Shown here: piece by piece, positions 1 through 64,000 of the stretch
Layout of the letters: every line of letters begins with the position of its first letter
How positions within the stretch are numbered: the first letter of the stretch is position 1
Assembly: GCF_019977295.1 (NCBI RefSeq)
Contig: NZ_AP024651.1
Location: forward strand, 3,906,001-3,970,000
Reading direction: 5' to 3'
Source of the DNA: Arthrobacter sp. StoSoilB20
Lineage (GTDB): Bacteria; Actinomycetota; Actinomycetes; Actinomycetales; Micrococcaceae
Length of the DNA: 64,000 nucleotides
Made by a program: the position numbers and the translations under genes
Notes under the pieces: model-generated
The model's database searches: none
Seen by the model: only the letters and a program-made list of their open reading frames with translations
What the model was told of the DNA's origin: nothing

Positions 1-1001
1 TGACGGTCAAGCGCAACACCATCGCCGTCCTCACTGACGGTTCGGCCGTTCTGGGCCTGGGCAACATCGGCCCAGCCGCTGCCCTTCCCGTCATGGAAGG
101 CAAGGCTGCGCTGTTCAAGCAGTTCGCCAATGTGGATGCCTGGCCGGTCTGCCTGGACACCCAGGACACCGAAGAGATCATCATGATCGCCAAGGCCATG
201 GCACCGGTCTACGGTGGCATCAACCTCGAAGACATCGCCGCGCCGCGCTGCTTCGAAATCGAGAACCGCCTGCGCGAAGAGCTGGACATCCCGGTGTTCC
301 ACGATGACCAGCACGGCACCGCGATCGTCACGCTCGCGGCCCTGGTCAATGCCCTCCGTGTTGTGGACAAGAAGCTCTCCGAGGTCAAGATCGTGGTTTC
401 GGGCGTCGGCGCTGCCGGCTCGGCCATCATCCAGCTCCTCAAGGCCCAGGGCGCGCAGCACATCATCGCCGCAGGCCGCTCCGGCGCCATCCACTCCGGT
501 GAGGAATACGGCGACGAACACCGCAGCTGGATCGCAGCGAACACCAACGAAGAAGGATTCTCCGGAACCCTGCACGACGCCCTCAAGGGTGCGGACGTCT
601 TCATCGGCGTCTCCGCCCCGCACGTGATCGGCGAAGAGCAGGTTGCTTCCATGGCCGAAGACTCGATCGTGTTCGCCATGGCCAACCCGACGCCGGAGAT
701 CGACCCCGTAGTTGCGTCCAAGCACGCAGCCGTGGTGGCCACCGGCCGCAGCGACTTCCCGAACCAGATCAACAACGTGCTGGCCTTCCCGGGCTTCTTC
801 CGCGGGCTGCTGGACGCCGGGGCCTCAGACATCACCCCGAACATGCTGGTGGCCGCCGCCGAGGCGATTGCCAACCGGGTGGCTGACGATGAGCTCAACG
901 CGAGTTACATTATCCCCAGCGTCTTCGATCCCCATGTTGCCGCCGACGTTGCGACCGCCGTAGCCAATGCTGCGCACGCCAACGCCGCCAGCGCACTCTA
1001 G
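1..1001 (+). CDS. NAD(P)-dependent malic enzyme (5'-truncated by window edge)
   Basis: The reading frame is already open at base 3, so the N-terminus lies outside the window. It should oxidatively decarboxylate malate to pyruvate in the cytosol. Visible are the early malic-enzyme segment with [18 protein letters not shown], the substrate/metal region [17 protein letters not shown], and a Rossmann dinucleotide fold beginning [11 protein letters not shown]. The visible part is about 333 residues, the C-terminal three quarters of a typical 390-470-residue bacterial malic enzyme. Malate synthase starts 18 bases downstream on the same strand, so malate made from glyoxylate could feed this enzyme directly. 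Cofactor preference cannot be read from the sequence. Confidence 0.93.
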
Positions 1002-1019
1002 AAAAAGGAATCCGCTCAC

Positions 1020-2633
1020 ATGGCTATCACAGTCACCGATCCCCGGCCGATCGATCGCGCCGAGGAAATCCTTACCCCCAAGGCATTGGCCTTCCTCGAA
1101 GAACTGCACAAGCGCTTCGCCGGCACCCGCAACGAGCTCCTCAAGGCCCGTGGCGTCAAGCGCCAGAAAGTTGCCGACACCAGCCGCCTGGACTTCCTCC
1201 CGGAGACCCAGGAAATCCGCGACGGCGACTGGAAGGTCGCCGAGGCACCGGCAGCTTTGCAGGACCGCCGGGTTGAGATGACCGGCCCGGCAACCCCGGC
1301 CAAGATGGCCATCAATGCCCTGAACTCCGGCGCCAAGGTGTGGCTCGCGGACCTCGAAGACGCCAGCACGCCCACATGGCCCAACGTCATCGATGCCATC
1401 CTCAACCTCCGCGACGCCGCCCAGGGAACCCTGGCCTACACCTCGCCCGAGGGCAAGGAATACCGCCTGCGCACCGACGCTCCCCTGGCCGTTGTGGTGG
1501 CCCGCCCCCGCGGCTGGCACATGGAGGAGAACCACCTGCTGATCGACGGCGTACCCGCCGTGGGTGCCTTGGTGGACTTCGGCTTGCACTTCTTCCACAT
1601 CGCCAAGCAGCTGCTCTTGAACGGTCAGGGCCCGTACTACTACCTGCCCAAGATGGAGAGCCACCTGGAGGCCCGCCTCTGGAACGACGTCTTTGTCTTC
1701 GCCCAGGACTTTCTCGGCGTTCCGCAGGGCAGCGTCCGCGCCACGGTCCTCATTGAGACCATCCCCGCAGCCTTCGAGATGGACGAGATCCTCTACGAAC
1801 TGCGCGATCACGCCTCGGGCCTGAACGCCGGCCGTTGGGATTACTTGTTCAGCATCATCAAGTACTTCCGTGATGCCGGCGAAGAGTTCGTCCTCCCGGA
1901 CCGCGCCACCGTTGCCATGACGGCTCCATTCATGCGCGCCTACACCGAACTCCTGGTCAAGACCTGCCACAAGCGCGGCGCCTTCGCCATGGGTGGCATG
2001 GCCGCCGTCATCCCCAACCGTAAGCAGCCGGACGTCACCGCAGCAGCCTTCGACAAGGTCCGCGCCGACAAGACCCGCGAGGCAAACGACGGCTTCGACG
2101 GTTCCTGGGTTGCCCACCCGGACCTGGTCCCCACCTGCCGCGAAGTCTTTGACTCAGTCCTGGGTGACCCTGCCAACGGCGGGAAGAAGAACCAGCTGGA
2201 CAAGCAGCGCCCCGAGGTGAACGTCACCGCGGAGCAGCTGATCGACGTCGCGTCCGCCGGCGGAACCGTCACCGAAGCCGGCCTGCGGCTGAACCTGTAC
2301 GTCGCCGTCGCCTATACGGGCGTCTGGATTTCCGGCAGCGGTGCCGTCGCCATCCACAACCTCATGGAAGACGCCGCAACTGCGGAGATCTCCCGTTCAC
2401 AGGTGTGGCAGCAACTGCGCAACAAGTCCGTCCTGGCGGACACGGGCAACACCGTGACCCGCGAACTGGTTACCCGCATCCTGGGCGAGGAGACCGAGCG
2501 CCTGCGCATCGAATTCGGCGACGAGAACTTCGCGAAGTACTACGAGCCTGCCTCCAAGCTGATCGAGGACATCTGTTTGTCCGACGATTACACGGACTTC
2601 CTCACCACTCCCGCCTACGAGCTGGTGGGCTGA
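1020..2633 (+). CDS. aceB: Malate synthase A
   Basis: Condenses glyoxylate and acetyl-CoA to malate. The 537-residue length matches the A isoform, not the ~720-residue G form. Family motifs seen are ARPRGWHMEENHLL near residue 161, the substrate segment PKMESHLEARLWNDVF, and the TIM-barrel segment LIETIPAAFEMDEILYELRD. An AAAAGGAA ribosome-binding site precedes the ATG. It lies between malic enzyme and a DUF6986 gene that starts one base after its stop, so the three appear co-transcribed. The ureidoglycine aminohydrolase that follows suggests the glyoxylate comes from purine/allantoin breakdown rather than only from isocitrate lyase; that is inference from context. Confidence 0.97.
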   Translation: MAITVTDPRPIDRAEEILTPKALAFLEELHKRFAGTRNELLKARGVKRQKVADTSRLDFLPETQEIRDGDWKVAEAPAALQDRRVEMTGPATPAKMAINALNSGAKVWLADLEDASTPTWPNVIDAILNLRDAAQGTLAYTSPEGKEYRLRTDAPLAVVVARPRGWHMEENHLLIDGVPAVGALVDFGLHFFHIAKQLLLNGQGPYYYLPKMESHLEARLWNDVFVFAQDFLGVPQGSVRATVLIETIPAAFEMDEILYELRDHASGLNAGRWDYLFSIIKYFRDAGEEFVLPDRATVAMTAPFMRAYTELLVKTCHKRGAFAMGGMAAVIPNRKQPDVTAAAFDKVRADKTREANDGFDGSWVAHPDLVPTCREVFDSVLGDPANGGKKNQLDKQRPEVNVTAEQLIDVASAGGTVTEAGLRLNLYVAVAYTGVWISGSGAVAIHNLMEDAATAEISRSQVWQQLRNKSVLADTGNTVTRELVTRILGEETERLRIEFGDENFAKYYEPASKLIEDICLSDDYTDFLTTPAYELVG

Positions 2634-2634
2634 G

Positions 2635-3897
2635 ATGGGCTCATTCTCTTCCTCTGACCTGGCCCACATCGAGTCGCAGCTTGAAGCGACTGACCAGTTG
2701 CTGGACCGGAACTACCCCGGCGACGACGGCTCACGCCAGCCCATTCACACCGTCTACATCCCGGCCGACCGCTTCACGCCCACCTTCGTGGCGGACTGGG
2801 GCGCCCAGGCACTCGCGACGGCGGAAGCCCACGGCGGCTTGGAGAAGCTGGGCCGGCTGTTGGGCCAGGAGCCCGACCTGGCTGCCGCTGTTGCCTCCCG
2901 GGTGGCTTCCAAGCTGGCTGCTGAACCGATCGAGGACCTTCGGCTGGACTTCGAAGACGGCTACGGCGATCGCGGCGATGAGGTTGAAGACGCCGACGCC
3001 GTGGCTGCCGCCAAGGCTGTTGCTACCGCAGTTGCGGCCGGTACAGCTCCGCCGTTCATCGGCATCCGCTTCAAGTGCTTCGAAGCCCCCACCCGCGCAC
3101 GTGGCCTGAAGACGCTGGACCTGTTCGTCTCCACGTTGGCTCAGGCCGGCGAACTCCCGGCCGGCCTGATCCTCACCCTGCCCAAGGTCACCACGGTGGC
3201 CCAGGTGCAGGCCATGGACTTCGCAGTGTCCCGCCTTGAGGAAGTCCACGGGCTTCCCGCCGGCCGGCTCCGCTTTGAAGTGCAGGTGGAAACCCCGCAG
3301 CTCATCATCGGTGCTGACGGAACCTCACCCGTTGCCCAGCTCCCCCACGTTGTTCCGGGCCGTATCAGCGCCTTGCACTACGGGACCTACGACTACAGCG
3401 CCTCACTGGGCATTTCCGCGGAGTACCAGTCCATGGAGCACCCCGTGGCCGATTTCGCCAAGGAAGTCATGCAGCTCGCTGTCGCCGGAACGGGCATCCG
3501 CCTCTCCGACGGTTCCACCAACATCATCCCCGTGGGCGACGGTGTGGAAGATGCCTGGAAGCTGCACGGCCGACTGGTCCGCAGGTCCCTGAAAAACGGC
3601 TACTACCAAGGCTGGGATCTCCACGCCGCCCAGCTGCCGAGCCGTTTCTCGGCGTCGTATGCTTTCTACCGCGAAGGCCTGCCCGCCGCCGCCCTGCGCC
3701 TGCGCAACTATGTGGAGCGCACCGAAGGCGGTGTCATGGACGAGCCCGCCACCGCCCGCGCCCTTGCCGGCTTCGTCCTCCGCGGCGTCCAGTGCGGCGC
3801 AGTGGGGACCGACGAGGTCAAGGCGCTTGCCGGCGTCGAACTTTCACAGCTGACCGCACTGGCGCACCCGCGGCTCGCACAACCGACTTCCCACTGA
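2635..3897 (+). CDS. DUF6986 family protein (HpcH/citrate-lyase-like aldolase fold)
   Basis: A 420-residue protein starting one base after the malate synthase stop. It resembles the DUF6986 family, often annotated as 'aldolase' or wrongly as 'phosphoenolpyruvate kinase'. Acidic barrel segments LRLDFEDGYGDRGDE near residue 103 and FEVQVETPQLI near 217 resemble the Mg-binding strands of HpcH/HpaI and citrate lyase beta enzymes, and ALHYGTYDYSA resembles a C-terminal barrel strand. The catalysed reaction is not established to my knowledge. Position between malate synthase and ureidoglycine aminohydrolase suggests a C-C lyase or thioesterase step acting on a glyoxylate- or malyl-type intermediate; this is inference. 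Confidence 0.8.
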   Translation: MGSFSSSDLAHIESQLEATDQLLDRNYPGDDGSRQPIHTVYIPADRFTPTFVADWGAQALATAEAHGGLEKLGRLLGQEPDLAAAVASRVASKLAAEPIEDLRLDFEDGYGDRGDEVEDADAVAAAKAVATAVAAGTAPPFIGIRFKCFEAPTRARGLKTLDLFVSTLAQAGELPAGLILTLPKVTTVAQVQAMDFAVSRLEEVHGLPAGRLRFEVQVETPQLIIGADGTSPVAQLPHVVPGRISALHYGTYDYSASLGISAEYQSMEHPVADFAKEVMQLAVAGTGIRLSDGSTNIIPVGDGVEDAWKLHGRLVRRSLKNGYYQGWDLHAAQLPSRFSASYAFYREGLPAAALRLRNYVERTEGGVMDEPATARALAGFVLRGVQCGAVGTDEVKALAGVELSQLTALAHPRLAQPTSH

Positions 3898-3911
3898 TAG
3901 GAGCATTTCGC

Positions 3912-4724
3912 ATGGGCAAGTACTACTACCCGCAGGGCGGCCTGCCGCCTCAGACCCACCTCACCACGGAACGGGCGATCGTCACCGAGGCTTACACGGT
4001 GATCCCCAAGGGCGTCATGACGGACATCGTCACCAGCAACCTGCCGGGATTCTCCAACACGCGTTCGTGGATCATCGCGCGGCCGATCTCCGGCTTCGCC
4101 ACCACGTTCTCCCAGCTGATCGTGGAGATCGCACCGGGCGGCGGGGCTCCCAAGGCGGAGTTCGAATCCGGCGTTGAAGGCGTCATCTTCGTCACCAAGG
4201 GCCAGGTCAACCTGACCCTCGACGGCGAACTGCACCACCTCGAAGAGGGCGGCTACGCCTACCTTGCTGCCGGCTCGGAGTGGGGCCTGGAGAACGTGTC
4301 CGACGACATCGTCTCCTTCCACTGGATCCGCAAGGCCTACGAGCGCCTTGAAGGCTTCGAGGCCAAGTCCTTCGTCACCAACGAGAAGGACGTGGAGCCC
4401 ACCTCCATGCCGGACACCGACGACGTCTGGAAGACCACGCGCTTCACGGACTCCAGCGACCTCGCGCACGACATGCAGGTCAACATCGTCACGTTCCAAC
4501 CCGGCGGTGTGATCCCGTTCCCGGAGACCCACGTCATGGAGCACGGCCTGTACGTCCTTGAGGGCAAGGCCATGTACTTGCTCAACAACGACTGGGTTGA
4601 GGTGGAGGCCGGCGACTTCATGTGGCTGCGCGCGTTCTGCCCGCAGGCTTGCTACGCGGGCGGTCCGGGCGAGTTCCGTTACCTGCTGTACAAGGACATG
4701 AACCGCCAGGTGAAGCTCACCTAG
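3912..4724 (+). CDS. allE: (S)-ureidoglycine aminohydrolase (bicupin, AllE/UGHY type)
   Basis: Converts (S)-ureidoglycine to (S)-ureidoglycolate and ammonia in allantoin degradation. At 270 residues it has the family's two-cupin layout. The first cupin carries GVEGVIFVTKGQVNLTLDG and the second ETHVMEHGLYVLEGKAMYLL, with a metal-ligand-type Glu/His set (PETHVMEHG). The N-terminus GKYYYPQGGLPPQT and the segment FSNTRSWIIARPISGFATTF are typical of the family. The ATG at 3912 is preferred over an upstream in-frame one because GATAGGAG lies just before it. It ends the four-gene C2/ureide block, and a repeat element (4741-4790) follows. Confidence 0.92.
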   Translation: MGKYYYPQGGLPPQTHLTTERAIVTEAYTVIPKGVMTDIVTSNLPGFSNTRSWIIARPISGFATTFSQLIVEIAPGGGAPKAEFESGVEGVIFVTKGQVNLTLDGELHHLEEGGYAYLAAGSEWGLENVSDDIVSFHWIRKAYERLEGFEAKSFVTNEKDVEPTSMPDTDDVWKTTRFTDSSDLAHDMQVNIVTFQPGGVIPFPETHVMEHGLYVLEGKAMYLLNNDWVEVEAGDFMWLRAFCPQACYAGGPGEFRYLLYKDMNRQVKLT

Positions 4725-4740
4725 TCCTTGCTTTGGGTTT

Positions 4741-4790
4741 GCCGAGATCGCCGGAACGCTGCCAGTTCGCTGGAGCTCTCCGGCGATTTC
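4741..4790. repeat. Dispersed ~50-bp palindrome-like element, copy A
   Basis: An imperfect inverted repeat (arms CGAGATCGCCGGA and TCCGGCGATTTCG, one mismatch) lies between the convergent 3' ends of allE and a membrane-protein gene. Its reverse complement matches 27931-27980, inside a coding sequence, at about 39 of 49 positions by eye. Here it may act as a bidirectional terminator hairpin. Further TCCGGCG-type repeats continue to about 4830. Confidence 0.6.
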
Positions 4791-4827
4791 GTCGTTTTCC
4801 GGCGGTTTCGGTGCGGGTCCGGCGAAC

Positions 4828-5139
4828 TCAGCCGTTTTGGTGGGTTCCGCGCCGGCCAATTCTGAGCCCGGCCCAGAAGGCGAGCATCAGCAGGCCAAGG
4901 ACCGTCACAGCGAGCCCCACCTGACTGGCTTGGCTGACCATCGTCACACCGTTGCCCAGGAAGAGCGTGTCGCTCAACGGCGCATAGGCAACGAAGCCAA
5001 AGTCCGTGCTTTGGTTGCTGAACGCCACGATCAGCCCCACGATCACCGCGGCCAGCCCCAGCAAAGGCACGACGACGGTTGCCAGTTTGCGTCCCGGCGT
5101 CGGTTGGTTGTGTTCCCCAAGTGTGTTGTTATCCCCCAT
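4828..5139 (-). CDS. Small two-helix membrane protein, unknown function
   Basis: About 103 residues from the ATG at 5139. A further in-frame start at 5172 would add 11 residues. A hydrophilic N-terminus (MGDNNTLGEHNQPTPGRK) is followed by two hydrophobic segments, LATVVVPLLGLAAVIVGLIV and VGLAVTVLGLLMLAFWAG, and a short basic tail. This fits a two-helix inner-membrane protein with a small extracytoplasmic loop. I do not recognise a named family. It is transcribed away from the MmcQ/YjbR-like gene on the same strand, with an 18-bp perfect palindrome about 55 bases upstream of its start. Confidence 0.65.
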   Translation of the reverse strand: MGDNNTLGEHNQPTPGRKLATVVVPLLGLAAVIVGLIVAFSNQSTDFGFVAYAPLSDTLFLGNGVTMVSQASQVGLAVTVLGLLMLAFWAGLRIGRRGTHQNG

Positions 5140-5191
5140 GCGCCCGAGTCTAACCTGCGTGCGTGCACCCAACTGGGTAACAGCACATGGT

Positions 5192-5209
5192 CCATTGAGC
5201 GCTCAATGG
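5192..5209. promoter_or_regulatory. Perfect 18-bp palindrome
   Basis: CCATTGAGCGCTCAATGG is its own reverse complement. It lies in the 85-base gap upstream of the membrane-protein gene and just after the 3' end of the MmcQ/YjbR gene. No T-tract follows, so an operator is more likely than a terminator. The regulator is unknown. Confidence 0.4.
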
Positions 5210-5224
5210 GACGTTTGCTGTCAC

Positions 5225-5539
5225 TCAGTTGGGTTTGCCCGGGCCGCCGGCGATTCTGTACGACTCCTGCAGCAACTCGTCGAGCTCGTCCGTGCCGATT
5301 CGTTCGAGCCGGACCAGCACGAGCTGGGGTGACTGCTCATGATGCGGGGTCCAGAAGAAGGTATCGGGGCTCATGGCTGCGAGCGCTTCGCGTTCGTCGG
5401 ACTTCACCGTGCCCACGCCCGCTTCCCAGATGCGTGCCATCAGGGTCTTGGCGAACCATGCCGGTTGTCCCCAGCTGGGCCGCTCTGTTACGCCTCGCAT
5501 GCTCAGGCACATGCGCCGGACGTCGTCTTCTGTGGCCAT
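5225..5539 (-). CDS. MmcQ/YjbR family protein
   Basis: 104 residues. The layout is typical of the YjbR/CyaY-like small alpha/beta fold: an N-terminal helix with ATEDDVRRMCLSMRGVTERP, then WGQPAWFAKTLMARIW, and a C-terminal stretch PQLVLVRLERIGTDELDELL. Many members are annotated as DNA-binding, but the biochemical role is generally unproven. It stands alone between the membrane-protein gene and a tandem-repeat spacer. Nothing in the context points to a pathway. Confidence 0.8.
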   Translation of the reverse strand: MATEDDVRRMCLSMRGVTERPSWGQPAWFAKTLMARIWEAGVGTVKSDEREALAAMSPDTFFWTPHHEQSPQLVLVRLERIGTDELDELLQESYRIAGGPGKPN

Positions 5540-5643
5540 GGTTCACTCTGGCATCGTCAGGCTGGCTGCGACAAGCGAGTTCGCGGGAATGCTGTGAAAT
5601 GGCCGTGGGCTTCCCTGCGATCTCGCGCGTTTCCCGCGAACGC

Positions 5644-5717
5644 GGCGAGCCCGGCGAGCCCGGCGATGACACCAGAGTCCGGCGAGCCCGGCGAGCCCGG
5701 CGGTGACACCGAAGTCC
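5644..5717. repeat. 37-bp tandem duplication, two copies
   Basis: Two adjacent 37-bp units (5644-5680 and 5681-5717) each begin GGCGAGCCCGGCGAGCCCGG and end in AGTCC, with four differences between copies. The second unit ends immediately before the ABC permease stop codon. Each unit itself holds a 9-bp GGCGAGCCC direct repeat. It probably arose by slippage; no regulatory role is evident. Confidence 0.75.
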
Positions 5718-5718
5718 G

Positions 5719-6627
5719 CTACTTGCCCATCCCCAGCGTGAGGCCCTCAGTGAGCCGCCTGCCCAACCAGATGTAGATGATGAGCATCGGCAGGACCACG
5801 ATCACCAGCCCCGCAAAAAGTCCGCCCCAGTCGGCGCCCGAGTAGGTCTGTTGCTGCACAAACGAAATGAGGGCTACCGGAAGGGTGTACTTCTCGGTGG
5901 ATTGAAGGAGCGTCAGCGCCAGGAGGGTCTCGTTCCAATGCGAGATCACCTGAAGTATGAACGCTGTCAGGATCCCGCCTTTCGCCAATGGCAGCGTGAT
6001 CCGCCAGAAAGTACCGAACGCGGTGGTTCCATCCAGGGCAGCGGCCTCTTCCATTTCCAAGGGCAAGGAGCGGAAGAACGCCGTCAGCAGGAAAACTGTG
6101 AAGGGCATGGAGACCCCGATGTACACCAGGTTCAGCCCCAGGATGCTGTCCGTCAGGTAGACCTTGTTGAGCATCACGAACAGGGGAATCAGGATGACCT
6201 GCGCGGGAATGCCCAACCCAAGGATGAAGTACAGGCTCAGTCCTTGGGTGAGCCTGTTGTCCACACGGCTCAGGTAGTAAGCGCAAGGTGCCGCGATCGC
6301 CACGGTCAATACCGAGGACACCACTGTGGTCACCAAGCTGTTCCAGGTGGCCGTTGCGAAGTCTCCCACGGTCCAGGCACGGACGAAGTTGCCGAAATCC
6401 AAAGAGACGGGAACGCCGAAGGGATCATCAAGGATGGAGCGGGTATCCCGGAAGGCTTGGGCCACCATCCACACCAGGGCCGCGATGCTGATGGCAACAA
6501 CAGCCCACAGCAACGCAACGCCTATCCCCCGCACCACGTTGCGCTCCCCACGCAAGGCGGGGCTGACACCACGCCTTCCCCGCCGGCGCGTCAGTGTCAC
6601 GGGTGCAAGCAATTTGTCTTGGCTCAT
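5719..6627 (-). CDS. Carbohydrate ABC transporter permease (MalG type)
   Basis: Inner-membrane permease of a CUT1 sugar importer, 302 residues, six predicted transmembrane helices. The EAA loop is visible as PLEMEEAAALDGTTAFGTFWRI, the contact site for the ATPase. AAAGGAAA precedes the ATG. It is the last gene of a three-gene set: solute-binding protein, MalF-type permease, MalG-type permease. No ATPase gene is present, as is common in actinobacteria where a shared MsiK-like ATPase serves many CUT1 importers (family knowledge). The substrate is inferred from the neighbourhood to be an oligosaccharide released by the PL8 lyase and sulfatase. Confidence 0.93.
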   Translation of the reverse strand: MSQDKLLAPVTLTRRRGRRGVSPALRGERNVVRGIGVALLWAVVAISIAALVWMVAQAFRDTRSILDDPFGVPVSLDFGNFVRAWTVGDFATATWNSLVTTVVSSVLTVAIAAPCAYYLSRVDNRLTQGLSLYFILGLGIPAQVILIPLFVMLNKVYLTDSILGLNLVYIGVSMPFTVFLLTAFFRSLPLEMEEAAALDGTTAFGTFWRITLPLAKGGILTAFILQVISHWNETLLALTLLQSTEKYTLPVALISFVQQQTYSGADWGGLFAGLVIVVLPMLIIYIWLGRRLTEGLTLGMGK

Positions 6628-6637
6628 GGTTTTTCCT

Positions 6638-7636
6638 TTAGAACTCGACGGCGTCGCGGCGCATGGCGCGTCGCAGCAGGACTACCAGGACGGAGATCAG
6701 GGCCAATGACAGCACAGCTGACGCGGTAGCAGCGCCGTACGCCGGGGTCGATTGTCCAGAGAAGGCGTTGACGTATGTGTACACGGCAGCCGTCCAGCTT
6801 TGTGTCGGTGGCACACCTGCTCCGGAGCTGCCACCGAAGACCCAGACGATCTCGAAGATCTTCACGGAGGAAATCGTCCACAGTACCGCGCAGGTGCCAA
6901 AGACGTCCCAGGTCAGGGGCAGGATCACATAGCGCAGGCGCTGGAAAGCCGAGGCACCGGCCAAGGCGCAGTCTTCGTAGTAGTAGGGCGGAATGCGGTC
7001 GACACCGGCCATGAGGATGGTGGTGAAGTAGCCGGTGGTGGTGCAGACGAGGGTCACCATGATGAGCGGAAAGATGTTGTCCTGTGCCAGCCACTTGGGC
7101 GGGTCGGTCACTCCGAAGGGTGCCAGGAGGCTGTTGACCAGCCCGCCTGGATTGAAGATGAAGCCGGCCAGGACGCCGAACACCAGGGCGTTAATGAGGT
7201 GCGGAAAGAAGATGACGTTGCGGGCGATCTTCTTCCCCGCCATGTCCCTGAGCACCAACGTCAACGCGAAAGCCAGGATGAAGATCGCTGCTCCCACGAC
7301 GAACAGCAGAAGCAGGGTGTTCCCAAAGGACGACAGGAACAGTTGGTCGCGGAAGATCCTGCCGTAGTTGTCCAGCCCAACGAACTTCATAGGTCCGGAG
7401 CCGGCCCACTTGTGCAGGCTGATCCATACTGCTCCGAGTGCCGGGACGATGAAGAGGACCGTGTACAGGACAAAGGCCGGACCAACGAAAGGAACCAACA
7501 GCTTCTTGCGCTGCACGTCGACGGAGCTCCCCTGGTGCTTGACACCGCGTGGTGGTTTGCGCCGGGCAGGCTTACGGAACTCGGGCCGGTTCGGGGACAG
7601 ACTGCCTTTCCGGGTCTCCGTGAGGTCAAGGGACAT
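6638..7636 (-). CDS. Sugar ABC transporter permease (MalF type)
   Basis: 332 residues with a basic hydrophilic N-terminus of about 50 residues (RKPARRKPPRGVKHQ) before the first helix, LLVPFVGPAFVLYTVLFIVP. The EAA-like loop is IPPYYYEDCALAGASAFQRL. Its ATG overlaps the TGA of the solute-binding protein gene by one base, implying translational coupling, and the MalG-type permease starts 10 bases after its stop. Together they form the membrane core of one CUT1 importer. Confidence 0.93.
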   Translation of the reverse strand: MSLDLTETRKGSLSPNRPEFRKPARRKPPRGVKHQGSSVDVQRKKLLVPFVGPAFVLYTVLFIVPALGAVWISLHKWAGSGPMKFVGLDNYGRIFRDQLFLSSFGNTLLLLFVVGAAIFILAFALTLVLRDMAGKKIARNVIFFPHLINALVFGVLAGFIFNPGGLVNSLLAPFGVTDPPKWLAQDNIFPLIMVTLVCTTTGYFTTILMAGVDRIPPYYYEDCALAGASAFQRLRYVILPLTWDVFGTCAVLWTISSVKIFEIVWVFGGSSGAGVPPTQSWTAAVYTYVNAFSGQSTPAYGAATASAVLSLALISVLVVLLRRAMRRDAVEF

Positions 7637-8973
7637 CAGCCGTTGTCCTTCCAGTACTGGATCTGGGCATCTTTCATCTTTGCGATGAAGTCCTCGGCAG
7701 AGGACTTCCCGAGGAACAACTCGTCATCCTTGGGGAAGAAGACTTTCTCCATGTAGCCGGGGAAGGTCACTCCGTCGTTTTGCAGATGGGTAGCGGGGGC
7801 TGCGTCGATGGCGGCTTTGACGGATTCGACGGCGGGTGCAACCGGGGCGTCCGCACGTACCGGCAGCACCTTGGCTTCGGTTCCAAGGGCGTTCTGGTAC
7901 TTGGCACCAAGCATGAACGCTGCAAGCCGCTGGGCGGGAACCTGGTTCTTGGACTTCGCCGGCACTGCGAAGCCGATGAAGTCCACCCGGGCACTGGCAG
8001 GTTTGTCGCCCATGGAGGGGAACTGGAAGGACGAGAACTCAAACCCCTGTGCTGCGTAAGTACCGGTTTCGGTAGGGGTCCAGGAACCGTTGAGCATCAG
8101 TGCGGCGTCGCCGTTGGCCCATAGTTGCTGCTGAGCGGGGAACTTGCTCGCGTTGTAACCACTGTTGAGGTAGCCACCATCTACAAGGGCTTCCACCTTC
8201 CGGGCTGCGTCGAGTACCGCGGGGTCGTCCCAGCTTTCCCCCGATTTGTCCTCGACAAGCGCCTTGAAGCTTCCCGCCCCTTTGAGCCGAAGCAGCGAGG
8301 TCACGAACCAGGTGGCGTTGTAGCCGGCGATGTCGCCGTCCGCCGCGATGGGAGCGGTGCCCGTGGCCTTCAGCTTGTCCAGGACCTCCATGAATTCATC
8401 CCATGTGGCGGGCGGTTTGGCTTTGAGTTCGGGATGCTTGGCAGCATCGAACCAGATGCCGTCCGAGCTGACGCTGTAGGGAACCATCCACGGCTGCCCG
8501 TCCTCGCCCTTGAATACTCCGTTGCTGGTGAACTTTTCCGGAATCACTGAATTGACCGCTTTGCCGTCAACTTCGTAGGAGTACACGGATGTGAGCGGGC
8601 TCGCCTGGCCCGTTTCTCCCACTACCGGGGCCAGCTTCGCGAACGTGCCGTCCACAAGGTCCGGGACGTTGTTGGTGTTCAAGGCTGGAACGAGTTTTTC
8701 CGTGTTGCTGCGCCCTTGCCACTGAACGCTGACGGTAGCGCCGGTCTCTTTTTCGAAGTCGGCGATGGCTGCGGCAATGACCTTTTGCTGCGGCTCACCG
8801 TCCTTCCACATGGACCAGTAGTTGATGGTCTGCCCTGAAATGGAGCCGGAAATATCCACGGCCCCAGCAGGGGCGGAGGCATCGGTGGCTCCACCGCAAG
8901 CAGTGGTGGACAAGGCGAGTGCAGCACCCAGCAGTGCGGCCAGCGGGCGAAGATGACGGGCTGTTTTGCCCAT
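7636..8973 (-). CDS. Extracellular sugar-binding lipoprotein of ABC importer
   Basis: About 445 residues; captures substrate outside the membrane for the two permeases that follow. The signal peptide ends in a lipobox-like STTAC near residue 25, followed by a Gly/Ala linker. Type 1 solute-binding motifs include YWSMWKDGEPQQ, YSVSSDGIWFD and LMLNGSWTPTETGTYA. The ATG at 8973 is chosen over a GTG at 8982 because GAAAGGTGA sits six bases before it. It is the first gene of the operon and is transcribed divergently from the Gfo/Idh oxidoreductase, so the two may share a control region. Confidence 0.92.
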   Translation of the reverse strand: MGKTARHLRPLAALLGAALALSTTACGGATDASAPAGAVDISGSISGQTINYWSMWKDGEPQQKVIAAAIADFEKETGATVSVQWQGRSNTEKLVPALNTNNVPDLVDGTFAKLAPVVGETGQASPLTSVYSYEVDGKAVNSVIPEKFTSNGVFKGEDGQPWMVPYSVSSDGIWFDAAKHPELKAKPPATWDEFMEVLDKLKATGTAPIAADGDIAGYNATWFVTSLLRLKGAGSFKALVEDKSGESWDDPAVLDAARKVEALVDGGYLNSGYNASKFPAQQQLWANGDAALMLNGSWTPTETGTYAAQGFEFSSFQFPSMGDKPASARVDFIGFAVPAKSKNQVPAQRLAAFMLGAKYQNALGTEAKVLPVRADAPVAPAVESVKAAIDAAPATHLQNDGVTFPGYMEKVFFPKDDELFLGKSSAEDFIAKMKDAQIQYWKDNG

Positions 8974-9232
8974 GGGGATCACCTTTCAAGTGAGGGGGAA
9001 CCGGCCGGATGCGGTTCAGTGAGACGACTCTCACAGTCGGTGAAAGCAGGATTCAATGAGTACTTTCGAATGAGTCGCCACCGGGTTCCGCCATCATCAG
9101 GCCCTTCCCTGTCACAGCCACGACGGTCCACTCCGATTAGGCATGTATTCCTCCCTTGGGGCTCCCCAACAATCAAAGTGATCCGCGCGGGCAGGCAGTG
9201 TCCGCGCTTCGGCCGCGATGTAAAGAGGGAAA
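8974..9232. promoter_or_regulatory. Divergent promoter region with candidate operator
   Basis: This 259-base gap separates the ABC importer operon (minus) from the Gfo/Idh gene (plus). At 9048-9066 it holds AGGATTCAATGAGTACTTT, which matches 14 of 19 positions of a palindromic motif before the sulfatase gene (11814-11832), including the core TCAATGAG. The same block is partly repeated as TTCGAATGAG at 9065-9074. A role as operator for the GntR-type regulator at 11929 is inference. Confidence 0.4.
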
Positions 9233-10258
9233 TTGATACGACTGGGAATCATTGGGGCCGGTGCCGTGGCACACTTCCACGCGGAATCTGCCGGGCGGAT
9301 CAACAACGTCCGCTTGGCTGCGGTTTGCGACCTTCAGCAGGAGGCAGCGGCGAGGGTTGCCTCGCCGTGGGATGCGCAGGTTTACACGGACTATATGGCC
9401 ATGTATCGGGACGCCGCACTGGACGCCGTCATCATCAATACCCCGCACGCCTTGCACTTGGAGATGGTGCTGGCCGCGGCAGGACATGGCTTGCACGTGT
9501 TGGTGGAGAAGCCCATGGCTACCACGGTTGCCGACTGTGAACGCATGATCCAGGCATGCAGGGAAGCCGGGGTTGCTTTGGTGGTGGGCCAGATCCAGCA
9601 TTTCCTGCCGGAGAAGCTCGCCGCGGAGAAGGTGCTGGCCAGCGGCGAACTCGGCCAAGTCCTGATGATCCGTGACTACCGGACCACCGACTACCGCCCT
9701 GGAACCCGACCGGACTGGTTCTTCAGCAAAGCCATGGCCGGGGGCGGGGCCCTGATGAACATTGGCGGACATTGCCTGGACCGTTCCATCTGGTTCGGGG
9801 GCGCGCCGGTCGAGTCACTCAGTGCCTCGACGCTGAACCGCTTCGGAGTTCCGGTGGAAACGGACGGTGCCATGTCGCTGACGCTTCGAAATGGTGTCCA
9901 CGTCAGCATCGTCATTGCTTCAGACTCAACCCAACGCATGGACGAGGTTCTCATCGTGTGCGAACACGGCACGGTTTCCTGCAGCCCTCACAACGGAACG
10001 CTGGTCCGCACACATGGCACCACACGGACTGTCTGGAAACCCCGTCCTGAGGATATCCAGGAAGGCTTCTTCCTGCAGTTGCAGGACTTCATCGAAGTGC
10101 TCGACGGCGGGAGACCGAAAGTCAGCGTTGAGCACGCCCGCCACATAGTAGAGGTGGTCCTGGCCTCCTACGAGGCAGCCGGAACCGGTGGCGTCCGGCT
10201 CCTCAGCCCGACCGGCAACACCGCTGCTGGCGGACGGGTGCTCAGCGAAGTCCCCTAG
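9233..10258 (+). CDS. Gfo/Idh/MocA family oxidoreductase
   Basis: 341 residues. The N-terminal Rossmann domain starts IRLGIIGAGAVAHFHAES, and the conserved EKP motif occurs in HVLVEKPMATTV near residue 95. The C-terminal alpha/beta dimer domain contains GGALMNIGGHCLD, whose His is in the usual catalytic position. The TTG start at 9233 follows AAAGAGGGAA. The enzyme is expected to oxidise or reduce a sugar or uronate with NAD(P). Divergent from the importer and convergent with the sulfatase, it likely processes the imported sugar. Substrate specificity is not readable. Confidence 0.88.
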   Translation: MIRLGIIGAGAVAHFHAESAGRINNVRLAAVCDLQQEAAARVASPWDAQVYTDYMAMYRDAALDAVIINTPHALHLEMVLAAAGHGLHVLVEKPMATTVADCERMIQACREAGVALVVGQIQHFLPEKLAAEKVLASGELGQVLMIRDYRTTDYRPGTRPDWFFSKAMAGGGALMNIGGHCLDRSIWFGGAPVESLSASTLNRFGVPVETDGAMSLTLRNGVHVSIVIASDSTQRMDEVLIVCEHGTVSCSPHNGTLVRTHGTTRTVWKPRPEDIQEGFFLQLQDFIEVLDGGRPKVSVEHARHIVEVVLASYEAAGTGGVRLLSPTGNTAAGGRVLSEVP

Positions 10259-10286
10259 TCCGGAGGCCGGCTGGTGCGGCGGCCGG

Positions 10287-11786
10287 CTAGGACGAAAGGC
10301 CGGCTGCGGCCGTTCCGTCCCAGTTGGGTGGCGTGAAGGCTCCCAAGGGATCCTCCACTACGGACGCAGTCTGCCCGGCCCCTGCCACCGGGAGTGAACT
10401 CCCGTCGAATCCCGGGACGGCATGACGGTGAAACCACTCCTGGAGCTGGCCCCTCATACCGGCTGCGCGGAGGGCATGAACCGGGTCATCCACAAGGTTG
10501 TCCCGTTCGTCCGGATCAGCCACCAGGCTGTACAGCTCGTGTGGCCCATGGGGGTACCGGTGCACGTACTTCCATTCCGCACTGCGAATCATCCGAACCG
10601 GGCCATACTCGTCGAAGACCACGACGGCGCGGTCCCCCGCGGCGGCGGATTGCCCGCCGTCGTCGGGGTTCCCGCCGCTGCCAGTCCGTGCAGGGTCCGG
10701 CAGCCCGCGCAACAACCCTGCGAAGGACTTCCCGGGCCCCTCCTCGAAGGGCCCGGCGTCCAGTCCGGCCAGCTCCAGGACCGTTGCGGCTGCATCGTAG
10801 GCCGACAGCAGTTCCGTCAGGACGGCTCCCTGCCTGATCCGGCCGGGCAACGCGAAAATGGCCGGGACTTTGATGGACGAGTCGTACACGTTCTGGGGAA
10901 ACGTCCCGTTGCCCTTCCCCCAAATACCGTGGTGGCCGCAGTTGAAGCCGTTGTCGCTACTGAAGATCACCAGGGTGTTGTCCGCAAGGCCAAGGTCCTC
11001 CAGCCGGCCCAGGACCTCGCCGATTCCTACATCCATGGCACTCACTGCGGCAAAATATCCCACCAGGGCTGCCCGTACATCGGCCTCACCCCCGATGGGC
11101 ACGCCATTGACAGTGGGACTCCACGGATGGAGCGGTTCCTGGGGGCAGCTCGTGAAGGCACAGTCAGCGTAGAGCTCCCCGAATTCGATCGGATGCTGGC
11201 CTTTCCACGGCTTGTGGGGTGCGGTGTAGTTGATGGCCAGGAAGAAGGGCTCCGGCCGAGTGGAGGCCTTTTCGATGAAGCCCAAGGCGTCGCGGGTGAT
11301 GGCGTCCGTCAAGTATCCGGTGACCTCTTCCCGGTGGCTGGCGACGCCGTCGTACCTGTACATCACTGCCTGGTCATAAGGGCTTCCGCCCCCTTCCAAT
11401 GCAAACCAGTGGCTGAAGCCTCTCCTTGGGGTGTCGTTGGCGCCCAGGTGCCATTTGCCCGACAGGCCCAGGCGGTAGCCGGCGTCGGCCAGATCGTCGG
11501 TGAAAAGGCGCTGCCCCTGCAAAAAGTCCACCGCCTCCGGTCCCGTTTCGACACCGGCCAGATAGTCATGGACGCCGTGACGGGAGGGAATGTCTCCGGT
11601 CATCAGGCTGGCGCGGGCCGGGGAGCACACGGGCGAGGCACAGAAGAAGTTCTCCAAGCGCGTTCCGCGATCGGCGAGCGCGTCCAGATGCGGAGTGTGG
11701 ATCTCGTCGTTACCGCCGCATCCCAGCGCCCAAGCGCCTTGGTCGTCACTCAGGATGAAAATGATGTTCGGTTTTTTATGGGGCAC
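10287..11786 (-). CDS. Sulfatase (formylglycine-dependent, Cys type)
   Basis: 499 residues. Metal-ligand residues appear in IIFILSDDQG (Asp14, Asp15). The sulfatase signature CSPARASLMTG begins at Cys54, the CxPxR site that is converted to formylglycine. Further family segments are GKWHLGAND, the TAPHKPW region and the second metal site FSSDNGFNCGHHG. No signal peptide is visible, so it probably desulfates imported oligosaccharides in the cytosol. The only usable start is GTG at 11784-11786, where a GAGGA directly abuts the start codon, an unusually short spacing. Context (PL8 lyase, importer, regulator) supports a sulfated glycan substrate. Confidence 0.92.
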   Translation of the reverse strand: MPHKKPNIIFILSDDQGAWALGCGGNDEIHTPHLDALADRGTRLENFFCASPVCSPARASLMTGDIPSRHGVHDYLAGVETGPEAVDFLQGQRLFTDDLADAGYRLGLSGKWHLGANDTPRRGFSHWFALEGGGSPYDQAVMYRYDGVASHREEVTGYLTDAITRDALGFIEKASTRPEPFFLAINYTAPHKPWKGQHPIEFGELYADCAFTSCPQEPLHPWSPTVNGVPIGGEADVRAALVGYFAAVSAMDVGIGEVLGRLEDLGLADNTLVIFSSDNGFNCGHHGIWGKGNGTFPQNVYDSSIKVPAIFALPGRIRQGAVLTELLSAYDAAATVLELAGLDAGPFEEGPGKSFAGLLRGLPDPARTGSGGNPDDGGQSAAAGDRAVVVFDEYGPVRMIRSAEWKYVHRYPHGPHELYSLVADPDERDNLVDDPVHALRAAGMRGQLQEWFHRHAVPGFDGSSLPVAGAGQTASVVEDPLGAFTPPNWDGTAAAGLSS

Positions 11787-11813
11787 TCCTCATTGCTACG
11801 TTTCGTTGACGCG

Positions 11814-11832
11814 AGGAATCAATGAGCATTCC
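11814..11832. promoter_or_regulatory. Candidate operator in sulfatase/regulator intergenic region
   Basis: AGGAATCAATGAGCATTCC contains the inverted repeat GGAAT-N8-ATTCC and shares the core TCAATGAG with 9048-9066 before the Gfo/Idh gene. It lies 28 bases upstream of the sulfatase start and 97 bases upstream of the regulator start, a sensible place for autorepression and co-control. Confidence 0.4.
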
Positions 11833-11928
11833 CAAAATCCTTGGCACGGGGTAGGGATTCCTTCTTAAATACTCCCTGAACCGTGGGGCAAGATGGGAGA
11901 AATTTCCGTTCCCAGGTGAAGGTGGATC

Positions 11929-13152
11929 ATGCCAAGGAAAAACCCCGAACCCGCCACGGGCGAATCCGCGCCTTTGACTGTGCGTGACACCGCCAAACAA
12001 AACCTGAAGTTCCAGAACCTGAGTGACAACCTGCGCAGGGGTATTTTGGCGGGAACTTGGGCGGTGGGAACCAAGCTGCCCACTGAGCAGCAGCTTTCCC
12101 TGGATACCGGGCTTTCGTTGACCACAGTCCGGCGGGCGTTTGAGGACCTGGTGGACAAGGGCCTGGTGGTTCGTCGGCAGGGTGCCGGGAGTTTCGTGGC
12201 GCCGCAGCGTTCGCAGAAACGCTCCCGCTTCGTCATCGGCGTGCTCCTGCCGGACACGCAGCTGTACTACCCGCAAGTGCTGCAAGGCATCGAGGAACAT
12301 CTCTCCGCCCGCGGCGCCAGCTTGCAGCTTTCCACGTACCACTACGATTTCACGCGCGAGAACGCCAGCATCGGCTTCCTTCTGGAGGCCGGCGTTGACG
12401 GGCTGATCCTGGTGCCGACGCTCACCGGATTGGACAACCCCCAACAGAGGGTTGCTGAGCTGATGGCCCTGCCGGTTCCAGTAGTTTTGTTGGAGCGCAG
12501 CCTCGACGATCTCGGGCCCGGGGACCGGACCGAACACGTTTGTTCGGATCACCAAGGCGGAGCGTACGACGCCGTGATGCACCTTCACCGTTTAGGGCAC
12601 CGGAAGATCGGGCTGCTGACGCGGGCCAACGAGGCTGCCCGGAGCAGCAACCCAACGCAGGCCGCCGTCATGGCCGGGTACGCTTCCGCAGTAGAAGTCC
12701 TGGGACTGGATACAGACGGACACCACGACATGGCGTTCAGCGCTACCAAGCCCGAATGGGAAGCAGATCAGGCAGAGCACATGTTCCAGCTGCTGGCGGC
12801 CAGCGGCGCTACGGCGGCCTTGGTCTTCGGTGACAGGGAAGCAGCGTTGCTGGAAGGGGCGGCAGCACGGCATGGAATCCGGGTTCCGGAGGAGCTGGCT
12901 CTGGTCTCCTACGATGACGAAATGGCAGACCTCGCCCAGATTCCCCTCACTGCGGTTTCCCCTGCCAAACACCGGCTCGGAGTGATGGCCGCCGACGTCC
13001 TGCTGCGACGGCTGACCGAGGGCGATGCCTGTCCCCTCCATCAGATCCGCCTGCGCCCGAGAATAGTGGTGCGCGATTCCTGCGGGGCCAAAAAGGTTAG
13101 CCCCCTCCAGCGCGTTGTGGGGCCTGTTCTGCATCCATTGAGGGCCAAATAG
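11929..13152 (+). CDS. GntR-family regulator with LacI-type sugar-binding domain
   Basis: 407 residues. The N-terminal winged helix (residues ~20-90) shows the GntR pattern NLRRGILAGTWAVGTKLPTE and LDTGLSLTTVRRAFEDLVDK. The rest is a periplasmic-binding-protein-like effector domain as in LacI proteins (FVIGVLLPDTQLYYPQVLQG; DHQGGAYDAVMHLHRLGHRK; LALVSYDDEMADLAQIPLT). This GntR-LacI chimera is the architecture of AraR. It is divergent from the sulfatase and convergent with the PL8 lyase, so it most likely senses a sugar from their substrate. The start is supported by CAGGTGAAGGTG upstream of the ATG. Its 3' end forms the left arm of a long palindrome. Confidence 0.9.
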   Translation: MPRKNPEPATGESAPLTVRDTAKQNLKFQNLSDNLRRGILAGTWAVGTKLPTEQQLSLDTGLSLTTVRRAFEDLVDKGLVVRRQGAGSFVAPQRSQKRSRFVIGVLLPDTQLYYPQVLQGIEEHLSARGASLQLSTYHYDFTRENASIGFLLEAGVDGLILVPTLTGLDNPQQRVAELMALPVPVVLLERSLDDLGPGDRTEHVCSDHQGGAYDAVMHLHRLGHRKIGLLTRANEAARSSNPTQAAVMAGYASAVEVLGLDTDGHHDMAFSATKPEWEADQAEHMFQLLAASGATAALVFGDREAALLEGAAARHGIRVPEELALVSYDDEMADLAQIPLTAVSPAKHRLGVMAADVLLRRLTEGDACPLHQIRLRPRIVVRDSCGAKKVSPLQRVVGPVLHPLRAK

Positions 13153-13175
13153 CTCGCAGAACAGGCCTCACAACG
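13113..13175. terminator. Long palindrome at convergent gene ends (family 1, copy 1)
   Basis: The arms 13113-13132 and 13156-13175 pair over 20 bases with one G-U-compatible mismatch. The consensus arm is CGTTGTGAGGCCTGTTCTGC. The left arm lies inside the last codons of the regulator and the right arm just before the stop of the PL8 lyase, so the hairpin can serve both convergent transcripts. There is no strong T-tract. A second copy lies at 25184-25246. Confidence 0.7.
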
Positions 13176-13180
13176 AAGGT

Positions 13181-15553
13181 CTAGCGGCGAAGTTTCACTA
13201 ACTGCGTCACGCCATTGAGCCCGGCCGTGGCAAGCGTCAGGGTCGTCCGTCCCTCCGCATCTGTCCCCAGCGTGCCAGCGCCTTCGAGAACGCTGGTCCA
13301 CGAACCCTCCGGAAGGGTCAGGGTGAGGCTCGCAGCCTTCTGCGTCGGCTCACTGACCGCCAGGCTGAGGACGTTGCCGTGCCGGGAAATCACGACGCAG
13401 GCAGGGCCGGAGGCGCCCAGCCCGCCTGCCGTCCCGGGCTTCCAGAACGTGGCAGCAGTGGTCTTCTCTGTCTTGAACTCCACCGACTGGGCAGTGGCGT
13501 CGTTGCGGATCACTACGTGCTTATTGGGCTTGGCGAGTTTGCTGGACTCCATGGCCGAAGCTCCCGGGGCCACCACATAGGCATAGCTCTTCGCTGCAGA
13601 ACCGGCACCGTGGTCCAGGTAGATGGTGGCGTAGTTCCGCTGCTGCACCGTGCTGCTGCCGTTGATGTTCACTTGCGACCAACTCCCGGACCTGGCCTCC
13701 CGCAAGACGGTCAGCGGAGAGGAATCCAGGACAGCGTAGCCACCAAACCCCTCCAAATGAACCCACCGGTCCCCACTCAGCACAACAGCGTTCCCTGCCG
13801 TTTCAGCAACGGTGCCGGACGCCGTCGTGAGTTCATTGTTTCCTTGGTGGAGGTTCCGGTGATCGAGGATGGTTTCCAAAGGCGCCCCGGACGCGGAAGT
13901 GATGTCGGCGCCGAGGCAGACAGTGACGCTCCCGCTGACGAACCAGGACTTCCGGGCGGACAAGCCGGTACGGCCCGGACCCACCAGATGCTGTCCGACG
14001 GCGGCTACTTCACCGAGCGCTGTTGAGCCGGTCCATTCATTTGCAGGGACGGCAGCGCCCCATTCGCCCTCGACCTTGTCCGGCAAAGGGGTGGTATCGA
14101 CGGTGGTGCCGGGCAGGCGGTTGTAGTTGGCGGTGGCCCAATACGCGTCATCGTATTGGCCGAGGTCCGAGGTGTGGAAGTAGGTCATCCCTGACCCCGT
14201 GTGATAGCCGCGGTTGTTCTCTCCGTTTCCACATTCGTACCAGGCAATCCGGTTGCTGGCCATGGAGAGGGACAACGCCCAGCCGGGCCCCCGGTGCATA
14301 GTCCGGTCCATCGCAGGGAAGAGCCGGTGACCCGGAGATTCAGGCACTGGCGCGATCCCGGAAGCCAACAACTCTTTCACCAAGGCCGTCCGTGGGACGC
14401 TGGCCCCGGCAAGAATGGGTCGGTACGTATTGCGTGAAATCCAGCCTTGGCAGAGGCCCCTCCACCTTACGGCTGTGTCATTGTCCATCGCCCGGGCCAA
14501 AAGCAGGATCGCCTCGATGCTCGTAGCAGCCAGGTCATATCCCGTGTTGGCTTCACGGCTGATGCTCCGGCCGCGCACCGAATCTGCCATGGCTCCGTTG
14601 ATGATCAGGGGGGCGAACGATCCCTCCACTGCGTCGAAGAAGATGCTGCGCGAAGGATCGGAGACCTCGTAGTCGGTTCCGCCGAGCAGGGCGAACAGCT
14701 TTGAAAGCCCGTTGAGCAGAACCACACCGTATGAACCTGTGTAGGGCGTCGTGCTGTGCTGGATGAAGGAGCCGTCCCTGAAGATCCCGTCGCCACTGGT
14801 GACGTATTGCCACACTTGGCTGAGTCCTGCGATTGCGTGCTGAAGTTTAGGGGTGTCTTCCCCCGCCAGTGACCGGATGATGATTCCCTGGCACAAGTCC
14901 ACCCGGTTGGCTCCCACTGAGGTGACCTTGCCGCGCTTCGGCGGGAATTGCAGCCAAGGATCGGGGACAAAGTGGTCAATGGCCGCCGAATAGGCCTGGA
15001 TCTCAGCTGCGGACAGCTCGCCGTGCAGCAGGACCATGGCGTCGGCCAATGCCCGCGGAACCCCGATCTCCCACGACCACCAGTTGCCAACCTCTTCTTT
15101 GGCGTCGTTGTAGCAGAGGGTGTTGGCATCGGCGAGGCCCGCTTTGATGTCCGTCAGCACTCCGGCGTCTCCGAACACCGCAGCCGTTGGCGTGGCCCAG
15201 GCCGTGGCCAACTGGGAAAGCCGTGTATACGTGGTGACCATTTCTGCGTCCTTGGCGAAGGACAGATCCGTGAACACCGATGTCCTGCCGGCGGCCCTGT
15301 TGAGCTTTGCAAGGGAGTCGGCGGCCTTCGCGTTCAAGGCCGCCACAGCGTTGGTGAAGTCCGGATCCCCTGTCTGGATCACGGTGCGGCCGGTGATCTG
15401 GTCTACCCAACGGTTTCGCAACGCTGCGAACTGAGCGGCATCCGGCCCCGTTTCCGCCCAGGCGTTGCCGGCGAACATGGAGCTGGCCACAGCGGCCAGA
15501 GACAGGGCACCGGCACCCTGCAGCAGGGTCCTTCGGGGGAATTGAAGTGACAA
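13181..15553 (-). CDS. Polysaccharide lyase family 8 (hyaluronate/chondroitin/xanthan lyase type), Tat-exported
   Basis: About 790 residues from a TTG start at 15553, preferred because TTAGGAG lies seven bases upstream; GTG codons at 15613 and 15586 are alternatives. The N-terminus has a twin-arginine signal (FPRRTLLQG, hydrophobic stretch, cleavage after AWA). PL8 hallmarks are the aromatic patch [13 protein letters not shown], the Asn-containing [10 protein letters not shown], and [14 protein letters not shown], where His266 and Tyr275 align with the catalytic pair of pneumococcal hyaluronate lyase; an Arg cluster [14 protein letters not shown] follows. It beta-eliminates uronic-acid polymers outside the cell. 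Family members split hyaluronan, chondroitin or xanthan. The neighbouring sulfatase favours a sulfated substrate, but no GH88/GH105 unsaturated-uronyl hydrolase is seen here. Confidence 0.92.
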
Positions 15554-15853
15554 GGAGTTGCTCCTAACACTCGTGGCTGGACTCACTCCGGCGTCTTTCG
15601 CCGGGACCGCCACTGGCTTGCGTTGTAGTCAACGCGAAGTGGAAAGGAGGAATAAAGCAGTACCTTGGCTCTGCTGCCAAGTCGCGGGAAACGTGCATGG
15701 CCCCCGGGAAGGCTGCCAGCCCCCTGTGTAAGTTCCGGCGATCCGGCAGGGTTTCCACGAACCCACGGTCGAGCACGAACCCGTCGCGGCGGAGCCCCTC
15801 CATCTGGAGGCGGAGCCCCAATACCGTCACACCCCTTCGGTAGAGTGCTCCCC
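15554..15853. promoter_or_regulatory. Divergent intergenic region with GCGTTG/CAACGC palindrome
   Basis: This 300-base gap lies between the PL8 lyase and the DinB-like gene. At 15620-15635 it holds GCGTTG-TAGT-CAACGC, flanked by TT and GAA to give a wider imperfect palindrome 67 bases upstream of the lyase start. This is a plausible LacI- or GntR-type operator. No gene is recognised in the rest. Confidence 0.4.
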
Positions 15854-16441
15854 ATGGATGACAAAGCGATGCTGCTCGGTTACTTGCGCCTGCGCCGCGC
15901 GGACCTGCTGGGCAAAGTGGAGAACCTCAGCGAGTACGACGCCAGGCGGCCCTTGACTCCCACGGGAACCAACCTTTTGGGCTTGGTGAAGCATGTGGCC
16001 AGCGTGGAACTGGACTATTTCGGGGTGACGTTCGGACGCCCCAGCGGCAGGGAGCTGCCGTGGTTGGCGGAGGACGCCGAGCCTGATTCCGATATGTGGG
16101 TGCCCGTTACCGAGACCCGGGAGGAGATCCTGGAGCTGCACCACTTCTCGGCCAAGCACAGCGATGAGACCATCGAGTCCCTTCCCTTGGATGCGCCGGG
16201 CGTTGTTCCATGGTGGTCCGAGGAGAAGAAGAACGTGACCCTCCACCAAATACTTGTCCACATGTGCGTGGAAACCGCCAGGCATGCCGGGCACGCGGAC
16301 ATCATCAGGGAGCTCATCGACGGCTCCGCAGGACAAAGGCCGGGCGATCCGAACATTCCCACGCGTAACTCCGAGGAGTGGGCTGCGCACCGGTTCCGGA
16401 TCGAGGAAGCAGCCCGGGAGGCCGACCGCCGCGGCTTCTGA
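15854..16441 (+). CDS. DinB/DUF664 family protein
   Basis: 195 residues, four-helix-bundle DinB-like protein. Typical segments are MLLGYLRLRRADLLGKVENL, TGTNLLGLVKHVASVELDYF with the first His ligand, and ILVHMCVETARHAGHADIIR with the second His pair, forming a probable divalent-metal site. Members include thiol-dependent enzymes and stress-induced proteins, so the function cannot be assigned. The ATG at 15854 is chosen because the family motif starts right after it; an upstream in-frame ATG at 15665 would add an unrelated Arg/Pro-rich leader. Confidence 0.85.
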   Translation: MDDKAMLLGYLRLRRADLLGKVENLSEYDARRPLTPTGTNLLGLVKHVASVELDYFGVTFGRPSGRELPWLAEDAEPDSDMWVPVTETREEILELHHFSAKHSDETIESLPLDAPGVVPWWSEEKKNVTLHQILVHMCVETARHAGHADIIRELIDGSAGQRPGDPNIPTRNSEEWAAHRFRIEEAAREADRRGF

Positions 16442-16506
16442 ACCTTCACAGCCCACGCATAAGTCGGGCAAACCTCCTGCGTAGCCTTGCTCCGTAGAAA
16501 TGAGGC

Positions 16507-17517
16507 ATGACTCCTCCACAGACTGAACACCGTAAGGGCGGCCGGACACGGCGCGCCGTCATCTCCGCCGTTCTGGCGGTCACTCTTTCTGCCGGGGGTG
16601 CCGCAGCCTGGGCTTTGGACCGCTTCGTGGTTCCGCACGCTGAGATCACCAACGTCTCCGAATACGAGGCAAGCCAGACCGGCACCACCACAAACGGTTC
16701 GACGACGGACGCCACCTCTGCTGAGGACGGCACCTCTGCTGATGCGTCGCCTGCGGCCGCCGTGGTCACCGATACCTCCTACACCTCGGGCGACACCGGC
16801 GTCACCGTCTCCACGGTGACCACCGGCAGCGGCGACGACACCGTCACCTACTACGTTGCCGACGTCGTGCTTGATGATGCAACCACGCTGAAGTCGGCGT
16901 TCGCCGAGGACACCTATGGCGAGAACATCACCGAAACCACGTCCGCGATCGCCCAGGACCACAACGCCATCTTCGCCATCAACGGCGATTACTACGGTTT
17001 CAGGGACACGGGCATCGTGATCCGCAACGGCGTGGTGTACCGGGATGAGGGCGCACGGCAGGGCCTGGCTTTCTACAAGGACGGGACCGTCAAGGTCTAC
17101 GACGAGACCACCACCAGCGCTGAGCAACTCGTCGCCGACGGCGTCTGGAACACGCTCTCGTTCGGGCCGTCGCTGCTGGACAACGGGGAGATCGCCTCCG
17201 GGATCGAGGACGTGGAGGTTGATACCAACTTCGGCAACCACTCCATCCAGGGTGAGCAGCCCCGCACCGCCGTCGGGGTCATTGACGAGAACCATCTGGT
17301 GTTCGTGGTGGTCGATGGCCGCAGCCCCGGCTACTCAGCAGGCGTGACCATGAACGGACTGGCCGGGATCATGAAGGACCTCGGCGCTACCACCGCTTAC
17401 AACATCGACGGCGGCGGTTCCTCCACCATGTACTTCAACGGCTCCCTGGTGAACAACCCGCTTGGAGAGAACAAAGAGCGTGGCACCTCCGACATCCTCT
17501 ACATCGCCCAGTCATGA
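16507..17517 (+). CDS. Phosphodiester glycosidase family protein (NAGPA domain), membrane-anchored
   Basis: 336 residues. A short basic N-terminus (RKGGRTRRAVISAV) leads into one hydrophobic helix, then a Ser/Thr/Asp-rich linker (about residues 55-85), then the phosphodiester glycosidase domain with AIFAINGDYYGFRDTG and YNIDGGGSSTMYFNG. The domain is related to the enzyme that uncovers mannose-6-phosphate by removing GlcNAc from a phosphodiester. It is probably extracytoplasmic. The next gene starts inside its stop codon (ATGA overlap), so it leads a tight operon with GT2-GtrA, DUF4956 and VTC genes, pointing to a phosphodiester-containing surface polymer. Confidence 0.88.
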   Translation: MTPPQTEHRKGGRTRRAVISAVLAVTLSAGGAAAWALDRFVVPHAEITNVSEYEASQTGTTTNGSTTDATSAEDGTSADASPAAAVVTDTSYTSGDTGVTVSTVTTGSGDDTVTYYVADVVLDDATTLKSAFAEDTYGENITETTSAIAQDHNAIFAINGDYYGFRDTGIVIRNGVVYRDEGARQGLAFYKDGTVKVYDETTTSAEQLVADGVWNTLSFGPSLLDNGEIASGIEDVEVDTNFGNHSIQGEQPRTAVGVIDENHLVFVVVDGRSPGYSAGVTMNGLAGIMKDLGATTAYNIDGGGSSTMYFNGSLVNNPLGENKERGTSDILYIAQS

Positions 17518-18659
17518 TCGTCCTGATACCGGCCTATGAGCCGGACCACCAGCTCACCGCACTTGTCCGAAACCTTCAGGAAGCCGATCCATGGCTGACC
17601 ATGGTGGTGGTGGACGACGGTTCCGGACCGGACTACCAACAAACGTTCGACGACGCCGCCCGGCTTGGGTGCCATGTGCTCAGTTACGCCGTGAACGGCG
17701 GGAAGGGACACGCCCTCAAAAGCGGGTTCGCTTTCATAGCCGAACGGTTCCCGGGGCAGGACGTTGTCTGCGCGGACAGCGATGGCCAGCACGCCGTGGC
17801 CGACATCCTGGCCGTGGCCGATCGTGTCCGTCATGTCACAGCGGCGATGATCCTTGGATGCCGGAACTTCACTGGAAGTGTCCCGGCCCGCAGCAGGTTC
17901 GGCAACACAGTGACCCGCGGCCTGTTCAGGCTGGCGACAGGGCAACGGGTTGCTGATACACAAACGGGCTTGCGCGGATACCGGGCCGACATGCTCCCTT
18001 GGCTGCTGACAGTCCGTGGCCAACGCTACGAATACGAACTGAACCTGCTGCTGGAAGCGAAACAGGCAGGCTACGGCATCGAGTCCGTGGAAATCGCCAC
18101 CGTCTATCTGGACAACAACTCCGGATCGCATTTCAGGCCCGTGGCCGACTCCCTGAGGATCTATGCGCCGCTGTTGAAGTTCCTGGGCTCCTCGTTGTCC
18201 GCGTTCGTGGTGGACACGGTGATGTTCCTGGTGCTGAGCGCCGTCACGGATTCGTTGCTGCTGGCAGTTGTGGGTGCCCGGCTGGTCAGTGCCTCGGTGA
18301 ACTTCCTGGTGAATCGTCGGCTGGTCTTTGAGCACGGCAAGGACACCTCGTTGCGTGCCGCGGCTGCTGGCTATGTGGCCCTGGTGGTTGTCCTGTTGTC
18401 GGCCAACTACGCCGCCATGGCCACCCTCACTTCCCTTGCCCTCCCGGATGTGCCGGCCAAATTGCTGACCGAGGTGGCCTTGTTGGGCGTCAGCTACGGC
18501 GTTCAGCAGCGATTCCTGTTCATCCGCAGGGCCCGCACCGCAGCATCGGAAACCGATGGCACCGAAACACATATCCCCGCCTTGGTCCCGGCACAGTTTC
18601 AGCACAGCATGCCCGGGAAAAGTGGAGATCAATCCCCCAAGAGATTCCGGAGCAACTGA
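17514..18659 (+). CDS. Glycosyltransferase family 2 fused to GtrA-like membrane domain
   Basis: 381 residues. Residues 1-200 form a GT-A glycosyltransferase resembling dolichol/undecaprenyl-phosphate sugar transferases (IVLIPAYEPDH, VVVDDGSGPDY, the CADSDGQH metal motif, TQTGLRGYRADML). Residues about 215-345 form a GtrA-like four-helix membrane domain (LGSSLSAFVVDTVMFLVLSA; ASVNFLVNRRLVFEH). Such fusions load a sugar onto a polyprenyl phosphate and help present it across the membrane (family knowledge). It overlaps the phosphodiester glycosidase stop and the DUF4956 start. Confidence 0.9.
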   Translation: MIVLIPAYEPDHQLTALVRNLQEADPWLTMVVVDDGSGPDYQQTFDDAARLGCHVLSYAVNGGKGHALKSGFAFIAERFPGQDVVCADSDGQHAVADILAVADRVRHVTAAMILGCRNFTGSVPARSRFGNTVTRGLFRLATGQRVADTQTGLRGYRADMLPWLLTVRGQRYEYELNLLLEAKQAGYGIESVEIATVYLDNNSGSHFRPVADSLRIYAPLLKFLGSSLSAFVVDTVMFLVLSAVTDSLLLAVVGARLVSASVNFLVNRRLVFEHGKDTSLRAAAAGYVALVVVLLSANYAAMATLTSLALPDVPAKLLTEVALLGVSYGVQQRFLFIRRARTAASETDGTETHIPALVPAQFQHSMPGKSGDQSPKRFRSN

Positions 18660-19441
18660 TGAATACCATCATCCTCATCGCGGCAGACCTGGCCGCCATC
18701 ACCATTTTGACGCTTGCCCTCTACCTGCGCCGCCACCGGCGCCGTGATTTGGTGGTCTCCTACCTGGGCATGAACGTGGGCGTCCTGGCAGTGGCCACGG
18801 CTTTGTCCGGTTCGGCTGCCGGCGTTGGCCTGGGACTTGGCTTGTTCGGTGTTCTCTCCATCATCCGGCTCCGCTCCACGGAACTGGCCCAGCACGAGGT
18901 GGCCTACTACTTCTCGGCACTGGCCCTCGGCCTGATCGCGGGCATCGGCGTGGAGCCCCTCTGGCTCACCTTGGCCCTCATGGCACTGGTCCTCCTGGTG
19001 ATGTTCGTTGGAGACAACCCACGGGTACTGCCCGCCTACCGGCACCAGACAGTGGTCCTGGACAGGGCCATCAATAACGAGCCCGAGCTCTACGCCCGGT
19101 TGGAGGAAGTCCTCCACGGCACCGTGCATTCGGCCACCATCCAGGAGTTGGACATGGTCAACGACAAGACGATCGTTGATGTCCGGTACGCGGTGCGCCC
19201 GCAGCAGCCCCGACGCTCGGATCTGGGCTTCGACCAGCCCTCCGGGGCGCTCTCTCCGGCACCCCGGGAACTGCCGGCGCAGCCCCTACACAGGGCGCAA
19301 CCCACCCAACCGTCCGCACCCACCCAGCCGTCCACACCCACTCCGCCCGCACCGGGCCAGCCGTCCACACCCACTCCGTCCGCACCGGGCCAACTGTCCA
19401 CCCCCACTCCGTCCACACCCACTACGGCTGGTGTAGCGTGA
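18659..19441 (+). CDS. DUF4956 family membrane protein with Pro/Thr-rich repeat tail
   Basis: 260 residues. Residues 1-115 hold about four hydrophobic helices with the family segments VVSYLGMNVGVLAVATALSG and FGVLSIIRLRSTELAQHEVA. Residues ~120-185 form a soluble domain. The C-terminal 75 residues are a low-complexity Pro/Ser/Thr/Gln tail built from repeated SAPTQPSTPTPPAPGQ-like units, encoded by near-identical ~33-bp repeats (about 19310-19435). DUF4956 genes regularly sit beside VTC-type polyphosphate polymerases and CotH-like genes; here the VTC gene starts at its stop (GTGA overlap). The tail is unusual for the family and may be recent. Confidence 0.85.
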   Translation: MNTIILIAADLAAITILTLALYLRRHRRRDLVVSYLGMNVGVLAVATALSGSAAGVGLGLGLFGVLSIIRLRSTELAQHEVAYYFSALALGLIAGIGVEPLWLTLALMALVLLVMFVGDNPRVLPAYRHQTVVLDRAINNEPELYARLEEVLHGTVHSATIQELDMVNDKTIVDVRYAVRPQQPRRSDLGFDQPSGALSPAPRELPAQPLHRAQPTQPSAPTQPSTPTPPAPGQPSTPTPSAPGQLSTPTPSTPTTAGVA

Positions 19442-20226
19442 GCCGCGTCGAGGCCCAACCGGTCATGCCGCAACTGGGCCAACTACCCGCCGTCGGACTT
19501 GAAGAACTCACCACGGAAGCCGGGCTGCTGACCCGGGTTGACCGCAAGTATCTGGTGCCGTCGGCAACGGCCCGGGCGATCCTCAGTACGTTCACCACGG
19601 AGGCCCGGGTGCTGGAAATGGACGGGAACCGTACCTTCTCCTACGACTCCGTTTATTTCGACACCCCGGCGCTGGACAGCTATATGCTGGCGGCCCGTGG
19701 CCGGCGGCGGCGGTTCAAGATCCGCACCCGAACTTACCTGGACAGCGGGGTCAGCTTCCTGGAAGTGAAAACCGAAGGTGCCCGCGACGCAACGGTCAAG
19801 GAACGGATTCCGTACCAGTTGAGCGACCGCGAGCGCCTGACCGAAGAAGGTTTGGCGTACGTGAATGAGACTCTGGCCGCCACGATCGGCGATGCCGGGT
19901 TTGGACCCTTGGACCCTGTGCTGTCCACCCGCTATGACCGCACCACACTGTTCCTCCCCGGGTCCGGAAGCAGGGCCACCATCGACTCCGACGTCACCTG
20001 GCAGAGGCCCGATGGCCAGGCTTGGATGCTGGACAACGCTGTGGTGGTCGAGACGAAATCCGGTTCCGCCCCTGGCCCGCTGGACCGGCACCTTTGGGCA
20101 CACGGCGTCCGGCCTTGCCGCATCTCGAAGTTCGCCACCGGCATGGCAGCACTTCATCCCGCGCTTCCGGCCAACCGTTGGAACCAAACACTCCGCCACA
20201 GGATGCCCCTGCGTCCCGCCTGCTGA
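19438..20226 (+). CDS. Polyphosphate polymerase (VTC) domain protein
   Basis: 262 residues, a single VTC domain. The tunnel-lining basic and acidic residues are visible: LLTRVDRKYLVPS, TFSYDSVYFDTPALDSYM, RRRRFKIRTRTYLDSG, VSFLEVKTEG, STRYDRTTLF and AVVVETKSGS. In yeast the VTC domain makes polyphosphate from ATP; bacterial single-domain forms are presumed similar or to act on a phosphoryl donor. The start is GTG at 19438, overlapping the DUF4956 stop; an internal ATG at 19462 is possible. It likely works with the DUF4956 membrane protein. Confidence 0.88.
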   Translation: MSRVEAQPVMPQLGQLPAVGLEELTTEAGLLTRVDRKYLVPSATARAILSTFTTEARVLEMDGNRTFSYDSVYFDTPALDSYMLAARGRRRRFKIRTRTYLDSGVSFLEVKTEGARDATVKERIPYQLSDRERLTEEGLAYVNETLAATIGDAGFGPLDPVLSTRYDRTTLFLPGSGSRATIDSDVTWQRPDGQAWMLDNAVVVETKSGSAPGPLDRHLWAHGVRPCRISKFATGMAALHPALPANRWNQTLRHRMPLRPAC

Positions 20227-20270
20227 CATCCCGTCCGCTGACCTTCCCTCCACAGACTTAGGAACCCACC

Positions 20271-21893
20271 ATGCGCTCTTTCCGTACTGCCCTCTCCGTT
20301 GCCGCCGTAGCCCTGGCCGTGTCACTGGCAGGCTGCTCCACGGCCGCCACCAGCTCATCGTCCACCGGCACCACCTCCAGCAACACCGGCAACTCAAGCA
20401 CCACCTCCACCCAGCAGGCAGTCTCCGCCGCCACCATCGAGGAAGACACCCATTACGACAGCGACGACCTCACGTGGGATGCCGCCACTGAAGTGGCTGT
20501 GAGCCTGGCCGACGACGGCAGCAAAGTGACGTCGTCGGCCTCCACCGGCGTGGCCGTAGACGGCAATACCGTCACCATCAGCGCGGCAGGAACGTACCGC
20601 CTCAGTGGCTCGCTGAGCGATGGCCAAATCGTCGTAGCGGCGGGCGAAGAAGACACGGTGCGCATCATCCTCGATGGCGTCGAGCTGGGCAATTCGGCAG
20701 GTTCGCCGTTTGTTGTGCAGAGCGCGGATGAGGCGATCGTGTTCCTGGAAGACGGCAGCACCAACACCCTGACCGACGCCACCACCTATGCCGACCAAGG
20801 GGATGACGCCCCCAACGCAGCGCTCTTCTCCATGGCCGACCTCACCATCGCCGGCACCGGTTCCCTCACGGTCAATGGGAAAGCCAACGACGGAATCGTG
20901 TCCAAGGACGGCCTGGTGATGGCCGCCGGCAAGGTTACCGTGGACGCGGTGGACGACGGCATCCGCGGCAAGGACTACACCGTCTTGTTGGACGGCGCCT
21001 ACCAGGTGACCGCGGGCGGGGACGGCATCAAAGCGGACAACGACGCCGATGAAGGCCGCGGCTGGCTGCTGGTCAGCGGCGGCTCGCTGACCGTCAATGC
21101 AGGCGACGACGGCGTGAAGGCGTTCAACACCCTCACAGTTTCCGGCGGAACCGTCACCGTGGCCGAGTCGGAGGAGGGACTCGAAGCCCAGCACATCGCC
21201 ATCTCCGGCGGCGAGGTCACCGTCACATCGAACGACGACGGCGTGAACGCCTCGGGCGGTTCGTCCACCTCAGCGTCCACTGACGCCGGCGCCGCCGCTG
21301 GCATGGGCGGCGGTATGGGCGGACCCGCTGGTGGCGGCATGGGCGGCGGCGAGATGGCGGCAGGCGATTACTCCGTGGACGTATCCGGGGGAACACTCAC
21401 CATCAACTCCGAGGGCGACGGCCTGGACTCCAACGGCAGCGCCACCATCTCCGGAGGAACAGTGGTGGTCAACGGCCCCACCAACGACGGCAACGGGGCT
21501 TTGGATGTAAACGGCGAGCTGGTAGTAAGTGGCGGAACCGTCGCAGCAGCCGGCAGTGCAGGCATGGCGGTCACCCCTGGCACCACGTCCACGCAGTCAG
21601 GGGTGCAAGTGACCTTCGATTCGTCCGTATCGGCTGGCACTCCGGTGCACCTTGTTGATTCATCCGGTGATGTGGTTGCCACATTCGTGACCACAAAGAC
21701 CACTGCATCGCTGGTCTTCTCTTCCCAGGCCATCACCGACGGTGAGAGCTACACGGTGTACACCGGGGGCAGCGCCAATGCCGGGGCAGGCCTGACCACG
21801 GGTTCCACTGACGGAGCCCAGAAGCAGGGCACGGTGACTGCGGGCCAGTACACCCAGGCCCAGGGCCCTGGTGGAGGTGGCGGCCGCCGGTAG
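20271..21893 (+). CDS. DUF4353 carbohydrate-binding-domain lipoprotein
   Basis: 540 residues. The signal peptide ends in the lipobox LAGC near residue 23, followed by a Ser/Thr-rich linker. The body is a right-handed beta-helix-like array of repeats with NDGIVSKDG, DDGIRGKDY, GDGIKADND, GDDGVKAFN, EEGLEAQH, DDGVNASGG and GDGLDSNGS, the pattern of DUF4353 ('cthe'). A Gly/Met-rich loop (GMGGGMGGPAGGGMGGGEM) interrupts it near residue 350. The surface lipoprotein may bind or shape the polymer made by the upstream operon. It starts 44 bases after the VTC gene. CotH, often found with these partners, is absent in this window. Confidence 0.87.
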   Translation: MRSFRTALSVAAVALAVSLAGCSTAATSSSSTGTTSSNTGNSSTTSTQQAVSAATIEEDTHYDSDDLTWDAATEVAVSLADDGSKVTSSASTGVAVDGNTVTISAAGTYRLSGSLSDGQIVVAAGEEDTVRIILDGVELGNSAGSPFVVQSADEAIVFLEDGSTNTLTDATTYADQGDDAPNAALFSMADLTIAGTGSLTVNGKANDGIVSKDGLVMAAGKVTVDAVDDGIRGKDYTVLLDGAYQVTAGGDGIKADNDADEGRGWLLVSGGSLTVNAGDDGVKAFNTLTVSGGTVTVAESEEGLEAQHIAISGGEVTVTSNDDGVNASGGSSTSASTDAGAAAGMGGGMGGPAGGGMGGGEMAAGDYSVDVSGGTLTINSEGDGLDSNGSATISGGTVVVNGPTNDGNGALDVNGELVVSGGTVAAAGSAGMAVTPGTTSTQSGVQVTFDSSVSAGTPVHLVDSSGDVVATFVTTKTTASLVFSSQAITDGESYTVYTGGSANAGAGLTTGSTDGAQKQGTVTAGQYTQAQGPGGGGGRR

Positions 21894-22158
21894 GCCCGAC
21901 TCCCCAAACGACGTTGCGATTCGAGGGAAGCACCTCTTCCCGCCTGGGTGAGCTGGCCCTGTTGGAATCCTGTGGCTTCGTTACCCCTTTTCACTGTTTT
22001 GCTGGCTGAAATCAACCTTTTTGGTTTTCATTGAGCGAGCTGAACGGCGAAAGTGGGTAGCGAAGCCACACGTCGTTCGGCAGGGATGAACTTCCGGTCC
22101 CAAGTGCGTGCCGCCTGATGCTCACCGCCTTGGACCAGAGGAGGTAGCCCACACCCTT
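21894..22158. other. Gene-free region, possible small transcript
   Basis: No convincing ORF. A pyrimidine-rich stretch (TTTTCACTGTTTTGCTGG, then CCTTTTTGGTTTTCATTGAG near 22010-22035) is followed by about 120 bases of mixed sequence that end in a strong intrinsic terminator at 22159-22206. The terminator is 266 bases beyond the lipoprotein stop, so the region is either a long 3' UTR or a separate short RNA. Confidence 0.3.
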
Positions 22159-22206
22159 CAGCGCCCGACGACGACACTCGCCTGCCGTCGTCGGGCGCTG
22201 TTTTGG
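22159..22206 (+). terminator. Rho-independent terminator
   Basis: The arms 22159-22173 and 22186-22200 (CAGCGCCCGACGACG and its exact reverse complement) form a 15-bp perfect stem with a 12-base loop, followed by TTTTGG. Orientation is plus. Confidence 0.85.
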
Positions 22207-22385
22207 TTCGTGCGAAAGGAGGAGACGGGCCCCCGCAAGCCTCCCTCGCAAACTTGATGCGAACTTGAGCCAAACGGAAACGTTCCTTGATAAAGCGGCG
22301 CCACGCTGGAATCAGTCGGAACACCCATACCGAGGGGTTTCGGCAACGAATTCCAAATATGAAAGACAACGATGTGGGGGACGCA

Positions 22386-22859
22386 ATGGAGCAGTCATCA
22401 GCACTCAGTGAGGTAGTTGCCGTCAAGGGCATCATCCAGGACCAGCACCCCGTGGATTTCTACGCGCTGGGCGTCGCAGGATGCATCGACCGCCTTGCCG
22501 CGCCGCTGCGCCGGACCGGCATCGCCGTCCACTGGCAGACCCCGCATCATGGCATCGAGATCTCCTCTTCGGCCGCCGCACTGCTCTACCACGTGGCCCA
22601 GGAGACCTTCAGCAACACCCTCAACTACGCCAACGCCACGGAACTCACCGTTCGCCTCAACGCCGTTTACCACGGAATCCAGATCACTATCACTGACGAC
22701 GGCAGCGGATTCGAAATCCACGCAGCACCCAGTGGCCGGCGGCACGGTTTCGGCCTGCTGCTGATGTCCATCGCAGTGCACGACGCCGGCGGGACAGTAG
22801 ACATCGACTCCGCCCTTGGGCGGGGCACCAGTGTGAGGGTCACCCTGCCGCTGGATTGA
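22386..22859 (+). CDS. Orphan histidine-kinase-type ATPase domain protein
   Basis: About 157 residues from the ATG at 22386, which follows GGGGGA; an ATG at 22362 would add eight residues. The sequence matches the C-terminal ATP-binding half of NarL-type sensor kinases: N-box LLYHVAQETFSNTLNYANAT, G1 TDDGSGFE, and G2 HGFGLLLMSIAVHDAGGTV, ending GTSVRVTLPLD. There is no phosphoacceptor-His dimerisation domain, no sensor and no adjacent response regulator. It could be an anti-sigma-like or stand-alone ATP-binding regulator, or a remnant of a kinase. A GGAAACGTTCC palindrome-like site lies upstream at 22276-22286. Confidence 0.75.
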   Translation: MEQSSALSEVVAVKGIIQDQHPVDFYALGVAGCIDRLAAPLRRTGIAVHWQTPHHGIEISSSAAALLYHVAQETFSNTLNYANATELTVRLNAVYHGIQITITDDGSGFEIHAAPSGRRHGFGLLLMSIAVHDAGGTVDIDSALGRGTSVRVTLPLD

Positions 22860-22965
22860 GTCCGATTTGGGACCATTTTTGGGCTTCCAACCATGGCCCA
22901 ATAGCGTTGCCGGACGTATTCTGTAGCTACTTTTCAGCCTGACATCCCGACGGATTGGCACGAAA

Positions 22966-25161
22966 ATGGCGAACAACCAGAGTCCGAAATCAGGTCTCGG
23001 CAAGGTCCTCCTGAGGGTCTTCGGATACTTCTTCGTGAGCATTCTCTGCGGGGTGTTGATCTCCGGATTGGTAGTCCCTGTGGTGGCATTCACCAGCACT
23101 ACCGTGGGTGGATCGATCGGGTTCTACAAAGACCTGCCCAGCGAACTGAACGTCGATTCCCCCTCCCTTTCCAGCACGCTGGTCTCGGCCGATGGCCAAC
23201 ACATTGCCACGTTCTACGCCGAGAACCGCGTGAAGGTCCCTTTGGACCAGATGTCGCCGTTCATTCGCGAGGCGATCGTGGCCATTGAAGACAACCGCTT
23301 TTACGAGCACGCCGGTGTGGACGCCCAGGGCATCATCCGTGCACTGACCTCCAACCTGACCAAAGGCACCCGGCAAGGTGCTTCCACCTTGACCCAGCAA
23401 TATGTCACCAACGTGCTCAACGAGTCCCGGCTTTCCGAAGGGCGACCTGAAGATGTGGTGCTCAGCGGCCAGAAAACCATGGGGGACAAACTCCGCGAGA
23501 TCAAGCTTGCCCTCGAACTGGAAAAGCGGTTCAGCAAGGACCAGATCCTTGAGGGCTACCTGAATATTGTGTTCTTCAACCGGGACGCCTACGGCATTGA
23601 AGCCGCCTCACGCTATTTCTTCAGCACGTCCGCGAAGGATCTGACCCTGCCGCAGGCCGCGCTGCTCGCCGGGTTGGTCAACGGCCCCAGCATCTACGAC
23701 CCCACGGTGGATCCCGATGCCGCGTTGAAGCGCCGCAACCTTGTCCTGGACCGGATGCTGGAACAGGGCAAGATCACGGCAGTGGACCATGGCGTGGCAG
23801 TGGCAACGCCCATAGAATTGAACGTCACCCCTTCGCGCCAAGGCTGCGCGGGTGCCGCGATCGCCACCTACTTCTGTGACTACGTTTCCCATCTGATCCT
23901 CAACGACGAGACCTATGGTTCCACTGTCAACGAGCGCGAGCGCCTGCTTTACCGGGGTGGCCTGACCATCACCACCACCCTGGACAGCAGGCTCCAGGCC
24001 GCTGCCCAAGCCCAGGTGGACGCCTCGGCCGGGGACAATCCGGACAAATGGGGTGCGGCCATGACCACCGTGCAGCCCGGCACCGGGAAGATCCTGGCCA
24101 TGGCCCAGAACACGGTGTTTGTACCCCAAGAAGGCAAGTACGATACCCAGCTGAACTTCAACGTGGACGCCAAGGACGCGAACGGATACGACCTCAACGG
24201 CGCGGGAGGATTCCAACCGGGATCCACCATGAAGCCGTTCATCTACGCCGAATGGCTCAACGAAGGCAAGAACCCCACGGCCATTGTTGACGCCTCGCGA
24301 AGGGTTTATCCGGTGGGTTTCCCCTGGCGCTCCAGCTGCGGCAAGGTGATGGGAGGTTACAGCAGCGCCCAGAAAGCACAGAACCTGGGCGCCGACGACG
24401 ACCTGCAAAACAACGACGCAGGCTATTACCGGCCCATGCCCATCAACTACGGCCTTTACAACTCCATTAACACTGCAACCTTCGCCACCGCAGCCCAGTT
24501 GGACTTCTGCGGCATCCAAAAAATGGTGGACACAGTGGGTCTTCACAGCGGTCTCGACAACGCTCCGGTGAACATGCACCAGATTGGAAACCTGCTGGGC
24601 TCCATCGGCGTGGCACCGGTGGTCCTTGCCAGCGCGTACGCCACCTTCGCCAATGACGGCACCTACTGCGCACCCATCGCGATCACCGGGATCAGCGACT
24701 CCCAAGGCCGCCAGTTCGAAGCCCAAAAACCCGAGTGCAGGGAGGCCGTGAAACCGGCTGTGGCCCGCGGTGTCAACGCGGTCCTCCAGGACGTCCTGAA
24801 AATGGGCTCCGGCGTCTACATCAATCCCAAGGTCCAAAGCCAAGTACCCGTGGCCGCCAAGACCGGCACGTCCAACAACAACGGCGCCACCTGGGTTGCC
24901 GGTTACACCACCACCCTTGCTACGGCGTCGTTCTTTGGGGACACGACGGCGGGACAGCAGCGCGCCGGACAAAACGTCACCATTGACGGCAAGTTCTACA
25001 AGTCCTTGGACGGCTACATGATCGCCGGTCCGCAATGGGCCAACTACATGATGGAAGCCACCGCACTCTATCCGAGCGGTCCTTTCGCGGCGCCCGCTCC
25101 CCCACCGGCACCGGCGCCTGTCACTACTGTTCCGGCCGTCCCGCGCCTGACAGGAGGGTAG
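22966..25161 (+). CDS. Class A penicillin-binding protein (transglycosylase/transpeptidase)
   Basis: 731 residues. One N-terminal membrane helix (about residues 18-42) is followed by a GT51 glycosyltransferase with catalytic EDNRFYEHAGV (Glu108) and GASTLTQQYVTN. The transpeptidase follows with SxxK at Ser420 (GSTMKPFIY), SxN in YNSINTATF, and KTG at 632-634 (AAKTGTSNNN). The C-terminus is an Ala/Pro-rich tail of about 25 residues. It polymerises and crosslinks peptidoglycan outside the membrane. It is monocistronic, and its 3' end is followed by the second copy of the long palindrome. Confidence 0.96.
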   Translation: MANNQSPKSGLGKVLLRVFGYFFVSILCGVLISGLVVPVVAFTSTTVGGSIGFYKDLPSELNVDSPSLSSTLVSADGQHIATFYAENRVKVPLDQMSPFIREAIVAIEDNRFYEHAGVDAQGIIRALTSNLTKGTRQGASTLTQQYVTNVLNESRLSEGRPEDVVLSGQKTMGDKLREIKLALELEKRFSKDQILEGYLNIVFFNRDAYGIEAASRYFFSTSAKDLTLPQAALLAGLVNGPSIYDPTVDPDAALKRRNLVLDRMLEQGKITAVDHGVAVATPIELNVTPSRQGCAGAAIATYFCDYVSHLILNDETYGSTVNERERLLYRGGLTITTTLDSRLQAAAQAQVDASAGDNPDKWGAAMTTVQPGTGKILAMAQNTVFVPQEGKYDTQLNFNVDAKDANGYDLNGAGGFQPGSTMKPFIYAEWLNEGKNPTAIVDASRRVYPVGFPWRSSCGKVMGGYSSAQKAQNLGADDDLQNNDAGYYRPMPINYGLYNSINTATFATAAQLDFCGIQKMVDTVGLHSGLDNAPVNMHQIGNLLGSIGVAPVVLASAYATFANDGTYCAPIAITGISDSQGRQFEAQKPECREAVKPAVARGVNAVLQDVLKMGSGVYINPKVQSQVPVAAKTGTSNNNGATWVAGYTTTLATASFFGDTTAGQQRAGQNVTIDGKFYKSLDGYMIAGPQWANYMMEATALYPSGPFAAPAPPPAPAPVTTVPAVPRLTGG

Positions 25162-25183
25162 GAAGTACGTAGCAATCACCCCG

Positions 25184-25246
25184 CGTTGTGAGGCCTGCTC
25201 TGCACGCAATCCCCGTGCCAAACCCTGCACAGCAGGCCTCACAACG
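25184..25246. terminator. Long palindrome at convergent gene ends (family 1, copy 2)
   Basis: The arms 25184-25204 and 25226-25246 pair over 21 bases with one mismatch; the right arm is TGCACAGCAGGCCTCACAAC plus G. It shares CGTTGTGAGGCCTG with copy 1 (13113-13175). It lies between the PBP and the convergent flavoprotein gene, consistent with a bidirectional terminator. Confidence 0.7.
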
Positions 25247-25251
25247 TCTCG

Positions 25252-27015
25252 CTACAGCGTGACCTGCACGGCCGCGCGCGTGCCGCCGTCCTCGTAGTTG
25301 TCCACGCCCGCGAGGTGACGGCCTGCAATGTATCCGAACGTCAGCGCCGGGCCAAGGTTGATGCCGCCGGCTGGATAGTGGCCACCCATGACATTGGCTT
25401 GGTCGTTGCCGGTGACGTAGAGACCGGGGATGGGGTCGCCGTCGCTGGTGAGCGCGCGCGAGGTTCCGTCCGTGTCGATCCCGGCGAACGTGCCGAAACT
25501 CCCGGGAACCACCCGCACCGCATAGAACGGGCCCTTCTCCAGGGTGCCCAGTGACGGGTTGGGCTGGTTGCCGGGATCACCGCCGTAGCGGTTGAAGGCC
25601 GTCCCGCCGCGCCCGAAGTCAGGGTCGACGCCGTCGCGCGCGTTGGCATTGAACCTCGCCACCGTGCGGCGCAACTCTGCGGGGTCGATCCCGCATTTCG
25701 TGGCAAGCTCCTCCAACGTCCGGCCTTTGATGAGGTACCCGGATCGCAGGTAGGGGAACAGCGGGACGGGCAACGGTTTGGCCATTCCCAGCGGGAACCT
25801 GCGCACGAACCGGCTGTCCGCTATCTGCCACGATTCAACGGTGGCACCTTCGGGCGTCGCTGCCAGGAGCGCCTCCACGTAGTCGTAGTAGCCATTGGCC
25901 TCGTTCACGAACCGTTTTCCGTCAGCACGGACCCCGATGCTGCCCGGCTTGGCACGGTCCATGATGTGCGGGAACACTCCCGTCCGGCCGTTGCGGTACG
26001 GCACCAGCGACACCGGACACCACGCGGCGGGCGACTTCACGTCTGTCCTGAAACGGGCCCCCACGGAGGTGGCCAGCCTGATGCCGTCGCCCGTGGTTTC
26101 ATGCGGCGACAAGGTCCAGTGCTCCCGGCCGGTAGGGGTCTTGGGGAAGAGTTCCCTGCGGCGCTGGACATCGTTGGGGAAGCCGCCGGTTGCCAGCACG
26201 ACGCCGCGTCCAGCCTTGATGTGAAGCTCACCTTCGGGAGAACGCACGACGGCGCCGGTCACCTTGCCGTTGTCGTCGCTGAGCAATGCTGTAGCAGGAG
26301 TGGAAACGCGGATATCGACACCCAGGTCATCAGCTGACTTCATGAGCCTGCCGGTAAGGGCCGTGCCATTGACCAGCTGCATGTTGCGGCGGTGGACCAG
26401 CACATCCAGGAGGTGGAAAGCGAAGCGCCACCCCGCGTGGAAGATCCCGCCGGGGTTGCCCTTCGATGCCGAGAGGAACTTGCTGAGGTCCGGACCGGCC
26501 ATGATTCCCATGCCCAGGAAGGACGTCTCGTACAGCTGGTGACGCATCTTGGCACGCAGGGCTGGTTTGATGGCCCGGGCATTGAGGGGTTTGGGACCCA
26601 CGGAGCGATGGCCCGTGCCCGCGCCGGGAAGTTTGCCGTAAATGTCGTTGATCCTGCTGCCGGGGACGAACTGCAGGGACGTCTTGTCCTGGAAGAATCC
26701 CACCATGTGTGGTGACGCTTCCAGGAAGGCTTCCACGTTCTCTTCCCGGTAATCTCCGCCGAGGACTGCCCGGAGGTAGGTCCTGAAGGTTTCCTTCTCT
26801 TCGGTGACGCCTTCGGCTTGTGCCAGCGGATTACCGGGAGCCCAAGCCCATCCGCCGGACCATGACGTGGCACCGCCGCAAACATCGGATTTTTCCACGA
26901 CGATGACTTTCAGTCCGTGATAGGCCGCTGTCACAGCCGCAGCGAGGCCGCCTGCCCCGGAGCCAATGACGAGGACATCGCAGTCCTGGGTGGGGAGGGA
27001 GGGGGTGCTGTTCAT
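25252..27015 (-). CDS. FAD-dependent oxidoreductase (KstD/fumarate-reductase flavoprotein family)
   Basis: 587 residues from the ATG at 27015. The FAD-binding N-terminus is CDVLVIGSGAGGLAAAVTAA, followed by VVEKSDVCGGATSWSGGWAW. The C-terminal FAD-contact segment is GHYPAGGINLGPALTFGYIA. This is the three-part layout of 3-ketosteroid dehydrogenases and fumarate-reductase-like proteins, which introduce or reduce a C=C bond next to a carbonyl. Its ATG overlaps the TGA of the upstream OYE/TIM fusion (ATGA), so they are translationally coupled. The substrate is unknown; an alicyclic ring compound is inferred from the operon. Confidence 0.88.
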   Translation of the reverse strand: MNSTPSLPTQDCDVLVIGSGAGGLAAAVTAAYHGLKVIVVEKSDVCGGATSWSGGWAWAPGNPLAQAEGVTEEKETFRTYLRAVLGGDYREENVEAFLEASPHMVGFFQDKTSLQFVPGSRINDIYGKLPGAGTGHRSVGPKPLNARAIKPALRAKMRHQLYETSFLGMGIMAGPDLSKFLSASKGNPGGIFHAGWRFAFHLLDVLVHRRNMQLVNGTALTGRLMKSADDLGVDIRVSTPATALLSDDNGKVTGAVVRSPEGELHIKAGRGVVLATGGFPNDVQRRRELFPKTPTGREHWTLSPHETTGDGIRLATSVGARFRTDVKSPAAWCPVSLVPYRNGRTGVFPHIMDRAKPGSIGVRADGKRFVNEANGYYDYVEALLAATPEGATVESWQIADSRFVRRFPLGMAKPLPVPLFPYLRSGYLIKGRTLEELATKCGIDPAELRRTVARFNANARDGVDPDFGRGGTAFNRYGGDPGNQPNPSLGTLEKGPFYAVRVVPGSFGTFAGIDTDGTSRALTSDGDPIPGLYVTGNDQANVMGGHYPAGGINLGPALTFGYIAGRHLAGVDNYEDGGTRAAVQVTL

Positions 27016-30000
27016 GAGGTACTCCAGGTAAATGCGGGGGTATTGAGGACAGAGTCTGCTGCCGCCTTCAGCTGTTTGGCCCAGGCGAGTTCGCCCATGG
27101 CGGCCACCCGGCTTCCAGAGGGGGTCTCGACGCTGACGGGGACCACTGGGGGGAAGGAGGCGAGCATGGCCGTGAGATCGAATGCGCCTTCCCCCGGTAC
27201 ACCCCGCTCCAAGCGGGACTCCAGGATCAGCCCTTCCTTGCCCGGCGGCGGGGTGGTCGGTCCATCGCAGAGCTGGATCATGGGAACCAGGTCTGCAGCG
27301 TCTTCGAGTTCTGCCCATGTGCCGCCGAAGCGGTTGAAATGGAGCGCGTCCACCACGATTTTGCAGTCGGCAAAGTCGGCGAGCTCCACGGCTTGCGGGA
27401 TTGACCGGACCTTCTGGTAGGAAATGGGCTCCAGCGTGGGAACGATCCCATACGCGGTGCCGTCCTGCGTCATCTGCGCGAGGTGGTCCCCAAATCGGTC
27501 CAAATCAGGATCCGCGCAGGCAACAGTCAGCGTGGATGCGCCCAGAGCCTGGCCTGCCTCCATCATCCGCAACCAGGCCGCGCGTTGGTCAACGCCGTTC
27601 TGCAGGCCCGTTCCGTCCAGGAGCAGGAATTCGATGTCTTCCACAGTGATCCCGGTGTCAGCCATCCGCGCCAGGGTTTCCCTCAGCATGGGCGAGCCCG
27701 GCTGAAGGTTGTAGGACCGTTCCGTGGCGGTCACCGGGCGGACGCGGGCTCCGATGAAGTCGAACCCGGCCTGGCCGGCGATGGTCACCAAGTCCGGGGG
27801 CGCGGTTCCCACCAGGGACAACTGGGCGAGCCCGAGCCTGCGTATCGGTGTGCCAAGGGGTGGAAGGGCAATGGGGGCAGAGTCACCGGCTGGGTGGGAC
27901 TCTGCGGCACCGGGATCGCCGCTACGCTGCGAGATCGCCGAAAAGCTCCGGCGAACCGGCACGTTTCCAGCGACCTCGGTACCATCGCTGCCAGGACCGG
28001 CAGCCAAAGCAGCAGCAATCCGTTGCGCAGCGTCGTATCCGCTCTTGACTGCGTTGGACACGATGGCCGGAGACGGATCGACGACGGTCCCGGCCATGGC
28101 TACAGGGATGGAGGCCACGCCGTCCCCGGATTTCCATGCCTCTACAGTGGCAGATCCTTCCACGGGAAGTACGGATCGTGAGACCAGCAACTCACCCGGG
28201 GCTTCGACCCACTGGTCCTCAACACCTGCGCGGCTGATGCGGACGCGGTTGCCGTCAAACTCCTCGATGGTGCTGGACAGGAAGATCCGCACCCGCGGGT
28301 TGGCTTCCAATCGCGGCACTGCCAGAATCTTGGCCCGGCGGCCTGACTCCGGGGCCAACGACTCCTGGGGTCCGATGATCGTCACCGCGGTTCCCCGGGA
28401 AGCCAGGGTGTCGGCCACGCTCATCGCCACAGCATCGGCACCCCAGATGGTCACTGCCTCCGGAGCCGAGCCAGCCGAAGCGGCCGGACCATTCGAAATG
28501 GCAGCAGCGGCCGGACCAGCCGAATCGGCAGAGCCACCCAAACCGGCCGTACCCTCCGAATCGGCCGAGCCACCCGAATCGGCCGCACCCCCCGAAGCGG
28601 CCGAGCCAGCCGCAGCGGCCGGACCACCCGGAGCCACCGGACCACCCGAAAAGGCCGAGCCACCCAACGCGGTCGCACCCCCCGCAGCGGCAGCACCGCC
28701 GTCGAGCACTTCCGGATGAGCCGCCAGCCATTCCCGGATATCCAGGACGCGAGGCGAATCACTGCCGGCAAACCCGGCTGCCGGCAAACGACCCCCGGTG
28801 GCGATAACAACTGCGTCGGCTCCAAAGTCACGGGCCAGCGCACCGGCGTCGGAGGTGTCAACGCGGGAACCCAAGCGGACGTCCACGCCCAGGCGCTCGT
28901 TTTCCAACGTTGACCAGTCGGCAAAGCGGTGGAAGTCCGGCGTGGACCTCATGCGTTCAGCCAGGGCAAACTGCCCGCCGGTCCGCGACCCCTGGTCCAC
29001 CAGCGTCACACGGGCACCGGCTTGGGCGAGTTCGCGGGCGGCGGTGAGCCCGGCAGGACCGGCACCGACCACCAGCACTGTGGAATCCGGACGGACGGCC
29101 GGGGTGGGAACCGGTACCCGGGACCGGCCGACAGCAGGATTGACGGTGCAGGTGACTTGCCCGAGTCCGAGGTTGTCGATGCAGACGTTGCACGCGATAC
29201 ATGGCCGGTAGCGTTCGCCCCGCAGGACACCGCCAACAAAAGCAGGATCGGCATGGATGGCACGGGCCAGGCTGACGAAATCGCAGGTGCCCTCCGAAAG
29301 GACTTCTTCAATGATTTCCGGACTGTTGAGCCGGCCGGCCATCCCCAGCGGCATGCCGAACCGTCGGTAGGCCTTGGCGTAATCGGCAAGGATGCCGGGC
29401 TTCCATTCCCCCGACTGGACGATCCATTCGCCAGCGTCGTAACTGCCCGCGGAAAGGTCCAGGAAGTCGAGCTTGTCGAGGTTGGCTTTGGCGATGATGT
29501 CAACTTGCTGCTCGGCGCTGATGCCGTCGGCGGGGCCTTCCACCACGGAGACGCGCATGCCCAGGATCGTATCCGGCACGGCCTCTCGAACAGCATCAAT
29601 GACCAAATTCATGAAGAACTCCGGGGCAGCAAACTCGTCCGTCCGATGGTTGGAAATCGGCGACATGAACTGGTGGATCAGGTACCCGTGGGCGCCATGG
29701 ACGTTGATGACGTCGAACCCGGCGGCAACCGCACGGCGGGCCGCAGCAGCATACGCGTCAACGAGTTCGTAGCACTGGGCAGCGGTGAGTTCCAGCGGAA
29801 CCTCTCCACCCGCCGTCGCGCACGGAACCGGCGACGGCGCGAGGTTCTGGAACCCGGACACTGCGGACTGCGCGGTGCGGCCGCCATGGTTAAGTTCGAC
29901 GGCGGCCAGGGTACCTTGGGCGTGCAGGGCGTCGGTGAGGCGGCGCAGGCCCGGGACCATGTCATCGGTGTGCAGTCCAAGTTGGTGCGTCCGGCCCTTG

Positions 30001-30233
30001 CCGTCCGCCCGGACATAGGTGGCTTCGGTGGTGACCATGCCCAGGCCCGCCTTGGCGCGGGTTACAAGGTAGTCGATGTACTGCTCGGTGATGTAACCAT
30101 CCGCGGTTCCGTAATTGCGTTCCATGGGAGCCGAAGCCAGCCGGTTGCGGAGGGTCCTTGGGGTGCGGCCGTTGCGGCCGAGGGTCAGGGGCGACGCTGC
30201 TGATGGTGATGCTGCTGTTGGTGACGTTTCCAT
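27012..30233 (-). CDS. Fusion: FadH-like OYE/FAD oxidoreductase + sugar-phosphate isomerase/epimerase-type TIM barrel
   Basis: 1073 residues from the ATG at 30233; upstream in-frame codons belong to the previous gene's antisense. Residues ~13-370 are an Old Yellow Enzyme barrel (VINVHGAHGYLIHQFMSP) ending in the Fe-S cysteine motif CIACNVCIDNLGLGQVTC. Residues ~384-745 are the FAD/NAD(P) part (VLVVGAGPAGLTAARELAQ), as in 2,4-dienoyl-CoA reductase and bile-acid or trimethylamine enzymes. It is interrupted at ~510-592 by an Ala/Gly/Ser tract. Residues ~790-1073 form an AP-endonuclease-2-like TIM barrel (IVPTLEPIS, KIVVDALHFNR, PMIQLCDGP) of the type found in 3-dehydroshikimate dehydratases. The linker (~751-767) is encoded by repeat copy B. 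I know no standard enzyme with this full architecture; fusion by repeat insertion is inference. Confidence 0.85.
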   Translation of the reverse strand: METSPTAASPSAASPLTLGRNGRTPRTLRNRLASAPMERNYGTADGYITEQYIDYLVTRAKAGLGMVTTEATYVRADGKGRTHQLGLHTDDMVPGLRRLTDALHAQGTLAAVELNHGGRTAQSAVSGFQNLAPSPVPCATAGGEVPLELTAAQCYELVDAYAAAARRAVAAGFDVINVHGAHGYLIHQFMSPISNHRTDEFAAPEFFMNLVIDAVREAVPDTILGMRVSVVEGPADGISAEQQVDIIAKANLDKLDFLDLSAGSYDAGEWIVQSGEWKPGILADYAKAYRRFGMPLGMAGRLNSPEIIEEVLSEGTCDFVSLARAIHADPAFVGGVLRGERYRPCIACNVCIDNLGLGQVTCTVNPAVGRSRVPVPTPAVRPDSTVLVVGAGPAGLTAARELAQAGARVTLVDQGSRTGGQFALAERMRSTPDFHRFADWSTLENERLGVDVRLGSRVDTSDAGALARDFGADAVVIATGGRLPAAGFAGSDSPRVLDIREWLAAHPEVLDGGAAAAGGATALGGSAFSGGPVAPGGPAAAAGSAASGGAADSGGSADSEGTAGLGGSADSAGPAAAAISNGPAASAGSAPEAVTIWGADAVAMSVADTLASRGTAVTIIGPQESLAPESGRRAKILAVPRLEANPRVRIFLSSTIEEFDGNRVRISRAGVEDQWVEAPGELLVSRSVLPVEGSATVEAWKSGDGVASIPVAMAGTVVDPSPAIVSNAVKSGYDAAQRIAAALAAGPGSDGTEVAGNVPVRRSFSAISQRSGDPGAAESHPAGDSAPIALPPLGTPIRRLGLAQLSLVGTAPPDLVTIAGQAGFDFIGARVRPVTATERSYNLQPGSPMLRETLARMADTGITVEDIEFLLLDGTGLQNGVDQRAAWLRMMEAGQALGASTLTVACADPDLDRFGDHLAQMTQDGTAYGIVPTLEPISYQKVRSIPQAVELADFADCKIVVDALHFNRFGGTWAELEDAADLVPMIQLCDGPTTPPPGKEGLILESRLERGVPGEGAFDLTAMLASFPPVVPVSVETPSGSRVAAMGELAWAKQLKAAADSVLNTPAFTWSTS
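27931..27980. repeat. Dispersed ~50-bp element, copy B, in frame inside the fusion gene
   Basis: This segment matches the reverse complement of 4741-4790 at about 39 of 49 positions (shared blocks ATCGCCG, AGCTCC, GCGAAC, GGCA, TTCC, CTCGG). It encodes the linker VAGNVPVRRSFSAIS between the FAD domain and the TIM barrel, exactly at the domain junction and without a frame break. Confidence 0.6.
28460..28706. repeat. In-frame minisatellite coding an Ala/Gly/Ser tract
   Basis: Degenerate GGCCGAGCCACCCGAATCGG-like units repeat across ~245 bases and encode a tract of about 80 residues rich in GGSADSGG, GPAAAAG and similar motifs. It separates IREWLAAHPEVLDG from PEAVTIWGADAVAMS, which are adjacent in ordinary members of the FAD/NAD(P) reductase family. 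Confidence 0.75.
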
Positions 30234-30235
30234 GG

Positions 30236-31396
30236 TCAGCCCGCCACCTTCACGGGACTTCCCAGCCGGCTGATCGCTGGCCGGGCGGAGGGAATGGCTG
30301 CGTGGGCGGGGTGGGCCGGCGCAAAGCGGACCGGCTTGCCCGTGCGTGAGGACTCGTAAACAGCAAGCAGGATCCGCAGCGACTTCAGCGCATCCTGGCC
30401 GGTAATGGCCGGCTCGGTGCCGCTCTCCAGGGCCTGGACAAAGTCCTGCACCTGCAGTTTGTGGAACGGGATGAGCTGGCCGTTGATGATGGACAGGTCC
30501 ACGTTGGGCTCCACGCCTTCGGGATGTACAGGCTCGACGACGATCCTCCCATCCGCCGCCCACAGGTCCAGGCGGCCATCGCTGCCTTCCGGGAATTCCG
30601 TGAGCGATGCCGAGGCGCCTGTTTCACCGGTGATGCGGAGCTGGATCCCGAGGTTGGGCGATACTGCTGTGGATGCCTGAAGGGTTGCCATGGCCCCGGA
30701 AGTAAAGGTGATCACCGCCGTCGCGGAATCCTCCACCTCTATATAGTCGCCGTGGCGGTAGGTGTTGACCTTCCCGTAGACCTCGGCGACATCCCCGAGG
30801 TACCACTGGAGGAGGTCGATCTGGTGGACGGCCTGGGACATCAGGACCCCGCCACCATCGCTCTCCCAGGTGCCACGCCAGGCGTCGCGGTTGTAGTAGT
30901 CGGGTGCGCGGTGGAGCATCACTGAACACTGGGCCATGATCGCTTTGCCAAGAGTGCCGTCGTCGATCGCTGCCCGGATTTTCTGCGACGCCGGCCAGAA
31001 ACGGCGCTGGAACAGGACCCCCAACTGGACCCCGGCTTCATTGCAGGCAGCCACCATGCGTTCGGCCGAGTCCAGCCTGGTGGCAATGGGTTTTTCGCAG
31101 AGGACGTTCACGCCTGCGGCCGCAGCCTGGAGCACCACTTCTTCGTGGGTGGGGTGTGGCGTGCAGACGGAGACGATGTCCAGGTTTAGTGCCAGGAGTT
31201 CGTCCACGCTGGTGACTGCGTGCGGGACTCCCCAGCTCGCTGCCGTAGCCGAGGCCCGGTCCGGATCCACATCGCAGACGCCCACAATTCGGACGTTGTC
31301 CAAGGCGCTGAAGGCTTCCAGGTGGTTGCGGGAAATGGCGCCGCAACCCGCGATTCCTACGCGGAAGATGCGGGGTGCCGGTGCTGGCGAAATCAT
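30236..31396 (-). CDS. Gfo/Idh/MocA family oxidoreductase
   Basis: 386 residues from ATG 31396; an ATG at 31420 adds eight. The Rossmann domain is FRVGIAGCGAISRNHLEAF, the catalytic-type Lys occurs in VNVLCEKPIATRLD, and GGGVLMSQAVHQIDLLQWYL carries the conserved His and Asp of the dehydrogenase domain. The stop lies two bases before the start of the OYE/TIM fusion, so they share a transcript. It probably oxidises a hydroxyl on the ring or sugar-like substrate imported by the MHS-type transporter upstream. Its similarity to the enzyme at 9233 is family-level only. Confidence 0.9.
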   Translation of the reverse strand: MISPAPAPRIFRVGIAGCGAISRNHLEAFSALDNVRIVGVCDVDPDRASATAASWGVPHAVTSVDELLALNLDIVSVCTPHPTHEEVVLQAAAAGVNVLCEKPIATRLDSAERMVAACNEAGVQLGVLFQRRFWPASQKIRAAIDDGTLGKAIMAQCSVMLHRAPDYYNRDAWRGTWESDGGGVLMSQAVHQIDLLQWYLGDVAEVYGKVNTYRHGDYIEVEDSATAVITFTSGAMATLQASTAVSPNLGIQLRITGETGASASLTEFPEGSDGRLDLWAADGRIVVEPVHPEGVEPNVDLSIINGQLIPFHKLQVQDFVQALESGTEPAITGQDALKSLRILLAVYESSRTGKPVRFAPAHPAHAAIPSARPAISRLGSPVKVAG

Positions 31397-31422
31397 GGGG
31401 TGATCCAACTTTCGGGACATAT

Positions 31423-31502
31423 GAGTCGGTTGCTTGGGCGAGTCGGTTGCTTGGATGTATTGGTAAGGGACGGTGCCGGGCGGCTGGGAGCCGCCGCCCG
31501 GC
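31423..31502. repeat. 17-bp direct repeat and GC stem-loop in operon gap
   Basis: GAGTCGGTTGCTTGG occurs at 31423 and again at 31440 (period 17). A stem GCCGGGCGGC/GCCGCCCGGC follows (31475-31502), between the transporter stop and the Gfo/Idh gene. The stem may attenuate read-through or protect mRNA; there is no T-tract. Confidence 0.5.
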
Positions 31503-31530
31503 GTCGTGCGTTCTGTTCTGCCTGGAGTGC

Positions 31531-32943
31531 CTACTTGATCCGCGGTTTGCCGAGGTCCTCCAGCGGAACGTTGTAGGTTTCGCGGGCCGTCATGATGGCG
31601 ATGGCCGAAGCCACCAGGCACAGGATGGTGAAGCCCGCTACGGGCCACCAACCGTTCGGTCCGGGCTGGGCCAGGAGGGTTGCGATGGCCGGTGCGAAGC
31701 CGGCCAGGATCAGGCCGATCTGGCTGCCGATCGCCATGCCGGAGTAGCGGACCGCTGCCGGGAACATCTCCGGGAAGAAGACAGTCCACACCCCGTTCCA
31801 GCAGGAGTAGAAGACGGTCATGTTGAGGAAACCGAACAGGAAGATCAGGGCAATGTTCTGCTCGCTGATGGCCCAGAAGTAGCCGATGGTGGTCAGTGCG
31901 CAACCGAGCGCTCCTACCAGGAGGACCTTCTTGCGGCCGATGCGGTCCGAGATCATGGCCGAGATCGGGATGGTCACCATGGACAGGCCGATGGTTACGG
32001 CGTTCACGGTGAGCATGAGGGTGCGGTCGATGCCCACGGCGGGACCGGTGGCGTAGGCCAAGGCATACACGGTGAAGGTGGTCTGCATGACGGAGAACAA
32101 CATCACCACGCCGACGCGCAGGACATCGCGCCACTGGGTTTTCATGACTGCGACGGCGGGAATGGCCTTAGGCTTGTCCTGCTCCACGATTTCCTCGAAC
32201 ACCGGTGGTTCATCCAGCCGGGTCCGTATCCAGTAAGCGACGGCGAGGACAACTACCGAAAGCCAGAACGGTACGCGCCAACCCCAGCTCAGGAGCTGGT
32301 CTTCGGGCAGCGCTGCCAGCGGGATGAAGACGATGGTGGACAACACCATTCCCGAGGCGTACCCGGTCATCACAAAGCTGGTGAAGAAGGCGCGGCGGCC
32401 TTCGGGTGAGTGCTCCATGGTGAGGGTGGAGGCGCCTGCGGCTTCAGCACCGGCAGAGAAGCCCTGGGCCAGCCGGCCCAGCAGCAACAACGCAGTTGCC
32501 CAATAGCCCAGCTGTCCATAGGTGGGCAGGAATCCGATGCCGATCGAGGCAGCACCCATGATCACGAGAGTGACCATCAGCGCCTGCTTCCGGCCGATCT
32601 TGTCGCCATAGTGGCTCATCACCAACCCGCCCAATGGCCGGGCAAGATAGCCGACGCCGAACGTCGCCATGGCTCCGAGCAATGCCACCACGGGGTCCCC
32701 GCCGGGGAAGAAGATCTTGGGGAAGATCAGGGCTGCGGCGGTGCCGTAGATGAAGAAGTCGTAATACTCCAGGGTGGATCCAAGGAAGGAGGCGAGCGCC
32801 GCCTTCTTGGGCATTTTGACGTGGTCATCCGGGCCTGTTCCGGCTGGCTGTGTGCCATCCGGGCCTGTTCCGGCTGGCTGTGTGCCAAGCGGCGAGGCCG
32901 CGTTGTTGACGTCCGAGGGCGTGTGCTGCTGCACGTGTCCCAT
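31531..32943 (-). CDS. MFS transporter, metabolite:H+ symporter (MHS/ShiA-like) type
   Basis: 470 residues, twelve predicted helices. MHS features are FLGSTLEYYDFFIYGTAAAL at the first helix, the cytoplasmic loop HYGDKIGRKQALMVTLVIMG, RLAQGFSAGAEAAGASTLTM, and a paired loop ISDRIGRKKVLLVGALG. MHS members import shikimate, alpha-ketoglutarate, proline/betaine or aromatic acids with protons. The ATG follows GAGGAGACAGT. Before the first helix lies an in-frame duplication giving TQPAGTGPDG twice. It heads the operon transporter-Gfo/Idh-OYE/TIM-flavoprotein, with the IclR gene upstream on the same strand. Confidence 0.9.
   Translation of the reverse strand: MGHVQQHTPSDVNNAASPLGTQPAGTGPDGTQPAGTGPDDHVKMPKKAALASFLGSTLEYYDFFIYGTAAALIFPKIFFPGGDPVVALLGAMATFGVGYLARPLGGLVMSHYGDKIGRKQALMVTLVIMGAASIGIGFLPTYGQLGYWATALLLLGRLAQGFSAGAEAAGASTLTMEHSPEGRRAFFTSFVMTGYASGMVLSTIVFIPLAALPEDQLLSWGWRVPFWLSVVVLAVAYWIRTRLDEPPVFEEIVEQDKPKAIPAVAVMKTQWRDVLRVGVVMLFSVMQTTFTVYALAYATGPAVGIDRTLMLTVNAVTIGLSMVTIPISAMISDRIGRKKVLLVGALGCALTTIGYFWAISEQNIALIFLFGFLNMTVFYSCWNGVWTVFFPEMFPAAVRYSGMAIGSQIGLILAGFAPAIATLLAQPGPNGWWPVAGFTILCLVASAIAIMTARETYNVPLEDLGKPRIK
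32826..32885. repeat. Exact 30-bp tandem duplication in MFS N-terminus
   Basis: Units 32826-32855 and 32856-32885 are identical (each begins CATCCGGGCCTGTTCCGGCT) and encode the repeated decapeptide around TQPAGTGPD in the cytosolic N-terminus. Perfect identity suggests a recent event. Confidence 0.85.
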
Positions 32944-33154
32944 ACTGTCTCCTCATTGAGTGCCGCGGGAGTGGCACCGCCATGGTGCCTTGCCCGGCAA
33001 AGAATTGGACGAGGCCTCGTCGCCGGCTGCTGCTTTGTTGTGCAGCCCGCCCGGTGGCCGTTGATAACGACTCCCGCAGCTGTGCTCCAGATCACAGGCG
33101 ATTGTTCCTCTGGAATCGACTGTAGGACCCAGGTCACACGGCGCGGCGCAACTT

Positions 33155-33167
33155 CCCGTTGAACGGG
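33155..33167. promoter_or_regulatory. Candidate IclR-type operator palindrome
   Basis: CCCGTT-G-AACGGG, an arm-6 palindrome with a one-base centre, is followed by GACAGGTCCCG. It lies between the IclR gene's stop and the MFS start (about 210 bases upstream of the latter). Assignment to the adjacent IclR protein is inference. Confidence 0.3.
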
Positions 33168-33185
33168 ACAGGTCCCGTGCGCGGG

Positions 33186-33992
33186 CTACTCAGCTCCTGG
33201 GTGTGACAACCACGGACGGGAACCGTAGGGGCGCCGTTCAGCACCCATGGTCCGGGACAGACCGCGGCCTGCGGCCACCAGGACCGGAAGGATCAGTCCG
33301 GCATCCTCGTCAACGGAAGGCACGACGGCGGAAATGGCACCTATGACGGTTTGGCCCTGGCCGAAGACCGGCACGGAATAGGCCGTGTTCTCCTCGATCA
33401 GGACACCGACCAACCGGGCATAGCCGCGCTCACGGATCAGGGCCAGGTGGCTCCTGATCTTTACCGGGTCGATCTCCGTGGCCTGCGTTGTCTTCTCCAG
33501 CTTTCCTGCAAGGAAACGATCCTGCACCCAGCCTGGCATGTGCGCCATCATGGCCATTCCGGAGGACGTGGTGTGGATATCCAGCCGGCCTGCCACCTGT
33601 GCCAGGTTCATGACGGTCCCATGCCGGTCCAGCCGCTCGAGATAGAGCACGCTGTTGGTCTCCACGTCCGGAATGGAGAGGGCAACGTGCTCCTGCACAG
33701 CGGCGTGGACACCTTCCAGGAACGGCAAACCACGGCGCCGGAATTCTTCCAGGGGGTTGCTGCGGGAGGCCAACTCCCACATCTTCATTCCCACGCCGAA
33801 CTCGCCTTCGGCATTGCGCTCCAGGAGTCCGTTGGCAGCCAGGTCCATGGCCAGGCGGTGGACGGTGCTGCGGGACATACCGGTGATCCGGACCATGTCC
33901 TTCAAGGGAAGCCAAGGACGGCCCTTTGAAAACGCGTCCATGATCTTCACGACGCGTTCGATCACGGACTCCCCCGACGCCGAGTTGGCCAT
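33186..33992 (-). CDS. IclR family transcriptional regulator
   Basis: 268 residues from ATG 33992, which follows GGAGGCATC. The N-terminal winged helix is SVIERVVKIMDAFSKGRPWL with the recognition helix ITGMSRSTVHRLAMDLAANG. The C-terminal effector domain contains LDIHTTSSGMAMMAHMPGWV and GYARLVGVLIEENTAYSVPV. IclR proteins usually control catabolic operons through small acids. It lies upstream of the transporter operon on the same strand and divergent from a LysR gene, so it likely governs the 25252-32943 operon. Confidence 0.93.
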   Translation of the reverse strand: MANSASGESVIERVVKIMDAFSKGRPWLPLKDMVRITGMSRSTVHRLAMDLAANGLLERNAEGEFGVGMKMWELASRSNPLEEFRRRGLPFLEGVHAAVQEHVALSIPDVETNSVLYLERLDRHGTVMNLAQVAGRLDIHTTSSGMAMMAHMPGWVQDRFLAGKLEKTTQATEIDPVKIRSHLALIRERGYARLVGVLIEENTAYSVPVFGQGQTVIGAISAVVPSVDEDAGLILPVLVAAGRGLSRTMGAERRPYGSRPWLSHPGAE

Positions 33993-34052
33993 GATGCCTC
34001 CGTAGTGCTTTTCCGGTCGGCTGCATCGCGGACCTCGAAACCCAATATAGCC

Positions 34053-34068
34053 TTGCACTGGAGCGCAA
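34053..34068. promoter_or_regulatory. LysR-type box (TTGC-N8-GCAA)
   Basis: TTGCACTGGAGCGCAA is a palindromic T-N11-A type site typical for LysR regulators, 15 bases upstream of the GTG start of the LysR gene and in the divergent gap to IclR. Autoregulation is likely. Confidence 0.45.
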
Positions 34069-34083
34069 AATCCGGGAGGCAAC

Positions 34084-34980
34084 GTGGAACTGCGGCAAAT
34101 TGAGGCCTTCCTGGCAGTAGCTGAGGAGCTGCACTTTGGCAGGGCGGCAGAGCGGCTTCGCATGGCACAGTCACCGTTGAGCCAGACCATCAAGAAGCTG
34201 GAAAAGGGTCTGGGCGCACCGCTGTTTGAACGCAACACCCGGTCCGTCACCCTGACCACGGCAGGCCACTCGCTGTTGCCGCATGCCCGCAGGATTCTTG
34301 AGGAAGTGGATTTGGCGCGGAGGGCCGTCAGCGCCGGGACCGGGACCATCTACGGAAAACTCGCCATCGGCTTCTCCGGTGCGTTGAACCATGCCACGCT
34401 GCCCCCACTGATGCGGGCCCTGCGGCAGCATTACCCGCAACTCGACGTCACGCTGCATGGAGGCCTGCTCACCCAGGAAGCCCTTCAGCAGCTGGGCAAC
34501 GGCTCCTTGGATCTGGCCTTCATCGGCCTTCCCATCGACGCCCCCGCGCTGGCCACCCGTCGCATCGCCACAGAGCGGCTGGGGGTCACCCTGCCCGCGG
34601 ACCATCCCCTGGCTGGACAGGCCTCCGTGCACATGGCGCAGCTGGCCGGTGATCCGTTCATCACCATGCCCGCCGCCCAAGGCTCCACCCTGCGCGAAGT
34701 CACTTTTGCCGCGTGTGCCATCGCTGGCTTCCGCCCCCGGATCAGCCAGGAAGTCTCCGATCCCTACACTGCGTTGTCACTGGTGGCCGGTGGCGTTGGC
34801 ATCAGCGTCATGCCCGCCTCCATCGAGGGGATTATGCCCACCGGCATCGTATTCCTGCCTTTGGAAGGCGACGACGTGCTGTTGTTTTCCGGGCTCGCCT
34901 GGAACCCGGGAGCGACGACGCCCGCGGTCCGGGCTGCGCTCGCTGTGGCCGAGGACGTGCTCCCCACTCCGAAGGACTAG
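34084..34980 (+). CDS. LysR family transcriptional regulator
   Basis: 298 residues, GTG start after GGGAGGCAAC. The N-terminal HTH is MELRQIEAFLAVAEELHFGR and AERLRMAQSPLSQTIKKLEK. The substrate-binding domain starts near residue 90 (GKLAIGFSGALNHATLPPLM), as in the CatR/BenM-like subgroup that senses aromatic-pathway acids. The downstream YciI/alcohol dehydrogenase/flavoprotein operon starts 111 bases after its stop on the same strand and is the likely target. Confidence 0.93.
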   Translation: MELRQIEAFLAVAEELHFGRAAERLRMAQSPLSQTIKKLEKGLGAPLFERNTRSVTLTTAGHSLLPHARRILEEVDLARRAVSAGTGTIYGKLAIGFSGALNHATLPPLMRALRQHYPQLDVTLHGGLLTQEALQQLGNGSLDLAFIGLPIDAPALATRRIATERLGVTLPADHPLAGQASVHMAQLAGDPFITMPAAQGSTLREVTFAACAIAGFRPRISQEVSDPYTALSLVAGGVGISVMPASIEGIMPTGIVFLPLEGDDVLLFSGLAWNPGATTPAVRAALAVAEDVLPTPKD

Positions 34981-34982
34981 GG

Positions 34983-35005
34983 ACTATGTAGTTTCTACAC
35001 ATAGT
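34983..35005. promoter_or_regulatory. 23-bp palindromic operator candidate before YciI operon
   Basis: ACTATGT and ACATAGT flank a 9-base centre, immediately after the LysR stop and about 90 bases before the YciI start. A second small inverted repeat, CCAA-N7-TTGG, follows at about 35011-35025. AT-richness and position fit an operator/promoter for the catabolic operon. Confidence 0.45.
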
Positions 35006-35091
35006 TTTAGACCAACTAAGTATTGGACAAGGCCTAATGAGTTGCCCAGCATTGAGGGAAACCACCACCACTCAATGAAGAGGACAACCCG

Positions 35092-35412
35092 ATGCCCACG
35101 TTTGCCGTTACATACTCCTACTCCGACGCTACGTCCGCCCGCCGGGATGCCGTCCGCCCTGCCCATGTGGAATTCCTCAAGGCCCAGTTCGACGGCGGCC
35201 GCCTCCTCAAGAGCGGCCCTTTCGGCCCGGAGGAATCACCTGGGGCGCTGCTGATCCTTGCCGGCGAAACCAAAGCGGACGTCGAAGCCCTCATGGACCA
35301 GGACCCGTTCCACCAGTCCGGCCTCATCGAGGAACGGACAGTTCAGCAGTGGAACATATTCTTCGGTGCGGATGCCCCTGAGCCTGCAACCGCATCTGCC
35401 GCGCAGAACTGA
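35092..35412 (+). CDS. YciI family protein
   Basis: 106 residues, ferredoxin-like YciI fold. The conserved His and Asp pair is visible in VRPAHVEFLKAQFDGGRLL and MDQDPFHQSGLIEERTVQ. GPFGPEESPGALLILAGET is the central strand region. Related to muconolactone isomerase folds, these proteins often serve as small auxiliary enzymes in ring catabolism. It is the first gene of a three-gene operon with a zinc alcohol dehydrogenase (8 bases downstream) and a flavoprotein. Confidence 0.85.
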   Translation: MPTFAVTYSYSDATSARRDAVRPAHVEFLKAQFDGGRLLKSGPFGPEESPGALLILAGETKADVEALMDQDPFHQSGLIEERTVQQWNIFFGADAPEPATASAAQN

Positions 35413-35420
35413 GCCCAGCC

Positions 35421-36593
35421 GTGTTGTCCGCGATCACTGTCGCCAAAGAGACCATCTCCTTTCAGGACTCCCCTGATCCCACCGTTGAACCGGGCCACGC
35501 CCTGGTCCGGGTCCACAACGTCACGCTGTGCGGCACCGACCTCCATATCTGGGAGGACGACTACCCCACGGAACTCCCGTTGATCCAAGGCCACGAATTC
35601 TCCGGCATAGTCGAAGCCCTTGGTCCGGAGGTCCCCGATCATGGTGTCACCGCACTTGGCGTCCCCGGCACCTCGGGACGAGCCGCAGCCGGCGCCGCTT
35701 CCACAGCCGGCGCCGCGGGAGTCACCGGCAGAGCCACCGGCAGAGCCACCGCCACCGGGCCCGCTTTCAGCATCGGAGACCGCGTAGCAGTCAACCCCAT
35801 CATCTACTGCGGTGAGTGCCGCCCTTGCCGCACAGGCCGGTACAACGTCTGCCAGAACGTGGGCTGCCTGGGCTGCTATTCAAATGGGGCATTTACCGAA
35901 CTCATCAGCGTCCCGGTGGAAAAGCTGTGCCCTGTTCCGGACGATCTTCCGCTGGACATCGCCGCCATGGGCGAGCCTGCCTCGATTGCCATGCAGGCCG
36001 TCAACCGTGGGCGACCCGAGCCCGGCGAAACCGCGCTGGTGCTGGGAAGCGGACCCATTGGGCTGCTGGCCACCTTGTATCTGACGGAACTGGGCGTCAA
36101 TGTCATTTGTGCCGACACTGAGCAGCACCGACTGGATCTTGCAGTGGAATTCGGCGCAGCGGACACCCTGCTTGTGACCCCGGGAGCCGACTTCCCGGAT
36201 GAGCACCAAACGCATCGCCTGGACACTCTGACCGACGGATACGGACCGCAGGTCGTCATTGAAGCCACGGGGGTTCCTTCCTCCTTGGAGAATGCCATCA
36301 GGCTGGTCGCCAGCGCGGGCCGGATTGTCCAGGTGGGCATCTCGCCACGTCTGGCCAACGTCTCCATGAAGGACATTCCTTACAAGGAACTGGATCTCCT
36401 GGGCAGCCGGATGAGCTTGAACCTCATTCCGGAGGGGCTCGCCCTGCTGGCCCGGCACCCCGGACAGGCCCGCACGCTCATGACCCACCGTTTCGCTTTC
36501 TCCGATCTTGAGAAGGCGTATCGGCTGATGCAAGGCCGGACCGAAAAGATCGGCAAGGTGTTAATCCAGATGCCGGCGGGAGGCACCGCATGA
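35421..36593 (+). CDS. Zinc-dependent alcohol/sorbitol-type dehydrogenase with Ala/Gly/Thr insertion
   Basis: 390 residues, GTG start. Catalytic zinc residues are Cys37 (TLCGTDLHIWE) and His58-Glu59 (GHEFSGIV). The structural zinc cysteines are 130, 133, 136 and 144 (CGECRPCRTGRYNVC). The nucleotide-binding fold has TALVLGSGPIGLLATL. It should oxidise a secondary alcohol with NAD. Residues ~71-115 are a low-complexity insertion (RAAAGAASTAGAAGVTGRA) inside the GroES-like domain where most relatives have only a few residues. The next gene overlaps by four bases (ATGA). Confidence 0.92.
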   Translation: MLSAITVAKETISFQDSPDPTVEPGHALVRVHNVTLCGTDLHIWEDDYPTELPLIQGHEFSGIVEALGPEVPDHGVTALGVPGTSGRAAAGAASTAGAAGVTGRATGRATATGPAFSIGDRVAVNPIIYCGECRPCRTGRYNVCQNVGCLGCYSNGAFTELISVPVEKLCPVPDDLPLDIAAMGEPASIAMQAVNRGRPEPGETALVLGSGPIGLLATLYLTELGVNVICADTEQHRLDLAVEFGAADTLLVTPGADFPDEHQTHRLDTLTDGYGPQVVIEATGVPSSLENAIRLVASAGRIVQVGISPRLANVSMKDIPYKELDLLGSRMSLNLIPEGLALLARHPGQARTLMTHRFAFSDLEKAYRLMQGRTEKIGKVLIQMPAGGTA

Positions 36594-38218
36594 GCACCGC
36601 AATCATCACCGCACCCCAACAGCTCAACGGACGCTACGACGTCGTGGTCATGGGCAGCGGCGCCGCCGGTCTGGTTGCCGCCGTCCGTGCAGCCGATGCC
36701 GGGCTCAGCGTCCTGGTGGTGGAGAAGGCCCCGCTTTTGGGCGGCACCACCGCTGCTGGTGGCGGCGTGATGTGGGCGCCGGACAACCACCTCGCCAAGG
36801 CTGCCGGGTACCAGGACAGCCAGGCCGACGGCGTCGCTTACCTGACCGAGGCGGCAGGCCATGTGATGACGGCCGGGGAAATCCAGTGGTATGTGGCCAC
36901 TGCGCCGCGGGCTGTGGCGTTCCTCAACCGCAAGACCAAAGTCTCCATGGTTCCCATTGCCCGCCCGGATTACCACATGGAGTGGAAAGGGGCTGCCAAT
37001 GGTGGCAGGGGCCTGGACAACAACGCGTTCGACCCCCGGGACTACCCCGGGCTTTCGGAGTTGGTCCGGCCGTCGTCGTACTTTCCGCTGCTCACCATGA
37101 CCGAACGGGATCAGCTCAACGGCCGCGCCGCTGATCCCGCGCTGCTGGAACACCGGGCCTCTGCGGGAATCCGGACCATGGGTGGCGCGCTGGTGGGGAG
37201 CCTGGCGGCGAGCGCCCTGGATCGGGGCGTGCAGATCGCGGTGTCCAGTCCTGTGGAGGACTTGTCGCGGACGGGTGACCGGTGGGAGGTGGGCCTCGGC
37301 GGAACCTCCGCGGGCGCGCGGGTGTCAGCGACCGCCGTCGTGCTTGCCTCTGGTGGCTTCGAATGGAATCCTCGGCTTCGCAGCGCGTTCCTGCCGTATC
37401 CGGTGACCCCTATCAGTGCCCCGTCCAATGAGGGCGACGGCTTGGTGCTCGGCCTCAAGGCCGGCGCCGCTGTGGAGGACATGTCCGCGGTGTGGGGAGT
37501 TCCGGTCATTTCGACGCCGGCCCATCAGTACGACGGGCAGCGGTCAGGCCGCATGGGAAACGTGGAGATGACCCTTCCGGGCTCCATCACGGTAAACAGC
37601 GACGGCAAGCGATTCGTCAATGAGGCCCTCAATTACCACGATGCCGGCAGGGTCTTTGCGTCCATCAACCCGCACACCGGACGGCAGCAGAACAATCCGG
37701 CCTGGCTGGTATTTGATGCTGACTATCTTGGCAAGTATCCGGTGGCGGGCTCAGTGCCGGGCGAACCCGCAGAGTGGATGGCGTCCGCACCCACCCTGGA
37801 ACTCCTGGCAGGGGAACTGGGCATCGATCCGGCCGGCCTCCATGCCACGGTTGCCCGGTTCAATACAGACGCAGCACTTGGCGTGGACACCGAATTCGGG
37901 CGCGGTGCATCGCCACAGGACCGGTTCCTGGGTGACGCCGGGAACATGCCCAACCCGTGCCTGGCCCCCTTGCTGGCTGCGCCGTTTTATGCCGTTCCCA
38001 TTCGGGCCGGCGTGCTGGGGACATCGGGCGGGTTGGCCACGGACTTCAGTGGCCGGGTCCTGGACCACCGGCAATCACCGATCCCGGGGCTCTACGCCGC
38101 GGGGAACGTCTCAGCTGGCGTCTTCCGCAACAACTACCCCGGCGGCGGCGCAACCCTTGGCTCTGCGATTACCCGCGCCTTCGCCGTGGGGGAAGATCTC
38201 GCGGCCCGGCTGGCGTAG
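36590..38218 (+). CDS. FAD-dependent oxidoreductase (KstD/fumarate-reductase flavoprotein family)
   Basis: 542 residues. The N-terminal FAD motif is YDVVVMGSGAAGLVAAVRAA, followed by VVEKAPLLGGTTAAGGGVMW. The C-terminal segment is NNYPGGGATLGSAITRAFAV. It is a homologue of the enzyme at 25252-27015, sharing the WAP-N-LAKA region, PNPCLAP/PNPSLGT and the C-terminal loop, which suggests related substrates for the two operons. Its start overlaps the alcohol dehydrogenase stop. It would act on a ring ketone produced by that dehydrogenase (inference). Confidence 0.88.
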   Translation: MSTAIITAPQQLNGRYDVVVMGSGAAGLVAAVRAADAGLSVLVVEKAPLLGGTTAAGGGVMWAPDNHLAKAAGYQDSQADGVAYLTEAAGHVMTAGEIQWYVATAPRAVAFLNRKTKVSMVPIARPDYHMEWKGAANGGRGLDNNAFDPRDYPGLSELVRPSSYFPLLTMTERDQLNGRAADPALLEHRASAGIRTMGGALVGSLAASALDRGVQIAVSSPVEDLSRTGDRWEVGLGGTSAGARVSATAVVLASGGFEWNPRLRSAFLPYPVTPISAPSNEGDGLVLGLKAGAAVEDMSAVWGVPVISTPAHQYDGQRSGRMGNVEMTLPGSITVNSDGKRFVNEALNYHDAGRVFASINPHTGRQQNNPAWLVFDADYLGKYPVAGSVPGEPAEWMASAPTLELLAGELGIDPAGLHATVARFNTDAALGVDTEFGRGASPQDRFLGDAGNMPNPCLAPLLAAPFYAVPIRAGVLGTSGGLATDFSGRVLDHRQSPIPGLYAAGNVSAGVFRNNYPGGGATLGSAITRAFAVGEDLAARLA

Positions 38219-38264
38219 CGCTCGGTGTAAGTGTGGGCGCAGCGTGGGGCCCCCCTTGGGGTGG

Positions 38265-38315
38265 GACGCCGCTGGACGTGGGCGCCGCTGGACGAGGGCG
38301 CCGCTGGGGGTGGGG
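38265..38315. repeat. 17-bp tandem repeat, three units
   Basis: Three GCGCCGCTGGACGNGGG-type units (38265-38281, 38282-38298, 38299-38315) fill the gap between the flavoprotein and the convergent PAP2 stop codon. The last unit is diverged. Confidence 0.65.
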
Positions 38316-39083
38316 TCAGGGGTCCTCGGTTGAGGGTTTGGTGGCCGGAGCCCGCGCCACCCGGGTGGTGCGCCATGTGTCCAGCGCAATGACTGCACCA
38401 AGGACCACCAGTGAAAGGGATATGGATGCCAGGGTGTCCGTTAGCCAGTGGTAGCCGAGGTACAGCCGGCTCACTGCCTGGGTGAGGATCCCCGCCACGG
38501 CCACGCTGAATCCGGCAACTACGGCCCCTGGCCCGTGCCGGCCGCGGGACAGGACGAGGAACGCGCCCACTAAGAGGAAGTCCGAGGCCCCCAGCACATG
38601 ACCGGAGGGAAACGAGTACGTGGTGTCCCCGCCCAGCAGCATCTGTTCCAGCGGTGGCCGGGGCCGGTCAACCAGACGCGAAATGACCTGGGCAAGGATC
38701 ACGCCGGTCAGCATCGCGCCGGCCAACAACAAAGGCCGCCAGGCGTGACGGGCCCGGAACATCCAGACCACTGTGGAGGCCACCACAATGATGGGCATGG
38801 CAACGGGGCCGAAAACAGTGGCAAGGACGGCCATGGTGACGGTCATCGCGGGGGACCGCTGGTTGTCGAACCACGAATTGACCGGACCATCGACGCCGGC
38901 CACGAACGTCTTCTGCTGGACCCCGGTGAGGAGGAGCAAGAAAAACCCGGCACCGACCATCGCCAGCACCAAAGCGGCAACATACAGCCGCTTCCGTGTG
39001 GGCTCGGTGATCTCCCGTTCCTGAACGGTGAGCTTTCGGTCCAGGAGCCTGAGTATCCCTGCACTGTGACGACTACCGCTCAT
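38316..39083 (-). CDS. PAP2 family membrane phosphatase
   Basis: 255 residues, about six helices. Phosphatase motifs are SRLVDRPRPPL, YSFPSGHVLGASD and SRLYLGYHWLTDTLA, the three conserved PAP2 blocks with catalytic His residues. It could dephosphorylate undecaprenyl pyrophosphate or another lipid phosphate at the outer face of the membrane. The ATG follows GGAGGGTCA. It is monocistronic. Confidence 0.93.
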   Translation of the reverse strand: MSGSRHSAGILRLLDRKLTVQEREITEPTRKRLYVAALVLAMVGAGFFLLLLTGVQQKTFVAGVDGPVNSWFDNQRSPAMTVTMAVLATVFGPVAMPIIVVASTVVWMFRARHAWRPLLLAGAMLTGVILAQVISRLVDRPRPPLEQMLLGGDTTYSFPSGHVLGASDFLLVGAFLVLSRGRHGPGAVVAGFSVAVAGILTQAVSRLYLGYHWLTDTLASISLSLVVLGAVIALDTWRTTRVARAPATKPSTEDP

Positions 39084-39176
39084 TGACCCTCCGCGAGTGC
39101 GCGCGATACCAAATCCTGGACATCCGAAGCCCGCGTGTTCAACATACTCCCTTCCCGTTCCACCAGGGAGGTGGTT

Positions 39177-39821
39177 TTAGCGTGTCAGGGTGACGTGGAT
39201 GGTGCCGCTTTCGGCCACTTCGGATGTCACTTTGTGGGTCAGCTCGAATGCGCGCAGGTCATCCCACAGCCGGTTGCCGCGACCCAGGAAAATAGGAGCG
39301 ATCGTCAGGTGGATCTCATCAACCAAGCCGGCACGCAGGAAGTCCCGGGCCGTCCCGTAACCACCGCCAACGCGGACATCCAGGTCACCGGCAGCCTCCT
39401 GGGCCTCCGCGAGCACCTCCTCGATTGCGGTGTTGCGGAAGTGGAAGGTGGTTCCTCCCGACATCGGGATCGACGGACGCGGTGCTGTGTGGGTGAGGAC
39501 GTAGACCGGGGTTCCGAACGGCGGATTGTCACCCCACCAGCCCTTCCAGTCCGGGTCATCGGCAAACGCGTGAAGTCCGAACATCCCTGCGCCCATGATC
39601 TCGGAACCGACGCCCTCAAAGAAGGAGACTGCGTGGCGATCATCCAGTCCTGTGGTTCCAGCGCCGCTGGTATCGCCGAACACCTTCTGCCGGAAGGTCC
39701 GGGTGGCGGCATAGGACTCAGTGAGGCGCCCCCAGTCAGCACCCATGGGCTGGTCCGGAGTGGGATCGGCAGGGGTGTATCCGTCCAGCGAGGTGAACAG
39801 GTCCATGCGAACGCGGGTCAT
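39177..39821 (-). CDS. Dihydrofolate reductase family protein (RibD C-terminal type)
   Basis: 214 residues. The start TRVRMDLFTSLDGYTPADPT and the NADPH-binding region DLDVRVGGGYGTARDFLRAG, followed by VDEIHLTIAPIFLGRGNRLW, match the RibD-C/DHFR-like family common as accessory reductases in actinobacteria. It is not the canonical folate enzyme. The neighbours do not suggest a specific role. Confidence 0.88.
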   Translation of the reverse strand: MTRVRMDLFTSLDGYTPADPTPDQPMGADWGRLTESYAATRTFRQKVFGDTSGAGTTGLDDRHAVSFFEGVGSEIMGAGMFGLHAFADDPDWKGWWGDNPPFGTPVYVLTHTAPRPSIPMSGGTTFHFRNTAIEEVLAEAQEAAGDLDVRVGGGYGTARDFLRAGLVDEIHLTIAPIFLGRGNRLWDDLRAFELTHKVTSEVAESGTIHVTLTR

Positions 39822-39891
39822 GTCGTCATTCCTTCGGTTCGGTGAAGCGGGGGTGTATGGTGTGGCGCCGGCGCCGGCGACACCACCGGAT

Positions 39892-40623
39892 TCAGCGCGC
39901 GTAGAGCTCCGTGAAGTTCCTGAGCACCCGCATGGGCTCAGTCACCCCGGAGTTCCGGGCGACGGCAATAAGTTCGTCAGCCTCGTGGGGTGGGAAGTAT
40001 CCGGCGTTCTTGTAGATGTTGATGCGGGTGATGAGGCCGTCGGCATCCAGTTCAGGGTGGAACTGCGTGGCGTAAAGGTTGTTCTTGATGCGGAACATGT
40101 GAACAGGACAGGCAGCCGAGCTTGCCAACAGCACTGCGTGTCCGGGGAGTTCGCTGCACGCTTCCTTGTGGCCCACAAAAGCATCGAAGGTTTGGGGAAC
40201 GCCTCGAAGCATGGGGTCACGCGCACCCTCAGCGGTGAGCTGGATTTCCGTTGGCCCCACAGGTTCGCCAAAGCGCCGGTCAATGGTGGCTCCTTGATGA
40301 ACGCCCAACGTTCCAACTCCATAGCAAGCGCCCAGGAACGGGAAATCCTGGGCCACAATCCTGTCCAACAGCTCCGAGAGTTCCGCCTCCACCCGGACTT
40401 GGGCTGTGCTCTTTTCCTCCACAGGATCACTGGAGGTGTACGGGCTGCCACCAACGATTACTCCGGAAAAGTCGGCGAGATCAAGGGGCGGCAACGGCTC
40501 GGATTCCAAGCGCACGCGGACAAGTTCTTCCGGTTCCAGGCCGCAGTAGCGCAGGTACGCCTGGTACTCGTCATCGGCTGCGGCGTCTTCGGCGCGGGTG
40601 GCCAGCAAGAGGAAGGGCTTCAC
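39892..40623 (-). CDS. Class I glutamine amidotransferase-like protein
   Basis: About 243 residues from a GTG at 40623, chosen because the conserved start KPFLLLATRAEDAAADDEY follows; an ATG 141 bases upstream lacks homology. The nucleophile is Cys100 (FPFLGACYGVGTLG), and the His of the triad lies in YATQFHPELDADG with the Glu two residues on. Stand-alone proteins of this kind are often called GMP synthase-like, but no synthase partner is present. It is divergent from an MFS gene. Confidence 0.88.
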   Translation of the reverse strand: MKPFLLLATRAEDAAADDEYQAYLRYCGLEPEELVRVRLESEPLPPLDLADFSGVIVGGSPYTSSDPVEEKSTAQVRVEAELSELLDRIVAQDFPFLGACYGVGTLGVHQGATIDRRFGEPVGPTEIQLTAEGARDPMLRGVPQTFDAFVGHKEACSELPGHAVLLASSAACPVHMFRIKNNLYATQFHPELDADGLITRINIYKNAGYFPPHEADELIAVARNSGVTEPMRVLRNFTELYAR

Positions 40624-40767
40624 ACGCCCAGTCTGCGCGAGGAATGCCTGCCTGACAAAGTGTGTTGCTGGTTGGAGGGGGTTTCTGACAGAGACTCCCT
40701 CGCATCGCCGGCGCTGCATAACGTTGTAGGAACCCCATGAAATAACCATCCCCCGAGGAGCCATCTC

Positions 40768-42009
40768 TTGACGCAGGACCCCGTGATCGTCGGAACGCCA
40801 TCAGCCAAGGCGTCGACTGCTGGAACGCAGCAACCGAAGAAGATCCCCTGGGGTGGGCTTCTGGTCCTCGCCGCGGCCGGGTTCACCGCGGTGACCACTG
40901 AACTCCTGCCCTCCGGCCTGCTCCCCCAAATCAGCCGTGACCTGGGTGTGGACGAGTCGGCCGTGGGTTCCTTGACCGCGGTTTATGCGGCCATCATCGT
41001 CTTCACGGCACTCCCGTTGTCCCGGTTCCTGGCAGGCAGGTTGCCGCGGAAGACCCTCCTCATTGCCACGGTGCTGGCATTTGCGCTGAGCAATGTCCTC
41101 CTCGCCCTGAGCCCCTCCCTGGGATGGGCCATTGGCGCCAGGCTCCTTGGCGGCATCGCCCATGGCATGTTGTGGTCCAGCATGGCCCCGTATGTGGCCC
41201 GGATCGTCCCCGCACACTCCGTGGGTAAATCCATGGCCGTGGTCTTCAGCGGCAACAGCATCGCGCTGGCCGTCGGTGCTCCCATTGGAACCCTGATGGG
41301 TTCCCTCATGAGCTGGCGGACCTCCTTCCTGGTCCTGGCCGGGGTGGGTGTACTGCTGGCATTGTTGGCCTTGTGGCTGCTCCCCGGCGCCCATGACCAG
41401 GCCAGCCAGAAGACCCCGTCCCTCCGGGCGGCCATGAAACTCCCCGGCGTGGTTGCGATCGCCGTTGCCTGGCCGCTCCTGCTGCTGGCGCACTTCACCC
41501 TCTTCACCTATGTTGCTCCGTTCCTCCTGGCCTCGGGGCTTCCCGAATCGGCTACCAGCCTGTCCCTTTCCGTGGTGGGAATTGCCAGTTTGGTGGGTAT
41601 CTGGATTGCCGGCATGACAGCGGACTCCCGGCCGCGCACCTCGGTGATTGCCGCCGTCGGACTCTTGGTTGTTGCGTTCGCCCTGCTGCCGGCGCTGGGC
41701 GGCACGTGGGTGGGTGCGTTTGGACTCATGACGCTCTGGGGCATCGCGTTCGGCGCGGTGGGCATCTACAACCAGGCCGCGATTCTCCGCGCCGGCGGCG
41801 AGCACAAGGATGCTGCCAACGGCCTCACCGTGGTGACCATCCAGCTGGGTATCGCCGTGGGCGCCGTCTACGGAGCATTCGCCCTGACCACTGTGGGCGC
41901 ACAGCTGGTGCCCCTGGCTGCCGCAGTGCCAACCGCGATTGCCCTGGTGATCATCGTTGCGAGTCGTCGCGGCGGCTACCCTGCCGGGGGTCGGGAGAAG
42001 CGCCGTTAA
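40768..42009 (+). CDS. MFS transporter (DHA1 drug/sugar efflux type)
   Basis: 413 residues, twelve helices. The start is TTG at 40768, seven bases after CGAGGAG. Motifs include TTELLPSGLLPQISRDLGVD, SRFLAGRLPRKTLLIATVLA and GGIAHGMLWSSMAPYVARIV, typical of the AraJ/Cmr-like efflux subgroup. It probably exports a drug or sugar with proton antiport. It stands alone, divergent from the amidotransferase. Confidence 0.9.
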   Translation: MTQDPVIVGTPSAKASTAGTQQPKKIPWGGLLVLAAAGFTAVTTELLPSGLLPQISRDLGVDESAVGSLTAVYAAIIVFTALPLSRFLAGRLPRKTLLIATVLAFALSNVLLALSPSLGWAIGARLLGGIAHGMLWSSMAPYVARIVPAHSVGKSMAVVFSGNSIALAVGAPIGTLMGSLMSWRTSFLVLAGVGVLLALLALWLLPGAHDQASQKTPSLRAAMKLPGVVAIAVAWPLLLLAHFTLFTYVAPFLLASGLPESATSLSLSVVGIASLVGIWIAGMTADSRPRTSVIAAVGLLVVAFALLPALGGTWVGAFGLMTLWGIAFGAVGIYNQAAILRAGGEHKDAANGLTVVTIQLGIAVGAVYGAFALTTVGAQLVPLAAAVPTAIALVIIVASRRGGYPAGGREKRR

Positions 42010-42058
42010 CATTCTCGAAACACGCCAGTGACGTGATCTTCACGAACGGACGATTTCT

Positions 42059-42096
42059 GTAACTTACCTGCAACTTATCTCTTCTGAGTCGGAAAC
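42059..42096 (+). promoter_or_regulatory. GlnR-type nitrogen-control box before amt
   Basis: Half-sites are spaced exactly as in actinobacterial GlnR operators: GTAAC, N6, GCAAC, N6, a degenerate CTTCT, N6, GAAAC. Three of four half-sites fit the GTnAC/GnAAC consensus. The site ends 87 bases before the amt start, implying activation under nitrogen limitation. Confidence 0.6.
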
Positions 42097-42183
42097 ATAG
42101 CTCACCGAATATTGATCGGGGGGTTGATGTGGGCCGGAAACAACGGTCCCGTTTCGGACAGGCTCAATGAGAAGGGAACGCAG

Positions 42184-43506
42184 GTGGAAATCTCTGCGCA
42201 ACACGTCTGGATGATGTTGTCGGCGGCAATGGTGCTGTTCATGACCCCAGGCCTCGGCCTGTTCTACGGTGGCATGACCCGCGCCAAGGCTGCACTGAAC
42301 ATGATCATGATGAGCTTCATCTCGGCTGGCATCGTTGGCGTGGTGTGGGTCCTGTGGGGCTACTCGATGACCACCGGCGACGGCTTCCTCGGCTTGTTCG
42401 GCAACCCTTTCGCGCACTTCGGCCTGCAGGACCTGATCGGCTCGCCGGACCTCATCAAGGCAGGTTTCGCTGCCACCTTCGCTATCATCACCGTGGCCCT
42501 CATCAGCGGCGCAATTGCCGACCGCGCCAAGTTCAGCGCCTGGGCCTTGTTCGTCCCGATCTGGGTCACCGTTGTCTACTGCCCGCTGGCTTACATGATC
42601 TGGGGCGGTGGCCTCATGAGCGCAGACGGCGCCCTTACCCGGATTTTCGGCCAGGTCATCGACTTTGCCGGTGGCGCAGTGGTTGAGGTCAGTTCCGGAA
42701 CCGCCGCTTTTGTCCTCGCATTGATCGTGGGAAAGCGTCACGGATTCGCCAAAGACCCCAACCACCGCCCGCACAACGTCCCGTTCATCATGATCGGCGC
42801 AGCCATCCTCTGGTTCGGCTGGTTCGGTTTCAACGGCGGTGCCGCCACCACAGCGGAGCAGGCCGGCCTCATCTGGATCAACACCCTGGTCACACCTGCT
42901 GCGGCAATGCTGAGCTGGCTTGTTGTGGAAAAGGTCCGCCACGGTCACCCCACATCCTTGGGTGCAGCGTCCGGTGTAGTGGCCGGCCTGGTGGCGATCA
43001 CCCCGTCCTGCGCCAACATCAGCCCGCTCGCTGCCCTGGCACTGGGCCTCGTAGCCGGTGCCGCGTGTGCTGTATTCGTCGACCTGAAGTACAAGTTCGG
43101 CTTCGACGACTCCCTTGACGTGGTGGGCGTCCACTTCGGCGCCGGCGTCATCGGCACCCTCTCCCTGGGCTTCCTCGCCCTGCCGGTGGACGGCGTCGGC
43201 GGCGGGCTCCTCTACGGCGGCGGTCCGCAGCAGCTCATCGCACAGACCGTGGCGGTCCTGGTCACCATCGCCCTCTCCGGTATCGGAACGCTGGTCATCG
43301 GCCGGATGATTCACAAGGCCATTGGATTCCGGGTTCCCCTTGAGCACGAAGTCACCGGCGTGGACCTCACCCAGCACGCCGAGTCCGCCTACGAGTTCGG
43401 CCTCACCGCCCACGGCCACTTCCGCCAGCAGCAGGCGCACCTCTCGGCCCTCATCGGAGGGAAGCCCGTTCCAGCTCCGGGGGCCAAGGAAGACAGCTTC
43501 GCCTGA
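42184..43506 (+). CDS. amt: Ammonium transporter
   Basis: About 440 residues from GTG 42184, preferred because AAGGGA lies upstream and the family N-terminus EISAQHVWMMLSAAMVLFMTPGLG follows, split here as EISAQHVWMM and LSAAMVLFMT; ATG 42127 would add 19 residues. Eleven helices are expected. The Amt signature FYGGMTRAKAALNMIMMSF and the pore-region DFAGGAVVEVSSGTAAFVLA carry the conserved Asp and gate residues, and GVHFGAGVIGTL holds the second pore His. It imports ammonium. No glnK/glnD follows, unlike many actinobacterial amt operons; a terminator lies 15 bases after the stop. Confidence 0.95.
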   Translation: MEISAQHVWMMLSAAMVLFMTPGLGLFYGGMTRAKAALNMIMMSFISAGIVGVVWVLWGYSMTTGDGFLGLFGNPFAHFGLQDLIGSPDLIKAGFAATFAIITVALISGAIADRAKFSAWALFVPIWVTVVYCPLAYMIWGGGLMSADGALTRIFGQVIDFAGGAVVEVSSGTAAFVLALIVGKRHGFAKDPNHRPHNVPFIMIGAAILWFGWFGFNGGAATTAEQAGLIWINTLVTPAAAMLSWLVVEKVRHGHPTSLGAASGVVAGLVAITPSCANISPLAALALGLVAGAACAVFVDLKYKFGFDDSLDVVGVHFGAGVIGTLSLGFLALPVDGVGGGLLYGGGPQQLIAQTVAVLVTIALSGIGTLVIGRMIHKAIGFRVPLEHEVTGVDLTQHAESAYEFGLTAHGHFRQQQAHLSALIGGKPVPAPGAKEDSFA

Positions 43507-43520
43507 CGGCACGCTCAACA

Positions 43521-43568
43521 AACAGCAGCCGACGGCGGAACGTGAGTCCCGCCGTCGGCTACTGTTTT
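43521..43568 (+). terminator. Rho-independent terminator after amt
   Basis: The arms 43521-43538 and 43549-43566 (AACAGCAGCCGACGGCGG, one mismatch in 18) surround a 10-base loop; the right arm ends in TTTT. It lies between convergent amt and DUF1992 genes and may work in both directions because the left arm begins with AA and is preceded by CAACA. Confidence 0.85.
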
Positions 43569-43586
43569 GTGCGCCGCCTGGTTGGG

Positions 43587-44183
43587 TTAGCCGGAGCCGT
43601 TCCAGAGGCGCTGCCACCACGTCCGTTTGCCCTGGGGCTCCGGCTCAGGCTCCGGCGGGGCTGCAGCTGCCCTGCGCTCCCGCCACTTTTGAACCTCGGC
43701 GTCCACGTCGCGGAGCTTGGTGATCACTGGCGGGCCGCCCTGGAGTTGCCGCCGGGCTTCGATGACGCGTTTGTTGAAGTCCTCGAGGATGTCGCGGACC
43801 TGCTTGTCCGTGTATTGCTGATCCAGTTTGGCCTCGAGTTCGCCGTCCTCGATGCGGAGCAGGATGGCGGGTGGTCCGATCCCGCTCAGGCGCTCGCGCT
43901 GGATGAGGCCTTTGACCCACCAGTCGGGGTCATAATGCTCCCCTAGTCCGGGGATTGGTTTGCCGGCGTACTTGAGGTTGTCGAACTTGCCCTGGCTCAT
44001 GGCGTCGCGGATGAGGTACTCAACCCTTGCGGCGTCGTCTACTTTCCGGCGCTTCTCGCGTTCCTCGGCGTCGGCGGCTTCGAGCTCGGCGTCTTCTTCC
44101 GCGTTGCCGCCCCAGGACCGCACGGCCCGCAGTTCTGCGCCGCGCTCAAGCTTGCGCCTGAAGGCGTTGTTCCCGGCGTTCAT
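43587..44183 (-). CDS. DUF1992 (DnaJ-like C-terminal) family protein
   Basis: 198 residues. The conserved DUF1992 core is VEYLIRDAMSQGKFDNLKYA, followed by GKPIPGLGEHYDPDWWVKGL and RIEDGELEAKLDQ. An N-terminal charged helix (EEDAELEAADAEEREKRRKV) and a C-terminal Pro/Glu-rich stretch flank it. The family is related to the eukaryotic DNAJC28 co-chaperone, and its molecular role is unclear. GGAGGTGG precedes the ATG. Confidence 0.88.
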   Translation of the reverse strand: MNAGNNAFRRKLERGAELRAVRSWGGNAEEDAELEAADAEEREKRRKVDDAARVEYLIRDAMSQGKFDNLKYAGKPIPGLGEHYDPDWWVKGLIQRERLSGIGPPAILLRIEDGELEAKLDQQYTDKQVRDILEDFNKRVIEARRQLQGGPPVITKLRDVDAEVQKWRERRAAAAPPEPEPEPQGKRTWWQRLWNGSG

Positions 44184-44299
44184 GTTCCCGCCACCTCCTC
44201 ACACGGCAGCCCCTCGCCTGCCGGACGTCCTCATTCCAGTATTCCGCACGTCGGCTTGGTTTAAGGAGGTACCCCCACCACCCACTTTGAAACCGCCTC

Positions 44300-44337
44300 G
44301 GCCCCCGCCACGCCGTAAATGCGGCGAGGCGGGGGCC
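44300..44337 (-). terminator. GC-rich stem-loop after SulP-CA gene
   Basis: GGCCCCCGCC (44300-44309) pairs with GGCGGGGGCC (44328-44337), extended inside by CGCCG/CGGCG. It lies downstream of the SulP-carbonic anhydrase stop and upstream of the DUF1992 gene. No strong T-tract is seen. Confidence 0.55.
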
Positions 44338-44405
44338 TTCGGAGGCCAATGCAGGTGGTGGAGGCACCACCGCCGGAGGCACCGCCAGAGGAGGCACAGC
44401 CGGAA

Positions 44406-46703
44406 TCAGGCGCGCACAGCCATGCCCGGATCCAGCTGTTCAATGCCCTCCGCCGTCACCAGCACAACCCGGGCCGTGCAGATGTCGTAGAACAACCCAG
44501 TGGCCTGGACCTGGCCTGAACCCAACGCCGGACCGGTGACGGGGTGGTCCTCCAGCTTGCGGAGCTGCATGGCGATGTTCACCATGCTCAGTTGGTCCAG
44601 CCGGCTGTACCCCTCGACCTCGGCAGCCCGGGCAACGGGATGACCGGCGAGCAAAGCCGAGTAACTGGGCCGCGCGTGCTCCAGCCACTCATCAAAACCG
44701 GCACCCAACGCAGCTGCTGAACCCTCAGCGTCAGCAATGACGGCCTTCATGGCACCGCAGTTGGAATGGCCGCAAATGACAATCGAATCCACGGACAACG
44801 CCTTGACCGCAAAGGACAACGCGGAATCGATGGAGGCGTCCCGGCCGTCACTGCACACCACGTTGCCAATGTTGCGGAGCGTGAGCAGATCCCCCGGCCC
44901 GCTGCTGGTGATCAGGTTGGGGTTGACCCGGGAGTCGACGCAGGCCACGAACAAGGTGTCCGGATTCTGGCTTTCCGTCAGGTCCTGGACCAGTGGACGT
45001 ACCTTGTCTGCGTGCCGCCGATGGTATTTGTCGATGCCCAGGAGGATGGACCGCAGCGGCGGCTGCCCGCCGTCGTCGTCTGCTGTTGTGTTGTCAGCGG
45101 AAGGCAACCAGGACGTGCGCGGCGGCAAGGGGAATTCGCGCAGGTCCTGCCGCTGGGGAGTGTTGTCCTCGGCGTCGGTGAAAGCAGTGGTTCCGTGTTC
45201 TTCAAGGACCACGGAGGCGCCGGAATTGCAGTGCTGTTTCTGCCAGGCCACCAGTGCTTCACGGAAGGCGTGGTCGAGGTAGTCGGCGTTCAGTTCCACC
45301 ACGGCGTCCTGGCCGGCGGGCACGGAGTGCAGGACACGGTTGAGCCGGGGCAGCGCGAAGAAGCTGCACGAGCCGGCGATGGTCACGCGCCACGGCAGGC
45401 CGGAACCTGCGGGTGCGTGGGCGTGGATCTGTGCCCGGAGCACCCGCCACAGCACACACAGGGCGGCCAGGGCCAGGCCGATCATGACGCCTTCGAGCAG
45501 GTTCAGGACCACCACGCAGATGAGGGTGACGCTGTAGACAAGGAGCTCACCGGTGCGCAGGCTCGTGCGGATGTCGGCGACCTTGACGAGCTTCGCGCCA
45601 ATGACCAGCAGCAGGCCGGCCAAGACGGACAACGGAATGAGTTGGATGAGTCCGGCGAACAGGGCAGAGAACACCAGGACCCAGACACCGTGCAGGATGG
45701 CAGATGAGCGGCTCTTGGCGCCGGCTTCAACATTGGTGGCGCTGCGGACAATCACGCCGGTCACCGGCAGGCCACCGAGCATGCCCGAGACAACGTTGGC
45801 GGAACCTTGGCCTACGAGCTCGCGGTTGAGGTTGGTGCGGGAACTGCCGTGCATTTTGTCGACGGCCACCGCGGACAGGAGAGATTCGATGCTCGCGATC
45901 AGCGCCACCGTGATGACGGCCATGGACGCGGCCCGCCAATTGCCGTCCGGCAGGCTTGGTAGTGCGATGGCATCGAAGATGGAGCCGCTGAAGCTGATGC
46001 GCTCAACGTTTGGTGCCACTGCAACGGCCAAGGCGGACACGGCGACGACGGCGGCCAACGGCCCGGGAATTTTCCGCACCGCCGCAGGCAAGTATTTCCA
46101 GGCCATCAGGATGGCCACCACGGCAAGGCCAAGCAACGCCGAGTGGAGCTCCACATTGGTGATGGCCGCGGGAAGGGCTGTCAGGTTCTCCATCGCGGAC
46201 CCTGCGGCCTGCCCGCCGAGCAACACGTGGGCTTGCTGCAGGATGATGGTGATGCCGATGCCGGCGAGCATCGCTTTGACCACCACGGGCGACACTGCCA
46301 ACGCGGCCCGGCCAATACGGCTGACACCCATCAGTAACTGCACGACGCCGGCACCCACTGTGATGGCGCAGGTCACCGCCCAGCCGAATTCGTCCACAAG
46401 ACCGGCGACGACGACGGTCAGCCCGGCGGCGGGGCCGCTCACCTGCAGTGGGGAGCCGCCCAGGCTGCCTGCGACGATGCCGCCCACGGCTGCGGCGATG
46501 AGACCGGCCATGACAGGGGCTCCGGAGGCGGCGGCGATGCCCAGCGACAACGGGAGTGCTACGAGGAAAACTACGAGGGACGCGGGAAGGTCCGCGCCGA
46601 GGTTGCTGAGGAAGCTGGGCTTGGCTGTTCCCTTGCCCGGGTTGGTACCCGGCGGGCTGTGCGAGTCGGTGGGAACGGTAGCGGAATCGTTGGGCTGTGG
46701 CAT
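44406..46703 (-). CDS. SulP-type anion transporter fused to beta-carbonic anhydrase
   Basis: 765 residues from ATG 46703, after AAGGACC. Residues ~35-430 are a SulP transporter (LPASLVVFLVALPLSLGIAA; ALIASIESLLSAVAVDKMHG). A short STAS-like stretch (~455-540) follows. Residues ~560-765 are a beta-carbonic anhydrase with zinc ligands Cys588 (CVDSRVNP, Asp590), His646 and Cys649 (CGHSNCGAMK). The fusion couples bicarbonate uptake with CO2/bicarbonate interconversion (family knowledge); exact ion specificity is inferred. It is divergent from an acyl-CoA dehydrogenase gene, with TGACA repeats in between. Confidence 0.93.
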   Translation of the reverse strand: MPQPNDSATVPTDSHSPPGTNPGKGTAKPSFLSNLGADLPASLVVFLVALPLSLGIAAASGAPVMAGLIAAAVGGIVAGSLGGSPLQVSGPAAGLTVVVAGLVDEFGWAVTCAITVGAGVVQLLMGVSRIGRAALAVSPVVVKAMLAGIGITIILQQAHVLLGGQAAGSAMENLTALPAAITNVELHSALLGLAVVAILMAWKYLPAAVRKIPGPLAAVVAVSALAVAVAPNVERISFSGSIFDAIALPSLPDGNWRAASMAVITVALIASIESLLSAVAVDKMHGSSRTNLNRELVGQGSANVVSGMLGGLPVTGVIVRSATNVEAGAKSRSSAILHGVWVLVFSALFAGLIQLIPLSVLAGLLLVIGAKLVKVADIRTSLRTGELLVYSVTLICVVVLNLLEGVMIGLALAALCVLWRVLRAQIHAHAPAGSGLPWRVTIAGSCSFFALPRLNRVLHSVPAGQDAVVELNADYLDHAFREALVAWQKQHCNSGASVVLEEHGTTAFTDAEDNTPQRQDLREFPLPPRTSWLPSADNTTADDDGGQPPLRSILLGIDKYHRRHADKVRPLVQDLTESQNPDTLFVACVDSRVNPNLITSSGPGDLLTLRNIGNVVCSDGRDASIDSALSFAVKALSVDSIVICGHSNCGAMKAVIADAEGSAAALGAGFDEWLEHARPSYSALLAGHPVARAAEVEGYSRLDQLSMVNIAMQLRKLEDHPVTGPALGSGQVQATGLFYDICTARVVLVTAEGIEQLDPGMAVRA

Positions 46704-46751
46704 GGGTGGTCCTTGAGCTCGGGAATGCTGACCCCTCCAAGCTACGGAAAC

Positions 46752-46790
46752 TGTCACGGTTAATGACAACAAGATGTGACAAGCATGACA
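46752..46790. promoter_or_regulatory. Repeated TGACA/TGTCA motifs upstream of SulP-CA
   Basis: TGTCA (46752) and TGACA (46764, 46777, 46786) occur within 39 bases, giving one inverted pair (TGTCA-N7-TGACA) and direct copies. They lie about 50-90 bases upstream of the transporter start in the divergent gap. AAGATG-N5-CATCTT at about 46799-46815 is a second inverted repeat. The regulator is unknown. Confidence 0.35.
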
Positions 46791-46930
46791 AAAGCTGTGA
46801 AGATGCGCTTCATCTTGGGACCCAGAGGAACTTTTATCGGGGTGGAGCGCGTTGGGGCGTTCGCGGGTCGCCGTCGTTCTTTTGCTTGGCGCACCCATAA
46901 CCTAAGGCCCCTTAGTTTAGGCTTGGCTCC

Positions 46931-48013
46931 ATGAGTCAACCCGAAGCCAGGCCTGTACGCATCAGTTCCGAACCCGTTCAACTGCAGGCGCTCGAACCCA
47001 TGCTGGAACAGGTATGGGCCGCGGTGGGTGACGTTCGGGCGTTGTTGGCCTTGGCCAAGGAGATCGGCGACACAGCCCCGAAGCCCGGCGAAGGCAACAC
47101 CGCCAAGCTCTGGGAGTTGCTCGCGTCTGTGACCGCAGTAGATGTGGCCGCCGGGAGGGTGCTTGAGCCACACCTGGATGCCCTTGCCATCCTGGAACAG
47201 GCTGACAGCCCCGCCACACCCGAGGGCGCTTGGGGAGTCTTCGCCGCCGAAGGCCCCGGCCTGAAGCTCGAGGCAAAGCGTGACGACGCCGGAAACTACG
47301 TCCTCAACGGGTCCAAGCCGTGGTGTTCCCTGGCCGCAGAACTGGATGGCGCAGTGATCACAGCCCACGCCGAGGACAACAGTCGGGCCGCCTTTGCCGT
47401 GGACTTGAAACACCCCGGGGTTTCCTGCGAAACACCGCTGTGGACCAGCCGAGGGCTGCAGGAAATCCCCAGTGGCACCGTCCACTTCGACCAAGTCCCC
47501 GCAACCCCTGTCGGCGGTGAAGGGTGGTACTTCGCCCGTCCCGGTTTCGCTTGGGGTGGCATGGGCGTTGCCGCGTGCTGGCTTGGCGGAGCAGTTGCCG
47601 TTGCCCGGGATTTCAAGACCGCGCTGGCGAAGGGCGCGGACAATGGCAGGGAACCGGACCAGGTGGCCCTCGCCTCCCTGGGTGAGGTGGACCGAATCCT
47701 CACATCCGTCACCGGGTACCTCGCCCAAACCGCCGAGCGGATAGACACCGGCGAGCCGGAAACTCCAGACGGCCACAACAGCAACTCCCCCAGCGCCTGG
47801 AGCGAAGCGCTCCGTGTCCGCGGCACTGTTGCGGCCGCCGTCGAGCGCGTCCAAACGGTAGTGACTCAAAACCTCGGGCCGGCTCCGTTGGCGTTCAACG
47901 AGGCGTACGGCAAACGGATGGCGGACCTGTCGCTGTACATCAGGCAGCACCACGCCATGCGGGACGATGCCCAGCTGGGCGCCCTGACCTTGAAAGGGGA
48001 CTGTGGATGGTAG
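46931..48013 (+). CDS. Acyl-CoA dehydrogenase family protein
   Basis: 360 residues, slightly shorter than typical 380-residue members. The FAD/substrate region resembles the acyl-CoA dehydrogenase middle domain: GVFAAEGPGLKLEAKRDDAG, NGSKPWCSLAAELDGAVITA and GGMGVAACWLGGAVAVARDF. The usual catalytic Glu position is not obvious to me, so it may not oxidise acyl-CoA. No Shine-Dalgarno sequence is visible before the ATG, suggesting a short or leaderless message. The stop overlaps the next gene, and the conserved trio with PIG-L/methyltransferase and GT2 genes suggests glycolipid or natural-product tailoring. Confidence 0.8.
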   Translation: MSQPEARPVRISSEPVQLQALEPMLEQVWAAVGDVRALLALAKEIGDTAPKPGEGNTAKLWELLASVTAVDVAAGRVLEPHLDALAILEQADSPATPEGAWGVFAAEGPGLKLEAKRDDAGNYVLNGSKPWCSLAAELDGAVITAHAEDNSRAAFAVDLKHPGVSCETPLWTSRGLQEIPSGTVHFDQVPATPVGGEGWYFARPGFAWGGMGVAACWLGGAVAVARDFKTALAKGADNGREPDQVALASLGEVDRILTSVTGYLAQTAERIDTGEPETPDGHNSNSPSAWSEALRVRGTVAAAVERVQTVVTQNLGPAPLAFNEAYGKRMADLSLYIRQHHAMRDDAQLGALTLKGDCGW

Positions 48014-49365
48014 CTTTCACGCACGCTGACGTCGGCACGCCGGAAAAGGACTGGGCGGCTTCGGGCGTGGCTGCGCTCCCTGAACTCCCACTCGACGCAT
48101 CAGAGCTCGCAGCCATGAAATTCGTGGTGCTGGCTGCGCATCCGGACGACGAATCACTGGGCGCCGGTGGCCTCCTGGCCAAACTGCAGGCGGCCGGCGC
48201 GTCAGTGGACATCATCCTGTGCACCGCAGGCGAGGCCTCGCACCCGGATTCGCCAACCACGACGCCGGAACAGCTTGCCGCTGTCAGGCTCGCCGAGTTC
48301 GGCACAGCGATGTCCGGGCTGGTGCCGGGGGCGACGTGGCGGTATTTGGAACTCCCTGACGGGAAACTGGCCGCCTCTGCTGATCGGATCGCCGCCGCGG
48401 TTGAGGAGAGCACCGCGGGGCATTCACCCCAGAACGTGGTGATCGTGGGTCCCTACCGGTCCGACGGCCATACGGACCACGACACCCTGGGCAGCGTAGC
48501 CGCCGGAGTAGCAACACAACGCGGCTTCGGCCTGTTGGAGTACCCCATTTGGTACTGGTTGTGGGCAGGACCTGAAGACTCTGCGTGGAAGGACTGGGTA
48601 CGCCTGCCTCTGGGCCCGGCAGAACAACACGCCAAAGCGACCGCCATGCACGCCCACGCCTCACAGACCGGGCCGCTCTCCGAACAGGCAGGCGACGAGA
48701 CGCTGCTGTCCGCGACCTTCCTGGAGCACTTCACCAGGCCGTGGGAAACGTTCGCCTGGCATCCTTCAACGGCGGGGAACAACAGCGCCGCGGATGCTGA
48801 GCGGATCTTTGATGAGGTCCACACCCGGGAAACGGACCCATGGAGCTACACCACCAGCTGGTATGAGCGCCGGAAGAGGGCGCTCACCATGGCGGCCCTG
48901 CCACAGGAGAGCTACGAGTCCGGGCTGGAGCTCGGCTGTTCGATTGGCACCCTCAGTGAGGAACTGGCGCAACGCTGCCGGACTTTCCTGGGAGTGGACG
49001 CCAGCAGCGCAGCCTTGGCCCAGGCAGCGGAGCGCCTCGCGAACTACCCGTCAGCGGAGGTCAAGCACCTCACCATGCCGCATCAATGGCCCGATGGCGC
49101 ATTTGATCTGGTGGTTCTGTCCGAGACTGGCTACTACCTGTCCCCGGAAGAGCTCAGCGAACTGCTCACAAGAATTCAGGCCTCAACTACGCCCGGCGGA
49201 GCACTGCTTTTGTGCCACTGGAGGCACCCGATCTCCGGCTGGGAGCTCGACGCGGAATCGGTGCACGCCATGGCCCGCACCCAGCTCGGCTGGCCCACCC
49301 ATGGGCTCTACCAGGAGAAGGATTTCATGGTGGAAGTCCTGGTGGCGCCGGACAGTTCGACATGA
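48007..49365 (+). CDS. Fusion: PIG-L family deacetylase + NodS-like SAM methyltransferase
   Basis: 452 residues. Residues ~38-270 form a PIG-L/LmbE deacetylase with the zinc motif AHPDDE (44-49) and the distal GHTDHDTLG His site. Residues ~275-450 form a class I methyltransferase of the nodulation-S type with SAM motif LELGCSIGTLSEEL near 308 and the acidic loop LGVDAS. Deacetylation of an N-acetyl sugar followed by methylation of the freed amine is the natural reading (as in NodS N-methylation), which is inference. It overlaps both neighbours (7 and 4 bases). Confidence 0.9.
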   Translation: MVAFTHADVGTPEKDWAASGVAALPELPLDASELAAMKFVVLAAHPDDESLGAGGLLAKLQAAGASVDIILCTAGEASHPDSPTTTPEQLAAVRLAEFGTAMSGLVPGATWRYLELPDGKLAASADRIAAAVEESTAGHSPQNVVIVGPYRSDGHTDHDTLGSVAAGVATQRGFGLLEYPIWYWLWAGPEDSAWKDWVRLPLGPAEQHAKATAMHAHASQTGPLSEQAGDETLLSATFLEHFTRPWETFAWHPSTAGNNSAADAERIFDEVHTRETDPWSYTTSWYERRKRALTMAALPQESYESGLELGCSIGTLSEELAQRCRTFLGVDASSAALAQAAERLANYPSAEVKHLTMPHQWPDGAFDLVVLSETGYYLSPEELSELLTRIQASTTPGGALLLCHWRHPISGWELDAESVHAMARTQLGWPTHGLYQEKDFMVEVLVAPDSST

Positions 49366-50129
49366 CCGAAGCACCGCCGGCAGGCATCAGGAAAGTGGCC
49401 GTTGTGATGCCCGCCCATGACGAGGAACAGCGTTTGGGCCGGGCGCTCAGCGGGTTGCGCGGTGCACTGGACACTCTTGAAGTGGAGCACGCCGGGGTGG
49501 GCGTTTCAGTCACGGTGGTCCTGGATAACTGCGCGGACAACTCCAAGGAGATCTGCACTGCCTTCAGCGCCGACGATCCCCGCTTCCGCAATGTCACTGT
49601 GAAGCTGCGCAGCGCAGGGGCCAGCCGCGATTATGGCGTGCGGACTGCCCTGGACGGCCTCCAACCCCCCGGGACTGAAACCGGAGCAGGACCCGAAACC
49701 GTTTGGCTCGCGAGTACCGATGCCGATTCCAGAGTCCCCCGGCATTGGCTGGTAAGGCAGGTCGATCTTGCCAACAAAGGCGCCGACGCCGTCCTGGGCT
49801 CGGTGGAACCGGACCCTGCGGATGTGGACCCCGCGGTGCTGGGGCGCTGGCTGGCGCTGCATCCGTTCCGCGAGGATCACTCCCACATCTACGGAGCCAA
49901 TCTGGGCATCAGGGCTTCGGCCTACCTCGCGGCGGGCGGATTTCCTTTGGTGCGTTCCCACGAGGATCGTGGATTGGTGGAGCGTCTTCGCCGCAACGGT
50001 TTCACGGTGACTTCCACGGACAGCATCCGGGTGGTGACCTCGGGCAGGACCGAGGCCCGGGCACCGCAAGGCTTCGCGGCCTACCTCCGCGGCTTGGGCG
50101 CCGAACTTCCTGCCGCCGCCGGGGGCTGA
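49362..50129 (+). CDS. Family 2 glycosyltransferase
   Basis: 255 residues from ATG 49362, which overlaps the previous stop (ATGA). The GT-A fold starts VAVVMPAHDEEQRLGRALSG; the nucleotide-binding region is VVLDNCADNSKE, the metal motif STDADSRVP, and GANLGIRASAYLAAGGFP follows. No membrane helices are visible, so it acts in the cytosol. As third gene after the dehydrogenase and PIG-L/methyltransferase, it probably adds the sugar that the fusion protein modifies. Confidence 0.9.
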   Translation: MTEAPPAGIRKVAVVMPAHDEEQRLGRALSGLRGALDTLEVEHAGVGVSVTVVLDNCADNSKEICTAFSADDPRFRNVTVKLRSAGASRDYGVRTALDGLQPPGTETGAGPETVWLASTDADSRVPRHWLVRQVDLANKGADAVLGSVEPDPADVDPAVLGRWLALHPFREDHSHIYGANLGIRASAYLAAGGFPLVRSHEDRGLVERLRRNGFTVTSTDSIRVVTSGRTEARAPQGFAAYLRGLGAELPAAAGG

Positions 50130-50144
50130 CGACAGGACGTATGG

Positions 50145-50723
50145 CTAACCGCCCAAAATCCCCTCCACCGCTGCGATCGCGGCCGCAGTAATCGTCTCCC
50201 GATCACCCGCCCCCTCGACGTTTGCCAGGATCCCGCGCTGCGAGTAGGCGGTCAGAACAGGGTGCGTTTCGTCCCGGTAGAGCTCAAGCCGCCGCTGGAT
50301 CACCGATTCCGTGTCATCGGCCCGGCCTTGCTCCTGGGCCCGTCGAAGCATTCGCGCCACTAATTCCTCGTCCGGGGCTGCCAAGGCGAGCACCACTTCC
50401 AGGCCCCGGCCCTGCGCAGCGAGTATTTCGTCCAAGGCGCCGATCTGGAGAACATTCCGCGGGTAGCCGTCCAGGAGGAAACCGGCGTCAACGTCCCCGT
50501 CGTCAAGCCGTTGGCGCAGCATGGCCGTGGTGACATGGTCGGGCACGAACTCTCCTTGGTCCATGTACCCGCTGGCCTCGGCACCCAGCCCTGTTTTCCT
50601 CCGAACGTGCTCGCGGAACAGGTCCCCTGTTGAAATTGCCGGGATCCCGAAGTGCCGCGCGATGTGTTCGGCTTGGGTGCCTTTGCCGGAACCTGGAGGG
50701 CCCATGATGATCAGTCGCGCCAT
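50145..50723 (-). CDS. adk: Adenylate kinase, stand-alone
   Basis: 192 residues. The P-loop GPPGSGKGTQ (8-17), AISTGDLFREHV, LLDGYPRN and the short lid region RAQEQGRADDTESVIQRRL mark a short-form adenylate kinase lacking the zinc-type lid. Adenylate kinase is usually encoded in the ribosomal-protein operon beside secY; here no such neighbours occur, so this may be a second copy with a specialised role. It is convergent with the glycosyltransferase, 15 bases apart. Confidence 0.9.
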   Translation of the reverse strand: MARLIIMGPPGSGKGTQAEHIARHFGIPAISTGDLFREHVRRKTGLGAEASGYMDQGEFVPDHVTTAMLRQRLDDGDVDAGFLLDGYPRNVLQIGALDEILAAQGRGLEVVLALAAPDEELVARMLRRAQEQGRADDTESVIQRRLELYRDETHPVLTAYSQRGILANVEGAGDRETITAAAIAAVEGILGG

Positions 50724-50766
50724 GTCACTGGTCCGTTTCGAGAGGCGGCCGGGACTTAAACAATAC

Positions 50767-50808
50767 GCCGACGACGACGCGAGGCACCCGCCGTCGTCGG
50801 CTTCTTTT
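50767..50808 (+). terminator. Intrinsic terminator-like hairpin
   Basis: GCCGACGACG (50767-50776) pairs with CGTCGTCGGC (50792-50801), followed on the plus strand by TTCTTTTTG. Both flanking genes are on the minus strand, where the trailing sequence GTATTGTTT is a weaker T-tract. It may separate the AHSA1 gene from adk, or end an unrecognised plus-strand transcript antisense to adk. Confidence 0.55.
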
Positions 50809-50825
50809 TGCTTTTGGTTCAGTGG

Positions 50826-51314
50826 CTAGTTGGAGCCCAGCAGCCCATCGATCTGCTCGATTGCCTCGCGCATTCCTTCTTCCATGCCCATCTCGGCCAT
50901 CTTCTGCATCTGCTCCTCGGAGTCGAAGCGGGAGGTGATGGTCATGCGCGTGCGGTTGTCCAGGGGCTCGAGCTTCACCGTGGCGTGCGTGATGCCGAGG
51001 TCATCTACCGGCTCGCCGTGCTCGTCGGCGAAGCCGTCGTCAAATTCCAGGTGGTCCGGGGCGTTGATGGCCGTGAACTTCCACCAACCGTGGGCTTTGG
51101 TTCCGTCCGGCCCGGTCATGTAGTAGGCGGCCTTGCCCCCGGCGGTGAACTCGTGGGTTTCAAACGTGGCAGGCCAGGTTGGCGGCCCCCACCAGCGTTC
51201 CAGCTGCCGCGGGTCCTCCCAGATCCTCCACACACGCTTCACATCGGCATCGAACTCGGCCACGATGGTGAAGCTCAGGGCCTCAGCATCCTTGTTTACG
51301 CTGACAACAGTCAT
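50826..51314 (-). CDS. SRPBCC (AHSA1-like) family protein
   Basis: 162 residues of the START/AHSA1 fold: ADVKRVWRIWEDPRQLERWW, GPPTWPATFETHEFTAGGKA, and a C-terminal helix EEQMQKMAEMGMEEGMREAI. Its ATG overlaps the ArsR stop. ArsR-AHSA1 pairs are widespread in actinobacteria; the ligand is generally unknown. It may bind a hydrophobic small molecule. Confidence 0.9.
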   Translation of the reverse strand: MTVVSVNKDAEALSFTIVAEFDADVKRVWRIWEDPRQLERWWGPPTWPATFETHEFTAGGKAAYYMTGPDGTKAHGWWKFTAINAPDHLEFDDGFADEHGEPVDDLGITHATVKLEPLDNRTRMTITSRFDSEEQMQKMAEMGMEEGMREAIEQIDGLLGSN

Positions 51315-51676
51315 GGCAGATCCCTTTCGTTTTCTTCAGCGAGTATGTCCGCGATCCGGCCGGCACGCTGCCGCCAGATCAATTCGAAGTGGTCCAGCAG
51401 ATGCCGGGCTTTTTGCAGTCCGTCATGATTCCCCCGCACAATCTGCTCCCTCCCACGCTTCTCCTTGGTCACCAGGGAAGCCCGTTCCAGTACCGCAACA
51501 TGCTTCTGCACGGCCGCGAAACTCATGGCGTACAGCGCAGCCAACCCTGAGACCGAGTACTCCCCTGCTGTCACCCGGGCCACGATGTCCCGGCGGGTGG
51601 CGTCGGCCAGGGCCTGGAACAGGCGATCGAGTTCGACGTCTCCGGAGGGATTCTTACTGAGCTGATCTACAACCAT
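51311..51676 (-). CDS. ArsR-family winged-helix regulator
   Basis: 121 residues. LDRLFQALADATRRDIVARV is the family N-terminal helix and YSVSGLAALYAMSFAAVQKH contains the recognition helix; no ArsR-type metal cysteines are seen, so it is probably a non-metal sensor. A clean promoter lies just upstream (TTGACC, 17-base spacer, TATCGT) with the -10 hexamer eight bases before the ATG and no ribosome-binding site, indicating a leaderless mRNA. An 18-base inverted repeat spans the start codon, fitting autorepression. Confidence 0.92.
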   Translation of the reverse strand: MVVDQLSKNPSGDVELDRLFQALADATRRDIVARVTAGEYSVSGLAALYAMSFAAVQKHVAVLERASLVTKEKRGREQIVRGNHDGLQKARHLLDHFELIWRQRAGRIADILAEENERDLP

Positions 51677-51713
51677 TTGGTTGTACGATACGCCGGCATT
51701 CGCGGTGGGTCAA
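51668..51713 (-). promoter_or_regulatory. ArsR promoter and operator over a leaderless start
   Basis: The -35 hexamer TTGACC is at 51708-51713, followed by a 17-base spacer and the -10 hexamer TATCGT at 51685-51690. The operator TACAACCA-N2-TGGTTGTA (51668-51685) overlaps the ATG (51674-51676) and touches the -10. Repressor binding would block both RNA polymerase and the start of the message. Confidence 0.7.
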
Positions 51714-51774
51714 GGGGTTCACCTGATCGCCACCCGGCCACCCCTTGCGACTGTGCCGCAGCACGGGTAAGTTG

Positions 51775-51802
51775 TTGAAACGTCTCAAAGAAAGCGTTTT
51801 CC
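51775..51802 (+). promoter_or_regulatory. Dual operator before exo-rhamnogalacturonan-lyase-like gene
   Basis: TTGAAACGTCTCAA (51775-51788), a near-perfect palindrome, is directly followed by AGAAAGCGTTTTCC (51789-51802), a CcpA/LacI-like site. The 12-mer GAAAGCGTTTTC also occurs, inverted, at 61719-61730, and a TTGAAACGTTTCAA-like site at 61653-61666, upstream of the second rhamnogalacturonan lyase. Confidence 0.65.
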
Positions 51803-51824
51803 CAGACTCTTAGGTGGATTTACC

Positions 51825-54626
51825 ATGACTCAGCACGCCCCGATCACGTGGATCGATGGCGAACCGCCCGCCGCACTCAGCGGCGGCACGACGTGGGGCA
51901 TGCCGTTCCAGCGCGGCACAGTGCAGGACGCAGGTGTCCTCAGGGTCCACGACTCCGGCGGCAGCACCATCAGCGCCCAATCATGGCCTCTCGCCACCTG
52001 GCCCGACGGATCCCTCAAGTGGGCCGGCATTGCCATTGGAGCCACGGATCAACCCGCCGACGCCTATCAGGTGAGCTTCCCATCTGAAACGCACGAGGCC
52101 GGTCCGGCAGCCGTCGTCGAGCGTCCGGATACGGAAGCCCCAAGTTCCGTACACGCGAATTCCGAACACCCGGTCGCGGAAGGTTCCGGCTCCGAAGGTT
52201 CCGGCTCCGAAGGCTCCGGCTCCGAAGGCTCCGCTGGAGGCACGGTGACCGTCACCGAAGAGGGAGGCTCCGTCACGGTCTCCACGGGCACCCTGGACAT
52301 GGTCATCACCAGCAATAGCGACACCCTGTTCAGCGAACTCCGCCGCGCTGGCAACGTGGTGGCCAAGGACGGCCGCCTTGTGAGCCTGCTGCAGTCCGGG
52401 CCGGCGGAGGGAACAGGCACCACCACCCGCACGGGCTTCACCGGCCACACCACACAGGTCACCGTGGAACAGCGCGGCCCGGTCCGTGCCGTGGTCCGGG
52501 TCGAGGGCCGGCACCGCGCCGATGACGGCGGCAAAGAATGGCTCCCCTTCACCGTTCGTTTCTACTTCTACGCAGGCGCCCGCAGCGTCAGGATGATGCA
52601 CTCGTTCATCTGGGACGGCGACGCCGAACAGGATTTCCTGGCGGGGCTGGGCGTCGAGTTCACTGTGCCGCTCGAGAGCGAACTGCATGACCGGCACATC
52701 AGGATTGCCGGGGCCGACGGCGGCTTCCTGGTGGAGGCTGTCCGGGGAGTGACGGGCCTGCGCCGGGATCCGGGCGAGGGAGTACGCGCGGCACAGATCG
52801 CCGGGCGGCCCACTCCCCCTGCGGCCGAGTGGAGTCCGCTGGTTTCCGAACGCCTCCACCTCATCCCCAGTTGGAACGACTACACCCTCACGCAGCTGAC
52901 CGCAGACGGTTTTGAGCTGCGCAAACGGACTGCTCCCGGCCACGGCTGGGTGGGGGTTTCCGGCGGCACCCGGGCGGCCGGCTTCTGCTCCCTGAGCGAT
53001 ATCCGCGGCGGCTTCGGCGTTGGGATCCGCGACTTCTGGCAATCGCATCCGGGACAGTTGGATATCCGCGGGGCAGCTACCGCGGAAGCAAAGATGACCG
53101 CATGGCTCTACTCCCCCGAAGCCCAGCCGATGGACCTTCGCTTCTATCACGACGGTCTGGGCCAGGACACGTTCGAGGACCAGCTTGAAGGCCTTGAAAT
53201 CACGTATGAGGACTATGAGCCAGGCTTCGGCAACGCCACGGGCATCGCCCGGACGCACGAGCTGACGCTCTTCGCCTACGACGCAACGCCCAGCACGGAG
53301 TCACTCGCCGCGGACGCCAAGGCGGCATCCGTTCCGCCAATGCTGCAGCCCTCGCCCGGATACCTGCACGCAGCAGGCGTGTTCGGCGATTGGGCTCCCG
53401 TGGACCGCAGCACCCCCGCCCGGGCAGAGCTGGAAGACAAGTTGGACTTCCTGTTCGACTTCTACCAGGGCCAGACCGAGCAGCGCCGCTGGTACGGGTT
53501 CTGGAACTACGGCGACGTCATGCACACCTATGACACCGACAGGCACGTGTGGCGCTACGACGTCGGCGGTTACGCCTGGGACAACTCCGAGCTCTCCCCC
53601 GATCTTTGGCTCTGGTACATGTACCTCCGGACGGGCCGCGCGGACGTTTTCCGCTACGCCGAGGCCATGACCCGCCACACCGGTGAGGTGGACGTCTACC
53701 ACCTCGGGCCCTGGCGCGGCCTGGGTTCACGGCACAACGTCCAGCACTGGGGCTGCAGCGCCAAGCAGTTGCGCATCAGCACCCCGGCCTACCGGCGTTT
53801 CCACTACTACCTGACCGCGGACGAACGCACGGGCGATCTCCTCACCGAACTGGTGGACAGCGACCAGAATTTCCTCGGCCTGGATCCCGTCCGGAAAGTC
53901 AGGCCCGACGCCGCGACCTACCACCCGGACCGTGGCGCCTTGGGCGTGGGACTCGGCACGGACTGGGGCTCGCTTGCCGCCACTTGGCTCACCGATTGGG
54001 AACGGACCGGCAACCCGCGCTCCCGCGATCGGCTGCTGGGAACCATGGCCGACATCGGCGCCCTGAAGTACGGCTTCCTGACCGGTGAAGCGCTCTACGA
54101 CCTGGATGCGGGAAGGTTCGACGCCGGCAGGGAAGCCATCAGCGTCTCGCACCTGAGTGCCGTGTTCGGTTTGGTGGAAATCTGCAGCGAACTGATCAGC
54201 CTGGTGCCAGACAAGGATTTCGAGGAGGCCTGGATGCAGTACTGCCGGCTGTTCCTTGCCACCCCGGAGGAGCAGATCGCGGAGGTGGGCCAGCCCTTGG
54301 CCGGTATCTACCTCACCCAGGCTCACAGTCGGCTGACGGCCTATGCGGCGGCCCGGTTGGGGTCTCCGGAACTGGCGGAGTTGGCATGGGAGAGCTTTGC
54401 CGAGGGCGGGGAGAACCTCAACCATGCCGAGGCCTTCACGCTGAAGAAGATCCTGCCGCCTTACGTACTCCAGCCCGTGGATGAGGCACCTACAGTTTCC
54501 ACGAACGACACCGCCCAGTTCGGCTTGGCCGTCATCCAGAACCTGGCCCTGGTCGGTGACCACCTCCCGGCGGGTGACCATCAGCCTGGGGCGGCCGATG
54601 CATCCCAGGAGGTCCCGGCGTCGTAA
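51825..54626 (+). CDS. Exo-rhamnogalacturonan lyase family protein (PcRGLX/YetA-like)
   Basis: 933 residues. The N-terminal domain ITWIDGEPPAALSGGTTWGM, with FQRGTVQDAGVLRVHDSGG and WPDGSLKWAGIAIG, is typical of the PcRGLX first domain. A middle beta-rich domain (TRTGFTGHTTQVTVEQRGPV) and a C-terminal alpha/alpha-toroid-like domain (WRYDVGGYAWDNSELSPDLW; HYLGPW-type motifs such as VYHLGPWRGLGSRHNVQHWG) follow. It should remove unsaturated rhamnose-galacturonate units. No signal peptide is visible, so action on imported oligosaccharides is likely. A Gly-Ser-Glu repeat (residues ~115-135) is an insertion in the first domain. The extreme 3' end is tandemly duplicated. Confidence 0.85.
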   Translation: MTQHAPITWIDGEPPAALSGGTTWGMPFQRGTVQDAGVLRVHDSGGSTISAQSWPLATWPDGSLKWAGIAIGATDQPADAYQVSFPSETHEAGPAAVVERPDTEAPSSVHANSEHPVAEGSGSEGSGSEGSGSEGSAGGTVTVTEEGGSVTVSTGTLDMVITSNSDTLFSELRRAGNVVAKDGRLVSLLQSGPAEGTGTTTRTGFTGHTTQVTVEQRGPVRAVVRVEGRHRADDGGKEWLPFTVRFYFYAGARSVRMMHSFIWDGDAEQDFLAGLGVEFTVPLESELHDRHIRIAGADGGFLVEAVRGVTGLRRDPGEGVRAAQIAGRPTPPAAEWSPLVSERLHLIPSWNDYTLTQLTADGFELRKRTAPGHGWVGVSGGTRAAGFCSLSDIRGGFGVGIRDFWQSHPGQLDIRGAATAEAKMTAWLYSPEAQPMDLRFYHDGLGQDTFEDQLEGLEITYEDYEPGFGNATGIARTHELTLFAYDATPSTESLAADAKAASVPPMLQPSPGYLHAAGVFGDWAPVDRSTPARAELEDKLDFLFDFYQGQTEQRRWYGFWNYGDVMHTYDTDRHVWRYDVGGYAWDNSELSPDLWLWYMYLRTGRADVFRYAEAMTRHTGEVDVYHLGPWRGLGSRHNVQHWGCSAKQLRISTPAYRRFHYYLTADERTGDLLTELVDSDQNFLGLDPVRKVRPDAATYHPDRGALGVGLGTDWGSLAATWLTDWERTGNPRSRDRLLGTMADIGALKYGFLTGEALYDLDAGRFDAGREAISVSHLSAVFGLVEICSELISLVPDKDFEEAWMQYCRLFLATPEEQIAEVGQPLAGIYLTQAHSRLTAYAAARLGSPELAELAWESFAEGGENLNHAEAFTLKKILPPYVLQPVDEAPTVSTNDTAQFGLAVIQNLALVGDHLPAGDHQPGAADASQEVPAS

Positions 54627-54703
54627 TCTCCGTACCTCCTGCGGCGGGACACCACCAGCCTGTGGCGGCCGATGCATCCCAGGAGGTCCCGGCGTCGTAA
54701 TTT
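54569..54703. repeat. 74-bp tandem duplication covering the stop codon
   Basis: The segment GGCGGCCGATGCATCCCAGG and flanks, ending GGCGTCGTAAT, occurs at ~54569-54630 and again at ~54643-54703 (period 74). The first copy encodes the last residues and stop of the lyase-like protein; the second is non-coding downstream DNA with only a few differences. Confidence 0.8.
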
Positions 54704-54716
54704 CTGTTGCTTCCCC

Positions 54717-54792
54717 ACCTTCTTTGGCGCCGCCGCGGCCGTAAAGTAACCCAAAGGGGTTGTGTTTAGGTCCCGGTGGACCCAAAGAAGGT
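54717..54792. terminator. Long-range inverted repeat between convergent genes
   Basis: ACCTTCTTTGG (54717-54727) and CCAAAGAAGGT (54782-54792) are exact inverted repeats separated by 54 bases, between the convergent lyase-like and RpiR genes. This is a weak-loop hairpin, plausible as a shared transcript end. Confidence 0.4.
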
Positions 54793-54807
54793 CAAGAAGA
54801 CACGGCC

Positions 54808-55686
54808 CTAGGAAGTTGAGCGCGGGTGCATGATACGCATCTGATCCCAGGTCCGCTCCGAAGCGGCGATGTTCTGGTTGGAGCGTTCGCGGTCCAGGGA
54901 GGCAAGCTCGACGGCGATCGCCTGGACCGCGGTCACCGCACCTGTCAGGGACGGGAAGAAGCCGGCGCCCTCGGTGGGCACCACAATCCTGTGATCGGCG
55001 TGCACTGCGACCGGTGAGCCCGCGCTGTCGGTGATCGATGCGATGGGCGTGCCGAGGTTGTGGGCGATTTCCACGGCGCGCATGGTGCTGTCGTAAACCC
55101 TCCAGAGGCTGATGGCGATCACCAGGTCTTCTGCACCGAGTCGTGCAATGGCATTGGTGAGGGCCGCGACGTCGGCATCCAGGAGCCTGACGTTGTAGCC
55201 GGCAATGATCGCGTTGTGCTCCAGGGCTTTGCCTGGGATGGCGTAACTTCCCGCGGCCACAATGAAGGTTTGCCGCGCACCGGCGATCGCTTTCGCAATG
55301 TTGTGCAGCGTGCCGGCGTCCAAAGTGCGCTCAAAATGGGCCAGGTTTGCCCGGTCCGTGGACACTGCCGCCTGCGCAGGACTACTCAGGTGGCCGTTGT
55401 GTTCCGCCGCGACTTCCACTGCGCTAAGGGATGCCAGGAAGCGGGACCTGAGCTCGTACTGGAAGTCCGCCCACCCTTTGAAGCCCAGTGTTTGCGCGGT
55501 TCTTGTGACCGTTGAGGCATTGGAGGCAGCCACTGCGGCGATGTCGCTGACGGAGCCGTAGGAGGCCAGCCGGGGCTGCGAGCGGAGGATGCCGATGACC
55601 TGCATTTGGCGTGCCGCGAGCTTGCGTCCTTGGACACGGCTGTCCAGCCACTCGGTCAACGTTGACGAGTCGAAATCTTCTTCCAC
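54808..55686 (-). CDS. MurR/RpiR family transcriptional regulator
   Basis: 292 residues, GTG start after AGGTAGG. The N-terminal HTH_6 domain (QMQVIGILRSQPRLASYGSV; AAVAASNASTVTRTAQTLGF) and a C-terminal SIS sugar-phosphate-binding-like domain (QTFIVAAGSYAIPGKALEHN; DLVIAISLWRVYDSTMRAVE) are clear. Divergent from the MFS-GAF-amidohydrolase operon, it is the likely local regulator, probably sensing a phosphorylated or amino-acid-like effector. Confidence 0.93.
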   Translation of the reverse strand: MEEDFDSSTLTEWLDSRVQGRKLAARQMQVIGILRSQPRLASYGSVSDIAAVAASNASTVTRTAQTLGFKGWADFQYELRSRFLASLSAVEVAAEHNGHLSSPAQAAVSTDRANLAHFERTLDAGTLHNIAKAIAGARQTFIVAAGSYAIPGKALEHNAIIAGYNVRLLDADVAALTNAIARLGAEDLVIAISLWRVYDSTMRAVEIAHNLGTPIASITDSAGSPVAVHADHRIVVPTEGAGFFPSLTGAVTAVQAIAVELASLDRERSNQNIAASERTWDQMRIMHPRSTS

Positions 55687-55795
55687 CTATTGACCTACCT
55701 CACACTTTGGCCGTAACTTCGATACATCGTTTCTGCACAGATCCGTGCATATTCCTAAAAATGTACAACTTGGCCCACTTTGGCAGGAATCCCCA
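55687..55795. promoter_or_regulatory. Divergent control region with CGAT-AC-ATCG palindrome
   Basis: The 109-base gap between the RpiR and MFS genes contains CGATACATCG (55720-55729) within TTCGATACATCGTTTC. It is the only obvious dyad in the gap and so a candidate RpiR operator. Confidence 0.35.
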
Positions 55796-57184
55796 ATGTC
55801 TCTCACAGCACGCCTTGATCGTCTGGCTCTCAGTCGACCACACTACAAGCTTCTCCTCATTGGAGGCCTCGGCTACTCCTTCGACGGAATGGACGGCGCA
55901 GTGGTGGCCTTCCTGCTCCCACGCATCCAGGAACTCTGGGGTCTCAGCACCGCCAGCCTGGGCCTGGTAGGCTCGGCCGCCCCGTTCGGTTTCTTCTTCG
56001 GCGCAATCCTGGCCGGTTGGCTCGGTGACCGCTTCGGCCGGAAAAAGGTCATGTTGTGGGCGCTGGCTTTTTACTGCCTCATGTCCGTGGTGGCAGCCAT
56101 GGCCCCGAATTTCGAGATCTTCCTGATTGCACGGATCTTTGCGGGACTGGGTGCAGGCGCCGAGAGTGTCATCATCGCGCCGTTCCTCTCAGAATTCATT
56201 CCCCCCAAGCGCCGCGGATGGTTCATTGGAACCCTGGCCGGCTTCTTCTCCTTCGGCTTTGTGGCCGCCGCACTGATCGGCCGGTTCGTTGTTCCCATGG
56301 GCGAAGACGGCTGGCGCTGGGCCCAGGTCCTCACCGCAATCCCCATCCTCCTTCTCCTGTGGTGGCGCCGCAGCCTGCCTGAATCCCCCCGCTACCTCAT
56401 CAGCCGCGGCCGCGTGGCCGAAGCAACCGAAGTAGTAGACCGCTTTGAGCAAAGCGTCATTAAGGCCACCGGAAAGCCGTTGGAGCCCTTGCCCGCCGCG
56501 GAAGAAGAGATCGTCAAGCACGAACAGAAGATCAACATCTGGAACGCCCTGAAGTTCATGTGGTCCAAGGCCATGCGACGCCGGACAGCAGTGATCTGGC
56601 TGATCTGGTTCGTGATCACGTTCTCCTACTACGGCTTCTTCTCCTGGATCCCCACCCTGCTGGTGGGCCGCGGAATCACCATCACCAAGAGCTTCGAGTT
56701 CTCCATCCTCATCTACTTGGCACAAATCCCCGGCTATTTCTCAGCGGCCTGGCTGTGCGACCGGATCGACCGGAAGAACACCATCGCCCTGTACCTGGCA
56801 GGATCGGCCATCAGTGCCTTCTGGCTGAGCCAGTCCAACGATTCCGGCATGATCCTGGTGGCCGCGGCAACCTTGTCCTTCTTCCTCAACGGCACCTACG
56901 CCGGCGTCTACGCCTACACCCCCGAGCTCTTCCCCACATGGATGCGCGCCACCGGCGTCGGCCTGGCCAGCGCAGTGGGCCGCATCGGCAGCATCCTTGC
57001 GCCCTCCATCATCGGCATCTTCGCCGCATCCCTTGGCTTCGGCGGAGTGTTCACCATGACCACCGTGGTGCTGACCATCGGCGTCCTGGGCGTAGTAATC
57101 TTCGGCGCCTCCACGGCAGGGAAGTCCCTGGAGGACATCAACGCCCGCACCGAACACGATCCCGCAGCGGCAGGAAGCAAGTGA
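55796..57184 (+). CDS. MFS transporter (sugar/aromatic-acid:H+ symporter type)
   Basis: 462 residues from ATG 55796, after CAGGAAT; an ATG at 55745 has no ribosome-binding site. Twelve helices; YSFDGMDGAVVAFLLPRIQE, GWLGDRFGRKKVMLWALAFY and SRGRVAEATEVV resemble the SV2/AAHS-type porters. CDRIDRKNTIALYLAG is the second-half loop motif. It probably imports the substrate of the amidohydrolase encoded two genes downstream. The following GAF gene starts within its stop codon (GTGA). Confidence 0.9.
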   Translation: MSLTARLDRLALSRPHYKLLLIGGLGYSFDGMDGAVVAFLLPRIQELWGLSTASLGLVGSAAPFGFFFGAILAGWLGDRFGRKKVMLWALAFYCLMSVVAAMAPNFEIFLIARIFAGLGAGAESVIIAPFLSEFIPPKRRGWFIGTLAGFFSFGFVAAALIGRFVVPMGEDGWRWAQVLTAIPILLLLWWRRSLPESPRYLISRGRVAEATEVVDRFEQSVIKATGKPLEPLPAAEEEIVKHEQKINIWNALKFMWSKAMRRRTAVIWLIWFVITFSYYGFFSWIPTLLVGRGITITKSFEFSILIYLAQIPGYFSAAWLCDRIDRKNTIALYLAGSAISAFWLSQSNDSGMILVAAATLSFFLNGTYAGVYAYTPELFPTWMRATGVGLASAVGRIGSILAPSIIGIFAASLGFGGVFTMTTVVLTIGVLGVVIFGASTAGKSLEDINARTEHDPAAAGSK

Positions 57185-57678
57185 ACGCCATGACATCGGT
57201 TTTCGAGCAGACCTTCCACGCCATGGAGCAGGACCCCGGAGTTGTCCTCTTCACAGTCCTGCAGTGGATTCCGCAACGATCCAGCCTCAAGCGGCTCTAC
57301 ACCAGCCATCCAGCCGAGTACCCGGTGGGAGGTGAGAAGACAGTGGAGATCTCCCCCGGCTGGCTGGGAACGGTCATCGAAGACAAGAAGCCTTTCCTCG
57401 CCCCGGACCTGGAAGCGCTCCGGAACGTCTTCTCCGACTCCGGACTCATCCAGCAACTCGGCTGCGGCGCCGTGATCAACGTGCCGGTCCTCGACCAGCA
57501 GGAGAACGTAGTGGGAGTCCTCGCGCTCCTCGACGCCGAAGGCAAGTACACCCAGCACAGTGTGGAAACCGCCGTCGACGTGGTTAACTCCAACCTTGCC
57601 AAACTCGTCCAGGCTTTTGAAGCCCATCCCACGGAAATCCCAGAAGTCCCCGAAGCCCCCGCGAAGGACACCATCTAA
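57181..57678 (+). CDS. GAF-domain protein
   Basis: About 165 residues from GTG 57181, chosen because AGGA lies five bases upstream and the codon overlaps the previous stop; ATG 57190 is possible. The sequence SVFEQTFHAMEQDPGVVLFT, VEISPGWLGTVIEDKKPFLA and CGAVINVPVLDQQENVVGVL resembles small stand-alone GAF domains that bind amino acids, nucleotides or ligands. It sits between a transporter and a hydrolase, with the next ATG directly after its stop, so it may be a substrate sensor or an enzyme of unrecognised type. Confidence 0.78.
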   Translation: MNAMTSVFEQTFHAMEQDPGVVLFTVLQWIPQRSSLKRLYTSHPAEYPVGGEKTVEISPGWLGTVIEDKKPFLAPDLEALRNVFSDSGLIQQLGCGAVINVPVLDQQENVVGVLALLDAEGKYTQHSVETAVDVVNSNLAKLVQAFEAHPTEIPEVPEAPAKDTI

Positions 57679-58911
57679 ATGAGCACCGCCCCAGAAAGCA
57701 CTCCCCTGATCATCCGCAACGCAAGCGTCCTGGACGTTGCGGCCGGCAGCTACTCAACTGCCGACGTCGTCAGCGTTGACGGGAAGATCAGCAGCGTCGA
57801 ACCGAATGCCGAGGCACCTGCCGGTGCGCGGGTCATCGATGGCACCGGCAAGTTCGTGATCCCCGGCCTGATCGATGCCCACGTCCATGTGGTCGCCTCC
57901 AGCGCCGACTTCCGGTCGCTGACCTTCACGCCGCCGTCCTACGTCTACGCCCAGACCGCCAAAATCATGGGGGCGATGCTGCGCCGCGGTTTCACCACGG
58001 TCCGCGACTTGTCCGGCGCCGACTTCGGGCTGGCGATGGCGCAGGAGGAGGGATTGCTGGAGGGGCCGAAGATCCACTTCTGCGGCCACGCCCTGAGCCA
58101 GACCGGTGGCCACGGCGACATGCGCCTGCCCGGTGAAGACCACGATCCCAACGGCCGGGGCTGCTGCGGCATTGGCCGGGTGGCAGATGGCGTTGACGCT
58201 GTCCGCGCCGCCGCCCGGGACGAGATCCGCAAGGGTGCCCACCACATCAAGATCATGGCGTCCGGCGGCGTCTCCTCCCCCACAGACCGCATCGATTCCA
58301 CCCAGTACTCCATGGAAGAGATGAGGGCCGCGGTGGAAGAAGCCCAGGCCGCCAACCGGTACGTCGCCGCGCACGCCTACACCGCCAAGGCCATCAACCG
58401 CGCCTTGGAAGCCGGCGTTCGCTCGATCGAACACGGCAACCTGCTGGATGAACAAAGCCTCAACCTGTTCCTGGAAACGGACGCCTTCCTGGTTCCCACC
58501 TTGGTCACGTATTGGGCGCTGAAGGAAGAAGGCAAGGAGTTCGGGCTCACAGAGGAAATGTGGGCCAAGGTGGATTCCGTCCTCACCAGCGGGCTTGAAG
58601 CGATCGAGCGCGCCCACGAAGCCGGCGTCAAAATGGCGTTCGGCTCGGACCTCCTGGGCGGTATGCACCGTCACCAGAACGAGCAATTCAGGCTGCTGGG
58701 GAAGGTGCAGCCGGCGATCGACGCCATCCGTTCGGCAACCACGACGGCGGCAGAGCTGCTGGAGCGCGAAGGGGAAATCGGCGTCATTGCACCGGGAGCC
58801 GACGCTGACATGTTGGTCCTGGACGCCGATCCGGTGGCGGACATCGCCGTCTTGGCCGACATCTCCGAGCACTTGGACTACCTCGTCCAGAACGGCCGGA
58901 TCATCAGCTGA
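57679..58911 (+). CDS. Amidohydrolase superfamily enzyme (prolidase/imidazolonepropionase-like)
   Basis: 410 residues. Metal ligands are HVH (68-70) in GLIDAHVHVV, the carboxylated-Lys position in GAHHIKIMASGGVSS, His in VAAHAYTAKAI and RSIEHGNLLDE, and Asp in MAFGSDLLGGMH. This is the binuclear Zn layout of Xaa-Arg/Lys dipeptidases and related amidohydrolases. Substrates are typically N-acyl or dipeptide compounds. The gene directly abuts the GAF gene and closes the operon. Confidence 0.9.
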   Translation: MSTAPESTPLIIRNASVLDVAAGSYSTADVVSVDGKISSVEPNAEAPAGARVIDGTGKFVIPGLIDAHVHVVASSADFRSLTFTPPSYVYAQTAKIMGAMLRRGFTTVRDLSGADFGLAMAQEEGLLEGPKIHFCGHALSQTGGHGDMRLPGEDHDPNGRGCCGIGRVADGVDAVRAAARDEIRKGAHHIKIMASGGVSSPTDRIDSTQYSMEEMRAAVEEAQAANRYVAAHAYTAKAINRALEAGVRSIEHGNLLDEQSLNLFLETDAFLVPTLVTYWALKEEGKEFGLTEEMWAKVDSVLTSGLEAIERAHEAGVKMAFGSDLLGGMHRHQNEQFRLLGKVQPAIDAIRSATTTAAELLEREGEIGVIAPGADADMLVLDADPVADIAVLADISEHLDYLVQNGRIIS

Positions 58912-58945
58912 TTCGCTCCTGCCGGGCCTGTATTAACCCTCCGCC

Positions 58946-59482
58946 ATGGTCAATAATGTAAGCATACTGATCATTATTGAGCCGAGGAGGGCAGCATGGC
59001 CACGGAAGTTGCCAAGTACTGGTCATCGCTGCGATCAGCGCGGCCTACAGGCAGCGGACGCGCTTCAACGCATTCTGGACCTGGGCGGCAAACTCCATGT
59101 TGTTGAGAGGCAGGCTGAGTCGGAATTGAAAAAGTTCAGGGAGTACATCGAGAACCAGGAGCCGGAGTCGGAGTCAACCGGGGCTACGGCGGCTACGGCT
59201 CCGGCCGCGGAGCCGGGCGCTTCGGCTCCGGCCGCGGGGCCCGCGGCGGGGCCGGGCGCTTCGGGGCCGGCCGCTTCGGCTCCGGCCGCCCGGGAGACAC
59301 CGGACGTCGACCCCATCACCCACCCCTTTGACCAGACGAACGGTTTGGCCGACGTGGACGGGGACTCGGACGGAACCTCCGAAAGCGACACCCGCAGCGC
59401 CGCGGAGCGCAATGATGACGACCACGGCCCGGGGCTCGGCTTCATCCCGCCCCAGAGCGGCGGGCTTCCCGGCCAACGCTGA
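58946..59482 (+). CDS. Low-complexity hypothetical protein, start uncertain, possible frameshift
   Basis: The 178-codon frame is convincing only from about 59060 onward: QAADALQRILDLGGKLHVVE, then a helix (SELKKFREYIENQEPES), an Ala/Pro/Gly repeat tract (~59190-59300) and an Asp/Ser/Glu-rich tail ending HGPGLGFIPPQSGGLPG. The first codons have poor context. A much better start signal (GAGGAGGG then ATG at 58996, MATEVAKYW) lies in a different frame that closes at about 59108. A frameshift near 59020-59050, real or from sequencing, would join them. Function unknown. Confidence 0.45.
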   Translation: MVNNVSILIIIEPRRAAWPRKLPSTGHRCDQRGLQAADALQRILDLGGKLHVVERQAESELKKFREYIENQEPESESTGATAATAPAAEPGASAPAAGPAAGPGASGPAASAPAARETPDVDPITHPFDQTNGLADVDGDSDGTSESDTRSAAERNDDDHGPGLGFIPPQSGGLPGQR

Positions 59483-59488
59483 ACCCTC

Positions 59489-59561
59489 AAGAGCAACGCG
59501 GGGTCACTTGTGGCCCCCTCCGGGCGCCGTAACGGGCCTTAAATGACCCCGCGTTGCTCTT
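59489..59561. terminator. 18-bp-arm palindrome at convergent gene ends (family 2)
   Basis: AAGAGCAACGCGGGGTCA (59489-59506) and its exact reverse complement (59544-59561) flank an inner GGCCC/GGGCC pair. It lies 7 bases after the hypothetical gene and just before the stop of the rhamnogalacturonan lyase, so it suits bidirectional termination. It is different in sequence from family 1. Confidence 0.7.
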
Positions 59562-59570
59562 CATCCGGGC

Positions 59571-61604
59571 TTACTTGGCAGTGCCGGTATAGACGACGGC
59601 GGGAATCGCCGGAGCCTGCATACCCTCACCGATGAAGAAGCTCGGGTGCGGCGGCTGGTTGTACGCCACGTTCTCGCGGGCAACAGCCGTCCGGTACACG
59701 GTGTCGTGCATCAGAGTCCGCAAGCGCACCTCGGTGGGAGCCGTGGTGGTGTAGATCCGCAGCTCGGTGCTGTCCGTTGAGGGCCACGCGATCTCTTCAC
59801 GCCAGTCACCCAGGATGTCGGCCTGGATGGACGGGTTGCCCTTGGTGGTGTTGTTGCTGCGGGCGCCGTCGGCGGTCAGGAGCCGATCACTGGTTTCCGT
59901 TTCCCAGTTCCATTTGGAGATTGTAGGCACGCCCCGCGACACACTGGCGTCGTAATCGTGGTCCACGATTTCGCGGAGCAGGTCACCGTCCCACCACGCC
60001 AGGAAGTTGGCGGCCGGGATCTTCTCGGCAATCAGCTCGCCCTTTGCAGACATCAGCTGGCCAACAGGGGAATCCCATGCCGCAGAACCGCCAATGGCCC
60101 ACCCTTCAGCCCCTGCGTACCGGGGGTCGATGTCCCCTGCTGCGCCACGGCCGGTGTCCTTGATGGCCGGGATGCTCCACAGCACCTCGCCGGTGGCGGC
60201 GTCGCGGAATGTTGCACCGCGATTGCCGCTCTGGCCCATGCTTTCGTGGACGGCAAAGGTTTCCAGTCCGGGCCGCGACGGATCCAGGTCACTGGTGTGG
60301 ATGGCATCGCCGTGGCCGAGCTTGGTGTTGTAGAGCGGCTGGCCGTTGTCATCAATGGTCATTGAACCGAAGACGAACTCGTCTTTGCCGTCCTGGTCGA
60401 CGTCGGCCACGGAAAGGTTGTGGTTTCCCTGACCTTTATATTCGTCGCCGGCCTGGTTTGAATCGAAGGTCCAGCGCTTCACCAGCTTGCCGTTGACGAG
60501 GTCGTAGGTGACCAGAACTGTGCGGGTGTAGTAGCCGCGGCTGAACATCATGGACGGATGCTCGCCATCCAGATAGGCCACGCCGGCCAGGAAGCGGTCC
60601 ACCCGGTTGCCGTAGTTGTCGCCCCAACCGGCTACCGCTCCGCGCTCGGGCTCGTAGGCCACGGTGTCCATGATGGTGCCGCTCTCGCCCTTGAAGACGG
60701 TGAGGAATTCGGGCCCGGACAGGACGTATCCAGCGGTGTTGCGGAAGTCGGCGTCGGGGTTTCCAATCACCGTACCCGCCGCGTCCTTGGTGCCATCTGC
60801 GGTCTTGAGCGAAACCTCGGCCTTGCCGTCGCCGTCGAAGTCGTAGGCCAGGACCTGGGTGTAGTGCGCGCCGGCGCGGATGTTCCGCCCCAGATCGATG
60901 CGCCACAGCTTGGTGCCGTCCAGCTTGTAGGCATCTACGTAGACGTTGCCCGTATAGCCGGATTGGGAGTTGTCCTTGGCGTTGGACGGCGACCACGTCT
61001 GGATGACCTCGTACTTGCCGTCGCCGTCGAGGTCCGCCACGGTGGCATCGTTGGCCGAGTAGGTATAGGGCTTGCCGTCGGGCGTGACACCATCTGCCGG
61101 CTTGTCCAGCTTGATGGCCAGGTAGTTTTGCGCCAGCGGCTTCACGGCTTCGGTCAGCTTGTCCTGGCCTTGGCCATTACCCACCGTCTTGATGACGTAG
61201 CTGGAGTTTGCGGTGCCGGCGGCGTCCAGGAACATGGTCGCGTTCCGGACGGGTTCCGGGGTGATGTTGACGCCGTCGCGCAGGACCTGGAAGCCCACGC
61301 TGTCTTTGTCCAGGCCGAGCATGCGCCAACTGACTGTGACGCCTTGGTCAGTCAGGACGGCCACCGGTGCGCGGTCGAGGTTTTCCACTTGGCGCTTGAG
61401 CGTTGCCGGGTCCTTCGCGGCAGGCACGACGCCGGGAAGGTTGGCTTGCGCTGCCTGCACGGGTTGGGTGGGGGCTGCTTGCGCGAGCGGGACACCCGTC
61501 AGCGCAATGGCGGCGGCAGCGAGGGAAGCCGAGGCCGCAAGCGGGACTGCTTTCCATGTACGGCTCCGGGGAGTGCCGTAGGAACATTTCGAGGGGTAGG
61601 CCAA
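59571..61604 (-). CDS. Rhamnogalacturonan lyase, PL11 family, secreted
   Basis: 677 residues, TTG start eight bases after AAAGGAG. A Sec signal peptide (LAASASLAAAAIALTGVPLA, cleavage after AQA) starts the protein. The body is an eight-bladed propeller with Ca-binding DxDxDGKxE blades: VADLDGDGKYEVIQTWSPS, YDFDGDGKAEVSLKTADGT and VADVDQDGKDEFVFGSMT, and the end NQPPHPSFFIGEGM is typical of PL11 (YesW/YesX). It cleaves the rhamnogalacturonan I backbone outside the cell. The gene shares two operator motifs with the lyase-like gene at 51825. Confidence 0.93.
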   Translation of the reverse strand: MAYPSKCSYGTPRSRTWKAVPLAASASLAAAAIALTGVPLAQAAPTQPVQAAQANLPGVVPAAKDPATLKRQVENLDRAPVAVLTDQGVTVSWRMLGLDKDSVGFQVLRDGVNITPEPVRNATMFLDAAGTANSSYVIKTVGNGQGQDKLTEAVKPLAQNYLAIKLDKPADGVTPDGKPYTYSANDATVADLDGDGKYEVIQTWSPSNAKDNSQSGYTGNVYVDAYKLDGTKLWRIDLGRNIRAGAHYTQVLAYDFDGDGKAEVSLKTADGTKDAAGTVIGNPDADFRNTAGYVLSGPEFLTVFKGESGTIMDTVAYEPERGAVAGWGDNYGNRVDRFLAGVAYLDGEHPSMMFSRGYYTRTVLVTYDLVNGKLVKRWTFDSNQAGDEYKGQGNHNLSVADVDQDGKDEFVFGSMTIDDNGQPLYNTKLGHGDAIHTSDLDPSRPGLETFAVHESMGQSGNRGATFRDAATGEVLWSIPAIKDTGRGAAGDIDPRYAGAEGWAIGGSAAWDSPVGQLMSAKGELIAEKIPAANFLAWWDGDLLREIVDHDYDASVSRGVPTISKWNWETETSDRLLTADGARSNNTTKGNPSIQADILGDWREEIAWPSTDSTELRIYTTTAPTEVRLRTLMHDTVYRTAVARENVAYNQPPHPSFFIGEGMQAPAIPAVVYTGTAK

Positions 61605-61652
61605 AGAACATCTCCTTTGATGCGAGGCGGCAGTGGGTCTGCGCGCTCATTT

Positions 61653-61730
61653 TTGGAACGTTTCACAACTTCGGCCCGATCCACTTATTCGGAATAAGGA
61701 GGTGGGGGGCGTAGCTCAGAAAACGCTTTC
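61653..61730 (-). promoter_or_regulatory. Dual operator before PL11 lyase
   Basis: TTGGAACGTTTCAC (61653-61666) and GAAAACGCTTTC (61719-61730) lie 49 and 115 bases upstream of the start. On the minus strand the latter reads GAAAGCGTTTTC, identical to 51790-51801. The first is a two-mismatch version of the palindrome TTGAAACGTTTCAA. Confidence 0.65.
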
Positions 61731-61880
61731 CGCACACAAGGTTTACCAGCGATTCCACGGCACCGTCAAGGGTTTGACAAGAAATGACTGTGAGATTTCG
61801 GTGTTTATTGTTCACAAGTGTGATCGGGTTTTGCGCCCGGGCCAGCGGCTCTTATGACGAGGCTCCTCCAGCCGCAACCC

Positions 61881-62168
61881 CCAATCAGATCCCCTGGGTT
61901 GAGCTCCAACGCCCAATCACATCCCCTAGGTTCGAACCCCAACGCCCAATCACATCCCCTAGGTTCAAACCCCACCCCCAATCACATCCCCTAGGTTCAA
62001 ACCCCACCCCCAATCACATCCCCAGGTTCAAACCCAACCCCCAATCACATCCCCAGGTTCAAACCCAACCCCCAATCACATCCCCAGGTTCAAACCCAAC
62101 CCCCAATCACATCCCCCAGGTTCCAACCCAACCCCCAATCACATCCCCCAGGTTCCAACCCAACCCCG
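61881..62168. repeat. Minisatellite array 1, nine units of 31-33 bp
   Basis: Nine imperfect units each contain CCAATCACATCCCC and GGTTCAAACCC-like blocks. Early units carry CTAGGTTCGAACCCC and later ones CAGGTTCCAACCC, showing stepwise divergence along the array. No coding potential is credible. It lies in the 1-kb gap upstream of the PL11 gene. Confidence 0.9.
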
Positions 62169-62390
62169 GGGATGTGGAAGAGCGTTTGGCTCAGGCCCGG
62201 GGGATGTGGAAGAGCGTTTGGCTCAGGCCCGGGGGATGTGGAAGAGCCTTAGGCCCAGGCCCGGGGGATGTGGAAGAGCCTTAGGCCCAGGCCCGGGGGA
62301 TATGGAAGAGCGTTCGGCCCAAACATGGGGGACGTGAGAGAGCGTTGGCCGCAAACAAGGGGGACGTGAGAGAGGATCAGGAAGCGGCAG
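62164..62390. repeat. Minisatellite array 2, about seven units of ~32 bp, inverted core
   Basis: Units follow CCGGGGGATGTGGAAGAGC plus a variable GTTTGGCTCAGG or CTTAGGCCCAGG. The last two or three units drift to GGGGGACGTGAGAGAGCG. The core GGGGATGTG is the reverse complement of CACATCCCC in array 1, so the two arrays face each other and could form long hairpins. Confidence 0.85.
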
Positions 62391-62646
62391 GCCGGTTGCC
62401 GACGCACAGCGCGCCGAGGTGGACCGCCGGCGGGAAGTCAGCGTCAGCACGGGTTACACAGCGTAACCAGCAACGTGTAATCGGTCACACTTGGCTGGAT
62501 TCGCTTGTCAACCATGGTGGGCAGCATGAACCATGAATGAGGGAATTCGTTCCCATACAAGCTGAATCAGCAATCCTCACCGACGAGGATGCGGCCCCGG
62601 GCGAAGAGGCTTGGGGCTGTTAACGGCCTGAGTGAAAGTACTGACA
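62391..62646. other. Gene-free leader upstream of small ORF
   Basis: It contains one short dyad, GGTTAC-N5-GTAACC (62452-62468), and no ORF that I trust. It may hold the promoter of the small gene at 62647; no clear -35/-10 pair is claimed. Confidence 0.4.
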
Positions 62647-62817
62647 ATGACGACACATACTGACTCCATCACGCTGAAGATCTGGGACAAGTCGGCCATC
62701 GACCACACCATCGACGCCGCCATCCAGTCCCTCTCACACCGTGCAGCTGCAGAAAACTGCGGAATCGAAGTGACCCTCAGCGGACCGAAGACCTTCACCG
62801 TGAGCTTGAGCCGCTAA
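62647..62817 (+). CDS. Small hypothetical protein
   Basis: 56 residues from ATG 62647 (MTTHTDSITLKIWDKS), with GTGAAAG upstream as a modest ribosome-binding site; a GTG at 62632 would add five residues. It predicts a short alpha/beta protein without signal or membrane helix. A 21-bp perfect terminator stem lies 13 bases after the stop, which supports it as a real transcription unit. No family recognised. Confidence 0.6.
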   Translation: MTTHTDSITLKIWDKSAIDHTIDAAIQSLSHRAAAENCGIEVTLSGPKTFTVSLSR

Positions 62818-62830
62818 GCAGCTCACACGC

Positions 62831-62878
62831 AACGCAAGAGGACGACGCCGGAACTTACCGGCGTCGTCCTCTTGCGTT
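62831..62878 (+). terminator. Rho-independent terminator, 21-bp perfect stem
   Basis: The left arm 62831-62851 and right arm 62858-62878 are exact reverse complements around a six-base loop AACTTA, with AACGCAAGAGG at the outer end. The symmetric AA/TT ends allow use in both directions. Confidence 0.85.
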
Positions 62879-63122
62879 AAAGGCTGCTGCCTTGAGGCAT
62901 TGGCCACCGCCTTCCCCGGGATGTGAGGCAGGTTGGTCGGACAAAGAGCCACATCGCTGCGCGAAATTGGGCATTAGTACCCCTTTGGAGCCGTTCGTGA
63001 CGGCATTCCTCAAGTCCTGAGCAAAACTTGATATTTCCTTGACGCTTTCCCTGTGCGGATCTTGCGTTGGCGTTGGAACTCTAAGTGAGTCAACGCTTCA
63101 ACGCACGAACGGAGGGATCACA
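62879..63122. promoter_or_regulatory. Promoter region with doubled GCGTTG/CAACGC dyad
   Basis: The 244-base leader of the glycosyltransferase gene has GCGTTGGCGTTGG (63064-63076) facing CAACGCTTCAACGC (63091-63104), two copies of CAACGC in each orientation. The inner copy ends 18 bases before the start codon. GGAGGGATCACA is the ribosome-binding site. Confidence 0.45.
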
Positions 63123-64000
63123 ATGCTCGCGGAAATCACGGAAGTCAGGGAACTCGCTGAACAAACGTCCGGCACAGACTCACTGGCAACGGCCACCGCA
63201 CCCCGCGGCTCCCGCCGTGCAGCCGGAGGCGTAGTCACCGTTCTGGTTCCTGCCCACAACGAATCCGCCGGCATCACCGAGACCCTCACCTCGTTGAACA
63301 ACCAGACCCGCCGCCCGGACCGCATCATCGTGGTGGCGGACAACTGCACCGACGACACCGAGACTCTCGCGCTTGCCCAGGGCGTCGAGGTCATGCGGAC
63401 TGTTGGCAACAAGGACAAGAAGGCCGGAGCCCTGAACTTCGCCCTCAGTGAGCTGCTTCCCTACGCCGACCCCGAGGACTTGTTCCTGGTGCAGGATGCG
63501 GACTCACAACTGGCCCTCGATTTCATCGAGAATGCCACCAAGAACCTGTTGACCGACGAACTCCTCGGCGCAGTGGGCGGAGTATTCAGCGGCGGTCCCG
63601 GTGGTGGTTTCGTGGGTCACCTGCAGCGCAACGAATACGCCCGCTACGCCCGCGACGTCAAGCGCCTCCACGGAAAGTGCCTGGTAGTTACCGGCACAGC
63701 GGCCCTGTTCAGGGTCAAGACACTCCGTGACGTGGTTTCAGCCCGACTGGAGGGCACGCTTCCTCCCGGCAACGGCAAGGGCGGCGTTTACGATACCTCG
63801 GTGCTGACTGAGGACAACGAGCTCTCCTTTGCACTGTTGACCCTCGGCTACCGGATCGCTTCACCCTCGAACTGCACGCTGGTCACAGAGGTCATGCCCA
63901 CCTGGCGTGAACTGTGGGCACAGCGGCTTCGCTGGAAGCGCGGTGCAGTCGAGAACTGCGTCCAGTACGGGTGGACCAAAATCACCAGGCCCTACTGGGG
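63123..64000 (+). CDS. Processive family 2 glycosyltransferase (QxxRW type), 3'-truncated by window edge
   Basis: Open from ATG 63123 to the window end (292 full codons). The N-terminal 35 residues are polar; the GT-A domain then shows VTVLVPAHNESAGITETLTS, IVVADNCTDDTE, the metal motif QDADSQ (124-129), the TEDNELSF acceptor-site motif, and the processive motif QRLRW (267-271). This is the pattern of cellulose, hyaluronan and poly-GlcNAc synthases; membrane helices are expected after the cut. The polymer type cannot be told. Confidence 0.9.
   Translation, partial: MLAEITEVRELAEQTSGTDSLATATAPRGSRRAAGGVVTVLVPAHNESAGITETLTSLNNQTRRPDRIIVVADNCTDDTETLALAQGVEVMRTVGNKDKKAGALNFALSELLPYADPEDLFLVQDADSQLALDFIENATKNLLTDELLGAVGGVFSGGPGGGFVGHLQRNEYARYARDVKRLHGKCLVVTGTAALFRVKTLRDVVSARLEGTLPPGNGKGGVYDTSVLTEDNELSFALLTLGYRIASPSNCTLVTEVMPTWRELWAQRLRWKRGAVENCVQYGWTKITRPYW

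Follow-up and report, generated by a model that had tools for sequence, protein, structure and literature searches.

Known palindromic repeats and the present family

In Rickettsia, palindromic elements occupy many coding sites, and AbiEi antitoxins, which belong to type IV toxin–antitoxin systems, bind inverted repeats in their own promoters. How small palindromic repeats originate and spread is an old question, for which the RAYTs are the enzyme family that has been proposed. The parts of PMC2817692 compared here give, as grounds for a transposase that moves REP sequences, the inverted REP flanks of RAYT genes, co-evolution of enzyme and repeat, the abundance of cognate REPs, and an evolution of RAYTs that is faster than that of their neighbours. 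CGTC-tagged palindromes of other bacteria are described, in the part of PMC3733652 compared, as lacking a dedicated transposase. The literature compared comprised parts of these two articles and of PMC3710099, PMC12306157 and PMC3116915; among the matches listed, with subscription literature outside the coverage, none linked an AbiEi-Vsr-type nuclease or DUF559 to palindromes.

The element described here lies in a window of 64,000 nucleotides (the whole stretch of DNA analysed) and belongs to a family that resembles REP, BIME and REPIN sequences and their RAYTs in consisting of short dispersed palindromes, mostly extragenic. As in the REP/RAYT systems of PMC2817692 (in the parts compared), an enzyme gene lies between two cognate copies of the palindrome, repeat and enzyme co-vary, and the enzyme, here a predicted nuclease, evolves faster than its neighbours. 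The RAYT-type evidence recurs with an unrelated enzyme, the evidence from abundance in a partly circular form. Unlike RAYTs, which are IS200/IS605-like Y1 proteins, the partner is a Vsr-fold protein with an AbiEi-like N-terminus. A Y1 (HUH) transposase was rejected as partner: the own genome gave no match to PF01797, which is matched in 6 of 14 control genomes. The repeat itself differs from REPs in that its 66-nt consensus lacks GTAG at its end and its unit, of ~66 nt, has eight exact 13-mer sites here, whereas REPs usually exceed 100 copies.

The preliminary description of this DNA had likened the element to the palindromic elements of Rickettsia, an analogy that holds insofar as the repeat is translated in frame and the host protein is unbroken. 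In other respects the two differ: a nuclease gene partners the repeat and the consensus has no CGTC end. A sample of 30 loci, each from a different genome, gave a single coding site, with no coding candidate among the 23 copies elsewhere. The partner differs from the homing endonuclease I-Bth0305I, which has a Vsr-like catalytic domain, by its AbiEi-like N-terminal domain and the palindromes on both sides, and from AbiEi antitoxins by the nuclease domain fused to it.

The palindromic element in the fused enzyme gene and elsewhere

The fused gene (27012..30233, minus strand) encodes 1073 amino acids, comprising an Old Yellow Enzyme/FAD-NAD(P) reductase part (approximately residues 12-745; Pfam PF00724, Oxidored_FMN, and PF07992, Pyr_redox_2), a linker, and a xylose-isomerase-like TIM barrel that forms the last 276 residues (approximately 798-1073; PF01261). 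Its best protein match (98%) is named Paenarthrobacter nicotinovorans, and the genome is of the Paenarthrobacter kind. The linker contains a 66-nt palindromic element (27912..27977, minus strand), read in frame as EVAGNVPVRRSFSAISQRSGDP (residues 753-774), which bears out the earlier placement of a translated element in the stretch that joins FAD domain and TIM barrel. The remaining linker (27843..27911, minus strand) runs up to the RRLGLAQLS start of the barrel; here, split relatives have LNGARK, a stop and an overlapping start codon. A second copy of the element (~4743..4809, plus strand) is intergenic, with the (S)-ureidoglycine aminohydrolase gene on one side and a convergent ORF of ~113 aa on the other. 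The match between 27931-27980 and the reverse complement of 4741-4790, first counted by eye as ~39/49, came to 39 of 50 ungapped positions on recount, and the unit, its extent set by reading relatives, is with 66 nt longer than the ~50 bp first noted.

Assignment of the linker element is based on orthologous copies at 15 of 52 junctions and on scores against independent palindromes. Compared with nuclease-flanking palindromes of other genomes, the linker copies of 15 species reach scores of 34-46; 50 shuffles of each copy never exceeded 20, and the linker score was reached by 0 to 2 of 300 windows drawn at random from the same loci, some of which may overlap the linker. The 66-nt consensus, which starts with GAGATC, ends with GATCTC and has no stop in any of its six frames, is nearly palindromic, with pairing at 29 of 33 positions and at 19-24 in the linker copies. 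By eye, the family unit consists of four units of ~20 nt, two direct and two inverted, with a total of ~66-68 bp.

Within the 4.78-Mb own genome, a post hoc pattern built from both window copies (<=3 mismatches) occurs in three places and its reversed control in none, and the exact 13-mer GARATCGCCGGAA occurs at eight sites versus none for its control. A weak third match in the window (5617..5639, minus strand), in the gap before a permease gene, is a TCGCGGGAA variant unit with two mismatches to the TCGCGGGAA variant pattern; with 0.23 pattern matches expected in the window, it is doubtful on its own. BLAST of 110 nt around the linker against the own genome returned the query alone at E<=0.001, and with the intergenic copy as query the linker was not listed at E<=10; since the coding copy has diverged, plain BLAST is too insensitive to join the two. 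A BLAST search with the consensus, in which four regions were scored per genome, found related copies in 144 of 204 same-genus genomes, so that the earlier claim of a dispersed palindromic element, for which a BLASTN search for further copies had been suggested, is upheld. The window had no Rfam match at gathering score, and a search of it for a palindrome type belonging to another nuclease subfamily found none.

The intergenic window copy occupies the same place in nine relatives, which were chosen because of a copy near that place, and the convergent gene was matched in eight of the nine. Among the 30 best copies of the family, one per genome, seven represent the linker site, and a simple codon score revealed no coding candidate in the other 23, so that no further in-frame copy was found in this set. 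The copy at L174, considered as an open in-frame site, was rejected: the genes lie on the other strand, with the copy between them. Solo copies, which are type-specific in sequence, are scattered and, as far as sampled, lie between genes. Another genus has its own, quite different palindrome, scattered through 7 of 38 genomes; it flanks a nuclease gene on both sides in G510, G485 and G480 (interrupted in G480) and on one side in G518, and no nuclease was found within the loci fetched from G443, G387 and G514.

A predicted nuclease gene between paired palindromes

The partner protein matches a Vsr-type PD-(D/E)XK fold, has an AbiEi-like N-terminus and is a predicted nuclease. Residues D240, E251, D253 and K257 are invariant in 42 aligned homologues; Pfam family PF18741 matches the protein below its cut-off, and a PDB sequence search gave three chance rows and nothing more. 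An example in the own genome is locus L194 (G000:808658-809584), with a TCCACA motif in its upstream flank. DUF559 (PF04480) was set aside as partner, its five own-genome matches all lying away from the bracketed gene, and the weak match of the L160 protein to a toxin-subunit model (E 0.059, 12 bits versus a cut-off of 720) was taken to be chance.

Consensus matches occur on both sides of the gene in 27 of the 30 best nuclease homologues. Across 105 nuclease loci, a clear palindrome was present on at least one side in 93 and on both sides in 49, compared with 14 of 210 far windows. The upstream flank matched its downstream counterpart at 84 of 105 loci; when windows lying 640-900 nt away were compared, 1 of 105 matched. 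By set, matching flanks were found in 26/30, 16/17, 15/18, 14/20 (other genera) and 13/20 loci. Flank sequences differ between nuclease subfamilies, and their likeness tracks nuclease identity (Mantel r 0.72, 0 of 999). Most nuclease genes are bracketed by flanks that share one sequence type and are usually palindromic. Strong palindromes go with a close nuclease (82/32 versus 15/77), an association that is partly circular because flanking copies count in both.

Nuclease identity averages 61%, versus 89% for the neighbouring tgt, and is the lower of the two in 528 of 528 pairs (the names tgt and Vut_1 were assigned in this analysis). By linkage, the loci fall into 28 neighbour groups, the largest of which comprises 38 loci at one place with nucleases 38-97% identical, and four pairs of nuclease loci are inverted relative to their neighbours.

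Two further observations concern these loci. A TCCACA motif (often TTTTCCACATAG), which we take to resemble a DnaA box, lies <=160 nt before the start of 92 of 105 nuclease genes, at a median distance of ~57-62 nt, and was never found in the 160 nt after the nuclease stop at the 105 loci. Approximately 6 kb before the window, L224 (G000:3899007-3899918) is a second nuclease gene, of another subfamily; its flanks match each other (33 versus 14 in shuffles), are weakly palindromic and belong to another sequence type.

Arrival of the element and fusion of the genes

The survey of junctions between the two enzyme parts took in 54 of 58 matching genomes, three of which had the second gene alone, and yielded 52 same-genus loci in 51 genomes. 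The element, its presence called by eye from the tails, occurs at 15 junctions and is absent from 37, and so is not a linker common to all homologues, the point that a comparison of orthologues had been proposed to settle. Among the element-free junctions, 36 of 37 consist of two genes with a stop/start overlap. The remaining one (L146, in G193) has an oxidoreductase that reads fused to its neighbour through a frame shift, which may be real or a sequencing error. In seven of the 15 bearers the two genes remain separate and retain the old stop/start overlap; the element there precedes, in frame, the old tail ending in NGARK and a stop. The other eight bearers are fused. The order at the linker site was therefore insertion, then fusion. 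The 66-nt core aligns codon for codon across all 15 bearers, which form one clade (support 98/99) in a DNA tree of both domains built without the linker. On this tree, the element changes once, having been gained once at the linker site, and fusion changes twice; a single origin of fusion is not rejected (p-AU 0.085, or 0.132 without third positions), and the protein tree is undecided. Nine split proteins with the element peptide were found among the listed homologues.

Within the linker, pooled dN/dS is 0.87 (1.15 in fused genes, 0.55 in split genes), versus 0.09 in the domains; the linker evolves almost neutrally, nearly free of protein-level constraint. In eight shared species, the difference per site is 0.227 for the linker, nearly flat over codon positions, 0.398 for third positions of the gene, and 0.096 for the orthologous intergenic copy; the coding copy has therefore been released and the intergenic copy kept. 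Paired changes that keep the linker hairpin were not seen, with a mean of 21.5 pairs versus 22.4 when halves were re-dealt among species. Silent sites of the linker (22 codons, 15 species) are slow (pS 0.22 versus 0.47 in the domains), though its replacement sites diverge faster; only 1 of 165 windows of 22 codons was as slow at silent sites.

Proposed origin of the linker

We consider it probable, at roughly 0.7, that a nuclease-linked palindrome entered the enzyme gene in frame and later became the fusion linker, with the nuclease as its presumed source of mobility. The nuclease would recognise its cognate palindrome and cut DNA, and repair or copying would then spread the palindrome, sometimes together with the nuclease gene. 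RAYT transposases are thought to spread REPs likewise, and homing endonucleases spread their own genes. That the nuclease may move or copy the palindrome is proposed by analogy, because evidence of the RAYT type recurs here with an unrelated enzyme. A 66-nt copy entered the 3' end of the Old Yellow Enzyme gene in frame, in a single event that preceded the divergence of the 15 sampled bearers. The stop/start overlap with the next gene was later lost in some lineages, in one to three events, whereby the element copy became part of the fused-enzyme linker, and this copy now drifts almost without constraint at the protein level.

With even odds, these loci may represent a whole class of bacterial mobile DNA in which every small nuclease of the Vsr/homing type, equipped with an AbiEi-like domain, copies its own palindrome of ~55-75 bp around the chromosome. 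Such a system would be REP/RAYT-like but of independent origin, with a cutting enzyme in place of the tyrosine transposase, widespread in Micrococcaceae and able to write protein linkers. Pairing, co-variation and fast evolution of this kind in a second, unrelated enzyme family would point to a convergent partnership, and the nuclease family would provide a candidate that could be tested on repeats lacking a known mobiliser. The fusion itself adds an ordered case of a repeat turned linker, with filled-split, filled-fused and empty relatives.

The main rival is that the palindromes are operators or terminators: the AbiEi-like domain would repress its own gene upstream, the downstream copy would terminate, and the scattered copies would be a regulon or plain terminators, not mobile. 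The promoter binding of AbiEi antitoxins fits this role, as do the upstream palindromes, which end a median of 67 nt before the nuclease start (56 flanks), and the intergenic window copy, which lies between convergent genes and is better conserved than the linker in the same eight species. We nevertheless judge it unlikely, given that the downstream flank matches the upstream flank and covaries with it between subfamilies, that the enzyme-tail copy is part of a coding sequence and outgroups lack it, and that type-specific solo copies are scattered.

Slightly more doubtful is a spread by other means, a host polymerase or repair hairpin mechanism or a foreign transposase, with the nuclease as a cleaner or as a parasite that uses the palindromes as safe harbours. 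Orphan palindromes without a nuclease do occur and speak for such a spread, and the CGTC-tagged palindromes reported without a dedicated transposase (PMC3733652, part compared) offer a parallel. The dependence of flank sequence on nuclease identity speaks against it, as do the lengths of the 112 clear flanking palindromes, with modes at 68 and 58 nt, though many come from one subfamily.

Concerning the fusion itself, the preliminary description suggested that the repeat had helped to join the two genes. In its strong form, in which the repeat drove fusion, for instance by serving as a hot spot for deletions that took out the stop/start overlap, this reading is similarly doubtful. Eight of 15 element-bearing junctions are fused versus 1 of 37 element-free ones (Fisher 7e-5, uncorrected for shared descent), a count close to one observation because the element was gained once, and fusion may have occurred two or three times inside the element clade. 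A single fusion origin is not rejected, and the element-free fusion of L146 exists. As to help of any kind, 8 of the 9 fused junctions carry the element, and its peptide is present in all 14 of the listed homologues that are fused and have an anchor (12 identified by script, 2 by eye), but the element was gained before fusion and seven bearers are split; these data neither demonstrate nor refute such help. Finally, a native low-complexity oxidoreductase tail, repeat-like by base composition, is highly improbable: tail lengths do vary between species and residues 512-591 form another Gly/Ala/Ser-rich expansion, but shuffles reproduce nothing like the scores against independent palindromes, and the codon-aligned core was gained once on the tree.

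Other repeats in the window

In the same fused gene, an 18-nt repeat at 28463-28700 encodes this second variable stretch (residues ~512-591). The stretch is long in the own species and in the closest homologue, whereas most of the other fused homologues aligned have a short version or none. Another small repeated palindrome, CGACGACG...CGTCGTCGG, occurs at 20509-20538, 22165-22194 and 50772-50804, with T runs after some copies, which are perhaps terminators. At 61860-62387, two adjoining tandem-repeat arrays with a period of ~32 nt are partly complementary to each other.
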